A stretch of 64,000 nucleotides of DNA from Natronoarchaeum philippinense (lineage in GTDB: Archaea; Halobacteriota; Halobacteria; Halobacteriales; Natronoarchaeaceae), in NCBI RefSeq assembly GCF_900215575.1, contig NZ_OBEJ01000001.1, positions 682,001-746,000 on the forward strand. The letters run 5' to 3'. Each line of letters starts with the position of its first letter. The stretch's first letter is position 1. Below the pieces are notes generated by a model. The model saw only the letters and a list, made by a program, of their open reading frames with translations, was not told where the DNA came from and did not search any database. A program made the position numbers and the translations under genes. Below, one piece after another: positions 1 to 64,000 of this stretch.

Positions 1-1
1 T

Positions 2-376
2 CGGTCCGACACGGAGGCGGTGCAGTTCGACGAGCGCGCCAACCACACGCAGAACCGCCGGCGCGCGGTCGGCGGCAAGCTGTTCGTGACTGATCGACGC
101 GTCGTCTTCGTTCCCCATACCTTCGACGACGTGCTGGGCGGCGCCCACGTCGACGTACCGCTCGATGCGGTCGAGACTGTTACGACTGAACCGGCCGACC
201 GCTCGCCCGGGGCGATCGTCCGACAGCCGCTCGATACGCTGTTCGGCGGGAGCCTACGAACCCGCCTCCGTATCGAAACGGCAGACGGAGACGCAGAGCT
301 ATTCCTCGTCGACGACATCGAGAACGCAATCGACGTGATCGACGGCGCCCGCGACGACCGCGTGGCCGAGCCCTAA
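2..376 (+). CDS. GRAM/PH-like domain protein, 5' truncated by the window edge
   Basis: The reading frame is open to the first base, so the gene probably starts upstream; a GTG at position 20 is the only start inside the window. About 125 residues are visible. The centre reads GGKLFVTDRRVVFVPH, followed by a stretch with alternating hydrophobic residues. That resembles the first strands of GRAM/PH-like domains, where a glycine-rich turn precedes a T-D/N-R-R-L/V-x-F motif. GRAM-like domains bind lipids or proteins, but nothing here shows a ligand. The tail is acidic and ends VAEP. It converges on the acetyltransferase gene seven bases away. The fold is inferred from motif pattern only and the cellular role is unknown. 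Confidence 0.6.
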   Translation, partial: RSDTEAVQFDERANHTQNRRRAVGGKLFVTDRRVVFVPHTFDDVLGGAHVDVPLDAVETVTTEPADRSPGAIVRQPLDTLFGGSLRTRLRIETADGDAELFLVDDIENAIDVIDGARDDRVAEP

Positions 377-383
377 TCAGCCT

Positions 384-866
384 CTACCGCCGGCGGACCA
401 GATCACTGAGCTTGCTCGCCAGCCCGGCGTCGTCACCGAGTTTGAGGTAGTAGGCGTCGCCGCCGTCCTCGTAGTAGGTGTCGATGCGGCGCTTGATCTC
501 GAACCCGAGCGACTCGTAGAACTGCAAAGCGTTGTCGTTGGTCGCCCGAGCGTGACAGGTGACCGAATCGTGCTCGTCGGCCACGGTGGCGACGAGCCGT
601 TTGCCAAAGCCCTCGCCGCGGTAGGCCGGATCGACCGCGAGAAACAGGATGTACCCGTCGCGGCGCACCGCCGCGAAGCCGGCGAGGTTGTCGTCGGCGT
701 CGACGAGCAGGTGGACCGTCGAGCGGCGGTAGGCGTCCGCGAAGAAGCCGTGGCGCTGTTTGAGTACGCCCTCGGCGCCGCGGATCGTCTCTTTGAGTTC
801 CCAGGCATCGTCCAGCCGCTCGTCGCTGCCCGGGCCGACGACGCGCGTTTCGACGTTGACGCTCAC
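384..866 (-). CDS. GNAT-family N-acetyltransferase, RimI-like
   Basis: A 160-residue single-domain GNAT enzyme that would transfer the acetyl group of acetyl-CoA to an amine, probably a protein N-terminus. Motif A is clear: LAVDPAYRGEGFGKRL, with the R-G-E-G-F-G pyrophosphate loop. Motif B follows as ATNDNALQFYESLGFE, then a YYEDGGDAYYLKL strand like that of RimI/Naa10-type enzymes. I chose the GTG at 866 over a TTG at 908 because a TATA-like ATATAA (891-896) lies 25-30 bases upstream of it, the spacing of a leaderless haloarchaeal mRNA. The upstream extension encodes an unlikely SRRYY stretch. The substrate cannot be read from the sequence; archaeal RimI-like enzymes often acetylate N-termini. 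Confidence 0.85.
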   Translation of the reverse strand: MSVNVETRVVGPGSDERLDDAWELKETIRGAEGVLKQRHGFFADAYRRSTVHLLVDADDNLAGFAAVRRDGYILFLAVDPAYRGEGFGKRLVATVADEHDSVTCHARATNDNALQFYESLGFEIKRRIDTYYEDGGDAYYLKLGDDAGLASKLSDLVRRR

Positions 867-888
867 TGCTGATACGTAGTAACGACGC

Positions 889-897
889 GAATATAAT
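889..897 (-). promoter_or_regulatory. TATA box of the acetyltransferase gene
   Basis: On the minus strand this reads AATTATATT and is centred about 27 bases before the GTG at 866. That fits a leaderless transcript starting at the start codon. The hairpin array begins seven bases beyond it, so the array is outside the transcript of this gene. Confidence 0.6.
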
Positions 898-903
898 TCC
901 ACC

Positions 904-1069
904 GGCAAACTCGTTTCACTCGTTTGCCGAGCCTCGCGTCACTTCGTTCCGCGAGACACCGGCAAGCTCACCGTGTTCGCTTGCCAAGCGCTGCGTCGCT
1001 TCGCTCGGCAACACACCGGCGGGCTCGCTTCACTCGCCCGCCGAGCACTACCTCGCTTCGCTCGGTAGT
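904..1069. repeat. Array of six hairpins with a conserved 11-nt loop, in three 57-bp units
   Basis: Hairpins lie at 904-928, 933-955, 961-985, about 991-1010, 1018-1042 and 1047-1069. Each has an 11-base loop close to TCGCTTCGCTC (variants TCGTTTCACTC, TCACTTCGTTC, TCACCGTGTTC, TCGCTTCACTC). Stems are different in each copy yet remain complementary: GGCAAAC/GTTTGCC, CTCGCG/CGCGAG, GGCAAGC/GCTTGCC, GGCGGGC/GCCCGCC and ACTACC/GGTAGT. Only the fourth has a mismatched stem. Odd-numbered hairpins start exactly 57 bases apart (904, 961, 1018), so the unit is a hairpin pair joined by GAG or AAG and followed by ACACC. A further hairpin without the conserved loop is at 1098-1116. No credible protein is encoded, although 57 is a multiple of three. 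Confidence 0.85.
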
Positions 1070-1157
1070 ACACCGACGAACTCTCCGCTCGCCCCGCCGT
1101 CGCGAGCGCCGCGACGAACCGACCCATTGACGGTTGCCACCGTCGTCGTCCCGAGTA

Positions 1158-1568
1158 GTGAGCTACGAGTTGCGCGAACACACGGCCGATGTCGCCATCG
1201 AAGCCGAAGGGCCGTCGTTCGACGCCGTCGTCGGGGCCGTCGCCGACGGGTTGGCGGCCGCGATGTGCGACGACGTGCCCGCGGAGGGCGAGCGCTTCGA
1301 CGTGCGCGTCGACGCCGAAAGTCGGGAGGCACTGCTCTTTGATTACCTCGACGAACTGATCTACGAGCGCGACGTGCGCGGCGTCCTGCCGGTCGACAAC
1401 GACGTGGAAGTGACGGAACGGGACGACGAGTTCAGTCTGGCAGGCTCGGCCCGCGGCGTTCCGCTGTCGGCGGTGTCGGCCCGCGAGATCAAGGCCGTCA
1501 CCTACTCCGAGATGGAGGTCGCGGAAACGGCCGACGGCTGGCGCGCGTACGTCGTCTTCGACGTTTGA
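1158..1568 (+). CDS. Archease, RtcB-activating protein
   Basis: A 136-residue archease, the small metal-binding partner that makes the RNA ligase RtcB turn over many times and accept GTP or other nucleotides. The family signature at the N-terminus is YELREHTADVAIEAEG, with the conserved H-T-A-D. The C-terminal metal-site strand is KAVTYSEMEV. Length matches the family (about 140). I chose the GTG at 1158, which gives VSYELREHT; an ORF start at 1134 would add a non-conserved PPSSSRV stretch. RtcB itself is encoded 1.3 kb downstream on the same strand with one unrelated gene between them, so the partnership is supported by both family knowledge and context. Confidence 0.93.
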   Translation: MSYELREHTADVAIEAEGPSFDAVVGAVADGLAAAMCDDVPAEGERFDVRVDAESREALLFDYLDELIYERDVRGVLPVDNDVEVTERDDEFSLAGSARGVPLSAVSAREIKAVTYSEMEVAETADGWRAYVVFDV

Positions 1569-1689
1569 GCGTCGGCGTCGAACGAACCGCGCGAGCGTCG
1601 GCGTCGAGCCGCGGTGAATCGGGCGCTCGATCCGCGGACGCCGTCCCGAAGCGGGCGACGTTTTAGTGTCGGTCCCGTACCGACACGAC

Positions 1690-2784
1690 ATGGACAGAGG
1701 TGCTACGAGAACTGCGGGACGTGCGCTCGCGGCGATGACGGCGCTGTTGGTGCTTGTCCAGCCGGCGGCGGCCCACGTCAGGTACGTCTCGGACGACGAC
1801 GGCGGACCGACGGGGCTGGCCCTGCTCGCCGACGTGCTCGCCGACCCGCTGAACGCCGCCTTGCTCGGTGGCGGCGCCGTGACGACGCTGGCTGTCGCGC
1901 TGGCGTACCTCCGATTCCGGCCCGCCCGGACGGACCTGGCGGTGCTCCGGGAGACGCTGCTCGGGTACCGCGATCTGGTGCCGTGGATGTTGCGACTCGC
2001 GCTCGGGCTTCCCCTCGTGGGCGCCGGCTTCGCGGGCTACTACTTCAGCCCGGAGGTGGCGTGGTCGATGCGCGTCTTTCAGGTCGCCCTCGGCTTTTTC
2101 CTGCTGTTCGGGCTGGCGACGCGGGCCGTCGCTGGCGTCGGGTTGCTCGCCTATCTCGTCGCCCTGCCGTTCGCGCCCGACCTGCTGCTGGCGTTCGAGT
2201 ACGTCCCGGGCTTCATCGCTATCGTGCTGGTCGGGAGCGGCCGCCCCAGCGCCGATCACATGCTCAAGCAGGTCGCCGGGACGCCGGGGACGATCTACGG
2301 CCGGTTCGACCCGGTTTACGGCCTCGCTGACTGGTTCGACGGAGTGGTCGAGCCGTACAAGCGCTACGCGCCGACGGTCGTTCGGGCCGGACTGGGAATC
2401 GCCTTCGCGTACCTCGGTATCGTCGAGAAGCTGCTCGCGCCCGGCACGGGGCTGGCGGTCGTCGAGAAGTACAACCTCACGGCCGTCGTCCCGGTCGATC
2501 CCGGCCTCTGGGTGATCGGCGCCGGCCTGACCGAACTCGCGCTCGGCGTCGCGCTGCTGCTCGGCGTCTTCACGCGCGGCGGCGCCGCCGTCGCCTTCGT
2601 GATGTTCACGCTGACGCTCTTTGGCCTGCCCGACGACCCGGTGCTGGCCCACGTCACACTCTACGGGATGGTGTCGATGCTCTTTATTACGGGTAGCGGC
2701 CCGCTCGCGGTCGACAACTGGCTGCGCGAGACCTCGCGGGACGCCCGGACGAGCGAGGGCGAGGCGGCGGTGGCAGACGACTGA
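1690..2784 (+). CDS. DoxX-like integral membrane protein
   Basis: A 364-residue polytopic membrane protein. Residues 1-32 look like a signal or first membrane segment ending ALLVLVQPAAAHV, followed by an acidic SDDDGG loop. Seven or eight further hydrophobic segments follow. The second half (from about residue 225, YAPTVVRAGLGIAFAYLGIVEKLL) has the DoxX/DoxD-like pattern of four helices with short loops, and the first half may be a related repeat. DoxX-type proteins are linked to quinone-dependent redox reactions or stress, but I see no catalytic motif here. The gene lies between archease and rtcB on the same strand with 121 and 69 bases on either side. The tail is acidic and cytoplasmic. Confidence 0.75.
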   Translation: MDRGATRTAGRALAAMTALLVLVQPAAAHVRYVSDDDGGPTGLALLADVLADPLNAALLGGGAVTTLAVALAYLRFRPARTDLAVLRETLLGYRDLVPWMLRLALGLPLVGAGFAGYYFSPEVAWSMRVFQVALGFFLLFGLATRAVAGVGLLAYLVALPFAPDLLLAFEYVPGFIAIVLVGSGRPSADHMLKQVAGTPGTIYGRFDPVYGLADWFDGVVEPYKRYAPTVVRAGLGIAFAYLGIVEKLLAPGTGLAVVEKYNLTAVVPVDPGLWVIGAGLTELALGVALLLGVFTRGGAAVAFVMFTLTLFGLPDDPVLAHVTLYGMVSMLFITGSGPLAVDNWLRETSRDARTSEGEAAVADD

Positions 2785-2853
2785 GGCGATCTGGAGCCAC
2801 TTACCACGCCGTCGATAGTAACCTATTCCGGTGCCGCGGGCGGACGTAGACGT

Positions 2854-4314
2854 ATGACAACCTACGACGCCGACGGCATCACCCTGCAGAAGGTGCGGGA
2901 CTACGTCTGGGAGATCCCACAGGAGGGCGAGATGCGCGCGCCGGCGCGCGTGCTCGCCAGCGAGCAGTTGCTCGACGAGATTTCCGACGACAAGACGCTC
3001 CAGCAGTTGAAGAACGCGACCCACCTCCCCGGGATCACGAAGCACGCGATCTGCATGCCCGACGGCCATCAGGGCTACGGCTTCCCGGTCGGGGGCGTCG
3101 GTGCGCTCGACGCCGAAGACGGCTGTATATCGCCGGGAGCGGTCGGCTACGACATCAACTGCGGCGTCAGGATGATGACGACGAACCTGTCCTACGAGGA
3201 CGTTCAGGGCAAAGAGGAAGAACTCGTCGAGGCGCTCTTCGCCAACGTTCCCTCGGGGCTGGGCGGCGGCGGCATCGTCGAGAGCGGCGTCGACACGGTG
3301 AACGAAGTCCTCGAACGGGGCGTCGAGTGGGCCGTCGAAGAGGGCTACGGCGTCGAGGACGACCTCCGTGCCTGCGAGGACGAGGGGCGGCGTCCCGACG
3401 CCGATCCGTCCGCGATCAGCCAGAAGGCCAAGGACCGCGGGAAAAATCAGTTGGGAAGCCTCGGCAGCGGGAACCACTTCCTCGAAGTCCAGCGCGTCAC
3501 CGACGTGTTCCGCGAGGGCGTCGCCGACGAGTTCGAGCTGGAGGAAGACCAGATCGTCGTCCTGATCCACTGCGGGAGCAGAGGGCTTGGCCACCAGACC
3601 TGCAACGACTACCTCCGGAAGATCGAGAAAACCCACTCGGGCCTGCTGAATCAGCTCCCCGACAAGGAACTCGCCGCGGCGCCCGCCGGCTCGCAACTCG
3701 CCGAGGAGTACTACGGCGCGATGTGCGCGGCGATCAACTTCGCGTGGGTCAATCGCCAGCTCATCATGCACCGAACGCGCCGGGTGTTCGAGAAGGTGTT
3801 CGACCGGACGTGGGAGCAGATGGAGATGCACCTGCTGTACGACGTGGCCCACAACATCGCCAAAAAGGAACAACACACCGTCGACGGCGATGACAAGACG
3901 CTGTACGTCCACCGCAAGGGCGCGACGCGGGCGTTCCCCGCCGGCCACCCCGAAGTTCCGGCCGCGTATCGGGATGTCGGCCAGCCGATCATCATCCCCG
4001 GCAGCATGGGCGCCGGCAGCTACGTCCTCCGGGGCGGCGAGCACTCGATGGAAGAGACGTTCGGCTCGACGGCCCACGGCGCCGGCCGGCTGATGAGCCG
4101 CACGCAGGCCAAAAACGAATACTGGGGCGGCGACGTGCAGGACGACCTCGAAGAACAGGAACAGATCTACGTGAAGGCACAGAGCGGCGCAACGGTGGCT
4201 GAAGAGGCTCCCGGCGTCTACAAAGATGTCGACGAAGTGGTGCGGGTTTCGGACGCGCTGGGCATCGGCGACAAGGTCGCCCGGACGTTCCCCGTCTGTA
4301 ATATCAAAGGGTAA
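2854..4314 (+). CDS. rtcB: RNA-splicing ligase RtcB
   Basis: A 486-residue RtcB, the GTP- and Mn-dependent ligase that joins 2',3'-cyclic phosphate and 5'-OH RNA ends. In archaea it seals the exons of intron-containing tRNAs. Key blocks are present in order: MPDGHQGYGFPVGGVGA, the metal cysteine in GYDINCGVR, LGSLGSGNHFLEVQ, the metal histidine in HCGSRGLGHQ, IIPGSMGAGSYVL, and STAHGAGRLMSR with the histidine that is guanylylated. Length is normal for the family without an intein; some archaeal RtcB genes carry one. The start ATG at 2854 gives the typical TTYDADGITLQKV N-terminus. Archease, its activator, lies upstream. Confidence 0.97.
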   Translation: MTTYDADGITLQKVRDYVWEIPQEGEMRAPARVLASEQLLDEISDDKTLQQLKNATHLPGITKHAICMPDGHQGYGFPVGGVGALDAEDGCISPGAVGYDINCGVRMMTTNLSYEDVQGKEEELVEALFANVPSGLGGGGIVESGVDTVNEVLERGVEWAVEEGYGVEDDLRACEDEGRRPDADPSAISQKAKDRGKNQLGSLGSGNHFLEVQRVTDVFREGVADEFELEEDQIVVLIHCGSRGLGHQTCNDYLRKIEKTHSGLLNQLPDKELAAAPAGSQLAEEYYGAMCAAINFAWVNRQLIMHRTRRVFEKVFDRTWEQMEMHLLYDVAHNIAKKEQHTVDGDDKTLYVHRKGATRAFPAGHPEVPAAYRDVGQPIIIPGSMGAGSYVLRGGEHSMEETFGSTAHGAGRLMSRTQAKNEYWGGDVQDDLEEQEQIYVKAQSGATVAEEAPGVYKDVDEVVRVSDALGIGDKVARTFPVCNIKG

Positions 4315-4325
4315 TCAGCCCACCC

Positions 4326-4514
4326 GGCGCGCGTGAGCGACGCGCGCGAGGGCTCTCGCGCCCCTCCGTGGGCGCGAAACCGGCTGGGGAGGATGAGGCG
4401 GCGGCCCGTCTTGGTGGACTGAAAGGGCGAGGTGCGGTCGGCGGCTCTCGGCTGGCCCTATCCGAGCGCAGCGAGGATATCCGGGCGAGAGCCGCCGAGC
4501 GGACCGAGGGCTTT
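4326..4514 (+). repeat. Structured repeat element, copy A (long-hairpin family)
   Basis: The 292-base gap between the 3' ends of rtcB and the epimerase gene is filled by a structured element. It contains a hairpin TCGCGCCC(4356)/GGGCGCGA(4370), then GGCTGGGGAGGATG (4382-4395), then a GGACTGAAAGGGCGAG block (4416-4431). A long hairpin follows with perfect 11-base arms at 4440-4450 and 4486-4496, enclosing a smaller TATCC/GGATA hairpin, and the element ends with GGGCTTT (4508-4514). Copy B at 18303-18451 has the same ordered landmarks with an unrelated stem sequence. A shorter inverted piece of the same family is at 18125-18153. From memory, related repeats with spurious ORFs are common in haloarchaeal genomes. 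Confidence 0.7.
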
Positions 4515-4606
4515 GGTGATGTTGTTCTTCGAGCCAGTCGGTGCCGTTCCTGAGTGTGGTCCGAGCGCTTTCGTAGTCGTGCTCTCCGAGCCAGCAATCC
4601 AATCCC

Positions 4607-4990
4607 CTAGTGCTCCACGAACTCCACGAGCACGCCCCCGGTGTCGTTGGGATGCAAGAAGGCAACCTCGTGACCCCATGCGCCCGCCCGCGGCTCCTCG
4701 TCGATCAGGTCGATCCCCATTTCGCGCGCAGTCTCTAACGCGGCCTCGATGTCGTCGGTCGCCACCGCGAGATGGTGCACGCCCGGACCGTGCTTGTCGA
4801 GAAAGCGCGCGACAGTGGCGTGTTTGACCGGTTCGAGCAACTCGAAGTAGCCGTCGCCAAGATCCAGAAACGCCACCCGAAGCCCGTCCAGTTCTTCTTC
4901 GTGAGCGACCGGCGCGTCGAACAGTTCGCCGTACAGCTCCGCGGCGGCGTCGAGATCGTTCGTTGCGATGCCGGCGTGGTCGAAGTGCAT
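4607..4990 (-). CDS. mce: Methylmalonyl-CoA epimerase
   Basis: A 127-residue VOC-superfamily enzyme that interconverts (2S)- and (2R)-methylmalonyl-CoA, linking propionyl-CoA carboxylase to methylmalonyl-CoA mutase. The N-terminus MHFDHAGIATNDLDAA carries the first metal histidine, VHHLAVATDDIEAAL the second half-site, and the C-terminus FLHPNDTGGVLVEFVEH the final glutamate. Length is that of the family. The mutase gene lies 100 bases upstream on the same strand, so the two are probably co-transcribed. An imperfect 15-base duplication of the mutase stop region sits in that gap. The carboxylase genes of the same pathway are 35 kb away. Confidence 0.93.
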   Translation of the reverse strand: MHFDHAGIATNDLDAAAELYGELFDAPVAHEEELDGLRVAFLDLGDGYFELLEPVKHATVARFLDKHGPGVHHLAVATDDIEAALETAREMGIDLIDEEPRAGAWGHEVAFLHPNDTGGVLVEFVEH

Positions 4991-5062
4991 ACGCGAGCTA
5001 ACACCGGGCAGACAGTTGAACGTTTACCAGCCACCGCGCAGCACGGCGGCCAATCAGCGACT

Positions 5063-5105
5063 TCAGACCGCACCACCCGGCCTGCGTCCCTCAGACCGCG
5101 CCACC
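5063..5105. repeat. Tandem duplication of the mutase stop region
   Basis: TCAGACCGCACCACC (5063-5077) and TCAGACCGCGCCACC (5091-5105) differ at one base and are 28 bases apart. On the minus strand the second copy encodes the last residues and stop of the mutase (GGAV-stop), and the first repeats this just downstream. It looks like a small slippage or duplication event, not a known element. Confidence 0.7.
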
Positions 5106-6776
5106 GCCCTTGTACTCGCCGAACTCGTCGCGCAGGACGTTACAGATCTCGCCGACCGTCGCGTAGGCTTTGACGGCCTCGATCAGCGGTGGCATCAGAT
5201 TCTGGTCGCTCGCTGCGGCGTCCCGGACGGCCGCCAGCCGCTCCTCGACCAGTTCGTCGTCGCGCTCCTCGCGCACCGACTCCAGTCGCTCGACCTGCCG
5301 GCGCTCGTCTTCTTCGGTGACTTCCTCTAAGTCCATCGCTTGGTCTTCTTCCTCGATCTCGAACTCGTTGACGCCGACGATGATCCGGTCGCCGGACTCG
5401 ACTTCCTGCTGGCGGTCGTAGGCCACGTCTTGGATCTGGCGCTGGACCCACTGTTGGTCGATCGCGCGAAGCATGCCGCCGCGGTCGTCGACCTCGTCGA
5501 TGATGTCGAACGCCTCCGATTCGAGGTCGTCGGTGAGCGACTCGACGTAGTAGCTCCCGCCCAGCGGGTCGATCGTGTCGGCGGCGCCCGATTCGTGGGC
5601 CAGAATCTGCTGGGTCCTAAGAGCGGTGCGGACCGACTCCTCGGTCGGCAGCGCGAGCGCCTCGTCTTTCCCGTTCGTGTGCAAACTCTGCGTTCCCCCG
5701 AGCACCGCCGCGAGCGCCTGATAGGCGACCCGGACGACGTTGTTCTCGATCTGCTGGGCGGTCAGCGTCGAGCCGGCAGTCTGGGTGTGGAACTTGAGCT
5801 GCTTCGATTTGGGATCCTCGGCGTCGAAGCGCTCCGCCATGATTTTCGCCCACATCCGGCGGGCAGCGCGGAACTTGGACACCTCCTCCAAGATGTTGTT
5901 GTAGGAGGCGAAAAAGAACGATAGCTGCGGTGCGAACTCGTCGACGTCGAGTCCGGCGTCGATCGCCGCCTCGACGTACTCGATGCCGTTTGCGAGGGTA
6001 AATGCGATCTCTTGGGCGGCCGTCGCGCCGGCCTCGCGGACGTGATAGCCCGAGATGGAGATGGTGTTGAACTTGGGCGTCTCGGCGGCACAGAACTCGA
6101 ACACGTCGGTGATGATCCGCATCGACTGCTCGGGCGGGTAGATGTACGTGTTCCGGGCGATATACTCCTTGAGCACGTCGTTTTGAATCGTCCCGCGCAG
6201 CTCCTCGCGGTCGACGCCCTGTTTGTCGCCGAGCGCGATGTACATCGCCAGCAACACCGAGGCTGGCGCGTTGATCGTCATGCTCGTCGACACGTCCGAG
6301 AGCGTGATGCCGTCGAAGACGGTCTCGAAGTCCCGCAGCGAGTCGATGGCGACGCCGGACTTACCGACCTCGCCGCTGGCCATCGGGTCGTCCGAGTCGT
6401 AGCCCATCTGCGTCGGCAGGTCGAAGGCCATCGAGAGCCCGGTCTGGCCCTGATCGAGCAGGTACCGGAATCGCTCGTTGGTCTCCTCGGCGGTGCCCAT
6501 CCCGGCGTACTGGCGCATCGTCCAGAGCCGGCCGCGATAGCCCGTCGGGTAGACGCCGCGGGTGTACGGCTCCTCGCCGGGGAAGCCGAGGTCGTCGTCG
6601 TAATCCAGATCGGCCACGTCGTCCGGCGTGTACAGCCGATCGACCGGTTGGCCGCCCGTGTCGGTCCGGAACTGCTCCTCGCGCTCTCCGAACCGGTCCA
6701 GTGTGGGGTCGACCTGCTCGGACTCCCACTCGGCTTTCTTCGAGCGGATTTCCTCCAAGTCGTCCGAATCGAACAT
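5091..6776 (-). CDS. Methylmalonyl-CoA mutase, catalytic (large) subunit
   Basis: A 561-residue protein covering only the substrate-binding TIM barrel of methylmalonyl-CoA mutase, which rearranges (R)-methylmalonyl-CoA to succinyl-CoA. Diagnostic stretches are [54 protein letters not shown], and [13 protein letters not shown] followed by [18 protein letters not shown]. The B12-binding domain with its DxHxxG motif is absent, as in archaea where a separate gene encodes it; that gene is not in the window. The ATG at 6776 gives [18 protein letters not shown], typical for archaeal large subunits. The epimerase gene follows downstream. Use could be propionate, odd-chain or branched-chain breakdown, or supply of methylmalonyl-CoA. 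Confidence 0.95.
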
Positions 6777-6892
6777 TGTTTATCACGAGGAATGGGTCCG
6801 GCTTAAGGATTGGCGAACCGAGCCCCGTTGCGAGACGGCTCGCTCGTATTCGACCGGTTCGTTTTTGACCGCAGCGCGCTCACCTACGAACG

Positions 6893-7132
6893 ATGGACGC
6901 CCCACTCCCCGACCTCGACGACGGCGAGGACGCGCCGGGAACGAGCCGTCTGCGCGCGACGCTTGCGATCCTTCCGTTTCTCCTGCTCGGCCTGATCAGC
7001 GTCGCGCTCGTGTTGCAGTGGGGCCTCAAGCCGCTGTGGGTGTTCGTGATGTTGCCGCCGATCCTCTTTATCAGCGTGATCGGCTGGATCGCGTTCAAGT
7101 ACGGCATCGGCGAGGAGCCAGAGGCCGGGTGA
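6893..7132 (+). CDS. Small two-helix membrane protein, unrecognised
   Basis: A 79-residue protein with an acidic N-terminal tail (about residues 1-20) and two strongly hydrophobic segments, roughly residues 23-43 (LAILPFLLLGLISVALVLQW) and 47-67, with GLKPLWV between them. The C-terminus is GIGEEPEAG. I do not recognise a family. It is transcribed away from the mutase gene (116 bases between start codons) and converges on the next acetyltransferase nine bases from its stop. Codon use and acidity match its neighbours, so it is likely real. Confidence 0.75.
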   Translation: MDAPLPDLDDGEDAPGTSRLRATLAILPFLLLGLISVALVLQWGLKPLWVFVMLPPILFISVIGWIAFKYGIGEEPEAG

Positions 7133-7141
7133 GCGACGGCG

Positions 7142-7723
7142 CTACCGACCGGTGTCGTACTTGTAGGTCGCCGTTTCGGAGTCGATACCGAAATCTTCCG
7201 GCATCTCGTCGGGCGCTTCTTCGACCGCCTCTTCGGCGGCGTATTTGAACCGCTCGCGCAGTCGGTCGGGCATCTCGAACTCGTCGACATCGACGACGAC
7301 CGGCGTCGCCTCGGGGGCCGACCGGTCGCGCTTGGCGTCGAGTCGCTCTTGTAGCTTCTCGGGCAACTCCTCCGCGGAGATGCTCCGGAAGCCAAACTGC
7401 GCGAGATACGTCGGCTCGTCGGTGAGGCTGTAGACGCGCTCGAACCCTTGATCGCGGGCCTGTTCGAGCAGCCGTTCGAGCACGTGGGCGCCGACGCCCT
7501 GCTCTCGCCAGCCCGTCAGGACGCCGATGCTGGTCAGTTCGCAGAGCTCGCCGTCGTCGCTCTTGTGGATGCGGATACGACCGAAGCCGGCTTTCGTCCC
7601 GGACTGCTCGTCGATGGCGATCACGTAGTCGCGCGACCGGAACGAGGTCGCGTCGAGGCCCATCTCCTCGATGTGGTCCAGCAGCCAGACCTCCTCGCGG
7701 TTTTTCGCGTCCCGGACGTACAT
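7142..7723 (-). CDS. GNAT-family N-acetyltransferase with C-terminal extension
   Basis: A 193-residue protein. Residues 1-120 form a GNAT domain: the acetyl-CoA loop is IGVLTGWREQGVGAHVLERLL (shown here by its R-E-Q-G-V-G core), followed by FERVYSLTDEPTYLAQFGFR. That last part resembles ArgA/PhnO-type N-acetyltransferases, in which Y-L-x-x-F-G-F is common. A second region of about 70 residues follows (EELPEKLQERLDAKRDR onward); it is charged and predicted helical, ending TATYKYDTGR. The natural substrate is unknown, and an N-acetylglutamate-synthase-like role is possible but not shown. The ATG at 7723 gives MYVRDAKNREEVWLLDHI. Confidence 0.82.
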   Translation of the reverse strand: MYVRDAKNREEVWLLDHIEEMGLDATSFRSRDYVIAIDEQSGTKAGFGRIRIHKSDDGELCELTSIGVLTGWREQGVGAHVLERLLEQARDQGFERVYSLTDEPTYLAQFGFRSISAEELPEKLQERLDAKRDRSAPEATPVVVDVDEFEMPDRLRERFKYAAEEAVEEAPDEMPEDFGIDSETATYKYDTGR

Positions 7724-7826
7724 AGGTACCAGTACTCGCTCCCCGCCAAAGACGTTACCGCCGCCGGTGGTCGTTCGTGGCAGTCGCTGCCACAGGTCTG
7801 TCCGGTCTGGTCGCCGGCGCGAAACT

Positions 7827-7858
7827 TCTTAATCGTTCGTGCAAAATTCGCACGTACG
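7827..7858 (+). promoter_or_regulatory. TATA box and palindromic candidate operator of the acyl-CoA synthetase gene
   Basis: A TATA-like TCTTAAT (7827-7833) is followed by CGTTCGTGC (7834-7842), a 7-base AT-rich spacer and GCACGTACG (7850-7858). The arms pair over nine positions with one T-T mismatch. The site ends two bases before the ATG at 7861, so a bound repressor would cover the transcription start of a leaderless mRNA. Confidence 0.5.
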
Positions 7859-7860
7859 CC

Positions 7861-9867
7861 ATGCCATCTCTCAGTGACGTCGACGAGGTCGTCCACGAGA
7901 CCTCCCGCGAGTTCGTGGAATCGACGAACGTCTACGAGTTCATGCGCGAGTACGGCATCGACGACTACGACGAGTTGATCGCCCGGACGACCGGCGACGT
8001 GGAGGGAGAGCCCGCGTCGGGCATCGACTGGTTCTGGGACGAGATGGTCGACTACCTCGACATCGAGTTCGACGAGGAGTACGCCGACGTTCGAGACGAC
8101 GCCGACGGCCCGCAGTTCACCGACTGGTATCCCGGCGGGCGGCTCAACGCCGCCCACAACGTCGTCGACCGGCACGCCGACGACGCCGACGCGCGGGACG
8201 ACACCGCCGTGCTCTGGGAGGGAGAGGACGGCGAGGTCCGGGAGATCACGTTCGAGGGCCTCGCCGCCGAGACCAATCGCGTGGCCAACGCGCTGGAGGC
8301 CCGCGGCATCGAGACGGGCGACACCGTCGGTATCTACATGCCGATGGTGCCCGCGGTCGTCCCGATCCTCTACGGTTGTCTGAAGGTGGGCGCGATCGCC
8401 GTGCCGATCTTCTCGGGCTTCGGCGTCGACGCCGTGGCGACCCGGCTCGACGACGCCGAGTGTTCGGTGCTGTTCACGGCGGACGGCTTCTACCGCCGGG
8501 GCGATCCCGTCTTCCTCAAAGACACCGCCGACGAGGCGATCGAGCAAGCGGGCCACGTCGAGCACACGATCGTGTACGATCGGTTGGGTGCCGGAGATCC
8601 CGATACTGCCGCCGACATCCCGTGGCACGACGAGCGCGACCGGTGGTGGGCAGACGCCGTCGACCGCCAGCCCGACACCTACGAGACCAAATCGCTCCCG
8701 AGCGATCAGGAGTCGATGCTGCTGTACTCCTCGGGGACGACCGGCAAGCCCAAAGGGATCGTCCACACCCACGCCGGCGCGCTCGTGCAGGCCGCCAAGG
8801 AGATCTACTTCGGCTTCGATCACAAACCGGACGATCGCTTCTTCTGGGTGTCGGACATCGGCTGGATGATGGGCCCGTGGACGCTGCTGGGCAACCACGC
8901 CTTCGGCGGCACCGTCGTGCTCTACGAGGGTGCGCCGGACTACCCCGAGCCCGACCGCTTTTGGGAGCTGATCGACCGCCACGACGTGACGACTTTCGGC
9001 GTCTCGCCGACGGCGATCCGGGCGCTGCGGGAACGCGGCGACGACTGGCTCGACGGCCACGACCTCTCCAGTCTTCGCCTGCTCGGGTCGACCGGCGAGC
9101 CGTGGGATCCCGAATCGTGGCGCTGGTTCTACGAGCGCGTCGGCGACGGAGAGTGCCCGATCATCAACATCTCCGGGGGGACCGAGATCATGGGCTGTTT
9201 CCTGATGCCGATGCCGATCCAGTCGCTCAAGCCCTGCACGCTCGGCGGGCCGGGGCTGGGGATGGCCGTCGACGTGGTCGATTCGGCGGGCGAGTCCGTC
9301 GCGGAGTCGGGCGAACGCGGCTTTCTGATCGCTCGGGACTCCTGCCCGTCGATGACCAAGTCGCTGTGGAGCGGCGACGAGCGCTACCTCGACGAGTACT
9401 GGTCGAGTTGGGACGACCTCTGGGACCACGGCGACTGGGCGCAGGTCGACGACGACGGGTTCTGGTTCCTCCACGGCCGGGCCGACGACGCGATCAACGT
9501 CGCCGGGCGCAAAGTCGGCCCGGCCGAGGTCGAGGGCGCGCTGATCGACCACGACGCCGTCAACCGGGCGGCAGCCGTCGGCGTCCCCGACGAGACGACC
9601 GGGCAGGCCGTCGTCGCCTACGTCGTGCTCGAACCGGACGCCGACGCGACCGAGGATCGGCGGGTCGAACTGCGAGAGCACGTCGGCGCCGAACTGGGCA
9701 AGCCGTTCATGCCCCGAGAAGTGCTGTTCGTCGACGAGTTCCCCAAAACCCAGAGCGGGAAGATCATCCGGCGGGCGATCGCCGCGGCCTACGCCGGCGA
9801 GGATCCCGGCGACCTATCGAGCATCGAGAACCCCGAGGCGCTGGAGGCGATCCGGTCGGCCGACTGA
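7861..9867 (+). CDS. AMP-forming acyl-CoA synthetase (acetyl-CoA synthetase-like)
   Basis: A 668-residue adenylate-forming ligase that would activate a short or medium acyl acid to its CoA thioester with ATP. An N-terminal domain of about 110 residues precedes the AMP-binding domain, as in acetyl-CoA synthetases. The P-loop is LYSSGTTGKPKGIVHTH, the adenine motif NISGGTEIMGC, the hinge region FWFLHGRADDAINVAGRKVG, and the C-terminal catalytic lysine lies in KTQSGKIIRRAI. It lacks the W-W-Q-T-E-T-G motif of true acetyl-CoA synthetases, so the acyl group is probably not simply acetate. Propionate is an attractive guess because methylmalonyl-CoA genes are nearby, but that is inference. The ATG at 7861 fits the TATA box 28-34 bases upstream. 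Confidence 0.88.
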   Translation: MPSLSDVDEVVHETSREFVESTNVYEFMREYGIDDYDELIARTTGDVEGEPASGIDWFWDEMVDYLDIEFDEEYADVRDDADGPQFTDWYPGGRLNAAHNVVDRHADDADARDDTAVLWEGEDGEVREITFEGLAAETNRVANALEARGIETGDTVGIYMPMVPAVVPILYGCLKVGAIAVPIFSGFGVDAVATRLDDAECSVLFTADGFYRRGDPVFLKDTADEAIEQAGHVEHTIVYDRLGAGDPDTAADIPWHDERDRWWADAVDRQPDTYETKSLPSDQESMLLYSSGTTGKPKGIVHTHAGALVQAAKEIYFGFDHKPDDRFFWVSDIGWMMGPWTLLGNHAFGGTVVLYEGAPDYPEPDRFWELIDRHDVTTFGVSPTAIRALRERGDDWLDGHDLSSLRLLGSTGEPWDPESWRWFYERVGDGECPIINISGGTEIMGCFLMPMPIQSLKPCTLGGPGLGMAVDVVDSAGESVAESGERGFLIARDSCPSMTKSLWSGDERYLDEYWSSWDDLWDHGDWAQVDDDGFWFLHGRADDAINVAGRKVGPAEVEGALIDHDAVNRAAAVGVPDETTGQAVVAYVVLEPDADATEDRRVELREHVGAELGKPFMPREVLFVDEFPKTQSGKIIRRAIAAAYAGEDPGDLSSIENPEALEAIRSAD

Positions 9868-9916
9868 ACGCCGAGACGTTCAGGGGCGGTCCGGCATGGC
9901 GTCTTGACGCCGCTGC

Positions 9917-10675
9917 TCAGACCGTCACGTCGTCGAGCGTGATCGTTCGTGATTCCGGCGCGGCGCCTCGCTCGGTCGTCGGAACGACGGCAACGTCGCC
10001 GCTCGCAGACGCCGCGGCGTCCGTGGCGCCGGTTCGATCTTCGGCAGCCGGGAACAGTACAGTTCCACCGGCGACGAGCGGCGCCAACGCGCCCGCAACG
10101 ACGGTTCGTGGATCCGCGAGCGATGCCCGCACCGCGACCGCGTCGTCGGCGTCGAGATCGAACGCCGAGATCACGTCGGCCGCGGCGTCGAGAAGGTCCG
10201 CGTGGGAGTAGATGCGCTCGCCGTCGTCGAGCGCCGGCGTCGACGGATCGCGCTCGACGGGCGGAAAGGACGGGTTCTCGCTCCAGACTTCCTCCTCGAA
10301 GTAGCGCGTCGCTGGGTCCTCAGGATCGTCGCCGTAGCCGACGCGCTGGCCGCCGGCCGGCAGTTCGTACCGGTCGACGGCGTCGGAGCGGGCGACGACC
10401 GCACGTCCATCGAACTCGGTGGGAGGGGCAAAGCGCGTTCGACCGCCCAGCAGGGCGGTGCCGAAGAAGGTCAGCAGCGATTGGGGTAGCGGGTCGGCCG
10501 CGACGCCGACTGCGACGCCGTCGCCGACGCCGAGGTGCCGGAGGAAGTTCCCCGTCTTCCAAGCGGTCGTACAGAAACGGTGGTAGGTGTACGTGCGCTC
10601 CGGCTCACCGGCCGCCCTGACCGCGAGGTCCTGCGAGCGCCGGTCGCGCGCGACAACATCGTCGAGACTCTCCAT
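9917..10675 (-). CDS. Half-length AMP-dependent synthetase-like protein, probably non-catalytic
   Basis: A 252-residue protein related to the N-terminal part of acyl-CoA synthetases. Residues 1-60 (RTYTYHRFCTTAWKTGNFLRHLGVGDGVAVGV) match the A1/A2 region where the ligase fold begins. The middle (DGERIYSHADLLDAAADVISAF) restarts a similar pattern, and a PLVAGGTVLFPA segment follows. There is no S/T-G-T-T-G-x-P-K-G P-loop, no hinge and no C-terminal domain, so it should not adenylate. It converges on the full-length synthetase 49 bases away. It may be a regulatory or scaffold relative, or a stable remnant. The ATG at 10675 gives MESLDDVVARDRRS, and the upstream ORF extension is not conserved-looking. 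Confidence 0.65.
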   Translation of the reverse strand: MESLDDVVARDRRSQDLAVRAAGEPERTYTYHRFCTTAWKTGNFLRHLGVGDGVAVGVAADPLPQSLLTFFGTALLGGRTRFAPPTEFDGRAVVARSDAVDRYELPAGGQRVGYGDDPEDPATRYFEEEVWSENPSFPPVERDPSTPALDDGERIYSHADLLDAAADVISAFDLDADDAVAVRASLADPRTVVAGALAPLVAGGTVLFPAAEDRTGATDAAASASGDVAVVPTTERGAAPESRTITLDDVTV

Positions 10676-10767
10676 AGGCGGTGTTTGGACGCCGTCGGCA
10701 AAAGAACGAAGATTCTCGGCTGCGAGTATCACGCACCGCTGATCCCCCTCTCACCGACGAGACGGCG

Positions 10768-11304
10768 TCACGGCGAGAGTTCGCCGATCACTCGGCGGTC
10801 CCGGTCGGACTCCAGCCGGACGCGCTCGTCGAACAGTTCGTCGATTGTCTCGACGGTGATCGGATCGACTGCATCCCCGAGGGTACACACGAACAGCCCG
10901 CCAGCAGCGGCGACGCGCCAGCGGGTCAGGTGGAGGAACCGAAACAACGAGAACGGGCACACCGACGCCTCGGCCGCGATCGGGTCGGCATCGACGAGCA
11001 CGTCCGACCGCGATTGGGCACTCACGAGATCCGATACCGCGATGCCCAGCTCCGAGAGCGGCGTCACGCCGCCGCCCGTCGGTGTTGCGACCCTGAGATC
11101 GGTCGCTGTGAGCGTCGCTTCGAGGTCGCCGTCGACCCCCGGGACGACGACGGCCTCGTCGGTCAGCAACTCGGCTGCGCGGTCGAACCGCTCGGGCGCC
11201 GGTCCGGTCACGAGAACGCTTCCGGAGCGAGCGCCGACGGCGTCGGACTCGTTGTCGGTCATGTCGCGTGTTCCCTCGTCAACCGCCACGAGTAAGTTGC
11301 CCAT
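10768..11304 (-). CDS. Conserved-looking haloarchaeal hypothetical protein
   Basis: A 178-residue soluble protein I cannot assign. It starts MGNLLVAVDEGTRDMTDNE; a second start at 11262 (MTDNE) is equally possible. The centre has SVLVTGPAPERFDRAAELL and a Ser/Thr-Gly-rich stretch, then FRFLHLTRWRVAAAGGLFVCTL and a C-terminal ETIDELFDERVRLE. The order (nucleotide-binding-like strand, then a hydrophobic strand) recalls degenerate RecA/KaiC-type domains without a Walker A motif, but this is weak. A short element, AGTTACT-GGCC-AGTTACT (11305-11322), sits directly before the first start and could be an operator. Confidence 0.6.
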   Translation of the reverse strand: MGNLLVAVDEGTRDMTDNESDAVGARSGSVLVTGPAPERFDRAAELLTDEAVVVPGVDGDLEATLTATDLRVATPTGGGVTPLSELGIAVSDLVSAQSRSDVLVDADPIAAEASVCPFSLFRFLHLTRWRVAAAGGLFVCTLGDAVDPITVETIDELFDERVRLESDRDRRVIGELSP

Positions 11305-11322
11305 AGTTACTGGCCAGTTACT
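11305..11322. promoter_or_regulatory. Repeat-plus-palindrome next to a start codon
   Basis: AGTTACT (11305-11311) and AGTTACT (11316-11322) are direct repeats separated by GGCC. The central ACTGGCCAGT is a perfect 10-base palindrome. It abuts the ATG at 11304. If translation starts at 11262, the element lies 43-60 bases upstream. Its function is unknown. Confidence 0.35.
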
Positions 11323-11382
11323 TGCGGAGTAGGCACCGTTTACCGGCCATCAACAGCGGGATTGACCCCCGGAAGGGGTGCG

Positions 11383-12585
11383 TCAGAACGAGTTTTTGAT
11401 CTTCTCGAAGAAGCCGGTCTCCACGTCGATCTCCTCGCCGCCGGCTTCCGCGAACTGTTCGAGCGCTTCGCGTTGCTCCTCGTTGAGCGAGTCGGGCGTA
11501 ACGATCTGTATCTGCACGTAGAGATCGCCCTGCCCGCGCCCGCGGAGCCGCGGCATCCCCTTGTTCTCCAAGCGGAACGTCTCGCCGCTCTGGGTGCCCG
11601 CGGGAATGTCCATCTCGACGGGACCGTCCAGCGTCGGCACCTCGATGGTGTCGCCGAACGTCGCCTGCGGGAACGAGATGGGCTCGTGGTGCTGGAGGTC
11701 GTCGCCGTCGCGCTCGAAGTCGTCGTGATCGGCGACCGACACCTCGATCAGTAGATCGCCGTTCTGGCGGCGCGTGTCGCCGGGCGCGCCTTCATACTCC
11801 ATCCGGAGCGTCTGGCCGTCCTGAATTCCGGCGGGGATGTCGACGGTCAGCGTCGAGGTCTGGGTGACCTGCCCGTCGCCGCCGCAGTCGCCACAGGTCT
11901 CGTCGTATAGTTCGCCGTCGCCCTCGCAACGCCGACAGGTCTGGGTCTGTTGCATCCGGCCCAGCGGCGTCTGCTGGACCTGCGTGACCTGCCCGCGACC
12001 CTCGCACTCGGGGCAGGTTCGACTGTCGGCGTCCGGCGGGTGGCCGGCGCCGTCGCAGGTCTCGCAGTTCTCCGGCCGGCGCACCGTCACCTGCTTCTGA
12101 GCGCCCTCGTAGGCCTCCTCGAGGTCGATCTCCAGCGACGTTCGGAGGTCGGCGCCGCGGCCGGAGTCGCCGCGGCCGCCACCGCCGCCGCCGAAGATCT
12201 GGTCGAAGATGTCGCCCATACCGCCCCCACCTCCGCCGCCACCGAACGGGCCGCCAGCACCGCCGGCGCCGCCGAAGGGACCCCCTGCACCCCCCGCGCC
12301 GCCGAAGGGGCCACCGGCGCCGCCCCCGCCGCGGTCGCCGTCGAAGCCGCCGTGCTTGTCGGCCTGCTCGAAGCGCTCGTGGCCCAACCGGTCGTAGGCA
12401 TTGCGCTTTTCTTCGTCGGTCAGCACTTCCTTTGCCTTCTGGGCTTTCTTGAACTTCTGTTCGGCGTCGGGATCGTCGCTCACGTCGGGGTGGTACTCGC
12501 TGGCTTTCTCCCGATAAGCCTGCTTGATCTCGTCCTCGGACGCGTCCCGACTCACGCCGAGTATGTCGTAGAAGTCCTCGCTCAT
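11383..12585 (-). CDS. dnaJ: Molecular chaperone DnaJ (type I Hsp40)
   Basis: A 400-residue DnaJ that delivers unfolded proteins to DnaK and stimulates its ATPase. Domains in order: J domain (residues 1-70, with H-P-D in YHPDVSDDPDAEQ), a long Gly/Phe linker (about 80-130), the zinc-binding cysteine region with four repeats (CETCDGAG, CPECEGRG, CRRCEGDG, CGDCGGDG), and two C-terminal substrate-binding beta domains ending FFEKIKNSF. The linker contains three near-identical GGAGGPFG units, visible as a DNA repeat near 12240-12320. DnaK and GrpE genes, usually adjacent in haloarchaea, are not seen downstream or upstream here. The ATG at 12585 gives the standard MSEDFYDILGV start. Confidence 0.95.
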   Translation of the reverse strand: MSEDFYDILGVSRDASEDEIKQAYREKASEYHPDVSDDPDAEQKFKKAQKAKEVLTDEEKRNAYDRLGHERFEQADKHGGFDGDRGGGGAGGPFGGAGGAGGPFGGAGGAGGPFGGGGGGGGMGDIFDQIFGGGGGGRGDSGRGADLRTSLEIDLEEAYEGAQKQVTVRRPENCETCDGAGHPPDADSRTCPECEGRGQVTQVQQTPLGRMQQTQTCRRCEGDGELYDETCGDCGGDGQVTQTSTLTVDIPAGIQDGQTLRMEYEGAPGDTRRQNGDLLIEVSVADHDDFERDGDDLQHHEPISFPQATFGDTIEVPTLDGPVEMDIPAGTQSGETFRLENKGMPRLRGRGQGDLYVQIQIVTPDSLNEEQREALEQFAEAGGEEIDVETGFFEKIKNSF

Positions 12586-12713
12586 TCGTTATCCCGTCGT
12601 AGACGGTTGGGACACTTGAAAAGAACGGCTTGGCCGGAGCGTGCGAACGCGGGCCGTTCATCGGCGTCCCGGTGTCGGCGAAAACCGCAAGGAGTCAGCA
12701 CGATGACCGGCCA

Positions 12714-13457
12714 TCAGCCGAGGTCGAGTGCCACGTCCTCGTAGTCGGTTTCGCAGGGCGGACCGTCGGCGAACCGATACGTCGCACCCGAGTCCCCGAG
12801 CGCGATCAGCGAGGACGAGCGCGTGCCAAAGCCGTCGCCGTGGACGCAGACGCCGTACGTGTGGTCGGCAAGCGCGTCGGCGGCCCGGCCGGTCCACGCG
12901 GTCGCCGTCTCGCCCGGTTCGACCGCGAGCGCCTCGCGGAGCCACGCCGCGCTCTCGGCCTGTCGCTCGCCGGCGTCCGGGCGGGTTTGCGGGATCGAGA
13001 ACTGCCCGTCGGCGCCGACGTTGACGACGACGTGGACGCCGGGATCGAGCTGCCGAAAATCGAGACTTCCCGACCACTCGTAGTAGAGCGCGGCCGCGGC
13101 GTCGGCGATCACGAGGTTGAATCCCTCGTACTCGCGCGCGCGGAGTTCGGCCTCGACGAACCGGCCCGCGGCTTCCGCGGTTGGACGCCGAAGCGCGTCG
13201 CGGACCAGCAGACCGCGGGAGCGCTCGCCGGCGAGGTCGGCGTCGTTCCACCGGTTCGTGATCGCCACCAGCAGGCCGTGCTCGTTGTAGCCGATCCACG
13301 TTCCTCCGGCGTCGGCGTCCCGCGGCGCGACGACGCGCGGATCGCGGTCGATCACGGCCGGCGGCTCCGAGGGCCGGCTATCGGCCTCGTCGCGGTTCGC
13401 GGCGACGGCGACCGGCGTCTCGGGGAACACCTGCCAAGCGAGGGTCAGCGTACACAC
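12714..13457 (-). CDS. TANGO2/NRDE-family protein
   Basis: A 247-residue member of the NRDE (TANGO2) family. The N-terminus is MCTLTLAWQVFPETPVAVAANRDE, with the conserved second-position cysteine and the N-R-D-E motif at about residues 20-23. The next block, GGTWIGYNEHGLLVAITNR, is also typical. The fold resembles N-terminal nucleophile hydrolases, and the family has been linked to membrane or heme handling in eukaryotes. Its archaeal role is not established. Translation begins at GTG 13457. Upstream is a 205-base AT-rich region shared with the divergent Lrp-type regulator. Confidence 0.88.
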   Translation of the reverse strand: MCTLTLAWQVFPETPVAVAANRDEADSRPSEPPAVIDRDPRVVAPRDADAGGTWIGYNEHGLLVAITNRWNDADLAGERSRGLLVRDALRRPTAEAAGRFVEAELRAREYEGFNLVIADAAAALYYEWSGSLDFRQLDPGVHVVVNVGADGQFSIPQTRPDAGERQAESAAWLREALAVEPGETATAWTGRAADALADHTYGVCVHGDGFGTRSSSLIALGDSGATYRFADGPPCETDYEDVALDLG

Positions 13458-13662
13458 GGCTACTCGTACGCCGGCGGCGAGAATAAGCGTACTGTCGCTG
13501 TCAGAAGATATATTAATTTCACAACTACATAAACCATTTAAATAGATTCTGCACCCGTACTTGCGATGTTAGCAACCTATAATCTCATTTTTATAAAAAC
13601 TTCACCGTTTGGCGAGAATATTACGAAAGCATAATTGGTGGGTACGATAGAGGCTTCCAGAT
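13458..13662. promoter_or_regulatory. AT-rich divergent promoter region
   Basis: From about 13505 to 13640 the DNA is strikingly AT-rich for this genome. It holds several TATA-like runs: ATATATTAAT, CATTTAAATA, and TTTTTATAAAAAC near 13590. CATAATTG (13630-13637) lies 26-33 bases before the ATG of the Lrp-type gene and is the best candidate for its promoter. I see no ORF or tRNA in it. Confidence 0.6.
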
Positions 13663-14139
13663 ATGGAACTCGACGAAGTCGACGAGGGGATTCTCTATCT
13701 TCTACAGCAGGACGCGCGACACCTGACGACGACGGAGATGGCTGAACGGGTCGGCGTCTCGGCGAGCACCGTCAGAAACCGGATCGAGCGGCTCGAATCT
13801 GAAGGCGTCGTTCGCGGCTACCGTCCTGATATCGATTACGACAAGGCGGGCTATCAGCTACACGTTCTGTTCATCTGCCGGGCGGAGAGCGCCGAACGCG
13901 ACCGACTCGCCTCCGAGACCCACACGATCAGCGGCGTCGTCCAGACTCGAGAGGTGCTCAACGGCAGCGATAACCTCCAAGTCGAGGCCGTCGGCACCGA
14001 CACCGACGACATCGCCAGAATCAGCGACGAGCTCGGCGCGCTCGGACTCGACGTGGTCAACTCGAAAATTCTCAAGAGCACTCGCGTCCAGCCGTTCGAT
14101 CACTTCGGCGAAGAAATCGAGAGAGGCGACGATGAGTGA
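13663..14139 (+). CDS. Lrp/AsnC-family transcriptional regulator
   Basis: A 158-residue regulator. The N-terminal winged helix-turn-helix is EMAERVGVSASTVRNRIERL (about residues 26-45), followed by ESEGVVRGYRPDIDYDKAGY. A RAM/ligand-binding alpha-beta domain follows (VEAVGTDTDDIARISDELGALG). The C-terminal LKSTRVQPFDHFG closely matches that of the second Lrp-type protein at 20034-20534 (RRRHVQPFNHF), so the two are paralogues. Family members bind palindromic DNA as dimers or octamers, often with an amino acid or related ligand. The downstream HalOD1 gene overlaps its last eight bases, indicating one transcript. Target genes are unknown. Confidence 0.9.
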   Translation: MELDEVDEGILYLLQQDARHLTTTEMAERVGVSASTVRNRIERLESEGVVRGYRPDIDYDKAGYQLHVLFICRAESAERDRLASETHTISGVVQTREVLNGSDNLQVEAVGTDTDDIARISDELGALGLDVVNSKILKSTRVQPFDHFGEEIERGDDE

Positions 14140-14413
14140 TACCGAAGGGAGTGGCCCTCACCGATTCACGTTCGATCCCGACGAACGGGCGAGCACGGCC
14201 GTCACCGAGGCCGTCGCCGACGTGCTGGAGCGCGACCAGCGCGACCTTCCCCCGCTGTACGAGTCGGTCGACGGCGACAGTCTCGACTCGATCGTCAGCT
14301 CCGAGGAGCCACTACCATCCAGACATCCCGTCATCGTCTCGTTTCGCTACGCCGGCTGCGATCTGACGGTGACGAGCCACGGGCGGATCGTCGTCGCCGT
14401 CGTCGAGGAGTAG
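14132..14413 (+). CDS. HalOD1 output-domain protein
   Basis: A 93-residue protein made up of a single HalOD1 domain, a haloarchaeal output domain often found alone or fused to receiver domains. Features seen are FDPDERASTAVTEAVADVLERD, LPPLYESVDGDSLDSI, and the closing beta strands VIVSFRYAGCDLTVTSHGRIVV. It overlaps the preceding Lrp-type gene by eight bases, so translation is probably coupled. The domain's molecular activity is not established; it has been proposed to act in signal output. It converges on menE 37 bases away. Confidence 0.85.
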   Translation: MSDTEGSGPHRFTFDPDERASTAVTEAVADVLERDQRDLPPLYESVDGDSLDSIVSSEEPLPSRHPVIVSFRYAGCDLTVTSHGRIVVAVVEE

Positions 14414-14450
14414 ACCGTAGTCGTCGCGATCCCCGCTATCCGCTGTCGTC

Positions 14451-16028
14451 TCAGTCGTCGCTTTTCTCGTCTAACAACGCTCGGGCCGCCTCTCGGTCGA
14501 CGGTCCCCGAAGCCGTCCGGGGGAGTTCGTCGGCGAACGCGACCGTTCGAGGGAGTTTGTACCCCGCCAGCCGCTCGCGGCAGTGCTCGCGGACGGCCTC
14601 GGCGCCGAGCGTCGCTGCAGCCCCGCCGTCGGCGTCGTCCGCGGGGACGACGATGGCGCCGACACGCTCGCCCCACTCGGGGTCGTCGACGCCGAGGACG
14701 GCGGCATCGCCGATAGCTGGGTGCTCCCGGAGCGCCGCGACGACCTCGCCGGGGTCGACGTTCTCGCCGCCGGTGACGATTCGGTCGTCACGGCGGTTAA
14801 GCACCCACAGGCGTCCCCCCTCGTCGCGGTAGCCGACATCGCCGGTGAGGAGTCCATAGGGACCGAACGACGCCTCGGTCGCCGCGGCGTCGCCGTAGTA
14901 GCCCGGCGTCACGGTCGGCCCGTCGACGACGAGCTCGCCGCGTTCGCCCGCTTGCACCGGGTCGCCGGCTTCGTCAACGACCGTCACGCGCGTTCCGACC
15001 AGCGGGCGGCCGACGGTTCCCTCGTGCTCGAACGCCTCGCTCGGAGTGGCGGTCGCCACCTGCGAGGCCGTCTCGGTCATCCCGAACGTCGGATGCACCG
15101 GTATCTCGCGGCGCTGGCACGCTTCGATCAGTTCGGCGTCGGCCGGTGCGCCGCCCAGCAGGACGAAGCGAAGCGAATCGGGAAGCGTCGCGGGCGAATC
15201 GACGATCCGGCGGAGCATCGTCGGCACCAACGAGACGCCCGTAGCCTCGTGCTCGCGGGCGACGGCCGGCGTGCGCTCGGCGTCGAACTCCGACTGGAGG
15301 ACGACGGTGGTGCCGTACAGCGTCGAGCGAAGGACGGGCGCCAGTCCGCCCATGTGATACATCGGGAGACAGCAGAGCCACCGATCGTCGGGCAAGACGC
15401 CGAGGCGAAACGCCGACGCGACGGCGCTGGCGAGCAGGTTCCCCGCGGTCAGCGGGACGACTTTCGGCTCGCCGGTCGTCCCCGAGGTCGAGAGGAGAAC
15501 GCGCACGTCGGCGGGCGAGCGCTCGACCGACGGGAGCGGCCGGCCGTCGCCGTCGTTGTCGTCCTCGTCGCTGCCGTCGCTGTCCTCGCCGCTGTCGTGG
15601 AAGCCGTCGGCGTCGATCGAGACGACGGCCGGCGGCTCCTCAGCTATCTCGGCTGCGGCGCCCGCGCTCGATTCGGCGTCGGCGTCGCACAAAATCGTCG
15701 TCACGTCGGCCTTCTCGCAGGCTCGTGCGAGTTCCTCGGACGTATGCCGGACGTTCAGCGGGACGAGCACGGCGCCGAGTCGATCGACGGCGTGGACGAT
15801 CAGCACGAACGGAAGTCCGGTGTCGAGCAGCGTCCCGACGTGGTCGCCGGGGCCGACACCCCGGGCCGCGAGCGATCGGGCGACGGCATCCGTCGCGGCG
15901 TCGAGGTCGGCGTAGGACCAGCGGGCGGTCTCGCCCGCATCGGTCGCGTCGGCGTCGATCACGGCGAGCGCGTCGGGCGACGCCGCTGTGCGGGCCGCGA
16001 GCCAGTCCGACTGGGGCCAGTTCGTCAT
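14451..16028 (-). CDS. menE: o-Succinylbenzoate-CoA ligase MenE
   Basis: A 525-residue adenylate-forming ligase assigned to menaquinone synthesis, where it makes o-succinylbenzoyl-CoA. The P-loop is LLSTSGTTGEPKVVPLT, the adenine motif FGMTETASQVA, the hinge GDVGYRDEGGRLWVLNRRDD and IVTGGENVDPGEV, and the catalytic lysine region KLPRTVAFADELPRTASGTV. An acidic insert of about 25 residues (SGEDSDGSDEDDNDGDG) lies before the P-loop, probably a surface loop typical of halophiles. The assignment over other AMP ligases rests on a four-base ATGA overlap with menC upstream. The final lysine of the usual S-G-K motif is T-V here (TASGTVDRE), which is unusual. Confidence 0.92.
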   Translation of the reverse strand: MTNWPQSDWLAARTAASPDALAVIDADATDAGETARWSYADLDAATDAVARSLAARGVGPGDHVGTLLDTGLPFVLIVHAVDRLGAVLVPLNVRHTSEELARACEKADVTTILCDADAESSAGAAAEIAEEPPAVVSIDADGFHDSGEDSDGSDEDDNDGDGRPLPSVERSPADVRVLLSTSGTTGEPKVVPLTAGNLLASAVASAFRLGVLPDDRWLCCLPMYHMGGLAPVLRSTLYGTTVVLQSEFDAERTPAVAREHEATGVSLVPTMLRRIVDSPATLPDSLRFVLLGGAPADAELIEACQRREIPVHPTFGMTETASQVATATPSEAFEHEGTVGRPLVGTRVTVVDEAGDPVQAGERGELVVDGPTVTPGYYGDAAATEASFGPYGLLTGDVGYRDEGGRLWVLNRRDDRIVTGGENVDPGEVVAALREHPAIGDAAVLGVDDPEWGERVGAIVVPADDADGGAAATLGAEAVREHCRERLAGYKLPRTVAFADELPRTASGTVDREAARALLDEKSDD

Positions 16029-17092
16029 CGTCTGTTCTCTCCGTCGACAGTGTGTTCCCACGGTCCGCGCGTCCCGAGCCCGTCGCCCTGTGGAACTACG
16101 GCGTCGCCTTCCGTGATCGGCGCTGGATCGGGGGCGAGGTCGTCGGCGAGGCGCTCGGCCGTCGCCAGCCCGCAGGGGTCGACGCCGGGGATCGACGCCG
16201 CGAAGTGGACTGCGCCGGTCCGCGCCACGACGGCGTCGACGGTGGTCGTCACGACCGGCGCGACGCCCTCGCGCCGGGCGCGGATCGCTATTCGGCGCGC
16301 CCGGTCGAGGCCGCCCAGAACCATCGGCTTGAGGACGACGACATCGGCCGCGCCGGCGTCGAGCACGTCGTCGATCGAGGCTGTCCGCAGCGACTCGTCG
16401 AGCGCGACGCCGACGCCGGCCGACTGCTGTCGGAGGTCGGCGTGCCCTTCCAGATCGTCGATGGCGAGCGGCTGTTCGACGTACTCGACGCCGCTGTCGG
16501 CGAACGCTCGGAGCGCCTCGCCGGCCTGCTCGCGGTCCCACGAGCCGTTGGCGTCCGCGCGCAGCGCGATGCCGCGCGGAAGCGCCTCGCGGACCGTCTC
16601 GACGCGCTCGACGGCTTCCTCGACGGTTCCGGCGCCGACCTTGAGCTTGAGACACTGAAAGCCCTGCTCGACGGCTCCTCGGGCGGCCGCTGCGGCGTCG
16701 TCGGGCGATCCGACGCCGATCGTCGCGTTGACCGGGACGCGCTCGACCCGGCCGACCGAGCCGAGATAGCGATAGAGCGGGACGCCGTCCTGCCGTGCCC
16801 GGAGGTCCGCGAGCGCGAGGTGGACGGCGTGTCGCGCCGCCGGCGATTCGTCGACGGCGTCGAGCGCGGCGGCCGGGTCACCGTCGTCGAGATAGGTAGT
16901 GGCGGCCGCCAGCCGCTCGCGGCACGTCGCTGGCGATTCTGTCCAGCCGGGGAGCGGCGTCGCCTCGCCGACGCCGACGGCGCCGTCCTCGGCAATTCGA
17001 AGGGCGATGCCCTCGCGCTGCTCGATCGTCCCCGAGGCCGTCTCTAAGGGCGCGGCGAGGTCGAGCGCGAACTCGCGGCGCTCGGCGTCCAT
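16025..17092 (-). CDS. menC: o-Succinylbenzoate synthase MenC
   Basis: A 355-residue enolase-superfamily dehydratase that converts SHCHC to o-succinylbenzoate. The catalytic pattern is intact: the lysine pair in CLKLKVGAG, metal ligands in ALRADANGSW, VEYVEQPL and ALDES, and the second-half lysine in VVLKPMVLGG. The N-terminus (FALDLAAPLETASGTIEQREG) is the usual capping domain. The ATG at 17092 is chosen because it forms TGATG with the menA stop; a longer ORF start would overlap menA by 250 bases. Downstream, menE starts within its stop codon. The three genes menA-menC-menE form one coupled unit. Confidence 0.94.
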   Translation of the reverse strand: MDAERREFALDLAAPLETASGTIEQREGIALRIAEDGAVGVGEATPLPGWTESPATCRERLAAATTYLDDGDPAAALDAVDESPAARHAVHLALADLRARQDGVPLYRYLGSVGRVERVPVNATIGVGSPDDAAAAARGAVEQGFQCLKLKVGAGTVEEAVERVETVREALPRGIALRADANGSWDREQAGEALRAFADSGVEYVEQPLAIDDLEGHADLRQQSAGVGVALDESLRTASIDDVLDAGAADVVVLKPMVLGGLDRARRIAIRARREGVAPVVTTTVDAVVARTGAVHFAASIPGVDPCGLATAERLADDLAPDPAPITEGDAVVPQGDGLGTRGPWEHTVDGENRR

Positions 17093-18027
17093 CAGACGAC
17101 CACCCCGACGGCGAACAGCGCCGAGAAGGCGGCGAGGAGCTGCCCCGTGCGCTCTAACGCGGGGTTGAGCGCGTCGCCGTCCGTGCGCGTGCAGACGGTC
17201 CGGGCGACCGGGATCGCAAGCGGGAGCGTGAGCAGCGGCAGCAAGACGCCGGGACCGAACGCGTTCCGGGCCGCCCACAGGTAGATCGGGACGGCGTAGG
17301 CCAGCGCCAGCAGGCCGACGTACTCGACGCGGCTCCACCGGTAGCCGATGATGACGGCCAGCGTGTACTTGCCCGCCTCGCGGTCGGTTTCGAGGTCGCG
17401 GACGTTGTTGACGACGATGATGTTCGTCGAGATGGCTGCGACGGGGAGGCTAGCGATGACGGCGACGGCGGGGATCGTTCCCGCCGGAATCGTCGTGGTG
17501 AGCGGCTCGGCGAGGACGGCCGCGGCCTGCACGTACACCGTCCCGACGACGGCGACGACGCCGAAGAACACGAACACGAACAGGTCGCCAAGCCCGTGCG
17601 AGCCGAGAGGATAGGGGCCACCCGCGTAGGCGTAGCCGCTGGCGACGCTCAGCAGACCGATCACGAGGATCGGCACGCCGCCGACGTAGACGAGGTAGGT
17701 GCCGACGAGGATCGCCAGTCCGAACGTCGCGGCCATGGCGAGTTTGACCTGCTCGGCCGGGATCAGCCCCGACTGGGTGACCCGAGTGAAGCCCTCGCGG
17801 CTCTCGTCGTCGACGCCCTTGACGGCGTCGTAGTAGTCGTTCGCAAAGTTCGTCCCGATCTGAATTAGGAGCGCGCCGACCAGCGCCGCAAGCGCCGGAA
17901 GCGGCGCGAACACGCCCTCGTGGACCGCGATCGCCGCGCCGACGACGACCGGCGCCGCGCCCGCGGGCAACGTCTGGGGTCGGGTGGCCATCAGCCACGC
18001 CCGGCCCCGACTCACGTCGGTACTCAT
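17092..18027 (-). CDS. menA: 1,4-Dihydroxy-2-naphthoate prenyltransferase MenA
   Basis: A 311-residue UbiA-family membrane prenyltransferase that attaches the polyprenyl tail to dihydroxynaphthoate, giving demethylmenaquinone. Two Asp-rich Mg-diphosphate motifs are visible: NFANDYYDAVKGVDD (about residues 61-75) and NNVRDLETDREAGKYT (about 208-223). Eight or nine hydrophobic helices surround them. The N-terminal WLMATRPQTLPAGAAPVVVG is characteristic of MenA. It begins the menA-menC-menE unit. Upstream (5') lies a structured repeat of about 330 bases and then menB on the same strand, so menB and menA are separated by this element. Confidence 0.95.
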   Translation of the reverse strand: MSTDVSRGRAWLMATRPQTLPAGAAPVVVGAAIAVHEGVFAPLPALAALVGALLIQIGTNFANDYYDAVKGVDDESREGFTRVTQSGLIPAEQVKLAMAATFGLAILVGTYLVYVGGVPILVIGLLSVASGYAYAGGPYPLGSHGLGDLFVFVFFGVVAVVGTVYVQAAAVLAEPLTTTIPAGTIPAVAVIASLPVAAISTNIIVVNNVRDLETDREAGKYTLAVIIGYRWSRVEYVGLLALAYAVPIYLWAARNAFGPGVLLPLLTLPLAIPVARTVCTRTDGDALNPALERTGQLLAAFSALFAVGVVV

Positions 18028-18124
18028 TGGCTCGAAATCGGGACCGGTCGCGTGTTAAGGTTGGCATCTCGCATCGATCGTCGCTTCTAGGAATGATCCC
18101 GACAGCTACCGGCGAGAACGCCTC

Positions 18125-18451
18125 GAAAGCCCTCGCCCTTTCAGTCCGCCAAGATCGCGTTGCGCGGGTCGCTAAGGGCAACCACGCGCAGCCCTACCCT
18201 TTCTCCCCCGGCGCGCAGCTTCGGTGGCGCGCGCTGTCGAGCCTTCATGGCGAGACAGCGTCGCGCGAGGGACGACCGAAGGAGCGTGCGACTGAGGGAG
18301 TCGGTTGGGGAGGATGTGGTTACGGTTGGGTGGGAATGAAAGGGGCCGCCGTGGTCGAGCGGTCCGACGACGCAAGCACTGGACTGAGCGAGCACCGCGA
18401 GCGAATGAAGCGCACAGCGAGTCAGACCGCTCGACCACGGCGGGGGCTTTC
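18125..18451 (+). repeat. Structured repeat element, copy B, with an inverted partial copy
   Basis: This fills most of the 518-base gap between menA and menB. At 18125-18153 is a short inverted copy of the family block seen at 4411-4431 (reverse complement of GGACTGAAAGGGCGAG with one difference nearby). Hairpins follow at 18211-18232 (GCGCGC arms) and 18233-18259 (GCTGTC/GACAGC). The main copy has GGTTGGGGAGGATG (18303-18316), GAAAGGGGCC (18338-18347), a perfect 19-base inverted repeat (18346-18364 with 18425-18443), and GGGGGCTTTC (18442-18451). The stem sequence is unrelated to copy A, but the flanking landmarks are shared. No credible protein is encoded; open frames here look like repeat-derived artefacts. 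The rest of the gap, to 18545, shows nothing. Confidence 0.72.
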
Positions 18452-18545
18452 AGGACGTTGAGGACAGCAACGACTGTTCCAGGGTGTGCGGCGGGCTAAC
18501 AGCGCACTGGAATCCCCGAGACAGCGTCGACACGAACAGCTCGAA

Positions 18546-19433
18546 TCAGTACTTCCAGGGGAACTCGTCGAAGTCGGGCTCTCGCCCCTCGTTGAACGCG
18601 TCGCGGCCCTCTTGGGCTTCGTCGGTCATGTAGCCCAGTCGCGTCGCCTCGCCGGCGAACACTTGCTGACCGACCAGCCCGTCCGAATCCAGATTAAAGG
18701 CGTACTTGAGCATCCGCATCGCCGTCGGGCTCTTGGCGTTGATGCGCTCGCCCCACTCCAAGGCCCGCTCCTCTAACTCCTCGTGGGGCACGGCTTCGTT
18801 GACCATCCCCATGTCGGCGGCCTCCTCGGCGCTGTAGGTCTTCCCGAGGAAGAACACCTCGCGGGCTTTCTTCTGACCGATCTGTCTGGCGAGATAGGCC
18901 GAGCCGAAGCCGGCGTCGAAACTACCCACGTCGGGGTCGGTCTGGAGGAACTTCGCGTGCTCCTCGCTGGCGATGGTCAGATCGCAGACGACGTGGAGGC
19001 TGTGGCCGCCGCCGACCGCCCAGCCCGGCACCACGGCGACGACGACCTTGGGGATGTGCCGGATCAGGCGCTGGACTTCGAGGATGTGCAGGCGCCCGTG
19101 CTCGCTGGCGCGGTCCTCGTCGCCCTCGTACTCGTAGCCGTCGGCGCCGCGAATGCCCTGATCGCCGCCCGAGGAAAAGGCCCAGCCGCCGTCCTCCGGC
19201 GAGGGGCCGTTGCCCGTCAGTAGTACGCAGCCCACGTCGGTCTGGCGCTTGGCGTGATCGAGCGCGTCGTACAGTTCGTCGACCGTCTTCGGGCGGAACG
19301 CGTTGCGTTTCGCCGGCCGGTCGAACGCGATCCGGACGGTGTGGCCCAACGCGGAGCGGTGGTAGGTAACGTCGTCGAAGTCGAACGTCTCGATCGGCTC
19401 CCAGCGCTCGGGGTCGAAGATTTCCGAGACCAT
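18546..19433 (-). CDS. menB: 1,4-Dihydroxy-2-naphthoyl-CoA synthase MenB
   Basis: A 295-residue crotonase-fold enzyme that cyclises o-succinylbenzoyl-CoA. The oxyanion-hole and active-site segments are SSGGDQGIRGADGYEYEGD, PGWAVGGGHSLHVVCDLTIAS and DVGSFDAGFGSAYLARQIG. The segment reads LQTDPDVGSFD, with Asp where the bicarbonate-dependent class (for example E. coli) has Gly. This places it with the class that uses its own carboxylate instead of bicarbonate. The ATG at 19433 gives MVSEIFDPERWEPIETFDF; a longer frame upstream is not MenB-like. It lies on the same strand as menA but is separated by the repeat element. Confidence 0.94.
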   Translation of the reverse strand: MVSEIFDPERWEPIETFDFDDVTYHRSALGHTVRIAFDRPAKRNAFRPKTVDELYDALDHAKRQTDVGCVLLTGNGPSPEDGGWAFSSGGDQGIRGADGYEYEGDEDRASEHGRLHILEVQRLIRHIPKVVVAVVPGWAVGGGHSLHVVCDLTIASEEHAKFLQTDPDVGSFDAGFGSAYLARQIGQKKAREVFFLGKTYSAEEAADMGMVNEAVPHEELEERALEWGERINAKSPTAMRMLKYAFNLDSDGLVGQQVFAGEATRLGYMTDEAQEGRDAFNEGREPDFDEFPWKY

Positions 19434-19512
19434 TTTCGCGTGACTCGGTCCGGTACGGGCAAATAGGTTGCCGTCCGGAATCGAACAGGCAACTCGTGGC
19501 TGGCGGACGCAG

Positions 19513-19791
19513 TCAGTGGACCACTTCGAGGAGCGGCCGAACCTCCTCGAACTGCGGTCCCGTGGTGATCTCATTCGTGTCTTTGTCCCACTCGATGAAG
19601 CCGTAATCGACGAGTAGCGGAAGATGCAGGTGGTACATCTCCATCCGCAATTGCTGCTCGGCATCGGGCAGATCTGACCGCACGCTCGGTGGGGGGTTGG
19701 TCGCCACGTACTGTGGATTGCTTTCGAGAAGGTCCAGCAGGAGCGTTCTCCTGTGCTCGTTTGCGAGTGCTTCGAAGGCGTTGTCGTTCAT
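19513..19791 (-). CDS. Small winged-helix (ArsR-like) protein
   Basis: A 92-residue single-domain protein. The beginning AFEALANEHRRTLLLDLLESNP is the standard opening of haloarchaeal ArsR-like winged helices. Then comes MEMYHLHLPLLVDYGFIEWDKDTNEITTGP, with the L-x-x-L-x-x-x-G-x-I/V-x-x-D wing pattern. It is likely a DNA-binding regulator of the kind haloarchaea carry in many copies. The ATG at 19791 is preferred over 19839 because it starts directly before the conserved helix. The neighbour downstream is menB (79 bases); whether it regulates it is unknown. The 242-base gap upstream contains a CAGTGATACT/AGTATACTG inverted repeat near 19960-19990. Confidence 0.8.
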   Translation of the reverse strand: MNDNAFEALANEHRRTLLLDLLESNPQYVATNPPPSVRSDLPDAEQQLRMEMYHLHLPLLVDYGFIEWDKDTNEITTGPQFEEVRPLLEVVH

Positions 19792-20033
19792 GATCTTGAT
19801 GAGGGGCGACCATCGGTCGCACCGGATTCCGGCAGTCACATCGTCAATGGTGATAGTAGCGGGTCCGGAATAACGCTGTTGTGAACGCTTCCAGTTAGGT
19901 TCCGCTTGCCCCAGTGTGAGCGGCGATATCTGTGATTTCCCGAACGAGACAGTCTGGATTCAGTGATACTACGGCAGTATACTGTGGAAAACAGAGGTTC
20001 GGCGGCGTTTCGTCTGTCGAACGTTCGTCGTCC

Positions 20034-20534
20034 TCACTCGTGCTCGGTGTCGCGCGCGTCCATCTCTTCGGTCCCTTGCAGGAAGAAGTGGTTGAACGGC
20101 TGCACGTGACGCCGCCGCATCATCTCGGAACTTTCGATCTTGACGCCGATGTCGTGGACTGCGTCGGTGATCCGGGTGATGTCTTTCGTGCTCGTTCCAA
20201 CGACATCGACGTGGATATTCCGTCGCCCGGTCAGCATTTCTCGAACGTCGATCACGCCCTGAATGCCGCGGATCTGCGCCGAGTAGTCCTGCAGTTCACT
20301 GGGCGGTGCGGAAATCACGAACGTGATCTGCAGCGGGAGATTGGCCGCTTCGTAGTCGATCTCCGGGTGATAGCCTCTGATTATGCCGTCGGCTTCGAGT
20401 TTGTCGATGCGATTGCGAATCGTACTGGCCGATACCCCGACCTTGTCAGCCATCTCTTCTGCCGTTGTCTCGCGAGCGTTCTGCTGTAGCAAGTAGAGGA
20501 TGCTCCGGTCGACATCGTCTAGCTCGCGTCCCAT
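20034..20534 (-). CDS. Lrp/AsnC-family transcriptional regulator, second paralogue
   Basis: A 166-residue Lrp-type regulator. The winged helix is EMADKVGVSASTIRNRIDKL (about residues 26-45), then EADGIIRGYHPEIDYEAANL and an alpha-beta ligand domain. The C-terminus RRRHVQPFNHFF matches the paralogue at 13663-14139. The ATG at 20534 is two bases from a perfect 8-base inverted repeat that brackets its TATA box (see 20536-20574). This suggests repression of its own promoter, common in this family. It is divergent from the DHDPS/NAL-type aldolase gene, 182 bases away, which may be a target. Confidence 0.92.
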   Translation of the reverse strand: MGRELDDVDRSILYLLQQNARETTAEEMADKVGVSASTIRNRIDKLEADGIIRGYHPEIDYEAANLPLQITFVISAPPSELQDYSAQIRGIQGVIDVREMLTGRRNIHVDVVGTSTKDITRITDAVHDIGVKIESSEMMRRRHVQPFNHFFLQGTEEMDARDTEHE

Positions 20535-20535
20535 G

Positions 20536-20574
20536 GTGGCAAATACGGAAGAACGCTACTAACCCGTTTGCCAC
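20536..20574 (-). promoter_or_regulatory. Promoter bracketed by an inverted repeat, candidate autoregulatory operator
   Basis: GTGGCAAA (20536-20543) and TTTGCCAC (20567-20574) are a perfect inverted repeat with 31 bases between matching positions, about three helical turns. Between them lies TTAGTA on the minus strand (20557-20562), 23-28 bases from the ATG at 20534, a TATA box for a leaderless transcript. One arm therefore covers the start site and the other the BRE region. Confidence 0.6.
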
Positions 20575-20716
20575 GAGTCGACACTGGACCGTTCCACGCT
20601 GTTCGGCGACGCCGGTCGTCGAACTGCCGGCAGCCAAACGATTACGCGGTGGGCGCCTGTACGTCCACGCGAATCATGCACGGGAATCGCAGGACGCCGC
20701 CGACGGGTGAGCGATC

Positions 20717-21658
20717 ATGACCGCGAACGAACGAGGGTCGGACGCTCCGAACCCGGACGATCCGCTGGGACTGCACGGCATCGTGCCGCCGACGATCACC
20801 GCGTTCGACGAGGACGGCGCGCTCGACGAAGCCGCCACGGCCGCCCACGCCCGGTTCGTCGTCGACCGGGGCGTCCACGGCGTGTTTCCGCTGGGGACGA
20901 CCGGCGAGTTCCCGCTGTTGACCGCCGAAGAGCGCGACCGAGTCGTCGAGGTCGTCGTCGAGGAGGTCGGCGACGAGGTGCCCGTGCTGGCGGGCGTCGG
21001 CGCCGAGGGAACGCGGGAGGCGATCGAGCGGGCGCAGGCAGCCGAGGAAGCGGGCGCGGACGGGCTGGTCGTCGTCGACCCGTACTACTTCCCGATCGGC
21101 GAGGACGGGCTGGTCGAGCACGTCCGCCGAATCGCCGACGCCACCGAGAGCCCGATCTACGCGTACACGTTCCCCGACAGATCGGGCAACGACCTGACCG
21201 TCGACGCGCTCTCGCGGCTCGCCGAGATCGACGGCTTTGCGGGGATCAAAGACACCAGCCGCGACGTTGGCCGGATGCAGGTCGCCCTCGACGCCCACCC
21301 CGAGCTGACGTACCTGATCGGCGTCGACCGGCTGGCCTACACCGGGCTGTCGCTCGGCTGTGCGGGTGCAGTGGTGGCCGTCGCAAACGCCTTCCCGGAG
21401 GTCGCCGTCGAACTGTACGAGGCCGTCAGGGCGGGCGACGACGAGCGCGCCCGCGAGCTACAGTCGGACCTCTCTGCGGTACAGGCGGCCATCGAGCAGG
21501 GCCCGTTCCTCGCCGGCGTTAAGGCCATGCTCGATCTGCGCGGGTTCGATGTCGGTCCGCTGCGGAGCCCGCTCCAGTCGTTCGACGACGACCAGCGCGA
21601 GCAACTACGCGAGACGCTCGTGGACCTGTACGACGAGGAGAGACTGTCCGTCGAGTGA
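20717..21658 (+). CDS. Dihydrodipicolinate synthase/N-acetylneuraminate lyase-family aldolase
   Basis: A 313-residue class I aldolase of the DapA/NAL superfamily, a TIM barrel forming a Schiff base with pyruvate or a related keto acid. Seen are GTTGEFPLLTAEERDRV (pyruvate-carboxylate-binding G-T-T-G-E), VVDPYYFPIGEDGLVEH (with the Y-Y motif), IYAYTFPDRSG (counterpart of Y-N-x-P-x-R-T in DapA) and GIKDTSRDV with the Schiff-base lysine. Both DapA-type and sugar-acid aldolase activities fit; context does not decide. A KDG/KDPG-type or lysine-pathway role are the main alternatives. It is divergent from the Lrp-type regulator 182 bases away and followed by a J-domain gene. Confidence 0.82.
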   Translation: MTANERGSDAPNPDDPLGLHGIVPPTITAFDEDGALDEAATAAHARFVVDRGVHGVFPLGTTGEFPLLTAEERDRVVEVVVEEVGDEVPVLAGVGAEGTREAIERAQAAEEAGADGLVVVDPYYFPIGEDGLVEHVRRIADATESPIYAYTFPDRSGNDLTVDALSRLAEIDGFAGIKDTSRDVGRMQVALDAHPELTYLIGVDRLAYTGLSLGCAGAVVAVANAFPEVAVELYEAVRAGDDERARELQSDLSAVQAAIEQGPFLAGVKAMLDLRGFDVGPLRSPLQSFDDDQREQLRETLVDLYDEERLSVE

Positions 21659-21757
21659 GACGCAGAGATCGCTGCGGCGTCGTCGACCCCGAGAACCACC
21701 CCACCGAACGGTTTTTGTCGCGGTGCGACATATCGCCTGAAAGACAATCGCCCAGCG

Positions 21758-22687
21758 ATGACCGACACGTTCTACGACGTCCTCGGCGTGCCCGAGACGG
21801 CCGACCAAGACGAGATCCAGTCGGCCTACCGGGAGAAGGTCAAAAAGTACCACCCGGACGTTAGCGACCGCGACGACGCCGCAGAACGGTTCAAAGCGGT
21901 CACGCGCGCCGAGGAGGTGCTGGGCGATGCGACCGAGCGCGCCCGGTACGACCGACTGGGCCACGACGCCTACGTGCGCCACCTCGACGGCGCCAACGCC
22001 GGGACGAGCGAGCAGTCGCCGTGGACGAACACGGGCGGAGATGGTAGTTCCGCCTCGACCGGCGACGCTGGCGGGTCGGCGTTCGGCGGTTCGGCATCGG
22101 CGTCCGGCACATCGGCGTCCGGCACATCGGCGTCGGCACGAGAGCGTGCTCGGGCGGCCACGGGCGCAGAGGACGGTGGAGGAGCGAGTCAGCATCGAAA
22201 ACAGCGGCGTCGGCGCCGGGCCAACAAGCGACGCGCGGATTCCTCGTGGACGCCGGAGGACGCCGACACCCAGCGCGAGGACAGCGAGGCATCGAGCGCC
22301 GAGAGCGACGGGGGATACACCGTCCACGACTGGGAACCCGTCGGCACGTCGTTCATCGGCGAGCGGCCCGGGCTGACGCGCAACGAGTTCGTCCAGATCA
22401 CGATTCTCGGCCTCCTGTACCCCGTGTTGCTCTACAGCGCGGTGACGCCGGCGTTCCCGCTGGCGGTCAACGGCGTCGTCGCGGCGCTGACGCTGCTCTT
22501 GATCGGCTATCTCATCACGCGCCCGCTGGTCGCGGGCACGGTTTTCGGCGTCTGGAGCATGTTCGCGCCGGTTGCGATCGTTCAGTTGGGCGTCGAGTTG
22601 CTCTCGGTGCCGGCGATGACGGTGATACTCGGCTGCTGGATCCCGCTCGGGTACTCGATCACCGTCGCGTTCGTCCTGCGGTGGTAG
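21758..22687 (+). CDS. J-domain protein with C-terminal membrane anchor
   Basis: A 309-residue protein. Residues 3-68 are a J domain (TFYDVLGVPETADQDEIQSAY, with H-P-D in KYHPDVSDRDD), which would recruit DnaK. A low-complexity Ser/Gly/Ala linker follows, including an SASGTSASGTS repeat coded by a short DNA duplication near 22095-22130. It continues into a basic stretch RKQRRRRRANKRRADS and an acidic segment. The C-terminus (from about residue 208) has three or four hydrophobic helices starting FVQITILGLLYPVLLYSAV. It has no cysteine-rich or beta domains, so it is a type III Hsp40. It may localise DnaK to the membrane. The menD 3' end is 33 bases away, convergent. Confidence 0.85.
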   Translation: MTDTFYDVLGVPETADQDEIQSAYREKVKKYHPDVSDRDDAAERFKAVTRAEEVLGDATERARYDRLGHDAYVRHLDGANAGTSEQSPWTNTGGDGSSASTGDAGGSAFGGSASASGTSASGTSASARERARAATGAEDGGGASQHRKQRRRRRANKRRADSSWTPEDADTQREDSEASSAESDGGYTVHDWEPVGTSFIGERPGLTRNEFVQITILGLLYPVLLYSAVTPAFPLAVNGVVAALTLLLIGYLITRPLVAGTVFGVWSMFAPVAIVQLGVELLSVPAMTVILGCWIPLGYSITVAFVLRW

Positions 22688-22720
22688 GACGCCGCGGCGT
22701 CGCAGTCGGCGCTGGCGATC

Positions 22721-24571
22721 TCACTGCCCGAGGCGCTCGCAGACGGCGTCGTGGATCGCCTCGCGGGTGCGGTGGCTCGCCTCGCCGTCGATCCGGAACT
22801 CGATGACTTGGGCGCCGTCGGCGTCCAGCGAGGCGTCGTAGGCGTCGCGGAACGCTGGCAGCGTCTCGACGCGCGCGAAGTCCAGCCCGTACAGATCGCC
22901 GGTCGGCGCGAAATCGATCCCGTGGGGCGTCTTGAACTGCTCGGTGAAGGGGGGGTCGAAGTCCTCGATCGGGAGCAGGTGGAAGATGCCGCCGCCGTCG
23001 TTGTTGATGAGAACGACCGTGGCGTCGACGCCACAGCGCGCGACCGCCAGCAGCCCGTTCATGTCGTGATAGAAGGCGAGGTCGCCGGTGACGAGCACCA
23101 GCGGGTCGTCGGTCGCGCTGCCGGCGCCGAGCGCCGTGCTCTCGATGCCGTCGATGCCGCTGGCGCCGCGGTTTCCGAGCACCGAGAGGGCGGCGTCCCG
23201 GGGGCGGCCGAACCGGTCGAGATCCCGGACCGGCATGCTGTTGGAAACGAATACGGTCGCCGGATCGGGCGCGCGTTCGACAGCGTCGGCGACAACGGCG
23301 CCCTCGTACAGATCGTCCGCACCCAGTTCGTCGACCGCACGCCAGTACTCGCGTTCGGCGTCGAGCCACCGGTCGCGCCAGTCGCCCGCTGACTGCGCCG
23401 CGGCGTCCGCGCCGGACAGCCGATCCGCCAGCGCTCGGACTGTTCGGTCGGGGTCGGCCGCGACGAGATCGGTCGCGGTGAACGTCGCGTCGCGCCACTC
23501 GCCGGCGGGATCGACGAGGAACTGGCGGGCGTCGGCGTCGGCCAGATAGTTCCGAAGCGGCTTCGAGGTCGGCGAGGCGCCAAAGCGAACGACGACATCC
23601 GGATCGGGCCAGCCGCCCACGACCCGGTCGTCGAGGTAGCCGTCGTAGCCGCCGAGCACCGGCGCCGTGTCGACGTGCGGCCCGAATCGGAGTCCCGAAA
23701 GCGGGTCGGCGAGCACCGGCGCATTCGTCGCGGTAGCGAGCCGGGAAACGGCGTCCGCATCGACGCCGGGGGACGCCGTGGCATCCGAAGCGTCTGCGGC
23801 GGCAGTGTCGGCAGCGGTCGCGCCATCGACGGCGGCCGTCGACGGATCCGCCGGCCCGGCGACGATCAGCGCGCGCTCGGCGTCCGCGAGAGCCCCGGTC
23901 AGCCGATCCAGCGCGGCGTCGTCGAGCGTCGGCCGCCCGCCGGTCGTCCGGACGAACGGGCCGTCTCGGCCCTCGGCGCCCAGTGGCTCGCGCTCGGGTA
24001 GGTCGTCGGGCACGTCGCCGGACACCTCGACCGGCTCCAGCGGCTTCCGGAACGGGACGTTGAGATGCACTGGCCCGGCGGGGACGCCGGTCGACTCGGC
24101 GAGCGCGCGGGCGGCGTCGGTTCGCAGGCGCCGGAGCTTCCGGCCCGTCGGTTCGGGCTCGGGAAGGTCGCGGAACCAGCGCACGGCGTCGCCGTAGAGC
24201 TTCTCCTGATCGATCGTCTGGTTGGCGCCGCTGTCTCTGAGTTCGGGCGGGCGGTCGGCCGTCAACAGCACCATCGGCACTCTGGCCTGACTGGCCTCGA
24301 TCACGGCGGGGTGGAAGTTCGCCGCCGCGGTGCCCGAGGTGCAGATCAGCGGTGTCGGCTCGCCGGTCCGCCGGGCTCGGCCGAGCGCGAAGTACGCCGC
24401 CGAGCGCTCGTCGAAGTGCGAGAAGACGGTCAGGTCGGGGTGAGCGTCGGCGGCGACGGTCAGCGGCGTCGACCGGCTCCCCGGCGCGACACACACCGCC
24501 TCGACGCCGCCGGCGACCAGTTCGTCGAGCAGCGTCTCGGCCCACAGGGTGTTACGGTTCGGTGCCGTCAT
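22721..24571 (-). CDS. menD: SEPHCHC synthase MenD
   Basis: A 616-residue thiamine-diphosphate enzyme that adds the succinic-semialdehyde unit from 2-oxoglutarate to isochorismate, the first committed menaquinone step. The N-terminal VEAVCVAPGSRSTPLTVAA and FSHFDERSAAYFALG carry the substrate-binding serine/arginine region and the catalytic glutamate. The ThDP-binding motif is GDLAFYHDMNGLLA and continues to INNDGGGIFHLLP. The middle domain contains an extended Ala/Asp-rich loop (STAAVDGATAADTAAADASD), longer than usual and low in complexity. Its start is four bases downstream of menF, so the two are co-transcribed. Confidence 0.95.
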   Translation of the reverse strand: MTAPNRNTLWAETLLDELVAGGVEAVCVAPGSRSTPLTVAADAHPDLTVFSHFDERSAAYFALGRARRTGEPTPLICTSGTAAANFHPAVIEASQARVPMVLLTADRPPELRDSGANQTIDQEKLYGDAVRWFRDLPEPEPTGRKLRRLRTDAARALAESTGVPAGPVHLNVPFRKPLEPVEVSGDVPDDLPEREPLGAEGRDGPFVRTTGGRPTLDDAALDRLTGALADAERALIVAGPADPSTAAVDGATAADTAAADASDATASPGVDADAVSRLATATNAPVLADPLSGLRFGPHVDTAPVLGGYDGYLDDRVVGGWPDPDVVVRFGASPTSKPLRNYLADADARQFLVDPAGEWRDATFTATDLVAADPDRTVRALADRLSGADAAAQSAGDWRDRWLDAEREYWRAVDELGADDLYEGAVVADAVERAPDPATVFVSNSMPVRDLDRFGRPRDAALSVLGNRGASGIDGIESTALGAGSATDDPLVLVTGDLAFYHDMNGLLAVARCGVDATVVLINNDGGGIFHLLPIEDFDPPFTEQFKTPHGIDFAPTGDLYGLDFARVETLPAFRDAYDASLDADGAQVIEFRIDGEASHRTREAIHDAVCERLGQ

Positions 24572-24575
24572 GCGA

Positions 24576-25916
24576 TCACTCCAAGGAGTCGAGCATCGGG
24601 CCGTACTTTAGCTGGACCTCGTCCCACTCGCGGTCGGGGTCGCTGTCGGCGACGATGCCGGCGCCCGCAAAGAGCGTCGCCCGATCCTCGCGGGCGACCG
24701 CCGAGCGGATGCCGACGGCGAAGGCGCCGTTGCCCGCGGCGTCGAACCAGCCGACGGGGGCGGCGTACCAGCCACGGTCGAACGTCTCGGTCTCCTTGAT
24801 CGTCTCCCAGGCGGCGTCGGGCGGGAACCCGCCGACCGCGGGCGTCGGGTGGAGGGCCTCGACCAGCGAGAGCACGTGCTCTACGTCGTCGAGTTCGGCC
24901 GTGATCGGCGTCTGGAGGTGCTGGACGGTCGGGAGCGTTCGAATCGTGCGCTGGCCCGTCCGGATCGACCCCGCGAAGGGTTCGAGCTGTTCGCGGACGG
25001 CCTCGGCGACCAGTTCGTGTTCGTGGATGTCCTTCTCGCTGTCGAGCAGTTCGTTCGCCAGCCACTCGTCTTCCTCGGGCGTGTCGCCGCGGCCCGTCGA
25101 GCCCGCCAGCGCCTCGGTCTCGACGGTGCGGCCGGACAGCGAGACGAGGCGCTCGGGCGTCGCGCCGAAGAAGTTCGCGCCCTCGTCGGGCTGGACGAGA
25201 AACCGGTAGCAGTCCGGGTAGGATCGGTCGAGACGAGCGAGCAGGTCCGGGATCGACAGCGGGGCGTCGAGATCGACCGACAGCGCCTGAGCGAGCACGA
25301 CTTTGCGCAGGTCGCCCCGTTCGATCCGGTCGACGGCGGCCCGGACCTGGCGTCGCCACTCCGTTCGAGAGGTCGTGCGCTCGCGGGACGCGACGCCGGG
25401 CGGAGCGCCCGGGCGGCCGTCGGCAGTCGCGGCCGAAATCTCGGCCGCCACGTCGTCGAGACGCCGCTCGACCGCGGCGTCGTCCGGCGGATCGACAGCG
25501 TTGACGGTCAGCCAGACGCCGTCGTCGCTCCACGTGATCTGCACTTGGGGGAGGACGAAGCGGGCGCCGGCAAAGCCCTTCCACGGGCCGGCCGGTTCGT
25601 GCTCGTCGTGAAAGGCAAAGCCCCCGAACAGCCGCGGGCGGCCGACGACGCGTTCGGCGTCGCCGTCGAGGTGGGAGAACAGCCGTTCGGCCGCCTCTCG
25701 TACCGCGTCGAAGCGGTCCGGCCCGTCGGCGTCGATCGTCGCCGCCGCGCCCCAGCCGGCGACTGTGGGGCCGTCCGGCGGCGTCCAGAGCTCTCGGGGC
25801 GGCTCGAAGGCGTCGAGAACTGCCCGGCGCGAGAGATCGTCGAGTTCGCGGCGCCGAGTCACGAGCGGTCCGTCGATCGGATCTCGCCGACCGTCCCCGC
25901 TGCGCAGCGATTCCAT
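24576..25916 (-). CDS. menF: Isochorismate synthase MenF
   Basis: A 446-residue chorismate-utilising enzyme that converts chorismate to isochorismate for menaquinone. The conserved C-terminal domain is visible as RKVVLAQALSVD, FFGATPERLVSLSG, then GSTGRGDTPEEDEWL, HELVAEAVREQLEPF, HLQTPITAEL, LHPTPAVGGFP and VGIRSAVAREDRATLFAGAG, ending with EWDEVQLKYGPM. These match MenF/EntC-type proteins; the link to menD (four bases downstream) makes isochorismate synthase much more likely than anthranilate or salicylate synthesis. The ATG at 25916 gives MESLRSGDGRRD. The short acidic GRGDTPEEDEW insertion is normal for the family. Confidence 0.94.
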   Translation of the reverse strand: MESLRSGDGRRDPIDGPLVTRRRELDDLSRRAVLDAFEPPRELWTPPDGPTVAGWGAAATIDADGPDRFDAVREAAERLFSHLDGDAERVVGRPRLFGGFAFHDEHEPAGPWKGFAGARFVLPQVQITWSDDGVWLTVNAVDPPDDAAVERRLDDVAAEISAATADGRPGAPPGVASRERTTSRTEWRRQVRAAVDRIERGDLRKVVLAQALSVDLDAPLSIPDLLARLDRSYPDCYRFLVQPDEGANFFGATPERLVSLSGRTVETEALAGSTGRGDTPEEDEWLANELLDSEKDIHEHELVAEAVREQLEPFAGSIRTGQRTIRTLPTVQHLQTPITAELDDVEHVLSLVEALHPTPAVGGFPPDAAWETIKETETFDRGWYAAPVGWFDAAGNGAFAVGIRSAVAREDRATLFAGAGIVADSDPDREWDEVQLKYGPMLDSLE

Positions 25917-26049
25917 CGCACGACACTCGGGAGGCCGGGCTATTTAGCCTGTCCCTCTGGTCGTCGGCGCACCGCTGGCCCGACTCGTGCATGTGATCCG
26001 CTACCGATACGCTTTTTTCAGGATCGAACAAACGAATCGCCAATCGACA

Positions 26050-26067
26050 GCCCGGCTACGGCCGGGC
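26050..26067 (+). other. Hairpin in the leader of the DUF4129/DUF58 cluster
   Basis: GCCCGGC (26050-26056), TACG, GCCGGGC (26061-26067) form a perfect 7-bp hairpin 20 bases before the first start codon of the cluster. It could be a 5'UTR structure or just part of the intergenic region. It is not followed by a T-run, so it is unlikely to be a terminator for menF. Confidence 0.45.
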
Positions 26068-26087
26068 CTCGCGCACTCTCTCCACAG

Positions 26088-26981
26088 ATGCAATCGAACT
26101 CTTTGGGCCCCGCGCTCGTCGCGGGTCTGTGTATCGCCGCGCTCGGCCTCGGCGCCGCGACGCTTTCGAGCGCCGTGGTCGTCCCGTCGAACCCGGCCGC
26201 CGTCCCCGGCGGATCGATCGACCTGCCGTGGCCAACGTCAGCGAGCTACGCCGCTATGGCCGTTCTCACAGGCCTACTGGTGCTCGCCGTCTACACGTTC
26301 GACGGCCGCGGAATCAGCGACAAGCGACAGTTCGTCAGGGCGATCCCCGTGCTCGTCGTGATCGTCGCCCTGATCATCGTCGTGAACCACGTCTGGCTGA
26401 CCTCGCTCCAGCCACCATCCGGCTTCGATATCTCGGCAGCCAACGGCTCCTCGGGCGGCAGCGGCGGGGGCGGCGCCGCGTCGAACAACTCGTCGGGCGA
26501 CTCGGGCGGTCCCGTCGGTGACGGCAACCTCTTTGCGACAGCCGGACTGGTCGCGGCGCTGTTGATCGGGCTGCTGGCGGTCGCCGGCGCCGAGTACATC
26601 CCCGATGGAGACGACGACCAGCAGAGCCGCCGGGAGTCAGCGGCCGACGCTGACGATGCGGACGCCGCGGCGATCGGCGAGGCGGCGGGCCGCGCGGCCG
26701 ACCGGATCGAGGCGACCGACGACGGCTTCGAGAACGAGGTGTACCGCGCGTGGCGCGAGATGGCCGACGGCGTCGACGTCGGGAGCCCCCGGACGAGCAC
26801 GCCAGCCGAGTTTGCCGCCGCGGCGGCCGACGCCGGTCTCGACCCCGACCGCGTCGAAGAGCTCACCGACCTGTTCGAGGCGGTTCGCTACGGCGACCGC
26901 GCCGTCACCGAAGAGCGCGAGCGCCGAGCCGTCGAGGCGCTCCGTGGCATCGAGCGCGAACAAGGAGGTGACGAGCAGTGA
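26088..26981 (+). CDS. DUF4129-domain membrane protein
   Basis: A 297-residue protein with four predicted membrane helices: two near residues 7-60 (LVAGLCIAALGLGAATLSSA and MAVLTGLLVLAVYTF), one near 83-103 (IPVLVVIVALIIVVNHVWL) and one near 150. A Gly/Ser/Asn-rich linker (NGSSGGSGGGGAASNNSS) precedes the fourth helix. The C-terminal domain EVYRAWREMADGV followed by TPAEFAAAAADAGLDPD and LFEAVRYG is the DUF4129 signature, usually found beside transglutaminase and DUF58 proteins. It opens a four-gene cluster in which each gene overlaps the next by four bases (GTGA). The ATG at 26088 is chosen because the region upstream is antisense to menF. Confidence 0.85.
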   Translation: MQSNSLGPALVAGLCIAALGLGAATLSSAVVVPSNPAAVPGGSIDLPWPTSASYAAMAVLTGLLVLAVYTFDGRGISDKRQFVRAIPVLVVIVALIIVVNHVWLTSLQPPSGFDISAANGSSGGSGGGGAASNNSSGDSGGPVGDGNLFATAGLVAALLIGLLAVAGAEYIPDGDDDQQSRRESAADADDADAAAIGEAAGRAADRIEATDDGFENEVYRAWREMADGVDVGSPRTSTPAEFAAAAADAGLDPDRVEELTDLFEAVRYGDRAVTEERERRAVEALRGIEREQGGDEQ

Positions 26982-27535
26982 GCGCCGCCGGACGCGTGCT
27001 CGTCGCGGTCGGCACCGTCACTGCCGTCCTCGGGCTGGCGCTGCTCGTCGAGCCGGGACTCGCCAGCGAAGTGTTTGCCGACCAGTTCTACGTCAGTCTC
27101 GTCGGCGTGCTGGCGGTCCTGCAGGGCGGACGCTACGCCCGCGACGCGTGGCGCTCGCCGGTCGTCGGCGCCGAGACGGGCGATCCCGAACTCGTCGAGG
27201 GCGTTCCGACGCCGGGCGACGGCTTCGACGCGGCGCTCGATTCGGCGTCCGATGTCCACACGATCGACGGGCGCAGCGAGATCAGAGAGCGCCTCGGCGG
27301 GATTGCCAGCGTCGTTCTCGAACGGCGCCGGGACTGCTCGCCCGAACAGGCACGCGAGCAACTCGCCGCCGGCGACTGGACCGACGATCCGCTGGCGGCG
27401 GCGTTTTTCAGCGACAACGCCGACATCCCGCTCTCGATTCGCCTGCGAATCCGAGTGAGCTCGAAGTCGCCGTTCGGCGTTCGAGCCGAACACGCCGCCG
27501 ACGAACTCGAACGGATCTGGAGGGCCGAGTCGTGA
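26978..27535 (+). CDS. Membrane protein of the DUF58 cluster
   Basis: A 185-residue protein with one or two N-terminal hydrophobic segments (about residues 5-50, VLVAVGTVTAVLGLALLVEPG and FYVSLVGVLAVLQGGRYA) and a soluble C-terminal domain of about 130 residues rich in Arg, Asp and Glu. That domain contains DCSPEQAREQLAAGDWTDDP and AAFFSDNADIPLSIRLRIRVSS. Haloarchaea keep such a protein between DUF4129 and DUF58 genes; function unknown. It starts with GTG 26978, overlapping the preceding stop, and its own stop overlaps the next start. Confidence 0.8.
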   Translation: MSAAGRVLVAVGTVTAVLGLALLVEPGLASEVFADQFYVSLVGVLAVLQGGRYARDAWRSPVVGAETGDPELVEGVPTPGDGFDAALDSASDVHTIDGRSEIRERLGGIASVVLERRRDCSPEQAREQLAAGDWTDDPLAAAFFSDNADIPLSIRLRIRVSSKSPFGVRAEHAADELERIWRAES

Positions 27536-28956
27536 CCGCCGCCGAGCAGACAGTCGACGCCGATGCGACGGCCCGCGACTCGGCGCCGACCGAGGATGCC
27601 GACGGCGCTGACACAGCCGACGCCGAGAGTGCGTTCGACGACGCCGACGCAGCCGCTGTGTCCGCAGACCGGATCGTCGCCGCCGAGGACCGCTACACAG
27701 GCCGGTGGAACGGCGTCGCCGCGGCGGCGCTGCTGGCGGTCGGCGTCGGCGCGATCGCCCAATCGCCGGCGGCGTTTCTCCTCGGCGTCTTCGGCGTCGC
27801 CTACGCCGCCTACGCGCGGATGGCCGAGCCGCCGGCGGTCGATCTCCGAGTCGAACGCGAGTTCGGCACCGACCGCCCCGACCCGGGCGAAGCGGTCGAC
27901 GTGACCGTCCGGATCACCAACGAGGGCGCGTCGATTCCCGATCTGCGCGTGGTCGATGGCGTCCCCGACCAGATTCACGTCGTCGAGGGGACGCCCCGGC
28001 TCGCCGCCGATCTGGGGGCCGGCGAGACCGTCGAGCTACAGTACGCGGTGGGCGCCGAGCGTGGCCGGCACGAGTTCGACCACCTTCGGGCGATCGCTCG
28101 TGGGTACAGCGGCGCCGTCGAGCGCGACGCCGACGTGCAGTCAGCGACCGACGACGAGCTGTACTGCACGCCCGGCGAGCTGCCGCCGTCGACGAACCTC
28201 TCCTTGCAGTCGCTGACGACGCCCTACGCCGGCCGGGTCGAGACCGACATCGGCGGCGACGGCGCCGAGTTCTACGCGACCCGCGAGTACCAGCGGGGCG
28301 ACCCGCTCTCCCGGGTCGACTGGAACCGGAAAGCACGGACCGGCGAGCTCTCGACCATCGAGTTCCGCGAGGAGCGAGCCGCCTCCGTCGTACTGCTGAT
28401 CGACGTGCGCGTCGAGTCGTGGCTCCGGCCGGACGCCGCCTCACCGAGCGCCGTCGAGCGCTCGGTCGAGGGCGCGATGCAGGTGTTTTCCTCGCTGATC
28501 GAGGGCGGCGACCGCGTCGGCGTCGCGGTGCTGGGCGCGACCGATCCGTGGCTGCCACCGGGGAGCGGCGAGGACCACCGCGCCGCTGCTCGCAGGCTGT
28601 TCGTCGAGCATCCGCTGTTGACGCCCGAATCGGCCGATGACCTGATCGAGCGGCCGATCAGCGTCGACTCGCTCCGCAAGCAGCTGCCGAGTCACTCGCA
28701 GGTGATCCTGTTCTCGCCGCTGTGCGACGACGGCGCCGTCGAGCAGGCGACGCTGCTGGAAGCCGCCGGCCACCGCGTCACCGCGGTCAGCCCCGATCCG
28801 ACGGCGACGGCCACGGCCGGCCAGTCCGTCGCGCACGTCGAGCGTGAGCTCCGGCTCTCGGAGCTTCGTCGCACCGGTGCCCGCGTCGTAGACTGGCGTT
28901 GGGAGGAGCCGCTGGCAGCCGCTATCTCGCGGGCCGGCGAGAGGTGGTCGGCGTGA
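27532..28956 (+). CDS. DUF58-domain protein
   Basis: A 474-residue protein. An acidic N-terminus (about 55 residues) precedes two membrane helices (AAALLAVGVGAIAQSP and FLLGVFGVAYAAYARMA), an extracellular-like beta domain (DVTVRITNEGASIPDLRV), and the DUF58 core ETDIGGDGAEFYATREY, YQRGDPLSRVDWNRKAR, SVVLLIDVRVES. The last has a von Willebrand-like aspartate but no full MIDAS. DUF58 proteins are normally partnered with MoxR ATPases and transglutaminase-like proteins; the ATPase is not in this cluster. The start GTG 27532 overlaps the upstream stop. The role is unknown; envelope or metal/protein assembly have been suggested for related loci. Confidence 0.88.
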   Translation: MTAAEQTVDADATARDSAPTEDADGADTADAESAFDDADAAAVSADRIVAAEDRYTGRWNGVAAAALLAVGVGAIAQSPAAFLLGVFGVAYAAYARMAEPPAVDLRVEREFGTDRPDPGEAVDVTVRITNEGASIPDLRVVDGVPDQIHVVEGTPRLAADLGAGETVELQYAVGAERGRHEFDHLRAIARGYSGAVERDADVQSATDDELYCTPGELPPSTNLSLQSLTTPYAGRVETDIGGDGAEFYATREYQRGDPLSRVDWNRKARTGELSTIEFREERAASVVLLIDVRVESWLRPDAASPSAVERSVEGAMQVFSSLIEGGDRVGVAVLGATDPWLPPGSGEDHRAAARRLFVEHPLLTPESADDLIERPISVDSLRKQLPSHSQVILFSPLCDDGAVEQATLLEAAGHRVTAVSPDPTATATAGQSVAHVERELRLSELRRTGARVVDWRWEEPLAAAISRAGERWSA

Positions 28957-29477
28957 CCGACGGCGTCGAGCGGGGGCCGACCCGGACGAGCACGCGCGTC
29001 GCACTCGCGGCCGGCGTCGGGTGCGTACTTGCGCTCGCCACCGGGTCGCTCGCGTCGCTCGTACTGGGTGTGCCGGCACTCGGTACGCTCGCGGTCGGCA
29101 TGCGACGAGTGGACCGGCGGGGCATCGACGCCGGGGCGTTCGGGCTGTTCGCCGCGGCGCTGCTGGCGGCGGTCACGGGCGCGCCGACCGCGTCGACGCT
29201 GATCGGCGCCGGACTGGCCATCCTCGCGTGGGACGCCGGCGGCAACGCCCTCGAACTCGGCCGGCAGGTCGGTCGGGACGCCGCGACCCGCGAGGCTGAG
29301 ATCGCACATCTTTCGGGGACCGTCGGCGTCGCCGCCGGTGCTGGCGGGCTCGGCTACGGCTTCTACACCGCTGGTAGCGGCGGCCGGCCGGTCGCCGCGC
29401 TGGTGCTGTTGAGCTTCGCCGCGGTGTTGCTGGCCTCGGCGCTGCGGCTCCGACCACTCGCTCGCGGCGACAACTGA
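28953..29477 (+). CDS. Polytopic membrane protein ending the DUF58 cluster
   Basis: A 174-residue protein of five or six hydrophobic helices (VALAAGVGCVLALATGSLAS, VLGVPALGTLAVGM, GLFAAALLAAVTG, IGAGLAILAWDAGGNA, VAALVLLSFAAVLLASALRL) with short loops. A central RQVGRDAATREAEIAHLSG loop is hydrophilic. It begins at GTG 28953 overlapping the DUF58 stop by GTGA. No enzymatic motif is visible. Its place at the end of the four-gene coupled set suggests it is a membrane partner of the DUF58 protein. Confidence 0.78.
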   Translation: MTDGVERGPTRTSTRVALAAGVGCVLALATGSLASLVLGVPALGTLAVGMRRVDRRGIDAGAFGLFAAALLAAVTGAPTASTLIGAGLAILAWDAGGNALELGRQVGRDAATREAEIAHLSGTVGVAAGAGGLGYGFYTAGSGGRPVAALVLLSFAAVLLASALRLRPLARGDN

Positions 29478-29923
29478 GGCTGACGCGCATACCCAGTATG
29501 ACGCCCCCGCCCCCGTTGTTTATAAACTGTCGAGACGAACATTCCCGTAGCGGGGCACCGTCACCGCCTCGATCGGACGGATACCGATAGCCTTTATAAC
29601 CCAAAGTATACTGGTAAATAGGGTTTGGGGATACGCTTATACGTCTTCACTCCCGTACATAGTATACGTCCGGTGGCCGCCCACCGGTCCCCGCACCCGA
29701 GCCCGTTCGCGTCGTATCGTGTCGTCGTTCGCCGCCGAAGCCGTCGTCTCGCGTAGAGGTTTGGGGAACGACACCACATGACAAGAACTGTCGACGCTTC
29801 CCGTCGCGCCGCCGCGCGTTCGCCGCCGATACAGCGCCCCGAGCGGCCGCGCTGGTCGCACCTCGACACCCGTGCGGCGAGTCTAGTGGCGATCGTCGGT
29901 GGTACACGGCCGCCAGTGATACA
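29478..29923 (+). promoter_or_regulatory. Long intergenic region upstream of the PrkA operon
   Basis: A 446-base gap without a convincing gene. Three TATA-like elements (GTTTATAAAC near 29518, CTTTATAAC near 29592, GCTTATACG near 29635) cluster in an AT-rich 29515-29650 stretch. The remaining 270 bases before the ATG at 29924 are GC-rich, implying an unusually long leader for a haloarchaeon if the promoter is there. CCCAAA (29600-29605) and TTTGGG (29624-29629) form an inverted repeat over the second TATA box. GGTTTGGGGA occurs at 29622 and 29759. An ORF on the plus strand from 29778 (59 codons, reaching past 29924 in another frame) has little support. Confidence 0.5.
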
Positions 29924-31996
29924 ATGTCAGGAGACACAGAAACCCTCGACGAACTGAGCCAAGAGTACAGGCAGTCGATGCCCGAGGACCTCCGGGAGAC
30001 CAAGTCCTTCGAGTGGTATCTCGACGCGGTCTACGACGACCCGAAGATAGCCCGCAACGCCCACCAGCGCGTGGCGGACATGTTCGACTACTACGGCACC
30101 GAGTACGACGAAGAGACCGGTGTCGTCGAGTACCTACTGGCCTCGGAGGACCCGCTCGGAGACGGCGAAAACCGGTTTTTCGGCCGGGTAGTCCACGAGT
30201 CGATCCACGAGTTCGTCAACAAGGTCAAAAGCGGCGCCCGACGGCTCGGTCCGGAGCGCCGCATCAAGCTCCTGCTCGGCCCAGTCGGTTCGGGTAAGTC
30301 TCACTTCGACAAACAGGTCCGACGCTACTTCGAGGACTACACGCTACGCGATGCGGGGCGGATGTACACGTTCCGGTGGACGAACCTCTGTGACGTGATC
30401 GACGATCAGGACCCTGCCGACGACACGGTCCGGTCGCCGATGAATCAGGACCCGCTCGTGTTGCTCCCCCAAGAGCAGCGCGACTCGGTGATCGACGGGA
30501 TCAACGAACGGCTCGACGCGCCCTATACGATCCGCAACGAGCAGGCCCTCGATCCCGAGAGCGAGTTCTACATGGACCGGCTGCTCGCCCACTACGAGGA
30601 CGACCTCAAGGCGGTGCTGGCCAACCACGTCGAGATCGTCCGCCTGACCGCCGACGAGAACAAACGGCAGGCCCTAGAGACGTTCGAGCCCAAAGACAAG
30701 AAGAATCAGGACGAGACCGAGCTCACCGGCGACGTGAACTACAGCAAGATCGCCGTCTACGGCGAGTCCGACCCGCGTGCGTTCGACTACTCGGGGGCGT
30801 TCTGCAACGCCAACCGCGGCGTGTTCTCCGGCGAGGAGCTACTCAAACTCCAGCGGGAGTTCCTCTACGACTTCCTGCACGCCACCCAAGAGCAGACGAT
30901 CAAGCCCAAATCCAACCCGCGGATCGACATCGACCAAGTGATCGTCGGGCGGACGAACATGCCCGAGTACAAGGACAAGAAGGGCGACGAGAAGATGGAG
31001 GCGTTCAACGACCGCACCAAGCGGATCGACTTCCCCTACGTCCTTTCCTACGAGCACGAGGCCGACATCTACGACAAGATGCTCACGAACGCCGACGTGC
31101 CCGACATCCACGTCGAGCCCCACACCTTGGAGATGGCCGGCCTCTTCGGCGTCCTCACGCGGATCGAGGAACCCGACACCGAACTCGTCGACCTGCTCCA
31201 GAAGGCCAAAGCCTACAACGGCGAGGTCGACGAGGGCGACGATGTCGACGTGAAAAAGCTCCGCGACGAAGCCGAAGCCACCGCCGAGATCGGCGAGGGG
31301 ATGGACGGCGTCTCGCCCCGGTTCATCGGCGACGAGATCGCCGAGGCGATCATGGACTCGAAGCACCGCTCGCGGGGCTTTCTCTCGCCGCTGACGGTGT
31401 TCAACTTCTTCGAGGAGAACCTCGAACACCACGGCTCGATCCCCGAGGACAACTTCGATCGGTACTACCGCTACCTCGAAACCGTCCGCGAGGAGTACCG
31501 CGAGCGGGCCATCGAGGACGTGCGCCACGCGCTGGCCTACGACGTCGACGAGATCCGGCGCCAAGGCGAGAAGTACATGGACCACGTGATGGCCTACATC
31601 GACGACGACACCGTCGAGGACGAGCTCACGGGCCGCGAACAGGAGCCCGACGAGACGTTCCTGCGCTCGGTCGAAGAGAAGCTAGAGATCCCCGAGGACC
31701 GCAAAGACGACTTCCGCCAGGAGGTCTCGAATTGGGTCTCCCGGCGCGCACGCGAGGGCGAGGCCTTCGATCCCCAAGACAACGAGCGGCTTCGCCGCGC
31801 CCTCGAACGGAAGCTCTGGGAGGACAAGAAGCACAACATCAACTTCTCCGCGCTGGTCAGCGCCAACGAGTTCGACGACGACGAGCGCAACCAGTGGATC
31901 GACGCGCTGATCGAACAGGGCTACAGCGAGGACGGCGCGCGGGAGGTGCTAGAGTTCGCCGGCGCCGAAGTCGCCAAGTCCGAGCTGGAGGAATAA
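29924..31996 (+). CDS. PrkA/YeaG-family serine protein kinase, first copy
   Basis: A 690-residue AAA-type P-loop protein of the PrkA family. In bacteria PrkA (YeaG) is a stress- or starvation-induced kinase; whether archaeal ones phosphorylate proteins is not established. Walker A is GPVGSGKS (residues 119-126). The N-terminal SFEWYLDAVYDDPKIARNAHQR is diagnostic. The AAA core continues with ANRGVFSGEELLKL and RIDFPYVLSYEHEADIYDKM. A C-terminal domain SPRFIGDEIAEAIMDSKHRSRG follows. It is about 70 residues longer than E. coli YeaG. Its stop shares an A with the ATG of the second kinase (TAATG). Confidence 0.92.
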   Translation: MSGDTETLDELSQEYRQSMPEDLRETKSFEWYLDAVYDDPKIARNAHQRVADMFDYYGTEYDEETGVVEYLLASEDPLGDGENRFFGRVVHESIHEFVNKVKSGARRLGPERRIKLLLGPVGSGKSHFDKQVRRYFEDYTLRDAGRMYTFRWTNLCDVIDDQDPADDTVRSPMNQDPLVLLPQEQRDSVIDGINERLDAPYTIRNEQALDPESEFYMDRLLAHYEDDLKAVLANHVEIVRLTADENKRQALETFEPKDKKNQDETELTGDVNYSKIAVYGESDPRAFDYSGAFCNANRGVFSGEELLKLQREFLYDFLHATQEQTIKPKSNPRIDIDQVIVGRTNMPEYKDKKGDEKMEAFNDRTKRIDFPYVLSYEHEADIYDKMLTNADVPDIHVEPHTLEMAGLFGVLTRIEEPDTELVDLLQKAKAYNGEVDEGDDVDVKKLRDEAEATAEIGEGMDGVSPRFIGDEIAEAIMDSKHRSRGFLSPLTVFNFFEENLEHHGSIPEDNFDRYYRYLETVREEYRERAIEDVRHALAYDVDEIRRQGEKYMDHVMAYIDDDTVEDELTGREQEPDETFLRSVEEKLEIPEDRKDDFRQEVSNWVSRRAREGEAFDPQDNERLRRALERKLWEDKKHNINFSALVSANEFDDDERNQWIDALIEQGYSEDGAREVLEFAGAEVAKSELEE

Positions 31997-34275
31997 TGAG
32001 CCGAGGCGACGAGTACGTCAGAGCGGCCGACCGAGCGCTCGAAGGCGCCTACGAGGAGCCGATGAGCTTGGAGGCGTACGTCGACACCGTCTTCGAGAGT
32101 CCGAACATCGCGTCTCACGCCAGCAAGTACCTGCTGGAGGCGATCGAGGCCGCGGGCACTCGACCGGTCGTCGAGGACGGCGAGGACAAGGAGCGCTATC
32201 GCTTCTTCGACGACCCGCACAACGGCGGCGAGCACGCGATCTTGGGCAACACCGAGGTGCTCAACGCCTTCGTCGACGACCTGCGAACGATCGCGGCCGA
32301 GCGCGGGAAAGGCGAGAAGATCATCTGGTTCGACGGGCCGACCGCGACCGGCAAATCCGAACTCAAGCGGTGTCTGATCAACGGTCTCCGGGAGTACTCC
32401 AAGACCCCGGAGGGACGCCGCTACACGGTCGAGTGGAACGTCGAGGGCGCGGTCGAAACCCGCGGGCTCAGCTACGGCGGCGATGGCGTCCCCGACGAGG
32501 ACGCGTGGTACGAAAGCCCGGTGCAGGCCCACCCGCTCAGCGTCTTCCCCGAGGACATCCGGGAGGACCTGCTGGCCGAGCTGAACGCCGCGAGCGAGGA
32601 CCACATCGACCTCCACGTCGACCAGCGCCTCGACCCGTTCTCGCGGGAGGCCTACGAGTATCTCGAAGAGCAGTACCGGCGCAACGGCGCCGAAGAGCTG
32701 TTCTCGACGATCACCGACCCGAAACACCTGCGCGTGAAAAACTACGTCGTCGATGTCGGTCAGGGGATCGGCGTGCTCCACTCCGAGGACGAGGGCCACC
32801 CCAAGCAGCGGCTCGTCGGCTCGTGGATGCAGGGGATGCTACAGGAACTCGACTCTCGCGGGCGCAAGAACCCGCAGGCGTTCAGTTACGACGGCGTCCT
32901 CTCGCAGGGCAACGGGCTTCTGACGATCGTCGAGGACGCCGCCCAGCACGCCGACCTGCTCCAGAAACTGCTGAACGTGCCCGACGAGGGTACCGTCAAG
33001 CTCGACAAGGGGATCGGGATGGACGTGGACACGCAACTGCTCATCATCTCGAACCCCGATCTCGACGCCCAACTCAATCAGCACGCCGACCGCAACGGCA
33101 CCGATCCGCTGAAGGCGCTCAAGCGTCGACTCGACAAGCACGAGTTTACATACCTCACCAACTACTCGCTGGAGGCCGAGCTGATCCGGCGGGAGCTGAC
33201 CAACGAGACCGAGGTGTGGGAGTCGACCGAGTACGACGAGATCGAGGCGAAGCTCCGCGAGCCGGTGACGGTGACGGTCCGCGACGCCGACGGCGAACTC
33301 ACCGAGCGCGAACTGGCGCCCCACGCCGTCGAGGCCGCCGCGATGTACGCCGTCGTCACGCGGCTGGACGACGGCGACCTGCCGGCCGGCGTCGATCTGG
33401 TCGACAAGGCGGTGCTGTTCGATCGAGGCTACCTGCAGGACGGCGACGAGCGCATCGAGAAAGACGACTTCGAGTTCGTTGGCGCGACCGACGGCGAACA
33501 CGGCATCCCCGTGACCTACACGCGCGACGAGTTGGCGAGTCTGCTCCAGACCGAGCGCGACCGCCACCACGCCGACCTGCCCGTCGAGGACGTCGTGATG
33601 CCCCGCGACGTGCTCAACTCGATGGCCGAGAATCTGAACGACGCGCCGGTGTTCTCGGCCGGCGAGCGCACCGAGTTCGAGAACCGCGTCGTCCCGGTGA
33701 AAAATCACGTGTTCAAACAGCAAGAGGAGGACGTGCTCGACGCGATGCTACGTGACAAGCGCGTCGACGCCGACACCGTCGAGGAGTACGTCCGGCACGT
33801 CTACGCGTGGGCGACCGACGAGCAGATCACTAACGACCGCGGCGAGCGCGTCGAGCCCGACCCGCTGAAGATGAAGGTGTTCGAGGTCGAGCACATGGGT
33901 CGGTTCGCCGAGGAGAGCTATCAGGGCGACGAGCCCGGCCCCGGCGTCCGGGAGTTCCGCACCGAGAAGATCATCACCGCGCTGAACCGCCACGCGTGGG
34001 AGCACCGCGACGAGGACTTCTCGGTGGCCGACGTGGACCTGACGGATATCCCGATCATCCGGTCGCTGCTCGAAAGCTACGACTGGGAAGATGTCGCGCG
34101 TATCCACGAGGACTTCGACCCGCGCCAGTGGGACGACCCGCCGGCCGACACCGAGACCGCGACCGTGAAAGCACAGACGATCGCAAACATGACGGACCTG
34201 TTCGACTACAGCGAGGCCGCGGCCGAACTGACGAGCCGCCACGTCGTCGGGCAGGTCGCCTACAAGTGGGATTAG
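31996..34275 (+). CDS. PrkA-family protein kinase, second, divergent copy
   Basis: A 759-residue PrkA-like protein. Walker A is GPTATGKS (residues 114-121). Later blocks are [44 protein letters not shown] (Walker B region) and [19 protein letters not shown], with a C-terminal helical domain. The pair of PrkA proteins is collinear but shares only the core. The second copy has extra segments in the middle ([21 protein letters not shown]). Many haloarchaea keep two prkA genes together, which suggests hetero-oligomers or serial action. It overlaps the first gene by one base, and the YeaH gene starts one base after its stop, so all are co-translated. Confidence 0.9.
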
Positions 34276-34276
34276 C

Positions 34277-35590
34277 ATGGGACTGCAAGACGACCTCGAA
34301 CGATTCCGTGAAGTCGGGGAACAGCGCCGTGAGGATCTGGCCGAGTTCATCCAGTACGGCGACCTCGGCCAGAGCGGGAAAGACGACGTTCGGATCCCGA
34401 TCAAGATCGTCGATCTCCCCGAGTTCGAGTACGACCGACGCGATCAGGGCGGCGTCGGGCAGGGCGACGCCGATGTCGGAGACCCCGTCGGCCAGCCACA
34501 GCCACAGCCGGGCGACGGCGACGAGGAGGGCGAGCCCGGCGAGGAGAGCGCCGACCACGAGTACTACGAGATGGACCCCGAAGAGTTCGCCGAGGAACTC
34601 GACGAGCGACTCGGGCTCGACCTCGATCCGAAGGGCAAGCGCGTAATCGAGGAGAAGGAAGGTCCGTTCACCGACCTGACCCGGAGCGGTCCCGACTCGA
34701 CGCTCGACTTCGAGCGCATGTTCAAGGAGGGCCTCAAGCGCAAGCTCGCCATGGACTTCGACGAGGAGTTCCTCCGGGAGGTGCTCAAAATCGACGGCTG
34801 GGGCCCCGACCGAACGTTCGAGTGGGCGCGCGGCGAGAACATCCCCGTCTCGAAGGCGTGGATCGAGGACGCCTACTCCGAGATTTCCGACGGCGAGCGG
34901 ACGACGTGGTCGAGCCTCGACGAACTGGAGGAAACGATCGACCGCGAGCCGATCCAGCAGAAGATCCGCCGCGAAGGCATCAAGCAGGTGCCGTTCCGCC
35001 GGGAGGACGAGCGGTATCGCCACCCCGAGATCATCGAGGAGCGCGAGAAGAACGTCGTCGTGTTCAACATCCGCGACGTGTCGGGGTCGATGCGTCAGAA
35101 GAAGCGCGAGCTCGTCGAGCGGGTGTTCACGCCGCTCGACTGGTATCTGCAGGGCAAGTACGACAACGCCGAGTTCGTCTACATCGCCCACGACGCCGAA
35201 GCGTGGGAGGTCGAACGCGACGAGTTCTTCGGCATCCGGTCGGGCGGCGGGACGAAGATCTCGGCCGCCTACGAACTCGCCGCCGACCTCGCCGAGGAGT
35301 ACCCGTGGAGCGAGTGGAACCGGTACGTGTTCGCCGCGGGTGACAGCGAAAATTCCTCGAACGACACCGAACAGCGCGTCGTCCCGCTGATGGAGCAGAT
35401 TCCCGCGAACCTCCACGCCTACGTGGAGACCCAGCCGAGCGGCAACGCGATCAACGCGACCCACGCCGAGGAGGTCGAGAGCCACTTCGGCGACGCCGAC
35501 GACGTGGCCGTGGCCTACGTCGCAAGCGAGGACGACGTGACCGACGCCATCTACGAAATTCTCAGCACAGAGGAGGAAGCAGAACAGTGA
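34277..35590 (+). CDS. YeaH/YhbH-family (DUF444) protein with VWA-like domain
   Basis: A 437-residue member of the YeaH/DUF444 family. An N-terminal region with an acidic, Gln/Pro-rich linker ([19 protein letters not shown]) leads to a conserved helical part, and the C-terminal half is a von Willebrand A-like domain with MIDAS motif RDVSGSM (residues 266-272), then [16 protein letters not shown] and [12 protein letters not shown]. In E. coli yeaG-yeaH are adjacent and the proteins are linked to nitrogen starvation and stress. The gene starts one base after prkA2 and ends 16 bases before spoVR. The catalytic role is unknown; a scaffold or substrate for the kinases is plausible. Confidence 0.92.
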
Positions 35591-35606
35591 GCACAGAGGC
35601 AACACC

Positions 35607-37625
35607 ATGAGTTTCGACCGCTACGAAGCCAGACGCGAGGCATCGAAGCTGCAAGAGCCCGTCGACGAGGCGCGGCTGCTGGCCGAAAAGCTCGGGCTGT
35701 CGCCGTATCCGGTCAACTACTGGATCGTCGACTACGACGAGATGAACGAGCTGATCGCCTACGGCGGGTTCCAGCACCGGTACCCCCACTGGCGCTGGGG
35801 GATGCAGTACGACCGCCAGCAAAAGCAGGGCCAGTACGGCGGCGGAAAGGCCTTCGAGATCGTCAACAACGACAACCCCTCGCACGCGTTCTTGCAGGAG
35901 TCGAACGATCTGGCCGACCAGAAGGCGGTGATCACCCACGTCGAGGCCCACGCCGACTTCTTCGCCAACAACGAGTGGTTCGGCCTGTTCACCGACGCGC
36001 GGGGCGACGACGCCGTCGACGCCGCCGCGATGCTCGAACGCCACGGCCGGTCGATCCGCGAGTACATGTCCGACCCCGATGTCGATCGGGCGGCCGTCGA
36101 GCGCTGGATCGACAACGTGCTCACGCTCGAAGACACGATCGACCAGCACCAGCCCTTTTCGGCGTCGCATCTGGTCGGCGATGGGCCGGCCGACGGCGAG
36201 GAGCGCGACGACGACCTCGCGGAAAAGCTCTCGGAACTGGATCTGAGCGACGAAGTCCTCGAAGAGGTGTTCGACGAGGAGTGGCTCGACGCACAGGAGG
36301 GCGACGGCGAGACGGCGTCGTTCCCCGAGACGCCCGAGAAGGACGTGATCGCCTTCCTCCGCGAGCACGGCAAGCAGTACGACGCCGAGGCCGGGAAGGC
36401 AACCGAGTTCGAGCCGTGGCAGCGCGACATCTTGGAGATGCTTCGCGCGGAATCGTACTACTTCGCCGCCCAGAAGATGACGAAGGTGATGAACGAGGGA
36501 TGGGCGGCCTACTGGGAGTCGATGATGATGGGCGAGGAGGCCTTCGCGGGTGCCGACGAGTTCCTCAGCTACGCCGACCATCAGGCGCGCGTACTGGGGT
36601 CGCCCGGGCTGAACCCCTACAAGCTCGGCAAGGAGCTCTGGGAGTACGTCGAGAACACGACCAACCGGCGGGAAGTGTTCGACAAGCTGCTGCGCGTCGA
36701 GGGAATCTCGTGGCGCAACGTCGCCGACACGGTCGACTTCGACGCCGTGCTGGAGCAGCTAGAGCCACCGACCGCGCTCGATTCGATCACGAGCGACTCG
36801 CTCGACGCCGTCGCCGAACTCCCCGACGAGTACGTCGACCGCAATGCGTTAGACCGGGCGCGCGAGCGCGAGATCGACGTGGATCGGTACCCTTGGAAGG
36901 TGCTGACCTACGAGGGGCTGGCGCGGCGTCACTACTCGCTGACCAAGCGCCAAAATCGTGGCTTCCTCAAGCGCGTCAGCCAGTCCGAACTCGAACGGAT
37001 CGGCCGATACCTGTTCGACGACGCGATCTACGACTCGGTCGAAGAAGCGCTGGCGGATGTCGATCACGCGGCGGGCTGGGATCGGATGCGCGGAATCCGC
37101 GAGAGTCACAACGACGTGACGTTCCTCGACGAGTTCCTCACGCAGGAGTTCGTCGACGAGAACGAGTACTTCACCTACGAGTACTCTCAGGCCGCCGGCC
37201 AGAACCGCGTCGCCAGCACGGACTACGAGGACGTCAAAAAGAAGCTCCTCCTCCAGTTCACCAACTTCGGGAAGCCGACGATCGTCGTGCAGGACGGCAA
37301 CTACAACAACCGCAACGAGCTGTTGCTGGCCCACCGGTACAACGGCGTCATGCTCGACATCGAGCAGGCAAAGCGGACGCTCGAACGCGTCTTCGACCTG
37401 TGGGGGCGCCCGGTCAACCTGCTGACGATCGTCAAGACCGTCGACGAGCACGACATCGAGGTCGCAAAGCGTCGGAACCGCGAACCGGATCCCGACGAGC
37501 AGGGCTTGCTGATCCGGTACGACGGCGCCTCCTTCGAGGAGCGCGACATCCCGTGGGAGGAAGTCGAGGACATCGCCGCCAGCGACATCGACTACGACAC
37601 CAAGCCCGACGACTGGCTGGCCTGA
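35607..37625 (+). CDS. SpoVR-family protein
   Basis: A 672-residue SpoVR/YcgB-type protein, the third member of the conserved PrkA-YeaH-SpoVR set. Diagnostic stretches are NYWIVDYDEMNELIAYGGFQ, HRYPHWRWGMQYDRQQ, NNDNPSHAFLQESNDLADQ, ITHVEAHADFF, MNEGWAAYWESMMM, SPGLNPYKLGKELWEYVE, and VQDGNYNNRNELLLAHRYNG near the end. It is about 160 residues longer than the E. coli protein, mostly in a charged loop (HLVGDGPADGEERDDDLA). The family name comes from Bacillus spore cortex formation, but its biochemistry is unresolved. It ends the operon; the next gene starts after 56 bases with its own probable promoter. Confidence 0.94.
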   Translation: MSFDRYEARREASKLQEPVDEARLLAEKLGLSPYPVNYWIVDYDEMNELIAYGGFQHRYPHWRWGMQYDRQQKQGQYGGGKAFEIVNNDNPSHAFLQESNDLADQKAVITHVEAHADFFANNEWFGLFTDARGDDAVDAAAMLERHGRSIREYMSDPDVDRAAVERWIDNVLTLEDTIDQHQPFSASHLVGDGPADGEERDDDLAEKLSELDLSDEVLEEVFDEEWLDAQEGDGETASFPETPEKDVIAFLREHGKQYDAEAGKATEFEPWQRDILEMLRAESYYFAAQKMTKVMNEGWAAYWESMMMGEEAFAGADEFLSYADHQARVLGSPGLNPYKLGKELWEYVENTTNRREVFDKLLRVEGISWRNVADTVDFDAVLEQLEPPTALDSITSDSLDAVAELPDEYVDRNALDRAREREIDVDRYPWKVLTYEGLARRHYSLTKRQNRGFLKRVSQSELERIGRYLFDDAIYDSVEEALADVDHAAGWDRMRGIRESHNDVTFLDEFLTQEFVDENEYFTYEYSQAAGQNRVASTDYEDVKKKLLLQFTNFGKPTIVVQDGNYNNRNELLLAHRYNGVMLDIEQAKRTLERVFDLWGRPVNLLTIVKTVDEHDIEVAKRRNREPDPDEQGLLIRYDGASFEERDIPWEEVEDIAASDIDYDTKPDDWLA

Positions 37626-37681
37626 GCCGCGGCGCCGTCGGTCCCGGTGACCATTTTTACTCGCGGGTCGAGACGACGCCT

Positions 37682-38083
37682 ATGGCGAGTTCGACGACGT
37701 TCTCCGTCCGGACCGGCGACCGTACCGACACCGTCGACGTGACCGACCGCGTCGCAGCCGCGGTACCAGACTCCACCGAAACCGGCGTCTGTACCGTGTT
37801 CGTCCGCCACACCACGGCGGGCATCTGCATCAACGAGAACGAGTCGCGGCTTCGCGCCGACACCGAGGACTTTCTGCGCGATCTGGTCCCCGACGAGGGC
37901 CACCGCCACGATCAACTCGACGGCAACGCGGATTCACACCTGCGTGCGACGTTGATCGGCGCGAGCGAGTCGGTTCCGATCGAGGACGGAGACCTCGCGC
38001 TCGGGCGCTGGCAGTCCGTCTTGCTGCTGGAGTTCGACGGCCCGCGGACGCGGGAAGTGACGGTGACCGTCGTCGGCGAGTGA
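37682..38083 (+). CDS. YjbQ-family protein
   Basis: A 133-residue UPF0047/YjbQ-family protein. Conserved residues are visible as VFVRHTTAGICINENE (R-H-T-T-A/S-x-x-x-x-x-x-E), PDEGHRHDQLDGNADSHLRA (with the H-x-x-x-x-H-x-x-x-x-N-x-x-x-H metal-type pattern) and LGRWQSVLLLEFDGPRTREV. Some family members show thiamine-phosphate synthase side activity, but the physiological role is unsettled. Length is typical. The ATG at 37682 is preceded by a TTTTTACT run about 27 bases upstream, a possible TATA box. A frame on the other strand overlaps its 3' half. Confidence 0.9.
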   Translation: MASSTTFSVRTGDRTDTVDVTDRVAAAVPDSTETGVCTVFVRHTTAGICINENESRLRADTEDFLRDLVPDEGHRHDQLDGNADSHLRATLIGASESVPIEDGDLALGRWQSVLLLEFDGPRTREVTVTVVGE

Positions 38084-38402
38084 GCGGCGGCGTCCGGCGG
38101 CGACGGGCGCTGCGGGACAGCGGGCGGCTGGACGCCGCCGTGTCGCCGGTCGTGGACGCCGATCGGTCACCGAACGAGGACGCTGTCCGAGCAGCGAACG
38201 AGGACGCCGCCGTTCCATCGGACGATGACGCCGCGGCGTCGTCGCGCGAAGCCGGCAACGACTTGGGCGCGATCAGTCGCTGCAGCGTGTCGCTGCCGAC
38301 GGTCGAAAGCACCAGCGGGACGCTGCGGGCGTCGACGGCGAGCCAGCCGAGCAACAAGAGCGCGCCGGCTGCCAAGAGCGCGCGATCGCGGGTCGGCGTC
38401 AC
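37830..38402 (-). CDS. Doubtful small membrane ORF coupled to the upstream gene, overlapping yjbQ antisense
   Basis: The GTG at 38402 overlaps the stop of the next gene (GTGA), as in true operons here. The first residues form a good membrane helix (ALLAAGALLLLGWLAVDA), then a soluble segment SVPLVLSTVGSDTLQRLIAPK. After that the frame becomes a Ser/Ala/Asp low-complexity run (DDAAASSSDGTAASSF), then Arg-rich, and overlaps the yjbQ coding region for 254 bases before stopping at 37830. No stop occurs before yjbQ. The front part may be a real gene that lost its natural end by frameshift, or the frame may be accidental. The DNA at 38110-38230 has an imperfect GACGCCG-rich repetition. Confidence 0.3.
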   Translation of the reverse strand: MTPTRDRALLAAGALLLLGWLAVDARSVPLVLSTVGSDTLQRLIAPKSLPASRDDAAASSSDGTAASSFAARTASSFGDRSASTTGDTAASSRPLSRSARRRRTPPLTRRRRSPSLPASAGRRTPAARRTASARARGLRPRSEPTRSRRSTSHAGVNPRCRRVDRGGGPRRGPDRAESPRCRREAATRSR

Positions 38403-38782
38403 GACGCCACCGAGAGGATCACCGACGCGTTCCAGCCGACGACGGTGACGCCGATCAGACAGAGGCCGGCCGGCACCGCGGCGGCGTACGGCGACGGGAG
38501 CCGCCACGCGACGAGCGCGAACGCCGCCATCGTCGCTGCCTTCCAGAGGCTCAGCACCACGACGACGGCGAGAAAGCCCGGCGACAGTTCGATCAGCGCT
38601 GCCGGAATCGGGTTGCTCTCGGTCGCACCCAGTTGGAGGCCGACCAGCGTCGAGGCGAGGTCGCCGACGCCGTAGACTGCGACCGCCAGCACCCACAGCG
38701 AGCCGGCGCTAGCGAGTCGGCGGGGAAGCGCGGAGGCGGTGGCGCCGAGGAAGGCATCGCTACCCGTCGCCACGGCGATCAC
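38399..38782 (-). CDS. Small polytopic membrane protein
   Basis: A 127-residue protein with four hydrophobic helices: SLWVLAVAVYGVGDLASTLVG, PGFLAVVVVLSLWKAATMAAF, YAAAVPAGLCLIGVTVVGW and a short C-terminal one. A short VGLQLGATESNPIP loop follows helix one and contains the GDLAST-to-ESNP pattern seen in small haloarchaeal membrane proteins of the DUF5658 type; I would not insist on the name. The start is GTG 38782. The last bases overlap a second coupled frame. No substrate or partner can be inferred. Confidence 0.72.
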   Translation of the reverse strand: MIAVATGSDAFLGATASALPRRLASAGSLWVLAVAVYGVGDLASTLVGLQLGATESNPIPAALIELSPGFLAVVVVLSLWKAATMAAFALVAWRLPSPYAAAVPAGLCLIGVTVVGWNASVILSVAS

Positions 38783-38968
38783 CCCGAACGTGACGGCTGG
38801 GCGTCCCTGCGCGGTCGGCGTCGGCAGTGAGCACTGGAAGCATAGGTTCGCGCGACCCCACGACGGTCGCTACGTGCGGCTCACGGCCGAGCCCCTGATT
38901 GCTATACTTGCGCTACCGTTCGAAGGCGGCGGTTACCGCCGCCAGCGACCGGGAACTCCGCTTTAGGA

Positions 38969-39106
38969 CTACCCCGACCCGAACGGGACGGCGCCGCTGC
39001 GGTCGGTGACGATGCCGTCGACGCCGAGGCGAAGCAGCGCTCGGCCGAGCAGTGGATTGTCGACCGTCCACGCGTTGACGCCGAAAGAGCCGTGAGCTAC
39101 GGCATC
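38969..39106 (-). pseudogene. C-terminal remnant of a glycerophosphodiester phosphodiesterase
   Basis: The minus strand encodes a 45-residue segment, VNAWTVDNPLLGRALLRLG followed by VDGIVTDRSGAVPFGSG and a stop. That is the end of GDPD/UgpQ TIM-barrel enzymes (pattern V-N-x-W-T-V ... L-G-V-D-G-I-x-T-D). The rest of the enzyme (about 200 residues, with the catalytic HRG and E-x-N/D motifs) is missing. The SDR gene begins at 39164 in the opposite orientation where the missing part should be. The remaining 38783-38968 bases hold no gene that I can support. Confidence 0.65.
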
Positions 39107-39163
39107 ACGTAACGCGTGGCACTGCCCCACAGATTCAACTGCTTCGGACGCGCAGGGAACGGT

Positions 39164-39874
39164 ATGTCCGTGAGTTTCGACTTCGATGGACGCGTCGCCG
39201 TCGTTACGGGCGCCTGCGGGGCGCTCGGAAGTGCCGTCGTCGAGCGGTTCCACGCCGCCGGCGCGACCGTCGCCGCGGTCGATGTCGTCTCGCCCGACGA
39301 CGAGGACGCGCTGCTCGACATCGAAGCGGGGATCGAGTACTACCAGATCGACCTGACCGACGAAGCAGATGTCGAGCGGGGGATCGGCGAGATCGCCGAC
39401 GACCACGGCGGAATCGACTACTTGGCGAACGTCGCCGGCACGTGGCGCGGCGGCCAGCCGATCGAGGAGACGCCGGTCGACGAGTTCGACATGCTGTTCG
39501 ATGTCAATCTCAAAACGGCGTTTCTGGCGAGCAAGCACGCGCTCCCACATCTCCGCGACGGCGCGGGTGCGATCGTCAGCATCAGCTCCCGGTCGTCGCT
39601 GTCGGGCGGCGAGGGCGACGGGCCCTACCGCGCTTCGAAGGCGGGCGTGCGCCTGCTGACCGAGACGCTGGCCGAGGAGAACAGCGGCGACGTGCGGGCC
39701 AACGCCGTCATGCCGAGCGTGATCGACACGCCGGCCAACCGCGAGATGATGCCCGACGCCGATCACGACTCGTGGGTCGATCCGGCCGACATCGCCGGCG
39801 TCATCGCCTTCCTCTGTAGCGACGGCGCCAGTCCGACCAGCGGCGCCGCCGTGCCGGTGTACGGCGAGGCGTGA
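39164..39874 (+). CDS. Short-chain dehydrogenase/reductase
   Basis: A 236-residue classical SDR. The NAD(P)-binding glycine loop is VVTGACGALGSAVV (residues 11-24). The acidic VAAVDVVSPDD at the end of strand two suggests NAD. The catalytic set is NVAGTW, serine in VSISSRSSL and the tyrosine-lysine pair in PYRASKAG, followed by NAVMPSVIDTPANREM. The G-A-C-G-A-L-G loop differs slightly from T-G-x-x-x-G-I-G. The substrate is unknown. I chose the ATG at 39164 because the frame upstream (from 39116) runs through the GDPD remnant region and has no conserved look. It is followed by an AT-rich promoter region. Confidence 0.88.
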   Translation: MSVSFDFDGRVAVVTGACGALGSAVVERFHAAGATVAAVDVVSPDDEDALLDIEAGIEYYQIDLTDEADVERGIGEIADDHGGIDYLANVAGTWRGGQPIEETPVDEFDMLFDVNLKTAFLASKHALPHLRDGAGAIVSISSRSSLSGGEGDGPYRASKAGVRLLTETLAEENSGDVRANAVMPSVIDTPANREMMPDADHDSWVDPADIAGVIAFLCSDGASPTSGAAVPVYGEA

Positions 39875-40036
39875 CTGCCGCCGCGGTGCTCACAATAAAC
39901 AAATAATTTATATTTATTTGCTAACAGTGCCTCGAATCGTATTATTAGAACGTCTCTGATATACAAAGAAATTATTCGTCCGTGACATAATCACGAACCC
40001 GCAAGGTTATTATTAGCTCGTAGGACAGTACGTACC
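39875..40036 (+). promoter_or_regulatory. AT-rich promoter region of the NSS transporter
   Basis: CAAATAA (39900-39906), TTTATAT, TTATTTG (39914-39920) form a perfect inverted repeat just after the SDR stop. The likely TATA box is GGTTATTATTAG near 40005-40015, about 27 bases before the ATG at 40037. The region is much richer in A and T than its flanks. Confidence 0.55.
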
Positions 40037-41380
40037 ATGGCACTCGAAGAAGTAACGAGAGAGAAGTGGGCGACCCGTCTCGGGTTCATCCTCGCCGCCG
40101 TCGGCAGTGCGGTGGGGCTAGGTAACATCTGGCGATTCCCCTTCCAAGTCGGACAGGAGGGAGGTGCAGCGTTTCTGGTCATGTACCTGCTGTTCGTGGC
40201 GATCATCGGCATCCCGGCGATGCTGGTCGAGTTCGTCGTCGGCCGAAGCTCCGAACGCAACCCGATCAACGCGTTCGATCGGCTGGGCCACGGCGAGTGG
40301 CGCTTTATCGGCATTCTCGGCGTCATAACCGGGTTCCTGATTCTGTCGTACTACTCGGTCGTCGCCGGTTGGGTGACCCGCTACACCTTCGCAAGCCTGA
40401 CAGGTGCGTACTTCGGCGAAGCGGGCGCGTACTTCGGACAGATTTCGGCGGGCCCGGCAGCGGTCGGCTTCCACGCGCTGTTTATGGTTGTCACCGCGGT
40501 GATCGTCGCGGCCGGTATTCAGAAGGGTATCGAGATGGCGGTCAAGGTGATGGTGCCGGCACTGCTGGTACTGCTCGTCGGACTGATCGCCTACGCCTTC
40601 ACGCTCGAGGGCGCCGCGCAGGGCTACGAATACTACCTCTCGCCGGACTTCGGCGTCATTGCGGCGAACTGGACGTCCATCCTTCCGGCGGCAGCGGGAC
40701 AGGCGTTTTTCACCCTCTCGCTCGGGATGGGCGTGATGATCACCTACGCGTCCTACATCGACGAGGACCGCAACCTCGGCGTCGACGGGGGCTGGATCGC
40801 CTTCCTGAACACGCTGGTGTCGATCCTCGCCGGACTCGTCGTCTTCCCGGTGCTGTTCACGATCGGTACCGAGCCCGGCAGCGGCGGCCCGGGCGAGCTG
40901 TTCGCAGGCGTCGGCGGCGCCATCGCGCAGGTTCCCGGTAGCCGACTCGTCGGCTTCCTGTTCTTCGGCGTCGTCACCATCGCGGCGCTGTCGAGCGCGA
41001 TCAGCATCCTCGAGGTGCTCGTCTCCTACGCCATCGACAACTACAGCATCGAGCGCCCCACGGCGACAGCCGTGATCTCGGCGATCGTGTTCGTCGTCGG
41101 CATCCCGTCGGCGATGAGCACTGACGTTCTCACGCTGTTCGACGCCACCACCGCACAGTTGCTGTTGCCACTAGGCGTGTTTCTCACCGTGATTTTCGTC
41201 GGCTGGGTGTACCAAGACTCCGCCAAGGAACTCGCAAAGGGCACCGGATCGGACGCCAGCGGGACCTTGCCGGTCCTGTGGCTCTGGTACGTCCGGATCC
41301 CGATTCTCATCGTGGTCGGGTTCGTGCTCGTTATCAACGCAACGGAGCTGTATGGCACGTTGACTGATATGCTGTTGTAG
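40037..41380 (+). CDS. Sodium-dependent transporter, NSS (SNF) family
   Basis: A 447-residue neurotransmitter:sodium symporter-family protein that would import an amino acid or similar solute driven by Na+. The sodium/substrate site in helix one is AVGSAVGLGNIWRFPF (residues 21-36), with the signature G-N-x-W-R-F-P. At least 11 hydrophobic helices follow; the C-terminus is short, as in 11-helix bacterial members such as MhsT. Helix six and eight regions (GMGVMITYASYIDEDRNL and AALSSAISILEVLVSYAID) carry the S-x-x-x-S Na2-type residues. The substrate is not readable. The downstream pcc operon begins 72 bases after its stop and has its own promoter. Confidence 0.93.
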   Translation: MALEEVTREKWATRLGFILAAVGSAVGLGNIWRFPFQVGQEGGAAFLVMYLLFVAIIGIPAMLVEFVVGRSSERNPINAFDRLGHGEWRFIGILGVITGFLILSYYSVVAGWVTRYTFASLTGAYFGEAGAYFGQISAGPAAVGFHALFMVVTAVIVAAGIQKGIEMAVKVMVPALLVLLVGLIAYAFTLEGAAQGYEYYLSPDFGVIAANWTSILPAAAGQAFFTLSLGMGVMITYASYIDEDRNLGVDGGWIAFLNTLVSILAGLVVFPVLFTIGTEPGSGGPGELFAGVGGAIAQVPGSRLVGFLFFGVVTIAALSSAISILEVLVSYAIDNYSIERPTATAVISAIVFVVGIPSAMSTDVLTLFDATTAQLLLPLGVFLTVIFVGWVYQDSAKELAKGTGSDASGTLPVLWLWYVRIPILIVVGFVLVINATELYGTLTDMLL

Positions 41381-41415
41381 CGCCGACAAGCGGCGCTTTC
41401 GCGGTTGCGGGTTGC

Positions 41416-41428
41416 GGAAAACTTTTCC
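41416..41428 (+). promoter_or_regulatory. Palindromic promoter element of the pcc operon
   Basis: GGAAAACTTTTCC is a perfect 13-base palindrome centred on C. It lies 25-37 bases before the ATG at 41453, where a TATA box would be for a leaderless transcript, and so may be both promoter and operator. Confidence 0.5.
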
Positions 41429-41452
41429 TTCCACTGGTAGTCACTTCGCAGT

Positions 41453-41482
41453 ATGAACGACAGCCGGAGGGATCTGCCGTGA
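41453..41482 (+). CDS. Nine-codon leader ORF overlapping the pccB start
   Basis: ATG at 41453 opens a frame MNDSRRDLP-stop. Its TGA (41480-41482) overlaps the GTG start of pccB (41479-41481) as GTGA. The promoter spacing puts the transcript start at or next to this ATG, so it would be read as a leaderless start, with pccB reached by termination-reinitiation. A GGAGGG Shine-Dalgarno sequence (41466-41471) lies inside it, eight bases before the pccB GTG. It might be a coupling device or regulatory leader peptide. It could also be chance. Confidence 0.4.
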   Translation: MNDSRRDLP

Positions 41483-43029
41483 CGATGGACGACCGCATCG
41501 AGGAGTTGCGCGACCTCCGCGAGGACGCCGAACAGGGCGGTGGAGAGGCCCGGATCGAGCGCCAGCACGAGAAGGGCAAGATGACCGCCCGCGAGCGCAT
41601 CGAGTACTTCCTCGACGACGGCACGTTCAACGAGTTCGACCAGCTCCGGACACACAGCAACCACAACTTCGGGATGGAGGAAAAGCAGATCCTCACCGAC
41701 GGCGTCGTGACGGGCTACGGCGAAGTCGACGGGCGCAAGGTGTTCGTGTTCGCGCACGACTTCACCGTCTTCGGCGGCTCGCTCGGGGAGGTGTTCGCCG
41801 AGAAGATCTGCAAGGTGATGGACACCGCCATGGAGGTCGGCTGTCCGATCATCGGCCTGAACGACTCGGCGGGCGCACGCATTCAGGAGGGCGTCAATAG
41901 CCTCGCCGGGTTCGCCGACATATTCCACCGCAACCAGAAAGCCAGCGGCGTCATTCCCCAGATATCTGCGATCATGGGCCCCTGCGCCGGCGGCGCGGTG
42001 TACTCGCCGTCGATCACGGACTTCGTGTTCATGGTCGAGGACACCAGCCACATGTACATCACCGGCCCCGGCGTCACCGAGACGGTCACCGGCGAGTCGG
42101 TGACACACGAGGAACTCGGCGGGGCGTCGACGCACAGCTCCAAGACCGGCGTCGCGCAGTTCGCGGTGCCCGACGACGAGACCGCGCTCGACCAGATCCG
42201 ACAGCTCCTGTCGTATCTTCCCCAAAACAACGTCGAAGATCCGCCTCGCGTCGAGCCGTGGGACGACCCCGAGCGCCGGGACGAGCGACTGGAGGACATC
42301 GTCCCGTCGAGCCCGCAGAAGCCCTACGACATGGTCGACGTGATCGACTCGGTGATGGACGAGGGTTCCTTTTTCGAGGTCAACGAGAACTTCGCCAAGA
42401 ACATCGTCGTCGGGTTCTCCCGACTCGACGGGCACGCCGTCGGCGTCGTCGCCAACCAGCCCCGCGTGAACGCGGGTACGCTGACGGTCGACTCCTCGAT
42501 GAAGGCCTCGCGGTTCATCCGCTTTTGTGACTCGTTTAACGTCCCGATCGTCTCGTTCGTCGACGTTCCTGGGTACATGCCCGGCACCGAGCAGGAACAC
42601 CGCGGGATCATCCGCCACGGCGCCAAGTTGCTGTACGCCTACTCCGAGGCGACGGTGCCGCTGCTGACGGTTATCACGCGCAAGGCCTACGGCGGCGCCT
42701 ACTGCGTGATGGCGTCGAAACACCTCGGCGCGGATGTCAACTACGCGTGGCCGACCGCCGAGATCGCGGTGATGGGTCCACAGGGAGCGGTGAACCTGCT
42801 GTACGGCGACGAACTAGAGGCCGCCGACGACACCGAAGCGCTCCGACAGGAGCTGATCGACGAGTACCGCGAGGAGTTCGCCAACCCCTACACGGCGGCC
42901 GATCGGGGCTACCTCGACGACGTGATCGAGCCCACCGAGACCCGCCCGCGGCTGATTCAGGACCTCGAACTGCTGCGCTCGAAGCGCGAGGACCAGCCCG
43001 ACAAGAAACACGGCAACATCCCACTGTAA
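41479..43029 (+). CDS. pccB: Propionyl-CoA carboxylase, carboxyltransferase (beta) subunit
   Basis: A 516-residue biotin-dependent carboxyltransferase that moves CO2 from carboxybiotin to propionyl-CoA (and perhaps acetyl-CoA). The two crotonase-like halves are obvious: [47 protein letters not shown], then [33 protein letters not shown] and [18 protein letters not shown]. The end [18 protein letters not shown] and KKHGNIPL agrees with haloarchaeal PccB. GTG 41479 is chosen over ATG 41485 because GGAGGG lies eight bases before it and [11 protein letters not shown] matches known starts. Its TAA overlaps the ATG of the small pccX gene. Confidence 0.96.
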
Positions 43030-43355
43030 TGTCGGGAACATCGAACGCACCGGCCGCGACAGACCCGGAAGATGTCGCGGAACCCGTCGGCGAGATCCTG
43101 CCCGCAGAGGCATCGATCGACCTGCCCGACGACGCCACCGACGCCGAGGCGGCCGCGATTGCGGTGGCGATCGGCGCGCACCTGCGCGACCGGGAGATCG
43201 CCGCGGCGAACGCGGCGTCGAGCGAGGAGAGTTGGACGGGCAAACGCTGGCGGTTCGCCGGTCGGACCGAGGCCACGCAGGGCCGCGGGGACCGGGTGCC
43301 GCTGGGCGCGCCGACCGACGAATGGACCGCCGCCGGGCGGACCGATCGGTTCTGA
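43029..43355 (+). CDS. pccX: Small carboxylase subunit PccX-like
   Basis: A 108-residue protein encoded between the two carboxylase genes, overlapping pccB by one base. Haloferax mediterranei has an 85-residue protein PccX at the same position that is needed for propionyl-CoA carboxylase activity. The similar core here is [30 protein letters not shown], followed by a Trp/Arg segment [19 protein letters not shown] and the tail [11 protein letters not shown]. The N-terminal 30 residues are an acidic extension. Based on position and core pattern I assign it to PccX. It is probably a structural or stabilising subunit, not an enzyme. Confidence 0.85.
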
Positions 43356-43424
43356 GCCGCTCGGTCGAAGCGACTTCTGGAACCGGTAAAGTAACGTAAG
43401 TGGTCCCTGATGGTTCAGTCAAGA

Positions 43425-45254
43425 ATGTTCCGGAAGGTTCTGGTCGCAAACCGCGGGGAGATCGCGGTTCGTGTCATGCGGGCGTGCGAAGAGCTAAACG
43501 TCGGGACCGTCGCTATCTACAGCGAGGCCGACAAAAACTCCGGACACGTCAGGTACGCCGACGAGGCCTACAACGTCGGCCCGGCCAAAGCCAGCGAGTC
43601 GTATCTCGACCACGAGGCCGTCATCGAGGCCGCGCGGAAGGCAAACGCCGACGCGATCCACCCCGGCTACGGCTTCCTCGCGGAGAACGCCGAGTTCGCC
43701 AGCAAGGTCGAAGACACCGAGATCACTTGGATCGGCCCCTCTAGCGACGCGATGGAGACGCTGGGCGAGAAGACGAAAGCGCGGACGGTGATGCAATCTG
43801 CCGACGTGCCGATCGTCCCCGGGACGACCGATCCCGTCACCGACGCCGAACAGGTCCGCGAGTTCGGCGAGAAGCACGGCTACCCCGTCGCCATCAAGGC
43901 CGAAGGCGGCGGCGGCGGCCGCGGAATGAAGATCGTCGAATCGCCCGACGAAGCCGAAGACCAACTCGAAAGCGCAAAGCGCGAGGGCGAGGCGTACTTC
44001 GACAACGATTCGGTGTATCTGGAGCGATTCCTCGAGAACCCGCGTCACATCGAGGTCCAGATCGTCGCCGACAGTCAGGGCAACGTCCGACATCTCGGCG
44101 AGCGCGACTGCTCGCTCCAGCGACGCCACCAGAAGGTCATCGAGGAGGGGCCGAGCCCGGCGCTCTCGGACGAGTTGCGCGAGCAGATCGGCGAGGCCGC
44201 CCGGCGCGGCGTCAAGGAGGCTGACTACACTAACGCCGGCACCGTCGAGTTCCTCGTCGAGGAAGACCCCGATCGCTCGGGCGAGGAGCTGCTCGGTCCG
44301 GACGCCAACTTCTACTTCCTCGAAGTGAACACCCGGATTCAGGTCGAGCACACAGTCACCGAGGAGATCACGGGCATCGACATCGTCAAGTGGCAGATCC
44401 GAATCGCGGCCGGCGACGAACTGGCGTTCGAACAGTCCGAGGTCGATATCGACGGCCACGCCATGGAGTTCCGGATCAACGCCGAGAACGCCGCCGAGGA
44501 GTTCGCGCCCGCGACCGGCGGGAAGTTAGCGACGTACGACCCGCCGGGGGGCATCGGCGTCCGACTGGACGACGCGTTGCGACAGGGCGACGACATCGTC
44601 ACCGACTACGACTCGATGATCGCCAAGCTCGTCGTCTACGGGTCGACGCGCAGCGAGTGCATCGCTCGCAGCCTGCGCGCGCTCCGGGAGTACGAGATCG
44701 ACGGCGTCGTGACGATCGTCCCGTTCCACCGCCTGATGCTGACCGACGAGGCGTTCGTCTCGGGCACGCACACGACGAAGTACCTCGACGAGGAGATAGA
44801 CCGGAGCCGGATCGACGAGGCCCAACAGCAGTGGGGCACCGACACCGACGCCGGCGAGGAAGACGACGAAGAGGTCGTCGAGCGGGAGTTCACCGTCGAG
44901 GTCAACGGCAAGCGCTTCGAGGTCGACCTCGAAGAGCGCGGCGCGGCGCCGATCACGGCCCAGGCCAGCGACGGCGGGTCGTCCCGACCGGCCAGCGCCG
45001 GCCCCAGCGACGACGACGGCGGCACCGAAATCACCGGTGAGGGCGAGACCGTCACCGCCGAGATGCAGGGAACCATCCTCGACGTGGAGGTCGAGGAAGG
45101 CGAGGAAGTCGCCAGCGGCGACGTGATCTGCGTACTCGAAGCGATGAAGATGGAAAACGACGTGGTCGCCGAATCCGGCGGTACCGTCACGCAGATCGCC
45201 GTCTCGGAGGGCGAAAGCGTCGACATGGGCGACGTGATCTGCGTGCTAGACTGA
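43425..45254 (+). CDS. pccA: Propionyl-CoA carboxylase, biotin carboxylase and carrier (alpha) subunit
   Basis: A 609-residue fusion of biotin carboxylase and biotin carboxyl carrier protein. N-terminal [22 protein letters not shown]-grasp motif [14 protein letters not shown], and [14 protein letters not shown] with [13 protein letters not shown] define the carboxylase. A Ser/Pro-rich acidic linker follows, then the biotinyl domain with the modified lysine in [11 protein letters not shown] longer start at 43410 (MVQSRMF) exists; I chose the ATG at 43425 because [10 protein letters not shown] is the usual N-terminus. The gene is 69 bases after pccX. It ends one base from the oppositely oriented dehydrogenase. 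Confidence 0.95.
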
Positions 45255-45255
45255 G

Positions 45256-48200
45256 TTACAGCGTCCGGTCGAGCAGTTCGACCGGGTGGGCTGGCTTCTC
45301 TGCGTTTCCGTCCCGTTCTGCGAGTTGACTGCGACAGGAGGTGCCCGGCGCCGTCACCGTCTCGCCGCCGCTTTCGTCGATCTGGTCGAACAGGATCGAG
45401 CCGATCGACCGGCTCATCGAGTAGTGTTCCTCCTCGTAGCCGAAGCTACCTGCCATGCCACAGCAGCCGCTGTCGAGCACGTCCACGTCGTAGCCCGCCC
45501 GGTCGAGCACGGCCGGAGCGTGCATATCACGTTTGCTCGCTTTCTGATGACAGTGGCCGTGGTAGGTGACGGCCTCGCCGTCGGCGTCGATCGACGGGTC
45601 GAGATCGAACAGGTCGAGATACTCCAAGACGCCGAAGGTGTTGCCAGCGACGCGGTCGACTGCCTCGCCGGTCAGCAGGTCGCGGTAGTCGGACTGGAGC
45701 ATCACGGCGTCGGATGGCTCGACCACGACCACGTCCCACCCGTCAGCGACCAGCGGTGCCAGTTCGGCGACGTTGTGGCGGGCGCGCTCGCGGGCCAGAT
45801 CGAGAAAGCCCTTCGAGAACGGCGGGCGCCCGCTGCCGGTGACTTCGGTCGGGACCGCGACGTGGACGCCGGCGGCCTCGAGGACGCGCACGGCCGCCAT
45901 CCCGATCTCGGGGTCGCTGTAGTTGGTGTAGGTGTCGGGGAACACGAGCGCCTTGCGTTCGGCCTCGGCGACGCCGACGGACGGGGTTCGGTCGTCCATC
46001 CGATCGACGAACGAGCGACGCTGGAACGTCGGAAGCTCGCGCTCGCGGGCGATGCCGAGCAGTTTCTCAGCGAGGACGCCGGCGCCCGGGAGCTTCGTCG
46101 CCAGATTCGACAGCGGCGCCGTCGCCGAGCCGAGCTTCGCCGCCGTCTCGACGTTGGCGAACAGGCGGTCGCGCAGGCTCGATCCCTCGCGCTGGTGGTA
46201 CTCGTGGGTCAACTCGGCTTTCATTTTCGCCATGTCGACCTCGCTGGGACAGTCCCGCGCACAGCCCTTACAGCCGATACAGAGATCCAGAACCTCGGTG
46301 ACGAACTCGTCGGAAAACACCTCGTCGTCGGGCAACTCGCCGCTCATCGCCTGACGAAGAGCGTTGGCCCGCCCGCGCGTGCTGGTGATCTCCTCGTCGG
46401 CCGCGCGGTAGGTCGGGCACATCACGCCGCCGGTGGTGTCCTGCTGGCCGCGACAGCCGCCACAGCCGTGACAGAGTTCGGCCATCCCCTGAAACCCGTT
46501 GTCGTTCGACCAGTCCAGCGTCGGCTCGAAGCCGGCGTCGAACTCGTAGGTGGGATCGAACCGGAGATTCTCGGTCATGTCCGGCAGTGTGGCGTCGGCG
46601 TCTGAATCGCCCGTACTGTCGACCCGCTCTGGCGAGAGCCCACAGACTTGTCCCGGATTCAGCAACCAGTCGGGGTCGAAGGCGGATTTGAGGTCGCGGA
46701 ACACCTGCCAAACCTCCTCGCCGTAGAGCTTGTGGTTCCACTGGGTGCGCGCGCGACCGTCGCCGTGTTCGCCGGAGACGCTGCCGCCGTACTCGACGAC
46801 GAGGTCGGTGATGGCGTCGGCCAGCGACTCCATGCGATCGACGCCGGCGGGCGATTTGGTGTCGATCAGCGGCCGGATGTGCAGACAGCCCGGCCCGGCG
46901 TGGGCGTAGAACGAGGCGAACGTGTCGTGCTCTTCGAGCACCTGCTGTACGTCGGCGATGTACTCGGGGAGGTTCTCGGGTGGAACGGCGGTGTCCTCGA
47001 TGAAGGAAATGTGCTTGGCGTCGCTCGTCCGCGAGAGCAAGATCGGCAGGCCGGACTTCCGGAGCTTCCAGAACTGCTTGCGCGCGGCCGGCTCGTGAGC
47101 TTCGCGGGCGGCGAAGGCCTGCTGTGGATCGTTGGTGATCGTGGCCGCACCGTCCGCGGGGGCAACCTCGCTCTCGGCGTCCGGAACCCGATCAGCGAGT
47201 AGGTCGGCAACGGCCTCTTTCCCGTCAGCATCGGTCTCGGCGTAGAACTCAACGAGCAAGACGGCGCGAGTTCCGTCAGGAAGCATCTCGACGAGGTCGC
47301 CGAACTCCTCGGTCTCGCGGGCGAGATCGAGTAAGACGCCGTCCAGAACTTCGACAGCGGCGGGGTCGTGATCGAGTATCGGCGCCACGTCCTCCATCGC
47401 GTCGAGCAGGTCCTCGTAAGTCAGCAGCGCCATCGACTTCGTCTCGGGGATCGGTTCGAGGTCGACGGTCGCCTCGGTGATGATCGCCAGCGTCCCCTCG
47501 CTGCCCGCGAGCAGGCGGGCGAGGTTGACCGAACCGCCCTCCGCCTCGTCGAGAAGCCGGTCCAGATTATAGCCGGAGACGTTGCGCTTGAGTTGGGGGA
47601 ACACCTCGCGGACGGCGTCGCTTCGCTGGTCGACGATGTCGGCGACGGCGGCGTAGATCCGGGCTTTGGCGTCGCCGTCTGGATCGGCGTTCTCGCGGAG
47701 TTCGTCCAGCGACACTTCGCCCAGCGTGGTGACGGTGCCGTCCGCGAGTACGACCTCGGCTTCCCGGACATACGCGTCGGTCTTGCCGTACTTGAGCGAG
47801 TGGGCACCCGTCGAGTTGTTACCGATCGCGCCCCCCACCGCGCTCCGGTTGCCCGCCGCAGGATCGGGTGCGAATTTCAGCCCGTGGGGTTCGAGCGCGG
47901 CACCGAGTTCGTCGACGATGGCGCCCGCCTGCACGCGGGCCGTTTCGGCGTCCGGATCGACGCCGAGCAAGCCGTCCATGTGTCGCGTGAAATCGAGCAC
48001 GACGGCTTCGTTGACGGACTGGCCAGCGAGGCTCGTCCCACCGCCGCGGGGCAACACCGGAATCTCGCGGCGCGCGCAGTAGGACATCACCGCGGCAACG
48101 TCGTCCGTCGAGGTCGGGTAGACGACGCCGATCGGCGTCACCTCGTAGGCAGAGGCATCGGTGGCGTAGAGTTGACGGGAGTACTCGTCGAAACGAACGT

Positions 48201-48315
48201 CGCCGTCGACGCGGGCCTCCAGATCGTCGACCAGCCCGGCGCGGCGAACCGTCTCGCTCTGGTAATCGTACGCTGCTCTCGGGTCGGTCTCCGGTGGGTG
48301 CTGGGAGTCGCTCAT
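45256..48315 (-). CDS. FAD-linked oxidoreductase with Fe-S domains (D-lactate/glycolate dehydrogenase type)
   Basis: A 1019-residue fusion of GlcD/DLD-like and GlpC/GlcF-like parts. The PCMH-type FAD domain contains VLPRGGGTSLAGQSVNEAVV and GNNSTGAHSLKYGKTDAYV; the FAD-oxidase C domain follows (FASFYAHAGPGCLHIRPL, GEHGDGRARTQW). Fe-S ligands lie in CHGCGGCRGQ with CPTYRAADEEITSTRGRAN and CIGCKGCARDCPSEVD. The C-terminal CCG domains include YHGHCHQKA and SGCCGMAGSFGYEEEHYSMS. It would oxidise D-lactate or glycolate and pass electrons to the respiratory chain, perhaps menaquinone. The exact substrate is not readable. It converges with pccA, leaving one base between stops, so the transcripts must overlap. 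Confidence 0.88.
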   Translation of the reverse strand: MSDSQHPPETDPRAAYDYQSETVRRAGLVDDLEARVDGDVRFDEYSRQLYATDASAYEVTPIGVVYPTSTDDVAAVMSYCARREIPVLPRGGGTSLAGQSVNEAVVLDFTRHMDGLLGVDPDAETARVQAGAIVDELGAALEPHGLKFAPDPAAGNRSAVGGAIGNNSTGAHSLKYGKTDAYVREAEVVLADGTVTTLGEVSLDELRENADPDGDAKARIYAAVADIVDQRSDAVREVFPQLKRNVSGYNLDRLLDEAEGGSVNLARLLAGSEGTLAIITEATVDLEPIPETKSMALLTYEDLLDAMEDVAPILDHDPAAVEVLDGVLLDLARETEEFGDLVEMLPDGTRAVLLVEFYAETDADGKEAVADLLADRVPDAESEVAPADGAATITNDPQQAFAAREAHEPAARKQFWKLRKSGLPILLSRTSDAKHISFIEDTAVPPENLPEYIADVQQVLEEHDTFASFYAHAGPGCLHIRPLIDTKSPAGVDRMESLADAITDLVVEYGGSVSGEHGDGRARTQWNHKLYGEEVWQVFRDLKSAFDPDWLLNPGQVCGLSPERVDSTGDSDADATLPDMTENLRFDPTYEFDAGFEPTLDWSNDNGFQGMAELCHGCGGCRGQQDTTGGVMCPTYRAADEEITSTRGRANALRQAMSGELPDDEVFSDEFVTEVLDLCIGCKGCARDCPSEVDMAKMKAELTHEYHQREGSSLRDRLFANVETAAKLGSATAPLSNLATKLPGAGVLAEKLLGIARERELPTFQRRSFVDRMDDRTPSVGVAEAERKALVFPDTYTNYSDPEIGMAAVRVLEAAGVHVAVPTEVTGSGRPPFSKGFLDLARERARHNVAELAPLVADGWDVVVVEPSDAVMLQSDYRDLLTGEAVDRVAGNTFGVLEYLDLFDLDPSIDADGEAVTYHGHCHQKASKRDMHAPAVLDRAGYDVDVLDSGCCGMAGSFGYEEEHYSMSRSIGSILFDQIDESGGETVTAPGTSCRSQLAERDGNAEKPAHPVELLDRTL

Positions 48316-48477
48316 GGGCGAATTGGAGTCGACGACACGCCGCCCTGCGGGACGCCGCCGTCGATCAGTGCGTGTCGGAGTGTCACGCCCTCACGATAAT
48401 CAATCGTTCGACACCGAACCGCACCGTGGCGACGCCATCCCGGCGTCCGCGTGCTGTACGTCGGCGTCGGCACGCGG

Positions 48478-48525
48478 TTCGTACAGTTCGACGGCGACGC
48501 GCTATTCGTACAGTTCGACGGCGAC
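48478..48525. repeat. Exact 21-bp direct repeat in the gap upstream of the dehydrogenase
   Basis: Bases 48478-48498 and 48505-48525 are identical (starting TTCGTACAG), with a period of 27 bases. The frame 48451-48633, open in phase with the HEWD gene, would read FVQFDGD twice. The 318-base gap (48316-48633) otherwise has only the TATA box ATCAATTATT near 48600-48610 for the HEWD gene. The repeat lies between divergent genes and could be an operator or a slippage product. Confidence 0.6.
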
Positions 48526-48633
48526 TGCGTCAACAATTACCGCACGCGGGCCGGAAATTGTGGCCGGTTTGACTATGACACTCGTGAACACGCCTACAAA
48601 TCAATTATTACGGTGGCCCTCGAAGTAACTCAC

Positions 48634-48825
48634 ATGGCGACAACGATCCGGAAACCGCGTTCGCGGTCGTGCGAACTGTGTGGCCGCCAAGAGGTCTGGA
48701 GCGACCAGCAGGGGTCGTGGCAGATTGTCACCGAGGACGGCCAGCGCGCGGTGGGCAACCCCCACTGTATCCACGAGTGGGACATCACGGGGTCGTTCAC
48801 GCCCATCGAACGAACCGACGCCTGA
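48634..48825 (+). CDS. HEWD-family small zinc-finger-like protein
   Basis: A 63-residue haloarchaeal protein of the HEWD family. A zinc-ribbon-like knuckle CELCGRQEVW (residues 12-21) is followed by QIVTEDGQRAVGNPHCIHEWDITG with the naming H-E-W-D motif; the Cys and His pair CIH may complete the metal site. The function is unknown. The ATG at 48634 is supported by a TATA-like ATTATTACGG about 27 bases upstream; an in-phase longer frame begins at 48451 but includes the 21-bp repeat. It is divergent from the FAD dehydrogenase. Confidence 0.85.
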   Translation: MATTIRKPRSRSCELCGRQEVWSDQQGSWQIVTEDGQRAVGNPHCIHEWDITGSFTPIERTDA

Positions 48826-48942
48826 GCGCGGTCACCGGACGAGGAGCTTTTTGCGGTAGACTCAACCGATAGTCGATGCTGCGTGCAGTCCGGGCGTCGG
48901 CATCAAAAAATCGGGTCTGTGGAATGCGAGCGGTCCGTCCCG

Positions 48943-49902
48943 TTAAGCGCTCGGCTCGAGTCCTTCGCGGTCGACGTAGACGTCCATCTCGTCGGCGAGC
49001 TCTTCGAGTTCGGAGCGCACCTCGTCGTGCTGGTCGTCGATCTGAGCCTGCATGTCCGCGGACAGTTCGTCGAGCAGGGTTTCAGTGTAGGCTTCGCGCA
49101 GCTCGAAGCTGTTCTTGAAGTCGGCCTGCAAGTTCTCGATCGGCTGACGGTGGTTGCGCACGCTGCGACTCGTCCACGCGCCCAGATGGCCGAAGAAGCC
49201 GTCGTCGACGTTCTTTCGATAGTCCTCGGCGACGATGGAGTTGTACCAGCGCTTGACCTGATTCATCAGCGCGAACCGAAGGGTCCAGCTCATGTCGTCC
49301 ATGTCGTTCGTGTAGACGTTGACGAGCGTGTCACCGGCGTAGATCACGCTCATATTGGCGAAGATGTCGGTACGGGTTTCGTCGGCGTCCTCGATCGTCC
49401 GCTCGCTGACCTCGCCGGTCATCAGCACGCGGATCACGTCTCGGCGAACCAGCGGGAACGAGCCGGTCTCGGTGTTCAGGTACATGTACCCGCCCGCCAG
49501 CACGGCGACGATGCCGACCGCGGCGACCCGCATATCCTGAGAGAGTCCGCCAACGACTGCCAGCAGCAAGCCGATGATGATCGCCAGCGCACCGTGGGGG
49601 CCGTAGGGCTTGTACTCCAGCGAACCGTTGCCGATCAGCTCCCAGTCCGACTCGGCGATCTGTCGGCCCTCGATGCGGCCGGTCTTCTCGCCGACGTTCT
49701 CGCTGAGGATGTTGAGATCCTGTCGCTGGTCGCCGAACGTCTGGTACTTGAAGTCGTTTGCCACCTGAAACTCTTCGAGTCGGCGCTTGAGACGCCGGTA
49801 GAACTCACGGGGGTTGATCCCCTTGTAATCTCCTTCGACGAACCGAGTCGCCTTACGGAGATCTTGCCGGGAGTAGTCCGGCACCTGACCTTTCGAACTC
49901 AT
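48943..49902 (-). CDS. Membrane protein with C-terminal coiled coil, unrecognised
   Basis: A 319-residue protein I cannot assign. Residues 1-85 are hydrophilic (RKATRFVEGDYKGINPREFYRRL). Two membrane helices sit near residues 100-145 (GALAIIIGLLLAVVGGL and VAAVGIVAVLAGGYMYL). A soluble domain of about 110 residues follows, and the C-terminus is helical and charged (LLDELSADMQAQIDDQHDEVRSELEELADEM), probably a coiled coil. The TATA box TTTTAAG lies just upstream of the ATG at 49902. The next gene on the same strand, 81 bases upstream, also encodes a membrane protein. It may be a sensor or scaffold, but no known domain is evident. Confidence 0.75.
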   Translation of the reverse strand: MSSKGQVPDYSRQDLRKATRFVEGDYKGINPREFYRRLKRRLEEFQVANDFKYQTFGDQRQDLNILSENVGEKTGRIEGRQIAESDWELIGNGSLEYKPYGPHGALAIIIGLLLAVVGGLSQDMRVAAVGIVAVLAGGYMYLNTETGSFPLVRRDVIRVLMTGEVSERTIEDADETRTDIFANMSVIYAGDTLVNVYTNDMDDMSWTLRFALMNQVKRWYNSIVAEDYRKNVDDGFFGHLGAWTSRSVRNHRQPIENLQADFKNSFELREAYTETLLDELSADMQAQIDDQHDEVRSELEELADEMDVYVDREGLEPSA

Positions 49903-49983
49903 ATTCTCATCATATAATTCACTTGGCTTAAAATTTCTGGAAGAATCGCAGTAGACGGTCGGGGACAGCGGAATTCAGCGGCG

Positions 49984-50598
49984 TTAGGTTGCGCCGGAGA
50001 GCGCGCCACCGAGACCAGCGAACACGAGTGGGAAGCCGAACCCGGCAATCAGAATCGCACCCTGCATATCCGGCCCGTACGAGACACCGTTTTGCGTGAA
50101 CTCGAAGTAGTACGATCCGATGGCAAATAGCGGCGTGTAGCTCCACGTGACCGCTGTGCCGGCCCGGAACCCGTCTTTGATCGTCGAGCGCTTGCGCGCG
50201 AGCAAGAGGCCACAGAAGAAAAGCACTGCCGCGGGAATCGCTGCGAAGTGCAGGGGATTTCCAACCGGAAGTTCGACTAAGTAGTTGAGCGGCTCTCCGG
50301 TCGATTTGTTAATAATATCTACATTATATGCGCTGTATATGATCCAGACAAAAAACTCAACCGTGTACTCGGCCTCGAAGTACGGTTCGAGACGCTGATT
50401 CGGGATTCGGCTGCCAAACAGCGCGAGGACGCCGATGCTGCTGACGATAGTTGCGAGAATGCCGTAGAAAATACCGCCGAAAACCGGCGGGCTGGTACTG
50501 CCGGATGACTGGGTCGTCTCCGACGAAGTAGGTGAACTGGTTTTGGTATCGGTATCAGCCGACGCCGGCTCGGGTGTTGGCCTGTTTCCCTGACTCAT
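49984..50598 (-). CDS. Polytopic membrane protein, unrecognised
   Basis: A 204-residue protein. An N-terminal Ser/Thr/Pro-rich segment (SADTDTKTSSPTSSETTQSS) precedes about five membrane helices: IFYGILATIVSSIGVLALFG, VEFFVWIIYSAYNV, FAAIPAAVLFFCGLLLARK, VTWSYTPLFAIGSYYF and AILIAGFGFPLVFAGLG. There is no recognisable family motif. Parts of this gene (50300-50380) are AT-rich compared with the neighbours, which may indicate recent acquisition or a relaxed membrane-protein codon mix. A palindrome TGGTAA/TTACCA surrounds its promoter. Confidence 0.72.
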   Translation of the reverse strand: MSQGNRPTPEPASADTDTKTSSPTSSETTQSSGSTSPPVFGGIFYGILATIVSSIGVLALFGSRIPNQRLEPYFEAEYTVEFFVWIIYSAYNVDIINKSTGEPLNYLVELPVGNPLHFAAIPAAVLFFCGLLLARKRSTIKDGFRAGTAVTWSYTPLFAIGSYYFEFTQNGVSYGPDMQGAILIAGFGFPLVFAGLGGALSGAT

Positions 50599-50619
50599 AC
50601 CGATGAAACGCGTCTGAAC

Positions 50620-50646
50620 TGGTAAATTACTTTGGATTACTTACCA
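50620..50646 (-). promoter_or_regulatory. Inverted repeat at a membrane-protein promoter
   Basis: TGGTAA (50620-50625) and TTACCA (50641-50646) are perfect 6-base arms flanking an AT-rich core. They start 22 bases upstream of the ATG at 50598 where the TATA box should be. The centre contains two ATTAC copies. It may be an operator; the same stretch lies 110 bases from the rpl11 start. Confidence 0.35.
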
Positions 50647-50725
50647 ATTATGCAAAATCCCACGGCTGCCGGGGGAGATCCAACACCGTGGCACGGCGTC
50701 ACTCGGCCGGGACAGAAAGATAATC

Positions 50726-50734
50726 CTTAAAAAT
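50726..50734 (+). promoter_or_regulatory. TATA box of rpl11
   Basis: CTTAAAAAT lies 22-30 bases before the ATG at 50756, the classic distance for a leaderless or very short-leader mRNA. It shows that L11 has its own promoter, separate from the L1-L10-L12 operon. Confidence 0.65.
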
Positions 50735-50755
50735 CGCGCGAGGGTTGTAACGATC

Positions 50756-51235
50756 ATGGCTGGAACTATCGAAGTGCTCGTTCCGGGCGGCCAGGCCAAC
50801 CCCGGCCCGCCGCTCGGCCCCGAGCTGGGCCCGACGCCCGTCGACGTGCAGGCAGTCGTCCAGGAGATCAACGATCAGACCGAAGCGTTCGACGGCACGG
50901 AAGTGCCCGTCACCGTCGAGTACGACGACGACGGATCCTTCGAGATCGACGTCGGCGTCCCGCCGACGGCCGAACTCATCAAGGACGAGGCCGGCTTCGA
51001 CACCGGCAGCGGCGAGCCCCAGGAGGACTTCGTCGCTGACCTTTCGATCGATCAGGTCAAGCAGATCGCCGACCAGAAGCTCACCGACCTGCTCGCGTAC
51101 GACCAGAAGAACGCCGCGAAGGAAGTCGTGGGCACCTGCACCTCGCTGGGCGTCACCATCGAGGGCGAGAACCCCCGCGAGTTCAAGGAGAAGATCGACG
51201 CCGGCGAGTACGACGACCAGTTCGCGAACGCCTGA
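50756..51235 (+). CDS. rpl11: Large-subunit ribosomal protein L11 (uL11)
   Basis: A 159-residue uL11. It binds the GTPase-associated centre of 23S rRNA together with the L10-L12 stalk. The N-terminus GTIEVLVPGGQANPGPPLGPELGPTPVDV is diagnostic, and the C-terminal rRNA-binding domain ends KEKIDAGEYDDQFANA. Length and acidity are those of haloarchaea. It is followed by a T-rich terminator and then an oppositely oriented transporter gene before L1, so L11 is transcribed alone. Confidence 0.97.
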   Translation: MAGTIEVLVPGGQANPGPPLGPELGPTPVDVQAVVQEINDQTEAFDGTEVPVTVEYDDDGSFEIDVGVPPTAELIKDEAGFDTGSGEPQEDFVADLSIDQVKQIADQKLTDLLAYDQKNAAKEVVGTCTSLGVTIEGENPREFKEKIDAGEYDDQFANA

Positions 51236-51247
51236 TCCGGCGCTCGA

Positions 51248-51257
51248 TTTTCTTTCT
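51248..51257 (+). terminator. T-tract terminator after rpl11
   Basis: TTTTCTTTCT begins 13 bases after the rpl11 stop, a typical archaeal intrinsic terminator without a strong hairpin. Confidence 0.6.
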
Positions 51258-51288
51258 CGTAGCTTCACACCGGTAGCGGCGGCGTCAG

Positions 51289-52020
51289 TCAGACCACTAG
51301 CAACACCGCTGAGTACGCCGTTGCACCGACGGCAAACGCCCAGAATCGGCCGTCTCGTTCGGCCGGTAGCTCCTCTTTGATAACGTTGAGAATGACGCTG
51401 CCGGCCAGAAAGGCAAACAGCGTCGCCACCGCGGCCTCCGGTACGTCGACTGCGAGCCCGATCGCCCAGCCGACCAGCACCGCTAGCGCCAGTACCCATC
51501 GCCCGCGTCGGTCGTAGGCGTCCTCGTGATGGCGGCGCAGTCCGTAGTCGTTCACGAGGAAGTGAAGTCCCATCGCTACCGCGAACAGGACCAGCGAGAG
51601 CGTACTCGGCGTCTCGCGGTGGACCAGCAGGTAGCCAATCAGGGCGTTGTAGCCCGCAAAGGCCGTGATGTGAATCCAGAAAATCGACTCGTCGCCGAAG
51701 TCGGCGAGGCGGGCGCGATCCTGTCCGATTACGGCGAGCCGTTCGACGCCGTAGAACGTCCCGAATCCGACGAGCGCGACGAGATAGGCGTGGTGTTCGA
51801 GAAAGCCGATCGTGCCTTCGAGCGTCGCCTGTCCGGCGCTGAGTTCGGGCAAGATGTGGACGAACACGTACGCGACCGCCGCGCCGCCGGCCACCGAGAG
51901 CCACGCGCTGCGCGGGATGGCTGCCGAGACACGAAGACGGCGAGCACCGACGTGGGCCGCTGCTAGTGCGATCGCTGCCAGCCCAGTCGGCGCCGCGACC
52001 GAGACGACGCTCTGGGGCAT
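51289..52020 (-). CDS. ZIP-like integral membrane protein
   Basis: A 243-residue membrane protein with about eight helices. The first part has FVHILPEL (HILPE at residues 55-59), the H-x-x-P-E pattern of ZIP metal transporters, and a later helix has MGLHFLVNDYGLRRHHEDAYDRR, with His and Asp residues that could bind metal. The usual second H-x-x-x-E site is not clear, so transport of Zn or Fe is only suggested. It lies between rpl11 and rpl1 on the opposite strand, an arrangement that splits these ribosomal genes. The start ATG 52020 faces the L1 promoter region. Confidence 0.68.
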   Translation of the reverse strand: MPQSVVSVAAPTGLAAIALAAAHVGARRLRVSAAIPRSAWLSVAGGAAVAYVFVHILPELSAGQATLEGTIGFLEHHAYLVALVGFGTFYGVERLAVIGQDRARLADFGDESIFWIHITAFAGYNALIGYLLVHRETPSTLSLVLFAVAMGLHFLVNDYGLRRHHEDAYDRRGRWVLALAVLVGWAIGLAVDVPEAAVATLFAFLAGSVILNVIKEELPAERDGRFWAFAVGATAYSAVLLVV

Positions 52021-52143
52021 CGTTGTCTGGTTCGACGGCCGTCGGCAAAACTCCCAGTCTGCGATGTGGCGTGGCGCCGGCGATACGGGTATGTCACGGC
52101 GATACCACGGTCTCGTTGGCTGTTTCGCACTTCCGTAACGACG

Positions 52144-52239
52144 GCTTTAAGTTTCGCATGGACTTCCTCTCCGGTGAGACAGGCCTCGCCTGTTTCACTG
52201 ACCCGTAGGAGCAGTTCCTGCGTACTACGGAGGTGAACG
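52144..52239 (+). promoter_or_regulatory. Promoter and structured leader of the L1-L10-L12 operon
   Basis: The TATA-like GCTTTAAG (52144-52151) predicts a transcript start near 52173, so the leader is about 67 bases, unlike the leaderless norm here. Hairpin 1 is GTGAGACAGGC (52174-52184), loop CTC, GCCTGTTTCAC (52188-52198), one G-T pair. Hairpin 2 is CCGTAG (52203-52208)/CTACGG (52225-52230) enclosing GCAG-TTC-CTGC. The Shine-Dalgarno GGAGGTG (52229-52235) begins in the 3' arm of hairpin 2. Halobacterial L1 is known to regulate this operon by binding an mRNA leader that mimics its 23S site, and the structure fits that. Confidence 0.7.
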
Positions 52240-52878
52240 ATGGCAGATCAGGACATAGAGCAAGCAGTCTCTCGCGCACTAGAGGACGCACCCGATCGCA
52301 ACTTTAGCGAGACGGTCGACCTCGCAGTCAACCTGCGCGATCTGGATCTCAACGAACCGTCGAATCGTGTCGACGAGTCCGTCGTGCTCCCGTCCGGTAC
52401 CGGACAGGAGACGCGGATCGTCGTAATAGCGGAGGGTGAAACAGCCATCCGCGCAGAGGAAGTCGCCGACGACGTTATCGGTGGCGACGACCTCGCAGAC
52501 CTCGGTGACGACGACAACGAGGCGAAGGACCTCGCCGAGGCGACCGACTTCTTCATCGCCGAAGAGCAGATGATGCAAGACGTCGGTCGCTACCTCGGTA
52601 CGATCCTCGGCCCGCGGGGCAAGATGCCCGAGCCGCTCTCGCCTGACGACGACGTCGTCGAGGTCGTCAACCGAATGAAAAACACCGTCCAGATCCGAAG
52701 CGGCGACCGACGCACGTTCCACACGCGCGTCGGCGCCGAGGACATGGACGCCGAAGGGATCGCCGACAACATCGACGTGATCCTTCGACGCCTACACGCG
52801 GACTTAGAGAAGGGCCCGCTGAACATCGACTCGGTCTACGTCAAGACCACGATGGGCCCGTCCGTGGAGGTGGCCTAA
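52240..52878 (+). CDS. rpl1: Large-subunit ribosomal protein L1 (uL1)
   Basis: A 212-residue uL1, which binds the L1 stalk of 23S rRNA and probably its own mRNA leader to repress the operon. Diagnostic parts are [30 protein letters not shown] and [18 protein letters not shown]. The ATG at 52240 follows GGAGGTGAACG, a good Shine-Dalgarno. The next gene starts two bases after the stop. Both the structured leader and the sequence support the classical haloarchaeal L1-L10-L12 organisation. Confidence 0.97.
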
Positions 52879-52879
52879 A

Positions 52880-53935
52880 ATGAGCGCCGAAGCAGAGCGC
52901 AAGACGCAGAACCTTCCCGAGTGGAAGCGCGAGGAAGTCGACGCCCTCGTCGACGTCGTCGAGAGCTACGACAGCATCGGCGTCGTCAACATCGCGGGCA
53001 TCCCCTCGCGGCAGCTACAGGACATGCGGCGTGACCTGTACGGCACCGCGGAACTCCGCGTCAGCCGTAACACGCTGCTCGAGCGTGCCCTCGAAGAGGT
53101 CGGCGACGGCCTCGGCGCGCTCACCGAACACATCGAAGGGCAGGTCGGTCTGATCGGTACGAACGACAACCCCTTCGCTCTGTATCAGGAGCTTGAAGCG
53201 TCCAAGACGCCCGCGCCCATCGGCGCCGGCGAGGTCGCGCCCAACGACATCGTCGTCCCCGAGGGCGACACCGGCGTCGACCCCGGTCCGTTCGTCGGCG
53301 AACTCCAAAGCGTCGGCGCATCGGCCCGCATTCAGGACGGTTCGATCCAGGTAACCGAGGACAGCACGGTGCTGGAAGCCGGCGAAGAGGTCTCTCAGGA
53401 CCTCTCGAACGTCCTCAGCGAACTGGGCATCGAGCCCAAGGAGGTCGGTCTGGACCTCCGCGCCGTCGTCTCCGAGGGCGTGGTGTTCGACCCCGAGGAT
53501 CTCGACATCGACGTCGAGGCCTACCGGTCGGACGTTCAGACGGCCGCCGCTCGTGCCCGGAACCTCTCGATCAACGCCGAGTACGCCACGGCCGCCACGG
53601 CGCCGACGCTTATCGCCAAGGCGACCGGCGAGGCCAAGAGCCTCGGCATTCAGGCGTCGATCGAGAGCCCCGACCTCGCCGACGATCTCGTGACCAAGGC
53701 CGACGCGCAGGTCCGCGCGCTGGCCGCCCAGATCGACGACGAGGAGGCGCTCCCCGAGGAGCTGCAGGACGTCGAAGCGCCTGCAGCCGCCGCGGAGACT
53801 GCCGACGACGAATCGACTGACGACCAAGACGACGAAGCAGACGAGACCGACGCCGACGACGCCGCCGAGGAAGACGACGATGACGACGGCGACGACGACG
53901 GCGCTGCAGAGGGTCTCGGCAACATGTTCGGGTGA
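52880..53935 (+). CDS. rplP0: Large-subunit stalk protein L10 (uL10/P0)
   Basis: A 351-residue P0-type stalk base. The N-terminal L10 domain ([36 protein letters not shown]) binds rRNA. The central insertion and helices ([28 protein letters not shown]) bind L12 dimers. A long acidic tail of nearly 60 residues ([19 protein letters not shown]) ends EGLGNMFG, the factor-binding motif shared with L12. The start codon lies two bases after rpl1, so translation is coupled. The acidic tail is a halophilic trait. Confidence 0.96.
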
Positions 53936-53942
53936 TTCATCC

Positions 53943-54293
53943 ATGGAATACGTTTACGCAGCACTTATCCTCAACGAGACTGGCGAAGAGATCAACGAAG
54001 ACAACCTGACCGGCGTGCTCGAGGCAGCCGGCGTCGACGTGGAAGAGTCCCGCGTCAAAGCGCTGGTCGCCGCCCTCGAAGACGTCGACATCGACGAGGC
54101 CGTCGACGAGGCCGCAGCGGTGCCCGCAGCGGGCGGCGCAGCCGGCGGCGCGGCAGGCGATGCCGCAGCCGACGATGACGACGAGGACGTCGAGGAAGCC
54201 GACGAGGAGCTTCCGGACACGGCCGACGACGACGATGACGACGACGAAGAAGAGGACGCCAGCGGCGAAGGCCTCGGCGAACTCTTCGGTTAA
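53943..54293 (+). CDS. rpl12: Stalk protein L12 (P1-type)
   Basis: A 116-residue archaeal P1/L12. The N-terminal dimerisation domain is [22 protein letters not shown], then [25 protein letters not shown], an Ala/Gly hinge ([15 protein letters not shown]) and an acidic tail ending EGLGELFG, which recruits elongation factors. I chose the ATG at 53943; a longer in-frame ORF from 53880 runs back into L10. It completes the L1-L10-L12 operon, seven bases after L10. A T-rich terminator follows. Confidence 0.97.
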
Positions 54294-54315
54294 ACGTCGC
54301 CACACAGACATCCCA

Positions 54316-54322
54316 TTTCTTT
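54316..54322 (+). terminator. T-rich terminator after rpl12
   Basis: TTTCTTT begins 23 bases after the rpl12 stop, in the 123-base gap to the convergent TRAM-like gene. Such runs end archaeal transcripts without a hairpin. Confidence 0.5.
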
Positions 54323-54416
54323 CGACGCCAACCGATCAGCGGCGCCGCCGTCGTGACGACCACCGGATAGCAGCGCCGCTGTGACGCCGACGCGAGAAAA
54401 AACGACGCGGTGGGAG

Positions 54417-54698
54417 TTATTCGGCCGAGTACGAACTGCCGCCGACGACCTCGACGAACTCGCCGTGACCGACGCCGCCGTTCGATTCGAACTCGGTGAC
54501 CTCGACACGGATCTGCTGTTCGACGTGCTCGGGCGTCGCGCCGTCGACGTACAGTTTCGTGTCGCCGATGTAGGCCAGCCCGGCGTCCTCGCCGGCATCG
54601 TACTCGGCGAGGAACACGTCGATCGCGCGGCCGGGAGTGAGTTCGGGCCGCGTCGTTCGCAGCGTCCACCCTTTCAGGTACTTGTCGAGGAGACTCAT
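54417..54698 (-). CDS. TRAM-like small protein linked to NhaC
   Basis: A 93-residue protein starting MSLLDKYLKGWTLRTTRPEL. The C-terminal 65 residues have the beta-barrel pattern of TRAM domains: DVFLAEYDAGEDAGLAYIGDTKLYVDG, then QQIRVEVTEFESNGGVGHGEFVEVVG, with the G-x-G-x-x pattern. TRAM domains bind nucleic acid or help enzymes that act on it. Its ATG overlaps the stop of the NhaC gene by four bases (ATGA). Why a nucleic-acid-binding fold is coupled to a sodium antiporter is unexplained; a regulatory link is possible. Confidence 0.7.
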   Translation of the reverse strand: MSLLDKYLKGWTLRTTRPELTPGRAIDVFLAEYDAGEDAGLAYIGDTKLYVDGATPEHVEQQIRVEVTEFESNGGVGHGEFVEVVGGSSYSAE

Positions 54699-56257
54699 AC
54701 GCGAGCCACCTCCTCTGACTGGCGGTCGATGGTGTACTCCCGCCCGAAGCCGGTCAGCGCCGCGACGACGAACACCGCGACCAGCAGCCAGCCCTGAAAC
54801 ACGAACGGGACGACTTCGACGGGGTTGACGACCATGCTCGCCTCGAACCAGTCGTACTGCCCGGGCAGGGTCTGCATCTCGGTGAAGCCGACGAGCACGC
54901 CACCCGACCACGGGAAGATGTAACCAAGCGCCGCGGTCTGTGCGTCCAAGATGTTCGCCCGGCGGTAGCCGTTCAGGTTGAATCGCTCGCCGACCTTCGA
55001 GATGAAGGGGCCGATTGCGATTTCGGCGGCGGTGTTGATCGTGATGATCGCGTTGATCAGTGCGGCCGAGCCGACCATCGTCAACTCGGCGTTGCGAACG
55101 CTCGTCGCCAGATTGTCGAGCGACCAATCCAGAATCGCTTGGAACGCGCCGCCGCGAATCATGATCTGTGCGGCCGCGATGATCAGCAAGACGAGGATCG
55201 ACAGCGCGAAAAAGCCCGCCGCGCCGGTGTAGATGCTCCCGCCGACGCCGACGGCATCGGCGTTGGTTGTTACTTCGAGGAATGGGAGGAACGCGAGCTG
55301 TTCGGAGGCCGGCGCGCTCGCCGGCGCGGTGAACACGAGCATGTCGCTGACCGGCGCCAGCCCAAGCACGATGTTGAGCGCAACGGCAGTCACGATGCCC
55401 CACGAGATCGCCTCGACGATGTGACGCCCGCTGACGGCCGTGCCGATCACCATCCCCATCGAGAGCAGGTGGACGAGCCCGATCGGCTCGCTCTCGGCGA
55501 CGAGGATGCTCTGAGCGCCGGCGGCGATGTCGAGCCCCGACATCGCGCTGCTGGCGAGGATGTAGGCCGGAAACGCGATGGCCGCGGCGACGATGACGTA
55601 CTTGAACCGCGAGGCGACGACGCCGCCGATGTCCGAGTCCTGCGTGACGGCGCTGACGATCGTCGTGTCGCTGACCGGCGCGAGGTTGTCACCGAACACC
55701 GCGCCCGAGAGGATGGCGCCGAACAGCAACACGGGGTTGGCGCCCAGCAAGACGCCGGCCGGGAAAAACAGCGCGACGAACGCGACCGTCGTCCCGTAGC
55801 CGGTACCGATCCCTGTCGCGAGGACGGCTGCGAGCACGAACGAGATTGCCGGGAACAACGTGGCGCCGATGCCAAGCGCGTCGGCCAGCCAGACGAGCCC
55901 GCCGACGAACCCGCCGGCCTGCAGCGTGTCGGCGAACATCCCCGCCCAGAGCCACGCCACGATTGCGGTGACTGCGACCGGCTGGGTCATCCCCTCGAAC
56001 AGCGTGTTCGCGTAGTCGGTCCACGAGCCTTTGACGAAGAACATCCCGACGATCAGCCCGATCAACATCCCCGCGACCAGCCCGCTCGTGTCGGAGATTC
56101 GCCACAGCGCGGTCTGGGCGACCGCCCAGACGATGAAAAAGAGGATGGGGAGCGCACTCATTCCCCGGCCGCCGTAGAACTCGATACGGGGCCCCTCGTC
56201 CTCGGCGGTGACGAACTCGCTCGATACGTCCCTGTCTGGTGGTCCGTCTGCTCCCAT
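54695..56257 (-). CDS. NhaC-family Na+/H+ antiporter
   Basis: A 520-residue polytopic antiporter of the NhaC type, about 12 helices, exchanging Na+ for H+ and important in salt and pH control. Recognisable stretches are MSALPILFFIVWAVAQTAL, MFFVKGSWTDYANTLFEGM, GAVFGDNLAPVSDTTIVSA (the conserved D-N-L-A-P-V-S-D-T motif likely binding ions), and SAALINAIITINTAAEIAIG. The N-terminus (GADGPPDRDVSSEFVTAEDEGPR) is acidic and cytoplasmic. Arginine/succinate or other NhaC-superfamily exchangers remain possible. The ATG at 56257 is close to an AT-rich divergent promoter region with folD. Confidence 0.9.
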   Translation of the reverse strand: MGADGPPDRDVSSEFVTAEDEGPRIEFYGGRGMSALPILFFIVWAVAQTALWRISDTSGLVAGMLIGLIVGMFFVKGSWTDYANTLFEGMTQPVAVTAIVAWLWAGMFADTLQAGGFVGGLVWLADALGIGATLFPAISFVLAAVLATGIGTGYGTTVAFVALFFPAGVLLGANPVLLFGAILSGAVFGDNLAPVSDTTIVSAVTQDSDIGGVVASRFKYVIVAAAIAFPAYILASSAMSGLDIAAGAQSILVAESEPIGLVHLLSMGMVIGTAVSGRHIVEAISWGIVTAVALNIVLGLAPVSDMLVFTAPASAPASEQLAFLPFLEVTTNADAVGVGGSIYTGAAGFFALSILVLLIIAAAQIMIRGGAFQAILDWSLDNLATSVRNAELTMVGSAALINAIITINTAAEIAIGPFISKVGERFNLNGYRRANILDAQTAALGYIFPWSGGVLVGFTEMQTLPGQYDWFEASMVVNPVEVVPFVFQGWLLVAVFVVAALTGFGREYTIDRQSEEVARV

Positions 56258-56375
56258 AGTTCGTCCGGTACGTCAGTACACTGCTACATAAGAATGAATG
56301 GTAATACCACACAAGTCGACAGGTTTCGGCTGGGTGGCCACGAGCCCATTCTCGTTGGAGATTGTACCCACGTTC

Positions 56376-56389
56376 GTGTATATAAACGA
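56376..56389 (+). promoter_or_regulatory. TATA box upstream of folD
   Basis: GTGTATATAAACGA lies about 70 bases before the ATG at 56456. The implied leader is about 45-50 bases, unless a second weaker TTTCAAGA at 56424-56431 is used, which would give a leaderless mRNA. Confidence 0.5.
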
Positions 56390-56455
56390 CAGTGCGGTCG
56401 TAGATCTAGGCACGAACCCGAGGTTTCAAGAGCGTCGCGGCCGGCCGTTTACGTA

Positions 56456-57349
56456 ATGACTCACGTCATCGACGGCAACGCGGTCGCCGACGAGATCCGC
56501 GCGGACCTCGCTGCGAGCATCGACGCGCTCGAAGACGCCGGTGTCACGCCCGGCTTGGCGACGGTGCTGATGAGCGACGACCCCGCCAGCGAGACGTACG
56601 TCTCGATGAAACAGCGCGACTGCGAGGAGGTCGGCATCGACGGCATCCACGTCGAGATCGACCCCGAGGCGCCCGCCGAGAAGCTCTACGACACGATCGA
56701 CGAGCTCAACGAGGATCCGGAGGTCCACGGCATCCTCGTCCAGATGCCGGTGCCCGACCACGTCGACGAGCGCGAGGTTCTCAACCGGATCGACCCGATC
56801 AAGGACGTCGACGGGTTCCATCCCGAGAACGTCGGCAAGCTCGTCGCCGGCCACGCCCGCTACAAACCCTGTACGCCCCACGGCGTCCAGAAGCTGCTCG
56901 AATCAGCCGACGTGGATCCCGAGGGCAAAGACGTCGTGATCGTCGGTCGATCGAACATCGTCGGGAAGCCGCTGGCGAACCTGCTGATCCAGAAGACCGA
57001 TCTCGGCAACGCCACCGTGACGGTCTGTCACTCCCGAACGGACGATCTGGCTGCCAAGACACGAGCGGCAGATGTCGTCGTCGCCGCCTGCGGCGTTCCC
57101 GAACTCGTCGACGGCGAGATGCTCACCGAGGGTACCACCGTGATCGACGTGGGCGTCAACCGCGTCGACGCCGACACCGAGAAGGGCTACGAACTGGTCG
57201 GCGACGTGGACTACGAAAGCGCGAAAGAGAAAGCCGACGCCATCACGCCCGTCCCCGGCGGCGTCGGCCCGATGACCCGGGCGATGTTGCTGTACAACAC
57301 GGTGAAGGCGGCCGGTCTGCAGCAGGACGTAGCCGTCGAGTTGCCCTGA
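56456..57349 (+). CDS. folD: Methylene-tetrahydrofolate dehydrogenase/cyclohydrolase FolD
   Basis: A 297-residue bifunctional FolD that interconverts methylene-, methenyl- and formyl-tetrahydrofolate. Conserved parts are ASETYVSMKQRDCEEVGI with the catalytic Lys, GILVQMPVPDHV, DVDGFHPENVGKL, KPCTPHGVQKLL, the NADP-binding VIVGRSNIVGKPLANLL, and TPVPGGVGPMTRAMLLYNTV at the end. Length is normal. The ATG at 56456 gives MTHVIDGNAVADEI. Haloarchaea use folate as well as methanopterin-related reactions, and FolD is common in them. Confidence 0.97.
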   Translation: MTHVIDGNAVADEIRADLAASIDALEDAGVTPGLATVLMSDDPASETYVSMKQRDCEEVGIDGIHVEIDPEAPAEKLYDTIDELNEDPEVHGILVQMPVPDHVDEREVLNRIDPIKDVDGFHPENVGKLVAGHARYKPCTPHGVQKLLESADVDPEGKDVVIVGRSNIVGKPLANLLIQKTDLGNATVTVCHSRTDDLAAKTRAADVVVAACGVPELVDGEMLTEGTTVIDVGVNRVDADTEKGYELVGDVDYESAKEKADAITPVPGGVGPMTRAMLLYNTVKAAGLQQDVAVELP

Positions 57350-57390
57350 ACGTCACTGCCTCAGCAGGCGCTGACGCGGATCTAACCGAT

Positions 57391-58113
57391 CTATTCTGAG
57401 AGCCGATCGAGCCGATCCCGACAGCGCGCCAGCGCGTCCTCGTCGTCCCAGCGGACGGCTTCGCCGAGGCTTCGCGCAGCCGAGACCAGCGTCTCGGCCT
57501 CGCTCGGATCCACGTCGCCCTGCAGCGCTTTGATCCGCTTGACGTGATCGCCAAGCGTCGCCATCGCGCCGAGCGCCGCGGGGTACTTGTCGTCGCGGTC
57601 GTCGATCCACGTGCTGAGATCGCTCCGGTATGCGTCGACGGCGTCGGCGTAGGCCAGCCCGCGAGCCTCTCGGATCGTCGAGGGGACCTCCTCCGAAGCA
57701 GGGCGCTCGCCGCGGTCGGCGCCTCGGAGCAAGGAAAGGTAGTACAGCTCTTCATCGTTGGTCGGGTCGTAGGCTCGGCCGACCACGTCCGCGACCTGTC
57801 GAAGCTCGCGGGCCGCCAGATAGGTGTCGTCGAGCGACTGCAGTTCGCCGGCGTCGATAAAGCCCGTGCGTCGGACGAACTCCCGACATTTCTCGATTGC
57901 GGCGTCTGCGATCTCGTCCTCGGGCGCGGCGTCGATCATGTTGCGCACCTCGGTGAGATCGAGCGTCGCCTGTCCTGCGGTGTGGCGCTTTCGCTCCTCG
58001 TCGACGCCGACGCTGCGCACGCTATTGCAGTTCGGACACGAGACGCTGCCGGTCTCGTAGTACGACCACCGCGTGCCACAGTCCTTGCACTCGCGCTCGC
58101 CGCGGATCTCCAT
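57391..58113 (-). CDS. Zinc-ribbon protein of a haloarchaeal family
   Basis: A 240-residue protein with an N-terminal zinc ribbon: ECKDCGTRWSYYETGSVSCPNCNSV (C-x-x-C ... C-x-x-C, about residues 9-30). The rest is predicted helical and acidic (EVRNMIDAAPEDEIADAAIEKCREF, LAARELRQVADVVGRAY, YPAALGAMATLGDHVKRIKAL). I do not recognise the domain beyond the ribbon. A longer start at 58173 exists, but the ATG at 58113 puts the ribbon at the natural N-terminus (MEIRGERECKDCG). The DNA methylase gene lies upstream on the same strand (stop 58184), so the two could be co-transcribed. Metal or nucleic-acid binding is possible. Confidence 0.75.
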   Translation of the reverse strand: MEIRGERECKDCGTRWSYYETGSVSCPNCNSVRSVGVDEERKRHTAGQATLDLTEVRNMIDAAPEDEIADAAIEKCREFVRRTGFIDAGELQSLDDTYLAARELRQVADVVGRAYDPTNDEELYYLSLLRGADRGERPASEEVPSTIREARGLAYADAVDAYRSDLSTWIDDRDDKYPAALGAMATLGDHVKRIKALQGDVDPSEAETLVSAARSLGEAVRWDDEDALARCRDRLDRLSE

Positions 58114-58183
58114 GTGGGTCCGTTGCGCTCGCGTCGGGAAATATCCACCACTCCGGATCGGCGTCTCCGCCACTCGCGCCCGA

Positions 58184-60418
58184 TCAGTCGTCCCTGCGAG
58201 CGAGCAGTTCCTCGACGGCGGCGTCGAGATCGGCGCGGATCGGCTCCAACTCTTCGATCGTCGTGCTGTTGTACGCGCGCTTGCTCACGTCGGTGTGCTC
58301 GGGAACGATCTCGTGAGCGCGGCGCGACCCCTCGGCGAGCCGATCGGCGAGATCGTCGGGCACGTCCTCGATGGCGGGCAGGTACAGCCGCGAGACGACC
58401 GACTTCGAGAGGCTGGATTTGCCCTCCGAGACGATGTCGTCGAGCGAGCGCTGGTAGATCGCGGAGTTGAGCAGGGCACACAGCACGTGGGCCTCGCGCT
58501 CGTCGTCGGTGCCGACGAACATGCAGTGGTCGCCCGGAACGACCGGTTTCTCGCCGAGTACCTCGTCCTCGACGGTCGAGACGACGGCGAAGTGTGGCTT
58601 GTAGCCCAGCCGGCACCAGACGACCTTGTACTCGGCCCAGGTGTACTCGCCGAGGCCGAACACGCTGTAGAAGGGGCCGCGGTCGAGCCACGACGAAGAC
58701 CGATCTTCGAGGCGGTCGCGTCGGGCATCGAGATAGTCGTACGTTCGCGGGCACTCGCGTTCGAGGCGGTCGGCGTTGTCCTCGCCTGCTTGATCCTGTG
58801 GAACGAGCCGACGGTCGTGGCCGAACAGGCCGTACTTGACGACGTGGCGGGACTTGAGGTACGGGAAGACGCGATCGGGTTCGATCTCCGGGAGCGTCTC
58901 GCGGTCGATCTCGAACACCTCGCGCGCGTCGTCCTTGACGCCGTGACGGATCTCGTGGGCGCAGTCGCCGAGCGCCCGGCGGTCGGCGTCGCCCCGGAGC
59001 CACGACGACGCGGGATCGTCGGCGTCGACGGGGACGAGTGCAGCCGCCTCCTGACCGAGCGTCTCGTCGATGGCGGCACGCGTCGAAAAGTCCGGGACGG
59101 CGTCGTCTCGTGACCACGCCGTCGCCGGGACTGGCGTGCGCGGGTCGTCGCCGGCCGAGAGCGCGTAGATCGCCGCGCCGGCGCGGACGCCGTTGCCAAA
59201 GGGCCGGAGATCGGTGAAGTCGTGGACGTGGCGAACGCTGAGGGGCTGGTCGTCGAGGCGCTGAGCGCGAAGCCGTCGCCCGGCCGGCCCCTTGGCGATG
59301 GTGCGCTTGAGCACGAACGCGGCGTCGCCGTCGGCGGCGAGATACCGGTCGGCACAGGTCAGTACGAAGGGAACCGAGATGTCGTCGTTGGCGTGGCCCA
59401 ACAGCGCAGTGGCGCCCTCGCCGGGCGCCAGATCGAGTCGCTCGGCCGGCCCCTCGCGCCACGCCGTCTGAACCGCCTCGGGCAGGTCGCTCCACGTGAT
59501 CCACGGCGGGTTCCCGACGAGGTGATCGACGGTCGGCTCGAACCGCTCGCCGCGATAGCGCACTTCGTCGTCGCGCGTGAGTCCCAGCGCGTCGGTCAGA
59601 AACACCGGAGCGGAAACCGTGTCGACAGCCGGAGCAGCCAGTAGCGGCGCCAGCGCGACGACGTACGACAGCGTCGCGCTCCGGACGGCCACCGGGTTGA
59701 GGTCGATGCCGAACACGCTCTCGGTGATCCGATCGAGCCGTTCGCCCGCAGTCAGCCCGGCGTCGGCCGTCGCGTCGAGCACGCGCTCGATCAGCACCGA
59801 GAGAAACGCGCCCGAGCCACAGCCGGGGTCGAGGTACGTATCGACGGCGACGGCGTCGTCGAGCGTCTCGACGGCCAGCGCCGCGACGCCGCGGGGCGTG
59901 TAGTACTCGCCGAGCGCGAGGCGAACGGACCGGGAGACGACCGCCTCGTAGAGCCGACGCAGCGCGTCGGGCCCGAGCGCGTTCGAGAAGGCTTCCGGTG
60001 TGGCGCCGATCGCCGCGGCGAGGTCGGCGTCGACGAGTTCCCGGAGGTCGTCATCTGCAACCGCGTCGTGCACGGCCGCGAGGTCGGCGTCGAGCGCGCC
60101 CGAGTACGCCCCCGGAGCGCGATCTCGCACGCGCACGTCGAACGCGCGCTCGACGGCGACGAACAGCCGTTCGAGCAGGAAGTCGTAGTACAGCCAGTCG
60201 TAGACGAGCGCCTCGGTGGACCGATCGTCGGGCAGAGCGTCGACGGCGTCGCCGTGGCTCTGCCGGACAAAGGCCAGCCAGTCGCCGACGGCGTCCTCGA
60301 CGATCGACGCCTCGGCGCCGCGAGCACCGGCGACGTAGCGTTCGTAGGCGTCGCTATCCCGGCCGAGACGGTCGGCCAGTGTCGCGTCGGCATCGAGCGT
60401 GCTGTCGGATCCGGGCAT
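58184..60418 (-). CDS. N6-adenine DNA methylase, Eco57I/TaqI-like, apparently solitary
   Basis: A 744-residue adenine methyltransferase. GEYYTPRGVAALAVE (about residues 180-194) and motif I DPGCGSGAFL (197-206) bind SAM; the catalytic motif IV is NPPW (303-306). A TaqI-type specificity region is suggested by RHVVKYGLFGHDRRL, EYTWAEYKVVWCRLGYKPH, and GDHCMFVGTD followed by ALLNSAIYQRSLDDIVS. The first 150 residues are helical and acidic without an obvious PD-ExK nuclease core, so it may only methylate. No restriction, BREX or DISARM partner is seen nearby. The ATG at 60418 is the first conserved-looking start; an upstream extension overlaps the divergent small gene. Confidence 0.88.
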   Translation of the reverse strand: MPGSDSTLDADATLADRLGRDSDAYERYVAGARGAEASIVEDAVGDWLAFVRQSHGDAVDALPDDRSTEALVYDWLYYDFLLERLFVAVERAFDVRVRDRAPGAYSGALDADLAAVHDAVADDDLRELVDADLAAAIGATPEAFSNALGPDALRRLYEAVVSRSVRLALGEYYTPRGVAALAVETLDDAVAVDTYLDPGCGSGAFLSVLIERVLDATADAGLTAGERLDRITESVFGIDLNPVAVRSATLSYVVALAPLLAAPAVDTVSAPVFLTDALGLTRDDEVRYRGERFEPTVDHLVGNPPWITWSDLPEAVQTAWREGPAERLDLAPGEGATALLGHANDDISVPFVLTCADRYLAADGDAAFVLKRTIAKGPAGRRLRAQRLDDQPLSVRHVHDFTDLRPFGNGVRAGAAIYALSAGDDPRTPVPATAWSRDDAVPDFSTRAAIDETLGQEAAALVPVDADDPASSWLRGDADRRALGDCAHEIRHGVKDDAREVFEIDRETLPEIEPDRVFPYLKSRHVVKYGLFGHDRRLVPQDQAGEDNADRLERECPRTYDYLDARRDRLEDRSSSWLDRGPFYSVFGLGEYTWAEYKVVWCRLGYKPHFAVVSTVEDEVLGEKPVVPGDHCMFVGTDDEREAHVLCALLNSAIYQRSLDDIVSEGKSSLSKSVVSRLYLPAIEDVPDDLADRLAEGSRRAHEIVPEHTDVSKRAYNSTTIEELEPIRADLDAAVEELLARRDD

Positions 60419-60542
60419 GTAAGTCGTGGCGATGCCGTCGGTCGGGTCGCCAGTGAATCGAGACGTTACTCCAGCGACGGCATAAGTGTTCGAGTCTCGT
60501 CCGCCCGCCGCTTTGATTGCACTCCCGACTGTATCGGCGGGC

Positions 60543-60689
60543 ATGCGATCCGAAGAGGAAGTCCGCGAGCAGTACGAGTACCTCCGCGAGCAACTGGACG
60601 ACGAGGAGATGCGCCACGAAGGGGTCAAGGAATTGTTTAGCCATTACAAGCGCGCTCTGGGGTGGGTACTCGAAGAAGAGCACATGTGA
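60543..60689 (+). CDS. 48-residue acidic protein divergent from the methylase
   Basis: A short ORF, MRSEEEVREQYEYLREQLDDEE then MRHEGVKELFSHYKRALGWVLEEEHM, strongly helical and charged, with no known domain. Its codon use and acidity are like its neighbours and it starts just after a TTGATTGCACT region, 124 bases from the methylase start on the opposite strand. It may be a small regulatory or partner protein. The helix EQYEYLREQLDDEEMRHEG is amphipathic. Confidence 0.68.
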   Translation: MRSEEEVREQYEYLREQLDDEEMRHEGVKELFSHYKRALGWVLEEEHM

Positions 60690-60740
60690 GCTGGACAACA
60701 TTTCGGGATTGAATGCGGATCACACGACTCGGCCGATAGA

Positions 60741-60916
60741 TTTAAGACCAGAGAGTGAAATGCTTCAGGTGACGCTTCGCTTGGAGGGCCGAAGCGTCAG
60801 CGGGGACCAATTCAGGGCGGCAAGCGATCGCGCGTTTTTCGCGCGCGATTCGCTTTCCTGTTTCAATACACCGAATAGTGATGACGCCACTGGGCCCGCT
60901 ATCGACGAGTAGCGGG
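60741..60916 (+). ncRNA. Candidate small RNA with three hairpins
   Basis: The 329-base gap between the 48-residue protein and glutaredoxin has no credible ORF. A TATA-like GATTTAAG (60739-60746) is followed by a hairpin TGACGCTTCG(60770)/CGAAGCGTCA(60790), perfect over 10 bp. Then ATCGCGCG (60827)/CGCGCGAT (60842) with a T5-containing loop and outer GCG/CGC pairs across a bulged T, and CCCGCTA (60895)/TAGCGGG (60910), perfect over 7 bp. The stems are well above what random DNA should give. A transcript from about 60768 could end in the T-rich 60836-60865 region or after the third hairpin. No tRNA or known RNA family matches by eye. Confidence 0.4.
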
Positions 60917-61018
60917 TATGTATCGGTGGTACAATCGTGGTTACGGACCATCGTGTGAGCCGGTGGCTATCGTTCTCGAACCGCAACCGTTCTTCTATCC
61001 CAGTACGAACACGGGCCT

Positions 61019-61273
61019 ATGTCAGATCCGGTTCCGATCACGGTGTACACGCGCGAGAACTGCCACCTCTGTGACGACGCCGTCGACACCCTGACGCGGA
61101 TCGCGGAGTCGGAGGGGGTCGACATCGAAATCGAAGAGGTCGATGTTGACGATGATCCGGAACTCCGGGAGAAGTACGGCGAGCGAGTGCCCTACGTGCT
61201 TGTCGATGGGTCGCCGAAATTCAAGTACCGCGTCGATCCGGCCAAGGCCCGAAGCGTGCTCTCCCGGCAGTGA
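61019..61273 (+). CDS. Glutaredoxin-like thiol-disulfide protein
   Basis: An 84-residue glutaredoxin/thioredoxin-fold protein. The active site is ENCHLCDDAVDTL (C-H-L-C, residues 15-18) after the strand PITVYTRENC. Later VDVDDDPELREKYGERVPYVLVDG carries the cis-proline (R-V-P-Y) and the tail FKYRVDPAKARSVLSRQ ends the helix. Glutaredoxin-like proteins of this type (DUF836-like) reduce disulfides; the reductant in haloarchaea is often gamma-glutamylcysteine based. The ATG at 61019 gives MSDPVPITVYT. Confidence 0.86.
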   Translation: MSDPVPITVYTRENCHLCDDAVDTLTRIAESEGVDIEIEEVDVDDDPELREKYGERVPYVLVDGSPKFKYRVDPAKARSVLSRQ

Positions 61274-61365
61274 AAGCCGACGATCCGGCGGGTTGAGCGT
61301 TCCAAAACTGTTAGGTGTTTGTTTTGTGTGCTGGCTGGTCGTATTCCTATAGAGAGGCAAACACG

Positions 61366-61689
61366 ATGCACGACCTGACCGGCTTCAAGCGCGACCTGCT
61401 GTACGTCATCGCGGGACTGGAGGAACCACACGGGCTAGCGATCAAGTCCGAACTCGAGGAGTACTACGAGTCGGAGGTGCATCCGGGGCGACTCTATCCG
61501 AACCTCGACGACCTCGTCGACGACGGACTGGTCGCCAAGGGGTCACATGATCGACGAACGAACGCCTACGAACTCACCGATCGGGGCTACGAGAGACTAT
61601 CCGCGCGGCGGTCGTGGGAGGGCCAGTACTTCGAGGACGGCGAGCCAGCAGGCGACGCCACGAGCGCCACTGCCCACGCGGGCAACTGA
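61366..61689 (+). CDS. PadR-family transcriptional regulator
   Basis: A 107-residue winged-helix repressor of the PadR family. MHDLTGFKRDLLYVIAGLEEPHGLAIKSELE is the first helical part, and HPGRLYPNLDDLVDDGLVAKGSHDRRTNAYELTDRG is the recognition helix and wing (the R/Y-P-x-L-x-x-L-x-x-x-G pattern). The tail is a short helix and an unstructured EPAGDATSATAHAGN. Start ATG 61366 is preceded by GAGGCAAACACG; a longer frame upstream from 61315 is not conserved-looking. It is 92 bases downstream of the glutaredoxin gene and may or may not share its transcript. The regulated genes are unknown. Confidence 0.9.
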   Translation: MHDLTGFKRDLLYVIAGLEEPHGLAIKSELEEYYESEVHPGRLYPNLDDLVDDGLVAKGSHDRRTNAYELTDRGYERLSARRSWEGQYFEDGEPAGDATSATAHAGN

Positions 61690-61707
61690 GTCGGGGACCC
61701 GGTCCCT

Positions 61708-62646
61708 TCACACGGTCAGTTCCGAGTCGGCCGTGGCGCCGGCGAACAGGTCCGCGACGATCGACGTACCGTCGGTCGCTTCTTCGAGATTCTGCATCAG
61801 TACTGTTTCGCTCGGGAAGAGGCGTTCGCCGAGTTCGAGGCCGTGATCGCGCGCCGTCGATCCCGTGACCGTCAGGTAGACGCCGAGGCCGGCGTCGGCG
61901 ATCGCAGCCTCCTCTTCGCGGCCGTTCTGCGGATAGCAAAATTCGATGCCGTCGATGGCGTCGGTCCCCAGCACCGCCTCGACGAGGCGCTCGTAGCGGG
62001 GCGAGATACAGAGCGGCCCCTCGTACTCACGGACGAACGCACGGTCGAACGCGGCGGTCGAGCCGTCGGGTCGGCACTCCGGCCGGCCCATCAGCGTGTG
62101 ATACACTGTGTCACCGAGGCCGGCCACGACGCGCACGTCGGTGTCGTGGGGATCGATCCGAGCGTTGAGGTCCGCGATGGATTCGAGCGGGTCGGCGGTG
62201 AGTTCGACGACCTCCTCTAACACGAGATCGGCGCTGTCGAACCCCATCGCAAAATCGTGGGTGCGGAGCGCGCGGAACGGCTCCTCCCGCCCGATCAATT
62301 GGAGTTCCACGTCGCCGAGCGGAATCGTCACGCTATCGAAGACGATCCGGCGCGGCCGGCCGCTCCGGTCGTCGCGCAACAGCGTGTACTCGGGTCGGCC
62401 CGGTGCGGAGAGATCGCTGTAGTCGGCGAGCCGGTCGTAGACATCGTCCGTGGCGGTCTGGTTGCCCTTCGTAATCGCCTTCTCGTACCGCAGAATCGAG
62501 GAGATAGAGTCCGCGATCGAGGCGACATCGACACCCTGACGCTCGGGGGCGTGATGGCTGTCCTCGACTCGCGTCGCCAAGCGGTCGAGCACGGCCTCGA
62601 GCGGGCGCCCCTTGCGCGGGACGGCCACGGGAATCGTCTCAGTCAT
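61708..62646 (-). CDS. Haloarchaeal protein with possible HisG-like fold
   Basis: A 312-residue soluble protein. The N-terminus, IPVAVPRKGRPLEAVLDRLATRV, resembles the first strand and loop of ATP phosphoribosyltransferase (HisG, A-x-P-x-K-G-R-L). Later segments LREDAE-type helices are absent; instead RRIVFDSVTIPLGDVELQLIGREE and DVRVVAGLGDTVYHTLMGRPEC appear. The C-terminal half (GLGVYLTVTGSTARDHGLELG, then PSETVLMQNLEEATDG) resembles the back half of the HisG fold. The real enzyme has key residues not visible here, so a catalytic role is doubtful. It lies 40 bases downstream of the acidic coiled-coil gene on the same strand and is convergent with padR (18 bases). Low certainty. Confidence 0.5.
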   Translation of the reverse strand: MTETIPVAVPRKGRPLEAVLDRLATRVEDSHHAPERQGVDVASIADSISSILRYEKAITKGNQTATDDVYDRLADYSDLSAPGRPEYTLLRDDRSGRPRRIVFDSVTIPLGDVELQLIGREEPFRALRTHDFAMGFDSADLVLEEVVELTADPLESIADLNARIDPHDTDVRVVAGLGDTVYHTLMGRPECRPDGSTAAFDRAFVREYEGPLCISPRYERLVEAVLGTDAIDGIEFCYPQNGREEEAAIADAGLGVYLTVTGSTARDHGLELGERLFPSETVLMQNLEEATDGTSIVADLFAGATADSELTV

Positions 62647-62686
62647 TGGCGGGACGAGGGCCCCGCCGGTCAAACAGGTTGCGCTT

Positions 62687-64000
62687 TCAGTTAAACATCT
62701 CCCCGAGCTGGTCGCGCCAGTCTTGGATCTCCTGCACGTCGGATTCGACGTCTTCGACGTCATCCGCAACGTCTTCGACCGACTCGGAGAGGTCGTCGAT
62801 CGAGTCCATGAGCTCGGAGATGTCGTCGGTCGCACCCTCGGCGATGCTCTCGACGGCCGCGAGGTCGTCAGCCACGCCGTCGAGTTCCTCGCTGACGCCC
62901 TCGACATCCTCGCTAACGCCCGCAATCTCGTCTTCGAGGCGGTCGAACTCGGAATCCATTGCCTCGACGGACTCGTCGACGGCGTCGACACGGTCGTCCA
63001 GCGCCGTCGTGTGCTGGTCGACATCCGCGAGCCGCGCCTGCACGCTGTCGATGTCGTCGTCGTGCTCGTCGACGACGTCCTCGACCGCCTCTAGGTCGGC
63101 TTCGAGTTCGGCCACGGTCGTCTGGAGCTCCTCGATTATCTCGTCGCCCTGCCCGTTCTCCGCGAGGAACTCCTCCATCGCGCCGGCGTAGGCGCCGACC
63201 TCCTCGACGCGGGACTGGAGGTGGTCGATCCGGGAGACGACGCTCGCGTCGACGCCGAGGTCGAGCTCCTCCCGGAGCACGCGCTTGTCGTCTTCGTCCA
63301 CGTTGCCGGCGCGTAGCTCCGCTGCGAGCGCGCTGGCGACGCCGCCCTCGACGGCGGTCGCGGCGTCCGCGTCGGCGTCGTCGGCCGCCGCTGCCGAATC
63401 GGCGTCGGCCGATGCGGGGTCGTCGGCAGTCGACGTTTCGGCGTCGATATCATCTGCATCCTCGACGGGTTCGTCGTCGGTCGTTTCGGCCGATTCGTCG
63501 ATGGCGCCGTCAACTTCTTCCGGCTCGTCGAGGTCCTCGGCTACAGCCGCTGCATCGACTTGCTCAGTGGCGTCCTCGACATCGGCAGCGTCCTCGACTG
63601 CGGACACGTCGTCGGCGCCATCGACATCGGCGGCTTCGTCGTCCGACTCGTCCGCGGGCTCGGATTCTGCAGCAGCCTCGTCGGATTCGGCGCCGACCGC
63701 GTCCGGTTCGTCATCAGTGTCGTCCTCGATCTCAGCTAGCTCGTCGGCAGCGGCGTCCTCGTCCTCGGCGCCGACGCCGAGATCGAGCTCGGCATCCGCG
63801 TCCGAGTCGGCATCGACGGTGTCGTCGGACTCCTCGGTGTCGTCGGCCGTCTCTTCTTCTTCTTCGTCACCTGCGTCGTCGGGGAGGTCGATCTCGATGT
63901 CGGGCTCGTCGGCCGGCTCCTCGTCGTCCTCGGGGTCGGGGATCTGTTCTTCCAGTCCGAGATCGAAGTCGGGTTCGTCCTCGGCGTCGTCTTCGGACTC
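62687..64000 (-). CDS. Acidic coiled-coil protein, 5' truncated by the window edge
   Basis: The frame is open for 437 residues to the window edge, so the N-terminus is missing. The visible N-terminal 240 residues are very rich in Asp, Glu, Ala and Ser with almost no hydrophobic residues (SAETTDDEPVEDADDIDAE). The last 200 residues are a long predicted coiled coil (SRVEEVGAYAGAMEEFL, VAELEADLEAVEDVVDEH, DDRVDAVDESVEAMDSEFD, EDEIAGVSEDVEGVSEELD, SEDVEGVSEELDGVADDLAA), ending EIQDWRDQLGEMFN. The heptads repeat with V/L-x-x-x-L-x-x spacing. Such proteins can be structural or scaffold components. It is adjacent to the HisG-like gene. There is no recognisable catalytic domain in the visible part. 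Confidence 0.78.
   Translation of the reverse strand, partial: ESEDDAEDEPDFDLGLEEQIPDPEDDEEPADEPDIEIDLPDDAGDEEEEETADDTEESDDTVDADSDADAELDLGVGAEDEDAAADELAEIEDDTDDEPDAVGAESDEAAAESEPADESDDEAADVDGADDVSAVEDAADVEDATEQVDAAAVAEDLDEPEEVDGAIDESAETTDDEPVEDADDIDAETSTADDPASADADSAAAADDADADAATAVEGGVASALAAELRAGNVDEDDKRVLREELDLGVDASVVSRIDHLQSRVEEVGAYAGAMEEFLAENGQGDEIIEELQTTVAELEADLEAVEDVVDEHDDDIDSVQARLADVDQHTTALDDRVDAVDESVEAMDSEFDRLEDEIAGVSEDVEGVSEELDGVADDLAAVESIAEGATDDISELMDSIDDLSESVEDVADDVEDVESDVQEIQDWRDQLGEMFN

Follow-up and report, generated by a model that had tools for sequence, protein, structure and literature searches.

The small RNAs of haloarchaea have been portrayed as poorly conserved, a survey of 27 Haloferax sRNA genes describing, in the part of it that is available, their conservation as extremely low (PMC3956466). 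The same survey reports two intergenic sRNAs, H225.2R and hts10, in 19 and 18 other haloarchaeal genomes, respectively, with growth phenotypes following their deletion; rancRNA_s194 of H. volcanii, an abundant intergenic RNA of 97 nt (PMC6104027), is reported in no other haloarchaeal genome in the accessible portion of that survey (PMC3956466). sRNA132 of H. volcanii is a small intergenic RNA with two stems and a single-stranded, pyrimidine-rich linker, described in the available part of its source as restricted to Haloferax (PMC6560208). HVO_2908s and H3.2 are reported as intergenic sRNAs common to the vesicles of H. volcanii and Halobacterium salinarum and conserved between the two genera (PMC10927574). 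Lastly, sRNA_61 is described, in the accessible portion of its source, as an abundant, ribosome-occupied RNA of 111 nt without detectable product (PMC12482152).

The window, i.e., the whole stretch of 64,000 nucleotides of the Natronoarchaeum philippinense chromosome that was analysed, contains a 329-base gap (60690-61018) in which a TATA box, a 10-bp hairpin, a G-rich linker, a second hairpin and a T-rich tail follow one another. Judging from the sequence comparisons, the sequence between the two flanking genes most probably contains a small RNA gene of about 95 bases, nearly unchanged in almost every salt-loving archaeon examined. The gap, the TATA-like element and the stems lie at the places given in the original prediction. 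The candidate is intergenic, as are H225.2R and hts10, and should likewise occur in other haloarchaeal genomes. It shares with sRNA132 its small size, its intergenic position and the arrangement of two stems plus a single-stranded linker, and differs from it in being class-wide and in having a linker rich in G, and it is comparable to rancRNA_s194 in size and place.

All features of the candidate gene lie on the forward strand. The predicted TATA box (TTTAAG, 60741-60746) was recognised by word enrichment upstream of the copies and by its spacing to GACGC: TTTAAG and TTAAGT, among the most enriched words, occur upstream of 98/190 and 113/190 copies, respectively, against 3/950 and 7/950 in the background. 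A TATA-like word begins 29 nt before GACGC in 141/194 copies and 30 nt before it in 41/194 (182/194 in total), and is lacking in seven of the 194. On the basis of archaeal promoter spacing, transcription is predicted to start at the GTG just 5' of the first stem, at 60769 or within about two bases of it. The predicted RNA of about 95-98 nt would span 60769-60866, its 5' end being placed by the TATA spacing and its 3' end by the second hairpin, the T-rich tail and the edge of conservation at 60858-60866. The copies behind these and later counts comprise 215 occurrences, 195 or 196 of them distinct, whose core was required to carry no more than two substitutions, so that diverged copies are under-counted; three short weak matches (L010, L068 and L069) lie outside the set.

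Hairpin 1 (60770-60799) pairs TGACGCTTCG with CGAAGCGTCA over 10 bp with no mismatches (arms 60770-60779 and 60790-60799) around the loop CTTGGAGGGC, which presents the near-invariant element TGGAGGGC (60782-60789); GGAGG is found in the loop of 195/195 copies, a set chosen by core sequence. The G-rich linker AGCGGGGACCAATTCAGGGC occupies 60799-60818 and is divided by alignments A2, A3 and A5 into a near-invariant part, AGCGGGGAC, and a remainder that varies by copy type. Hairpin 2 (60819-60858), terminator-like and very variable in sequence, has in the local fold an inner stem of 8 bp (60827-60834/60842-60849) plus an outer part, and runs into the T-rich tail TTTCCTGTTTC (60854-60864), a likely termination region, with TTT present within 10 nt past the stem in 125/196 copies. 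A stem of at least 8 bp was found here in 174/196 copies against 64/196 shuffled sequences and 78/194 flank segments of the copies themselves, and one of at least 12 bp in 127 copies against 12 shuffled and 14 flank sequences, the shuffles keeping base composition alone and not dinucleotides. There are 141 distinct 5' arms among the 196 copies, and the 3' half of 67 representatives folds with a median of -29.2 kcal/mol and a median z of -5.1 against shuffles of the same kind. Hairpin 2 is, by this measure, an element whose structure is maintained with little sequence conservation. When 60741-60916 is folded as RNA, its energy of -70.5 kcal/mol compares with -58.8 +/- 3.4 for shuffles (z -3.4; 1/200 shuffles as good), the opposite strand giving a weaker signal (z -2.6; 2/200).

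The gap was matched by BLAST in 9/9 genomes of the family, including the window's own; the congeneric genome matches over 60728-60864, and in the other seven the match begins at 60764-60769 and stops at 60858-60866. A DNA search with the core (60766-60868; E 0.01) found it in 387/391 genomes of the class and 83/86 genera, the genomes without a match being G029, G220, G287 and G382. The original prediction had proposed a covariance search of homologous gaps upstream of glutaredoxin, and the search, extended to whole genomes beyond such gaps, found the pairing conserved. R1, a covariance model of the 5' half, was run on 392 genomes of the phylum. In the window's order it matched strongly in 80/81 genomes (best E at or below 2e-15); the 311 other genomes yielded ten weak matches, the highest at 21.1 bits and none above 22, and the four genomes lacking a DNA match gave nothing above 20.2 bits. 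Given the 387/391 class genomes and the specificity of R1, the RNA is a trait of haloarchaea, found in almost every genome sampled from the class, and vertical inheritance of the main copy is inferred. An exact 26-base search, in which the core is invariant by construction, returned at least 119 matches (loci L101-L219); among the matches listed, the titles of the named records identify them as haloarchaea, apart from 2/119 given only as 'uncultured archaeon'.

Rfam 15 gave no match at gathering score within the window, and a permissive search of 60600-61100 returned two unrelated matches, far below gathering. On six homologous stretches, only the Caulobacter sRNA CrfA appeared, at 23.6 and 21.7 bits against a gathering score of 38. 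The higher of these (L258, 182-287; E 0.18) is probably due to chance, since the adjacent stretch on the opposite strand scores 21.7 bits. These comparisons describe a small RNA gene family that is real, conserved to an unusual degree and absent from Rfam 15.

Pairing in hairpin 1 was conserved in 97.0% of the alignment cells of 43 distinct sequences, against at most 48.0% in controls with slid pairing, with the outermost two pairs lost in 8/43 and 5/43 sequences. Changes on both sides of a pair were confined to two pairs and three cells, all from two related diverged copies; the control slid by -2 also had two pairs with two cells changed on both sides, with only 24.5% of its cells paired. 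The comparison points to firm conservation of pairing and thin covariation. The diverged stems read CTCCG/CGGAG (Halorubrum lacusprofundi plasmid pHLAC01, G070) and CTCTG/CAGAG (G073) in place of the usual CTTCG/CGAAG, and in both copies the loop and AGCGGGGACC are unchanged, a hint that diverged copies separate the parts conserved in structure from those conserved in sequence. The loop element is invariant in 37/37 rows of alignment A2 and in 44/44 rows of A5, to which diverged copies were added. A2 holds 37/40 representatives outside the exact-pattern matches, each core match having at most two substitutions; L048, L058 and L065 were excluded by hand for irregular 3' halves, L058 lacking one C of GGGGACC. 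In the 37 rows of A2, 26 consecutive columns from loop to linker, UGGAGGGCCGAAGCGUCAGCGGGGAC, are invariant. A possible pseudoknot pairing between the loop UGG and the linker CCA has 91.5% of its cells paired and no compensatory changes.

The number of copies, counted by hand from R1 matches, differs between lineages. Outside one family (f5), exactly one match was found in 49/51 genomes of the order, G043 having two and G029 none; within f5, 26/30 genomes carry at least two matches above 40 bits, the maximum being four. This family includes Hrr. lacusprofundi (Haloferacaceae according to NCBI) and also a Haloferax, as the surroundings of the G046 copy are nearly identical to those of the Haloferax denitrificans locus L178. 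In Haloferax, the main copy lies near genes that are probably fen1 and folD, judging from the proteins encoded beside it. The extra copies retain the 5' module and have a changed linker and terminator. A few copies are borne on plasmids, and in two plasmid records no annotated feature lies beneath the match. Bacterial multi-copy sRNAs such as OmrA and OmrB have a shared 5' part and separate terminators. The present family resembles them in its constant 5' module, variable 3' half and several paralogues, and differs in being archaeal, in its much stronger conservation and in having no known chaperone or target.

Six diverged copies adjoin the gene of a 325-aa plasmid protein, H325 (PHROG 35116; genes at 1834-2811 of L272, 1804-2781 of L273 and 2261-3238 of L177), which has relatives in 68 plasmid records, and none in the viral contigs or phage records searched. 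A TRAM-domain gene is also present in four of these six loci, and a PadR gene in some of the six. H325 was rejected as a constant partner, the RNA being found in 0/10 sampled other plasmid loci of the H325 family. Carriage of the RNA by viruses was likewise sought: three patterns had no exact match in viral contigs, and blastn found none in phages. In two plasmids (L313 and L314), a perfect 11-bp inverted repeat, ATTAACCAACA...TGTTGGTTAAT, lies about 55-105 bases upstream of position 2501, ahead of the H325 gene, and is perhaps another structured element.

The module is found in several genomic settings, plasmids included, and its recurrence across them makes it independent of any one neighbour. 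Because copies sit in different settings, and because neighbours that are constant only by half cannot explain an invariant module, an action in trans is suggested. With middling confidence, we favour a free-standing small RNA gene of haloarchaea, about 95-98 nt long, whose product would act in trans through G-rich elements that pair with RNA. The constant 5' module, i.e., the UGGAGGG loop and the linker part, would be the working part of an RNA acting in trans, its exposed G-rich elements binding mRNA, ribosome or protein; with two such elements exposed, pairing to C-rich RNA offers the simplest explanation. Both single-stranded elements could pair with C-rich stretches of mRNAs, or with CCUCC at the 16S rRNA tail, and such pairing would alter translation or stability; as in bacterial multi-copy sRNA families, copies that share the module and differ in linker would form one family whose targets differ in part. 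GGAGG is the complement of CCUCC, the 16S tail in this genome, a pairing of 5 bp only that was noticed post hoc. Complementarity to the 16S, 23S and spacer sequences was at the shuffled level, the best run being 14 bp with G-U pairs (16S-23S spacer) against 11-19 in shuffles. The SRP RNA, RNase P RNA and 30 of the 45 tRNAs found gave no convincing duplex, the best z of -3.7 (linker with one tRNA) arising among about 100 comparisons with shuffles that kept base composition alone and not dinucleotides.

The main rival to RNA pairing is a protein partner, the two being inseparable from sequence alone. The RNA would again be free-standing, with the invariant module serving as a protein site in an RNP scaffold or in an RNA that captures and silences a protein, a possibility that we rate as real but rather doubtful. 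The models for protein capture and silencing by RNA are 6S and CsrB RNA. At 26 nt, the near-invariant stretch exceeds the ordinary length of an mRNA seed and would fit a protein site as well; the retention of loop and linker in two copies with a changed stem points the same way, as do the lack of an RNA partner among the rRNAs, spacer, SRP RNA, RNase P RNA and 30 tRNAs searched and the presence of the RNA in nearly all sampled haloarchaea. Against a protein site, the available part of the source reports CsrA in a single archaeon and not in H. volcanii (PMC6104027). The copies near TRAM-domain genes are also few (four loci), and such genes occur near H325 in plasmid loci without the RNA as well.

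The usual order of genes on one strand is that of a 48-aa acidic protein, the RNA and a PadR regulator. Among 195 distinct copies, the acidic protein is a same-strand neighbour in 117, PadR in 121 and both in 98, copies near the end of a sampled locus scoring as lacking them. In the window, the acidic protein (60543-60689, forward strand) ends in EEHM and had no Pfam, PHROG or NCBIfam match. The regulator (61366-61689, forward strand) matches PF03551 (E 9.6e-16) and hsRosR chains (E 1.5e-22). RosR is reported as an oxidative-stress regulator in Halobacterium, and since H. salinarum is reported to have four RosR paralogues (PMC3443676), orthology is not claimed; in H. volcanii, RosR showed no differential expression under oxidative stress according to the accessible part of the source (PMC5892119). 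A glutaredoxin of the local type was found within 1.5 kb downstream in 3/195 distinct copies (some loci end sooner), and the glutaredoxin neighbourhood is a local feature. Neither the stress link nor the methylase link offered as a guess in the original prediction is supported. The DNA methylase on the other side is no constant neighbour of the RNA, its cluster having four members. The reverse strand of the window encodes, at 58184-60418, a protein resembling N6 adenine methylases (PF02384); its likeness to MAD2, from a methylation-associated defence system, is weak (44.3 bits, the cut-off being 720).

It is unlikely that the element acts in cis as a leader, by way of a riboswitch or attenuation, for the PadR or glutaredoxin gene that lies downstream. 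Such a leader would agree with the 121/195 copies followed by PadR on the same strand and with the terminator-like hairpin that closes the element. In the remaining 74/195 copies, however, no same-strand PadR was detected within 2.5 kb (with some loci ending earlier), the gene after several of the second copies is on the opposite strand, and in the window itself glutaredoxin intervenes before PadR.

A leaderless microprotein gene beginning at GTG 60769 (VTLRLEGRSVSGDQFRAASDR...) is a very improbable alternative. A frame does open there in the window, and ATG, GTG or TTG stands at the expected transcription start in 171/194 copies; 23/194 have no such codon. The loop variants CTT (102 copies), TCT (37) and ATT (1) keep one frame, whereas CTTT (50), TCTT (2), ATCT (1) and TTCTT (1), one or two bases longer, shift it in 54/194 copies in all, one further copy falling outside the stem pattern of this coding test. 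The frame-breaking loop lengths, together with open reading frames that scatter from 15 to 100 or more aa from the expected start, make a peptide unlikely, and the core is without variation at synonymous sites. The statement of the original prediction that the gap has no credible ORF was borne out in this respect.

A guide RNA of the H/ACA or C/D type, directing the modification of rRNA or tRNA, would be a familiar product, as such guides are reported from haloarchaea (PMC2584109), and is nevertheless hardly credible on the features examined: hairpin 1 is unbroken and has no pocket, RTGATGA occurs in one, CTGA in 24 and both in none of the 195 copies, ACA is present in 58/195 copies in a 35-base window over and after the end of hairpin 2, and no convincing rRNA complementarity was found. 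Chance hairpins in an untranscribed gap, conceivable in GC-rich haloarchaeal DNA where 8-bp stems are common in the flanks, have next to no probability and are already refuted for hairpins 1 and 2 by class-wide conservation and maintained pairing, holding for hairpin 3.

The third hairpin of the original prediction (60895-60916, forward strand) is present in this sequence and lies outside the conserved core and the matching DNA, which stops at 60858-60866 in all eight family relatives. A perfect downstream stem of at least 7 bp occurs in 10/195 copies against 8/195 sequences shuffled with base composition alone kept, and on this evidence hairpin 3 does not appear to be part of the RNA. Of the three stems once proposed, hairpins 1 and 2 are set apart from chance by their class-wide conservation. 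The proposal of a small RNA is strongly supported by the promoter, the structure, near-universal occurrence and the lack of a stable frame, although as a unit of two hairpins, from 60769 to about 60866, rather than three. Further downstream, the words AGCGAC and GAGCGA, 80-140 bases past GGAGGG, occur in 51 and 50/190 copies, respectively, some 5-6 fold enriched, as if from a short hairpin or DNA element after the terminator. A conserved element after hairpin 2 was nonetheless rejected, these words being present in only about a quarter of copies.

The RNA has perhaps been seen before as an anonymous Haloferax transcript. By comparison of descriptions only, it may equal H225.2R or hts10, with H3.2, HVO_2908s and sRNA_61 as further candidates; it is probably not rancRNA_s194, given that the latter is reported in no other haloarchaeal genome. 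No description of the sequence or family was recognised in searches of the open literature, and none of the matches listed there for short letter strings was archaeal by title.

A near-invariant, class-wide RNA core is the opposite of the low-conservation picture drawn in the available part of the Haloferax survey (PMC3956466). The covariance model and the list of loci are a gain for annotation resources. More tentatively, the near-invariant module might belong to a housekeeping-grade RNA of the Halobacteria, class-born, working in an RNP or docking to the ribosome, that founded a multi-copy family, some members of which are plasmid-borne; this suggestion is possible rather than probable and, if true, would mean a functional class of archaeal RNA that is new, rather than an ordinary antisense sRNA. 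A core kept nearly letter for letter across the class suggests a core function, which would be testable in the genetic system of Haloferax.
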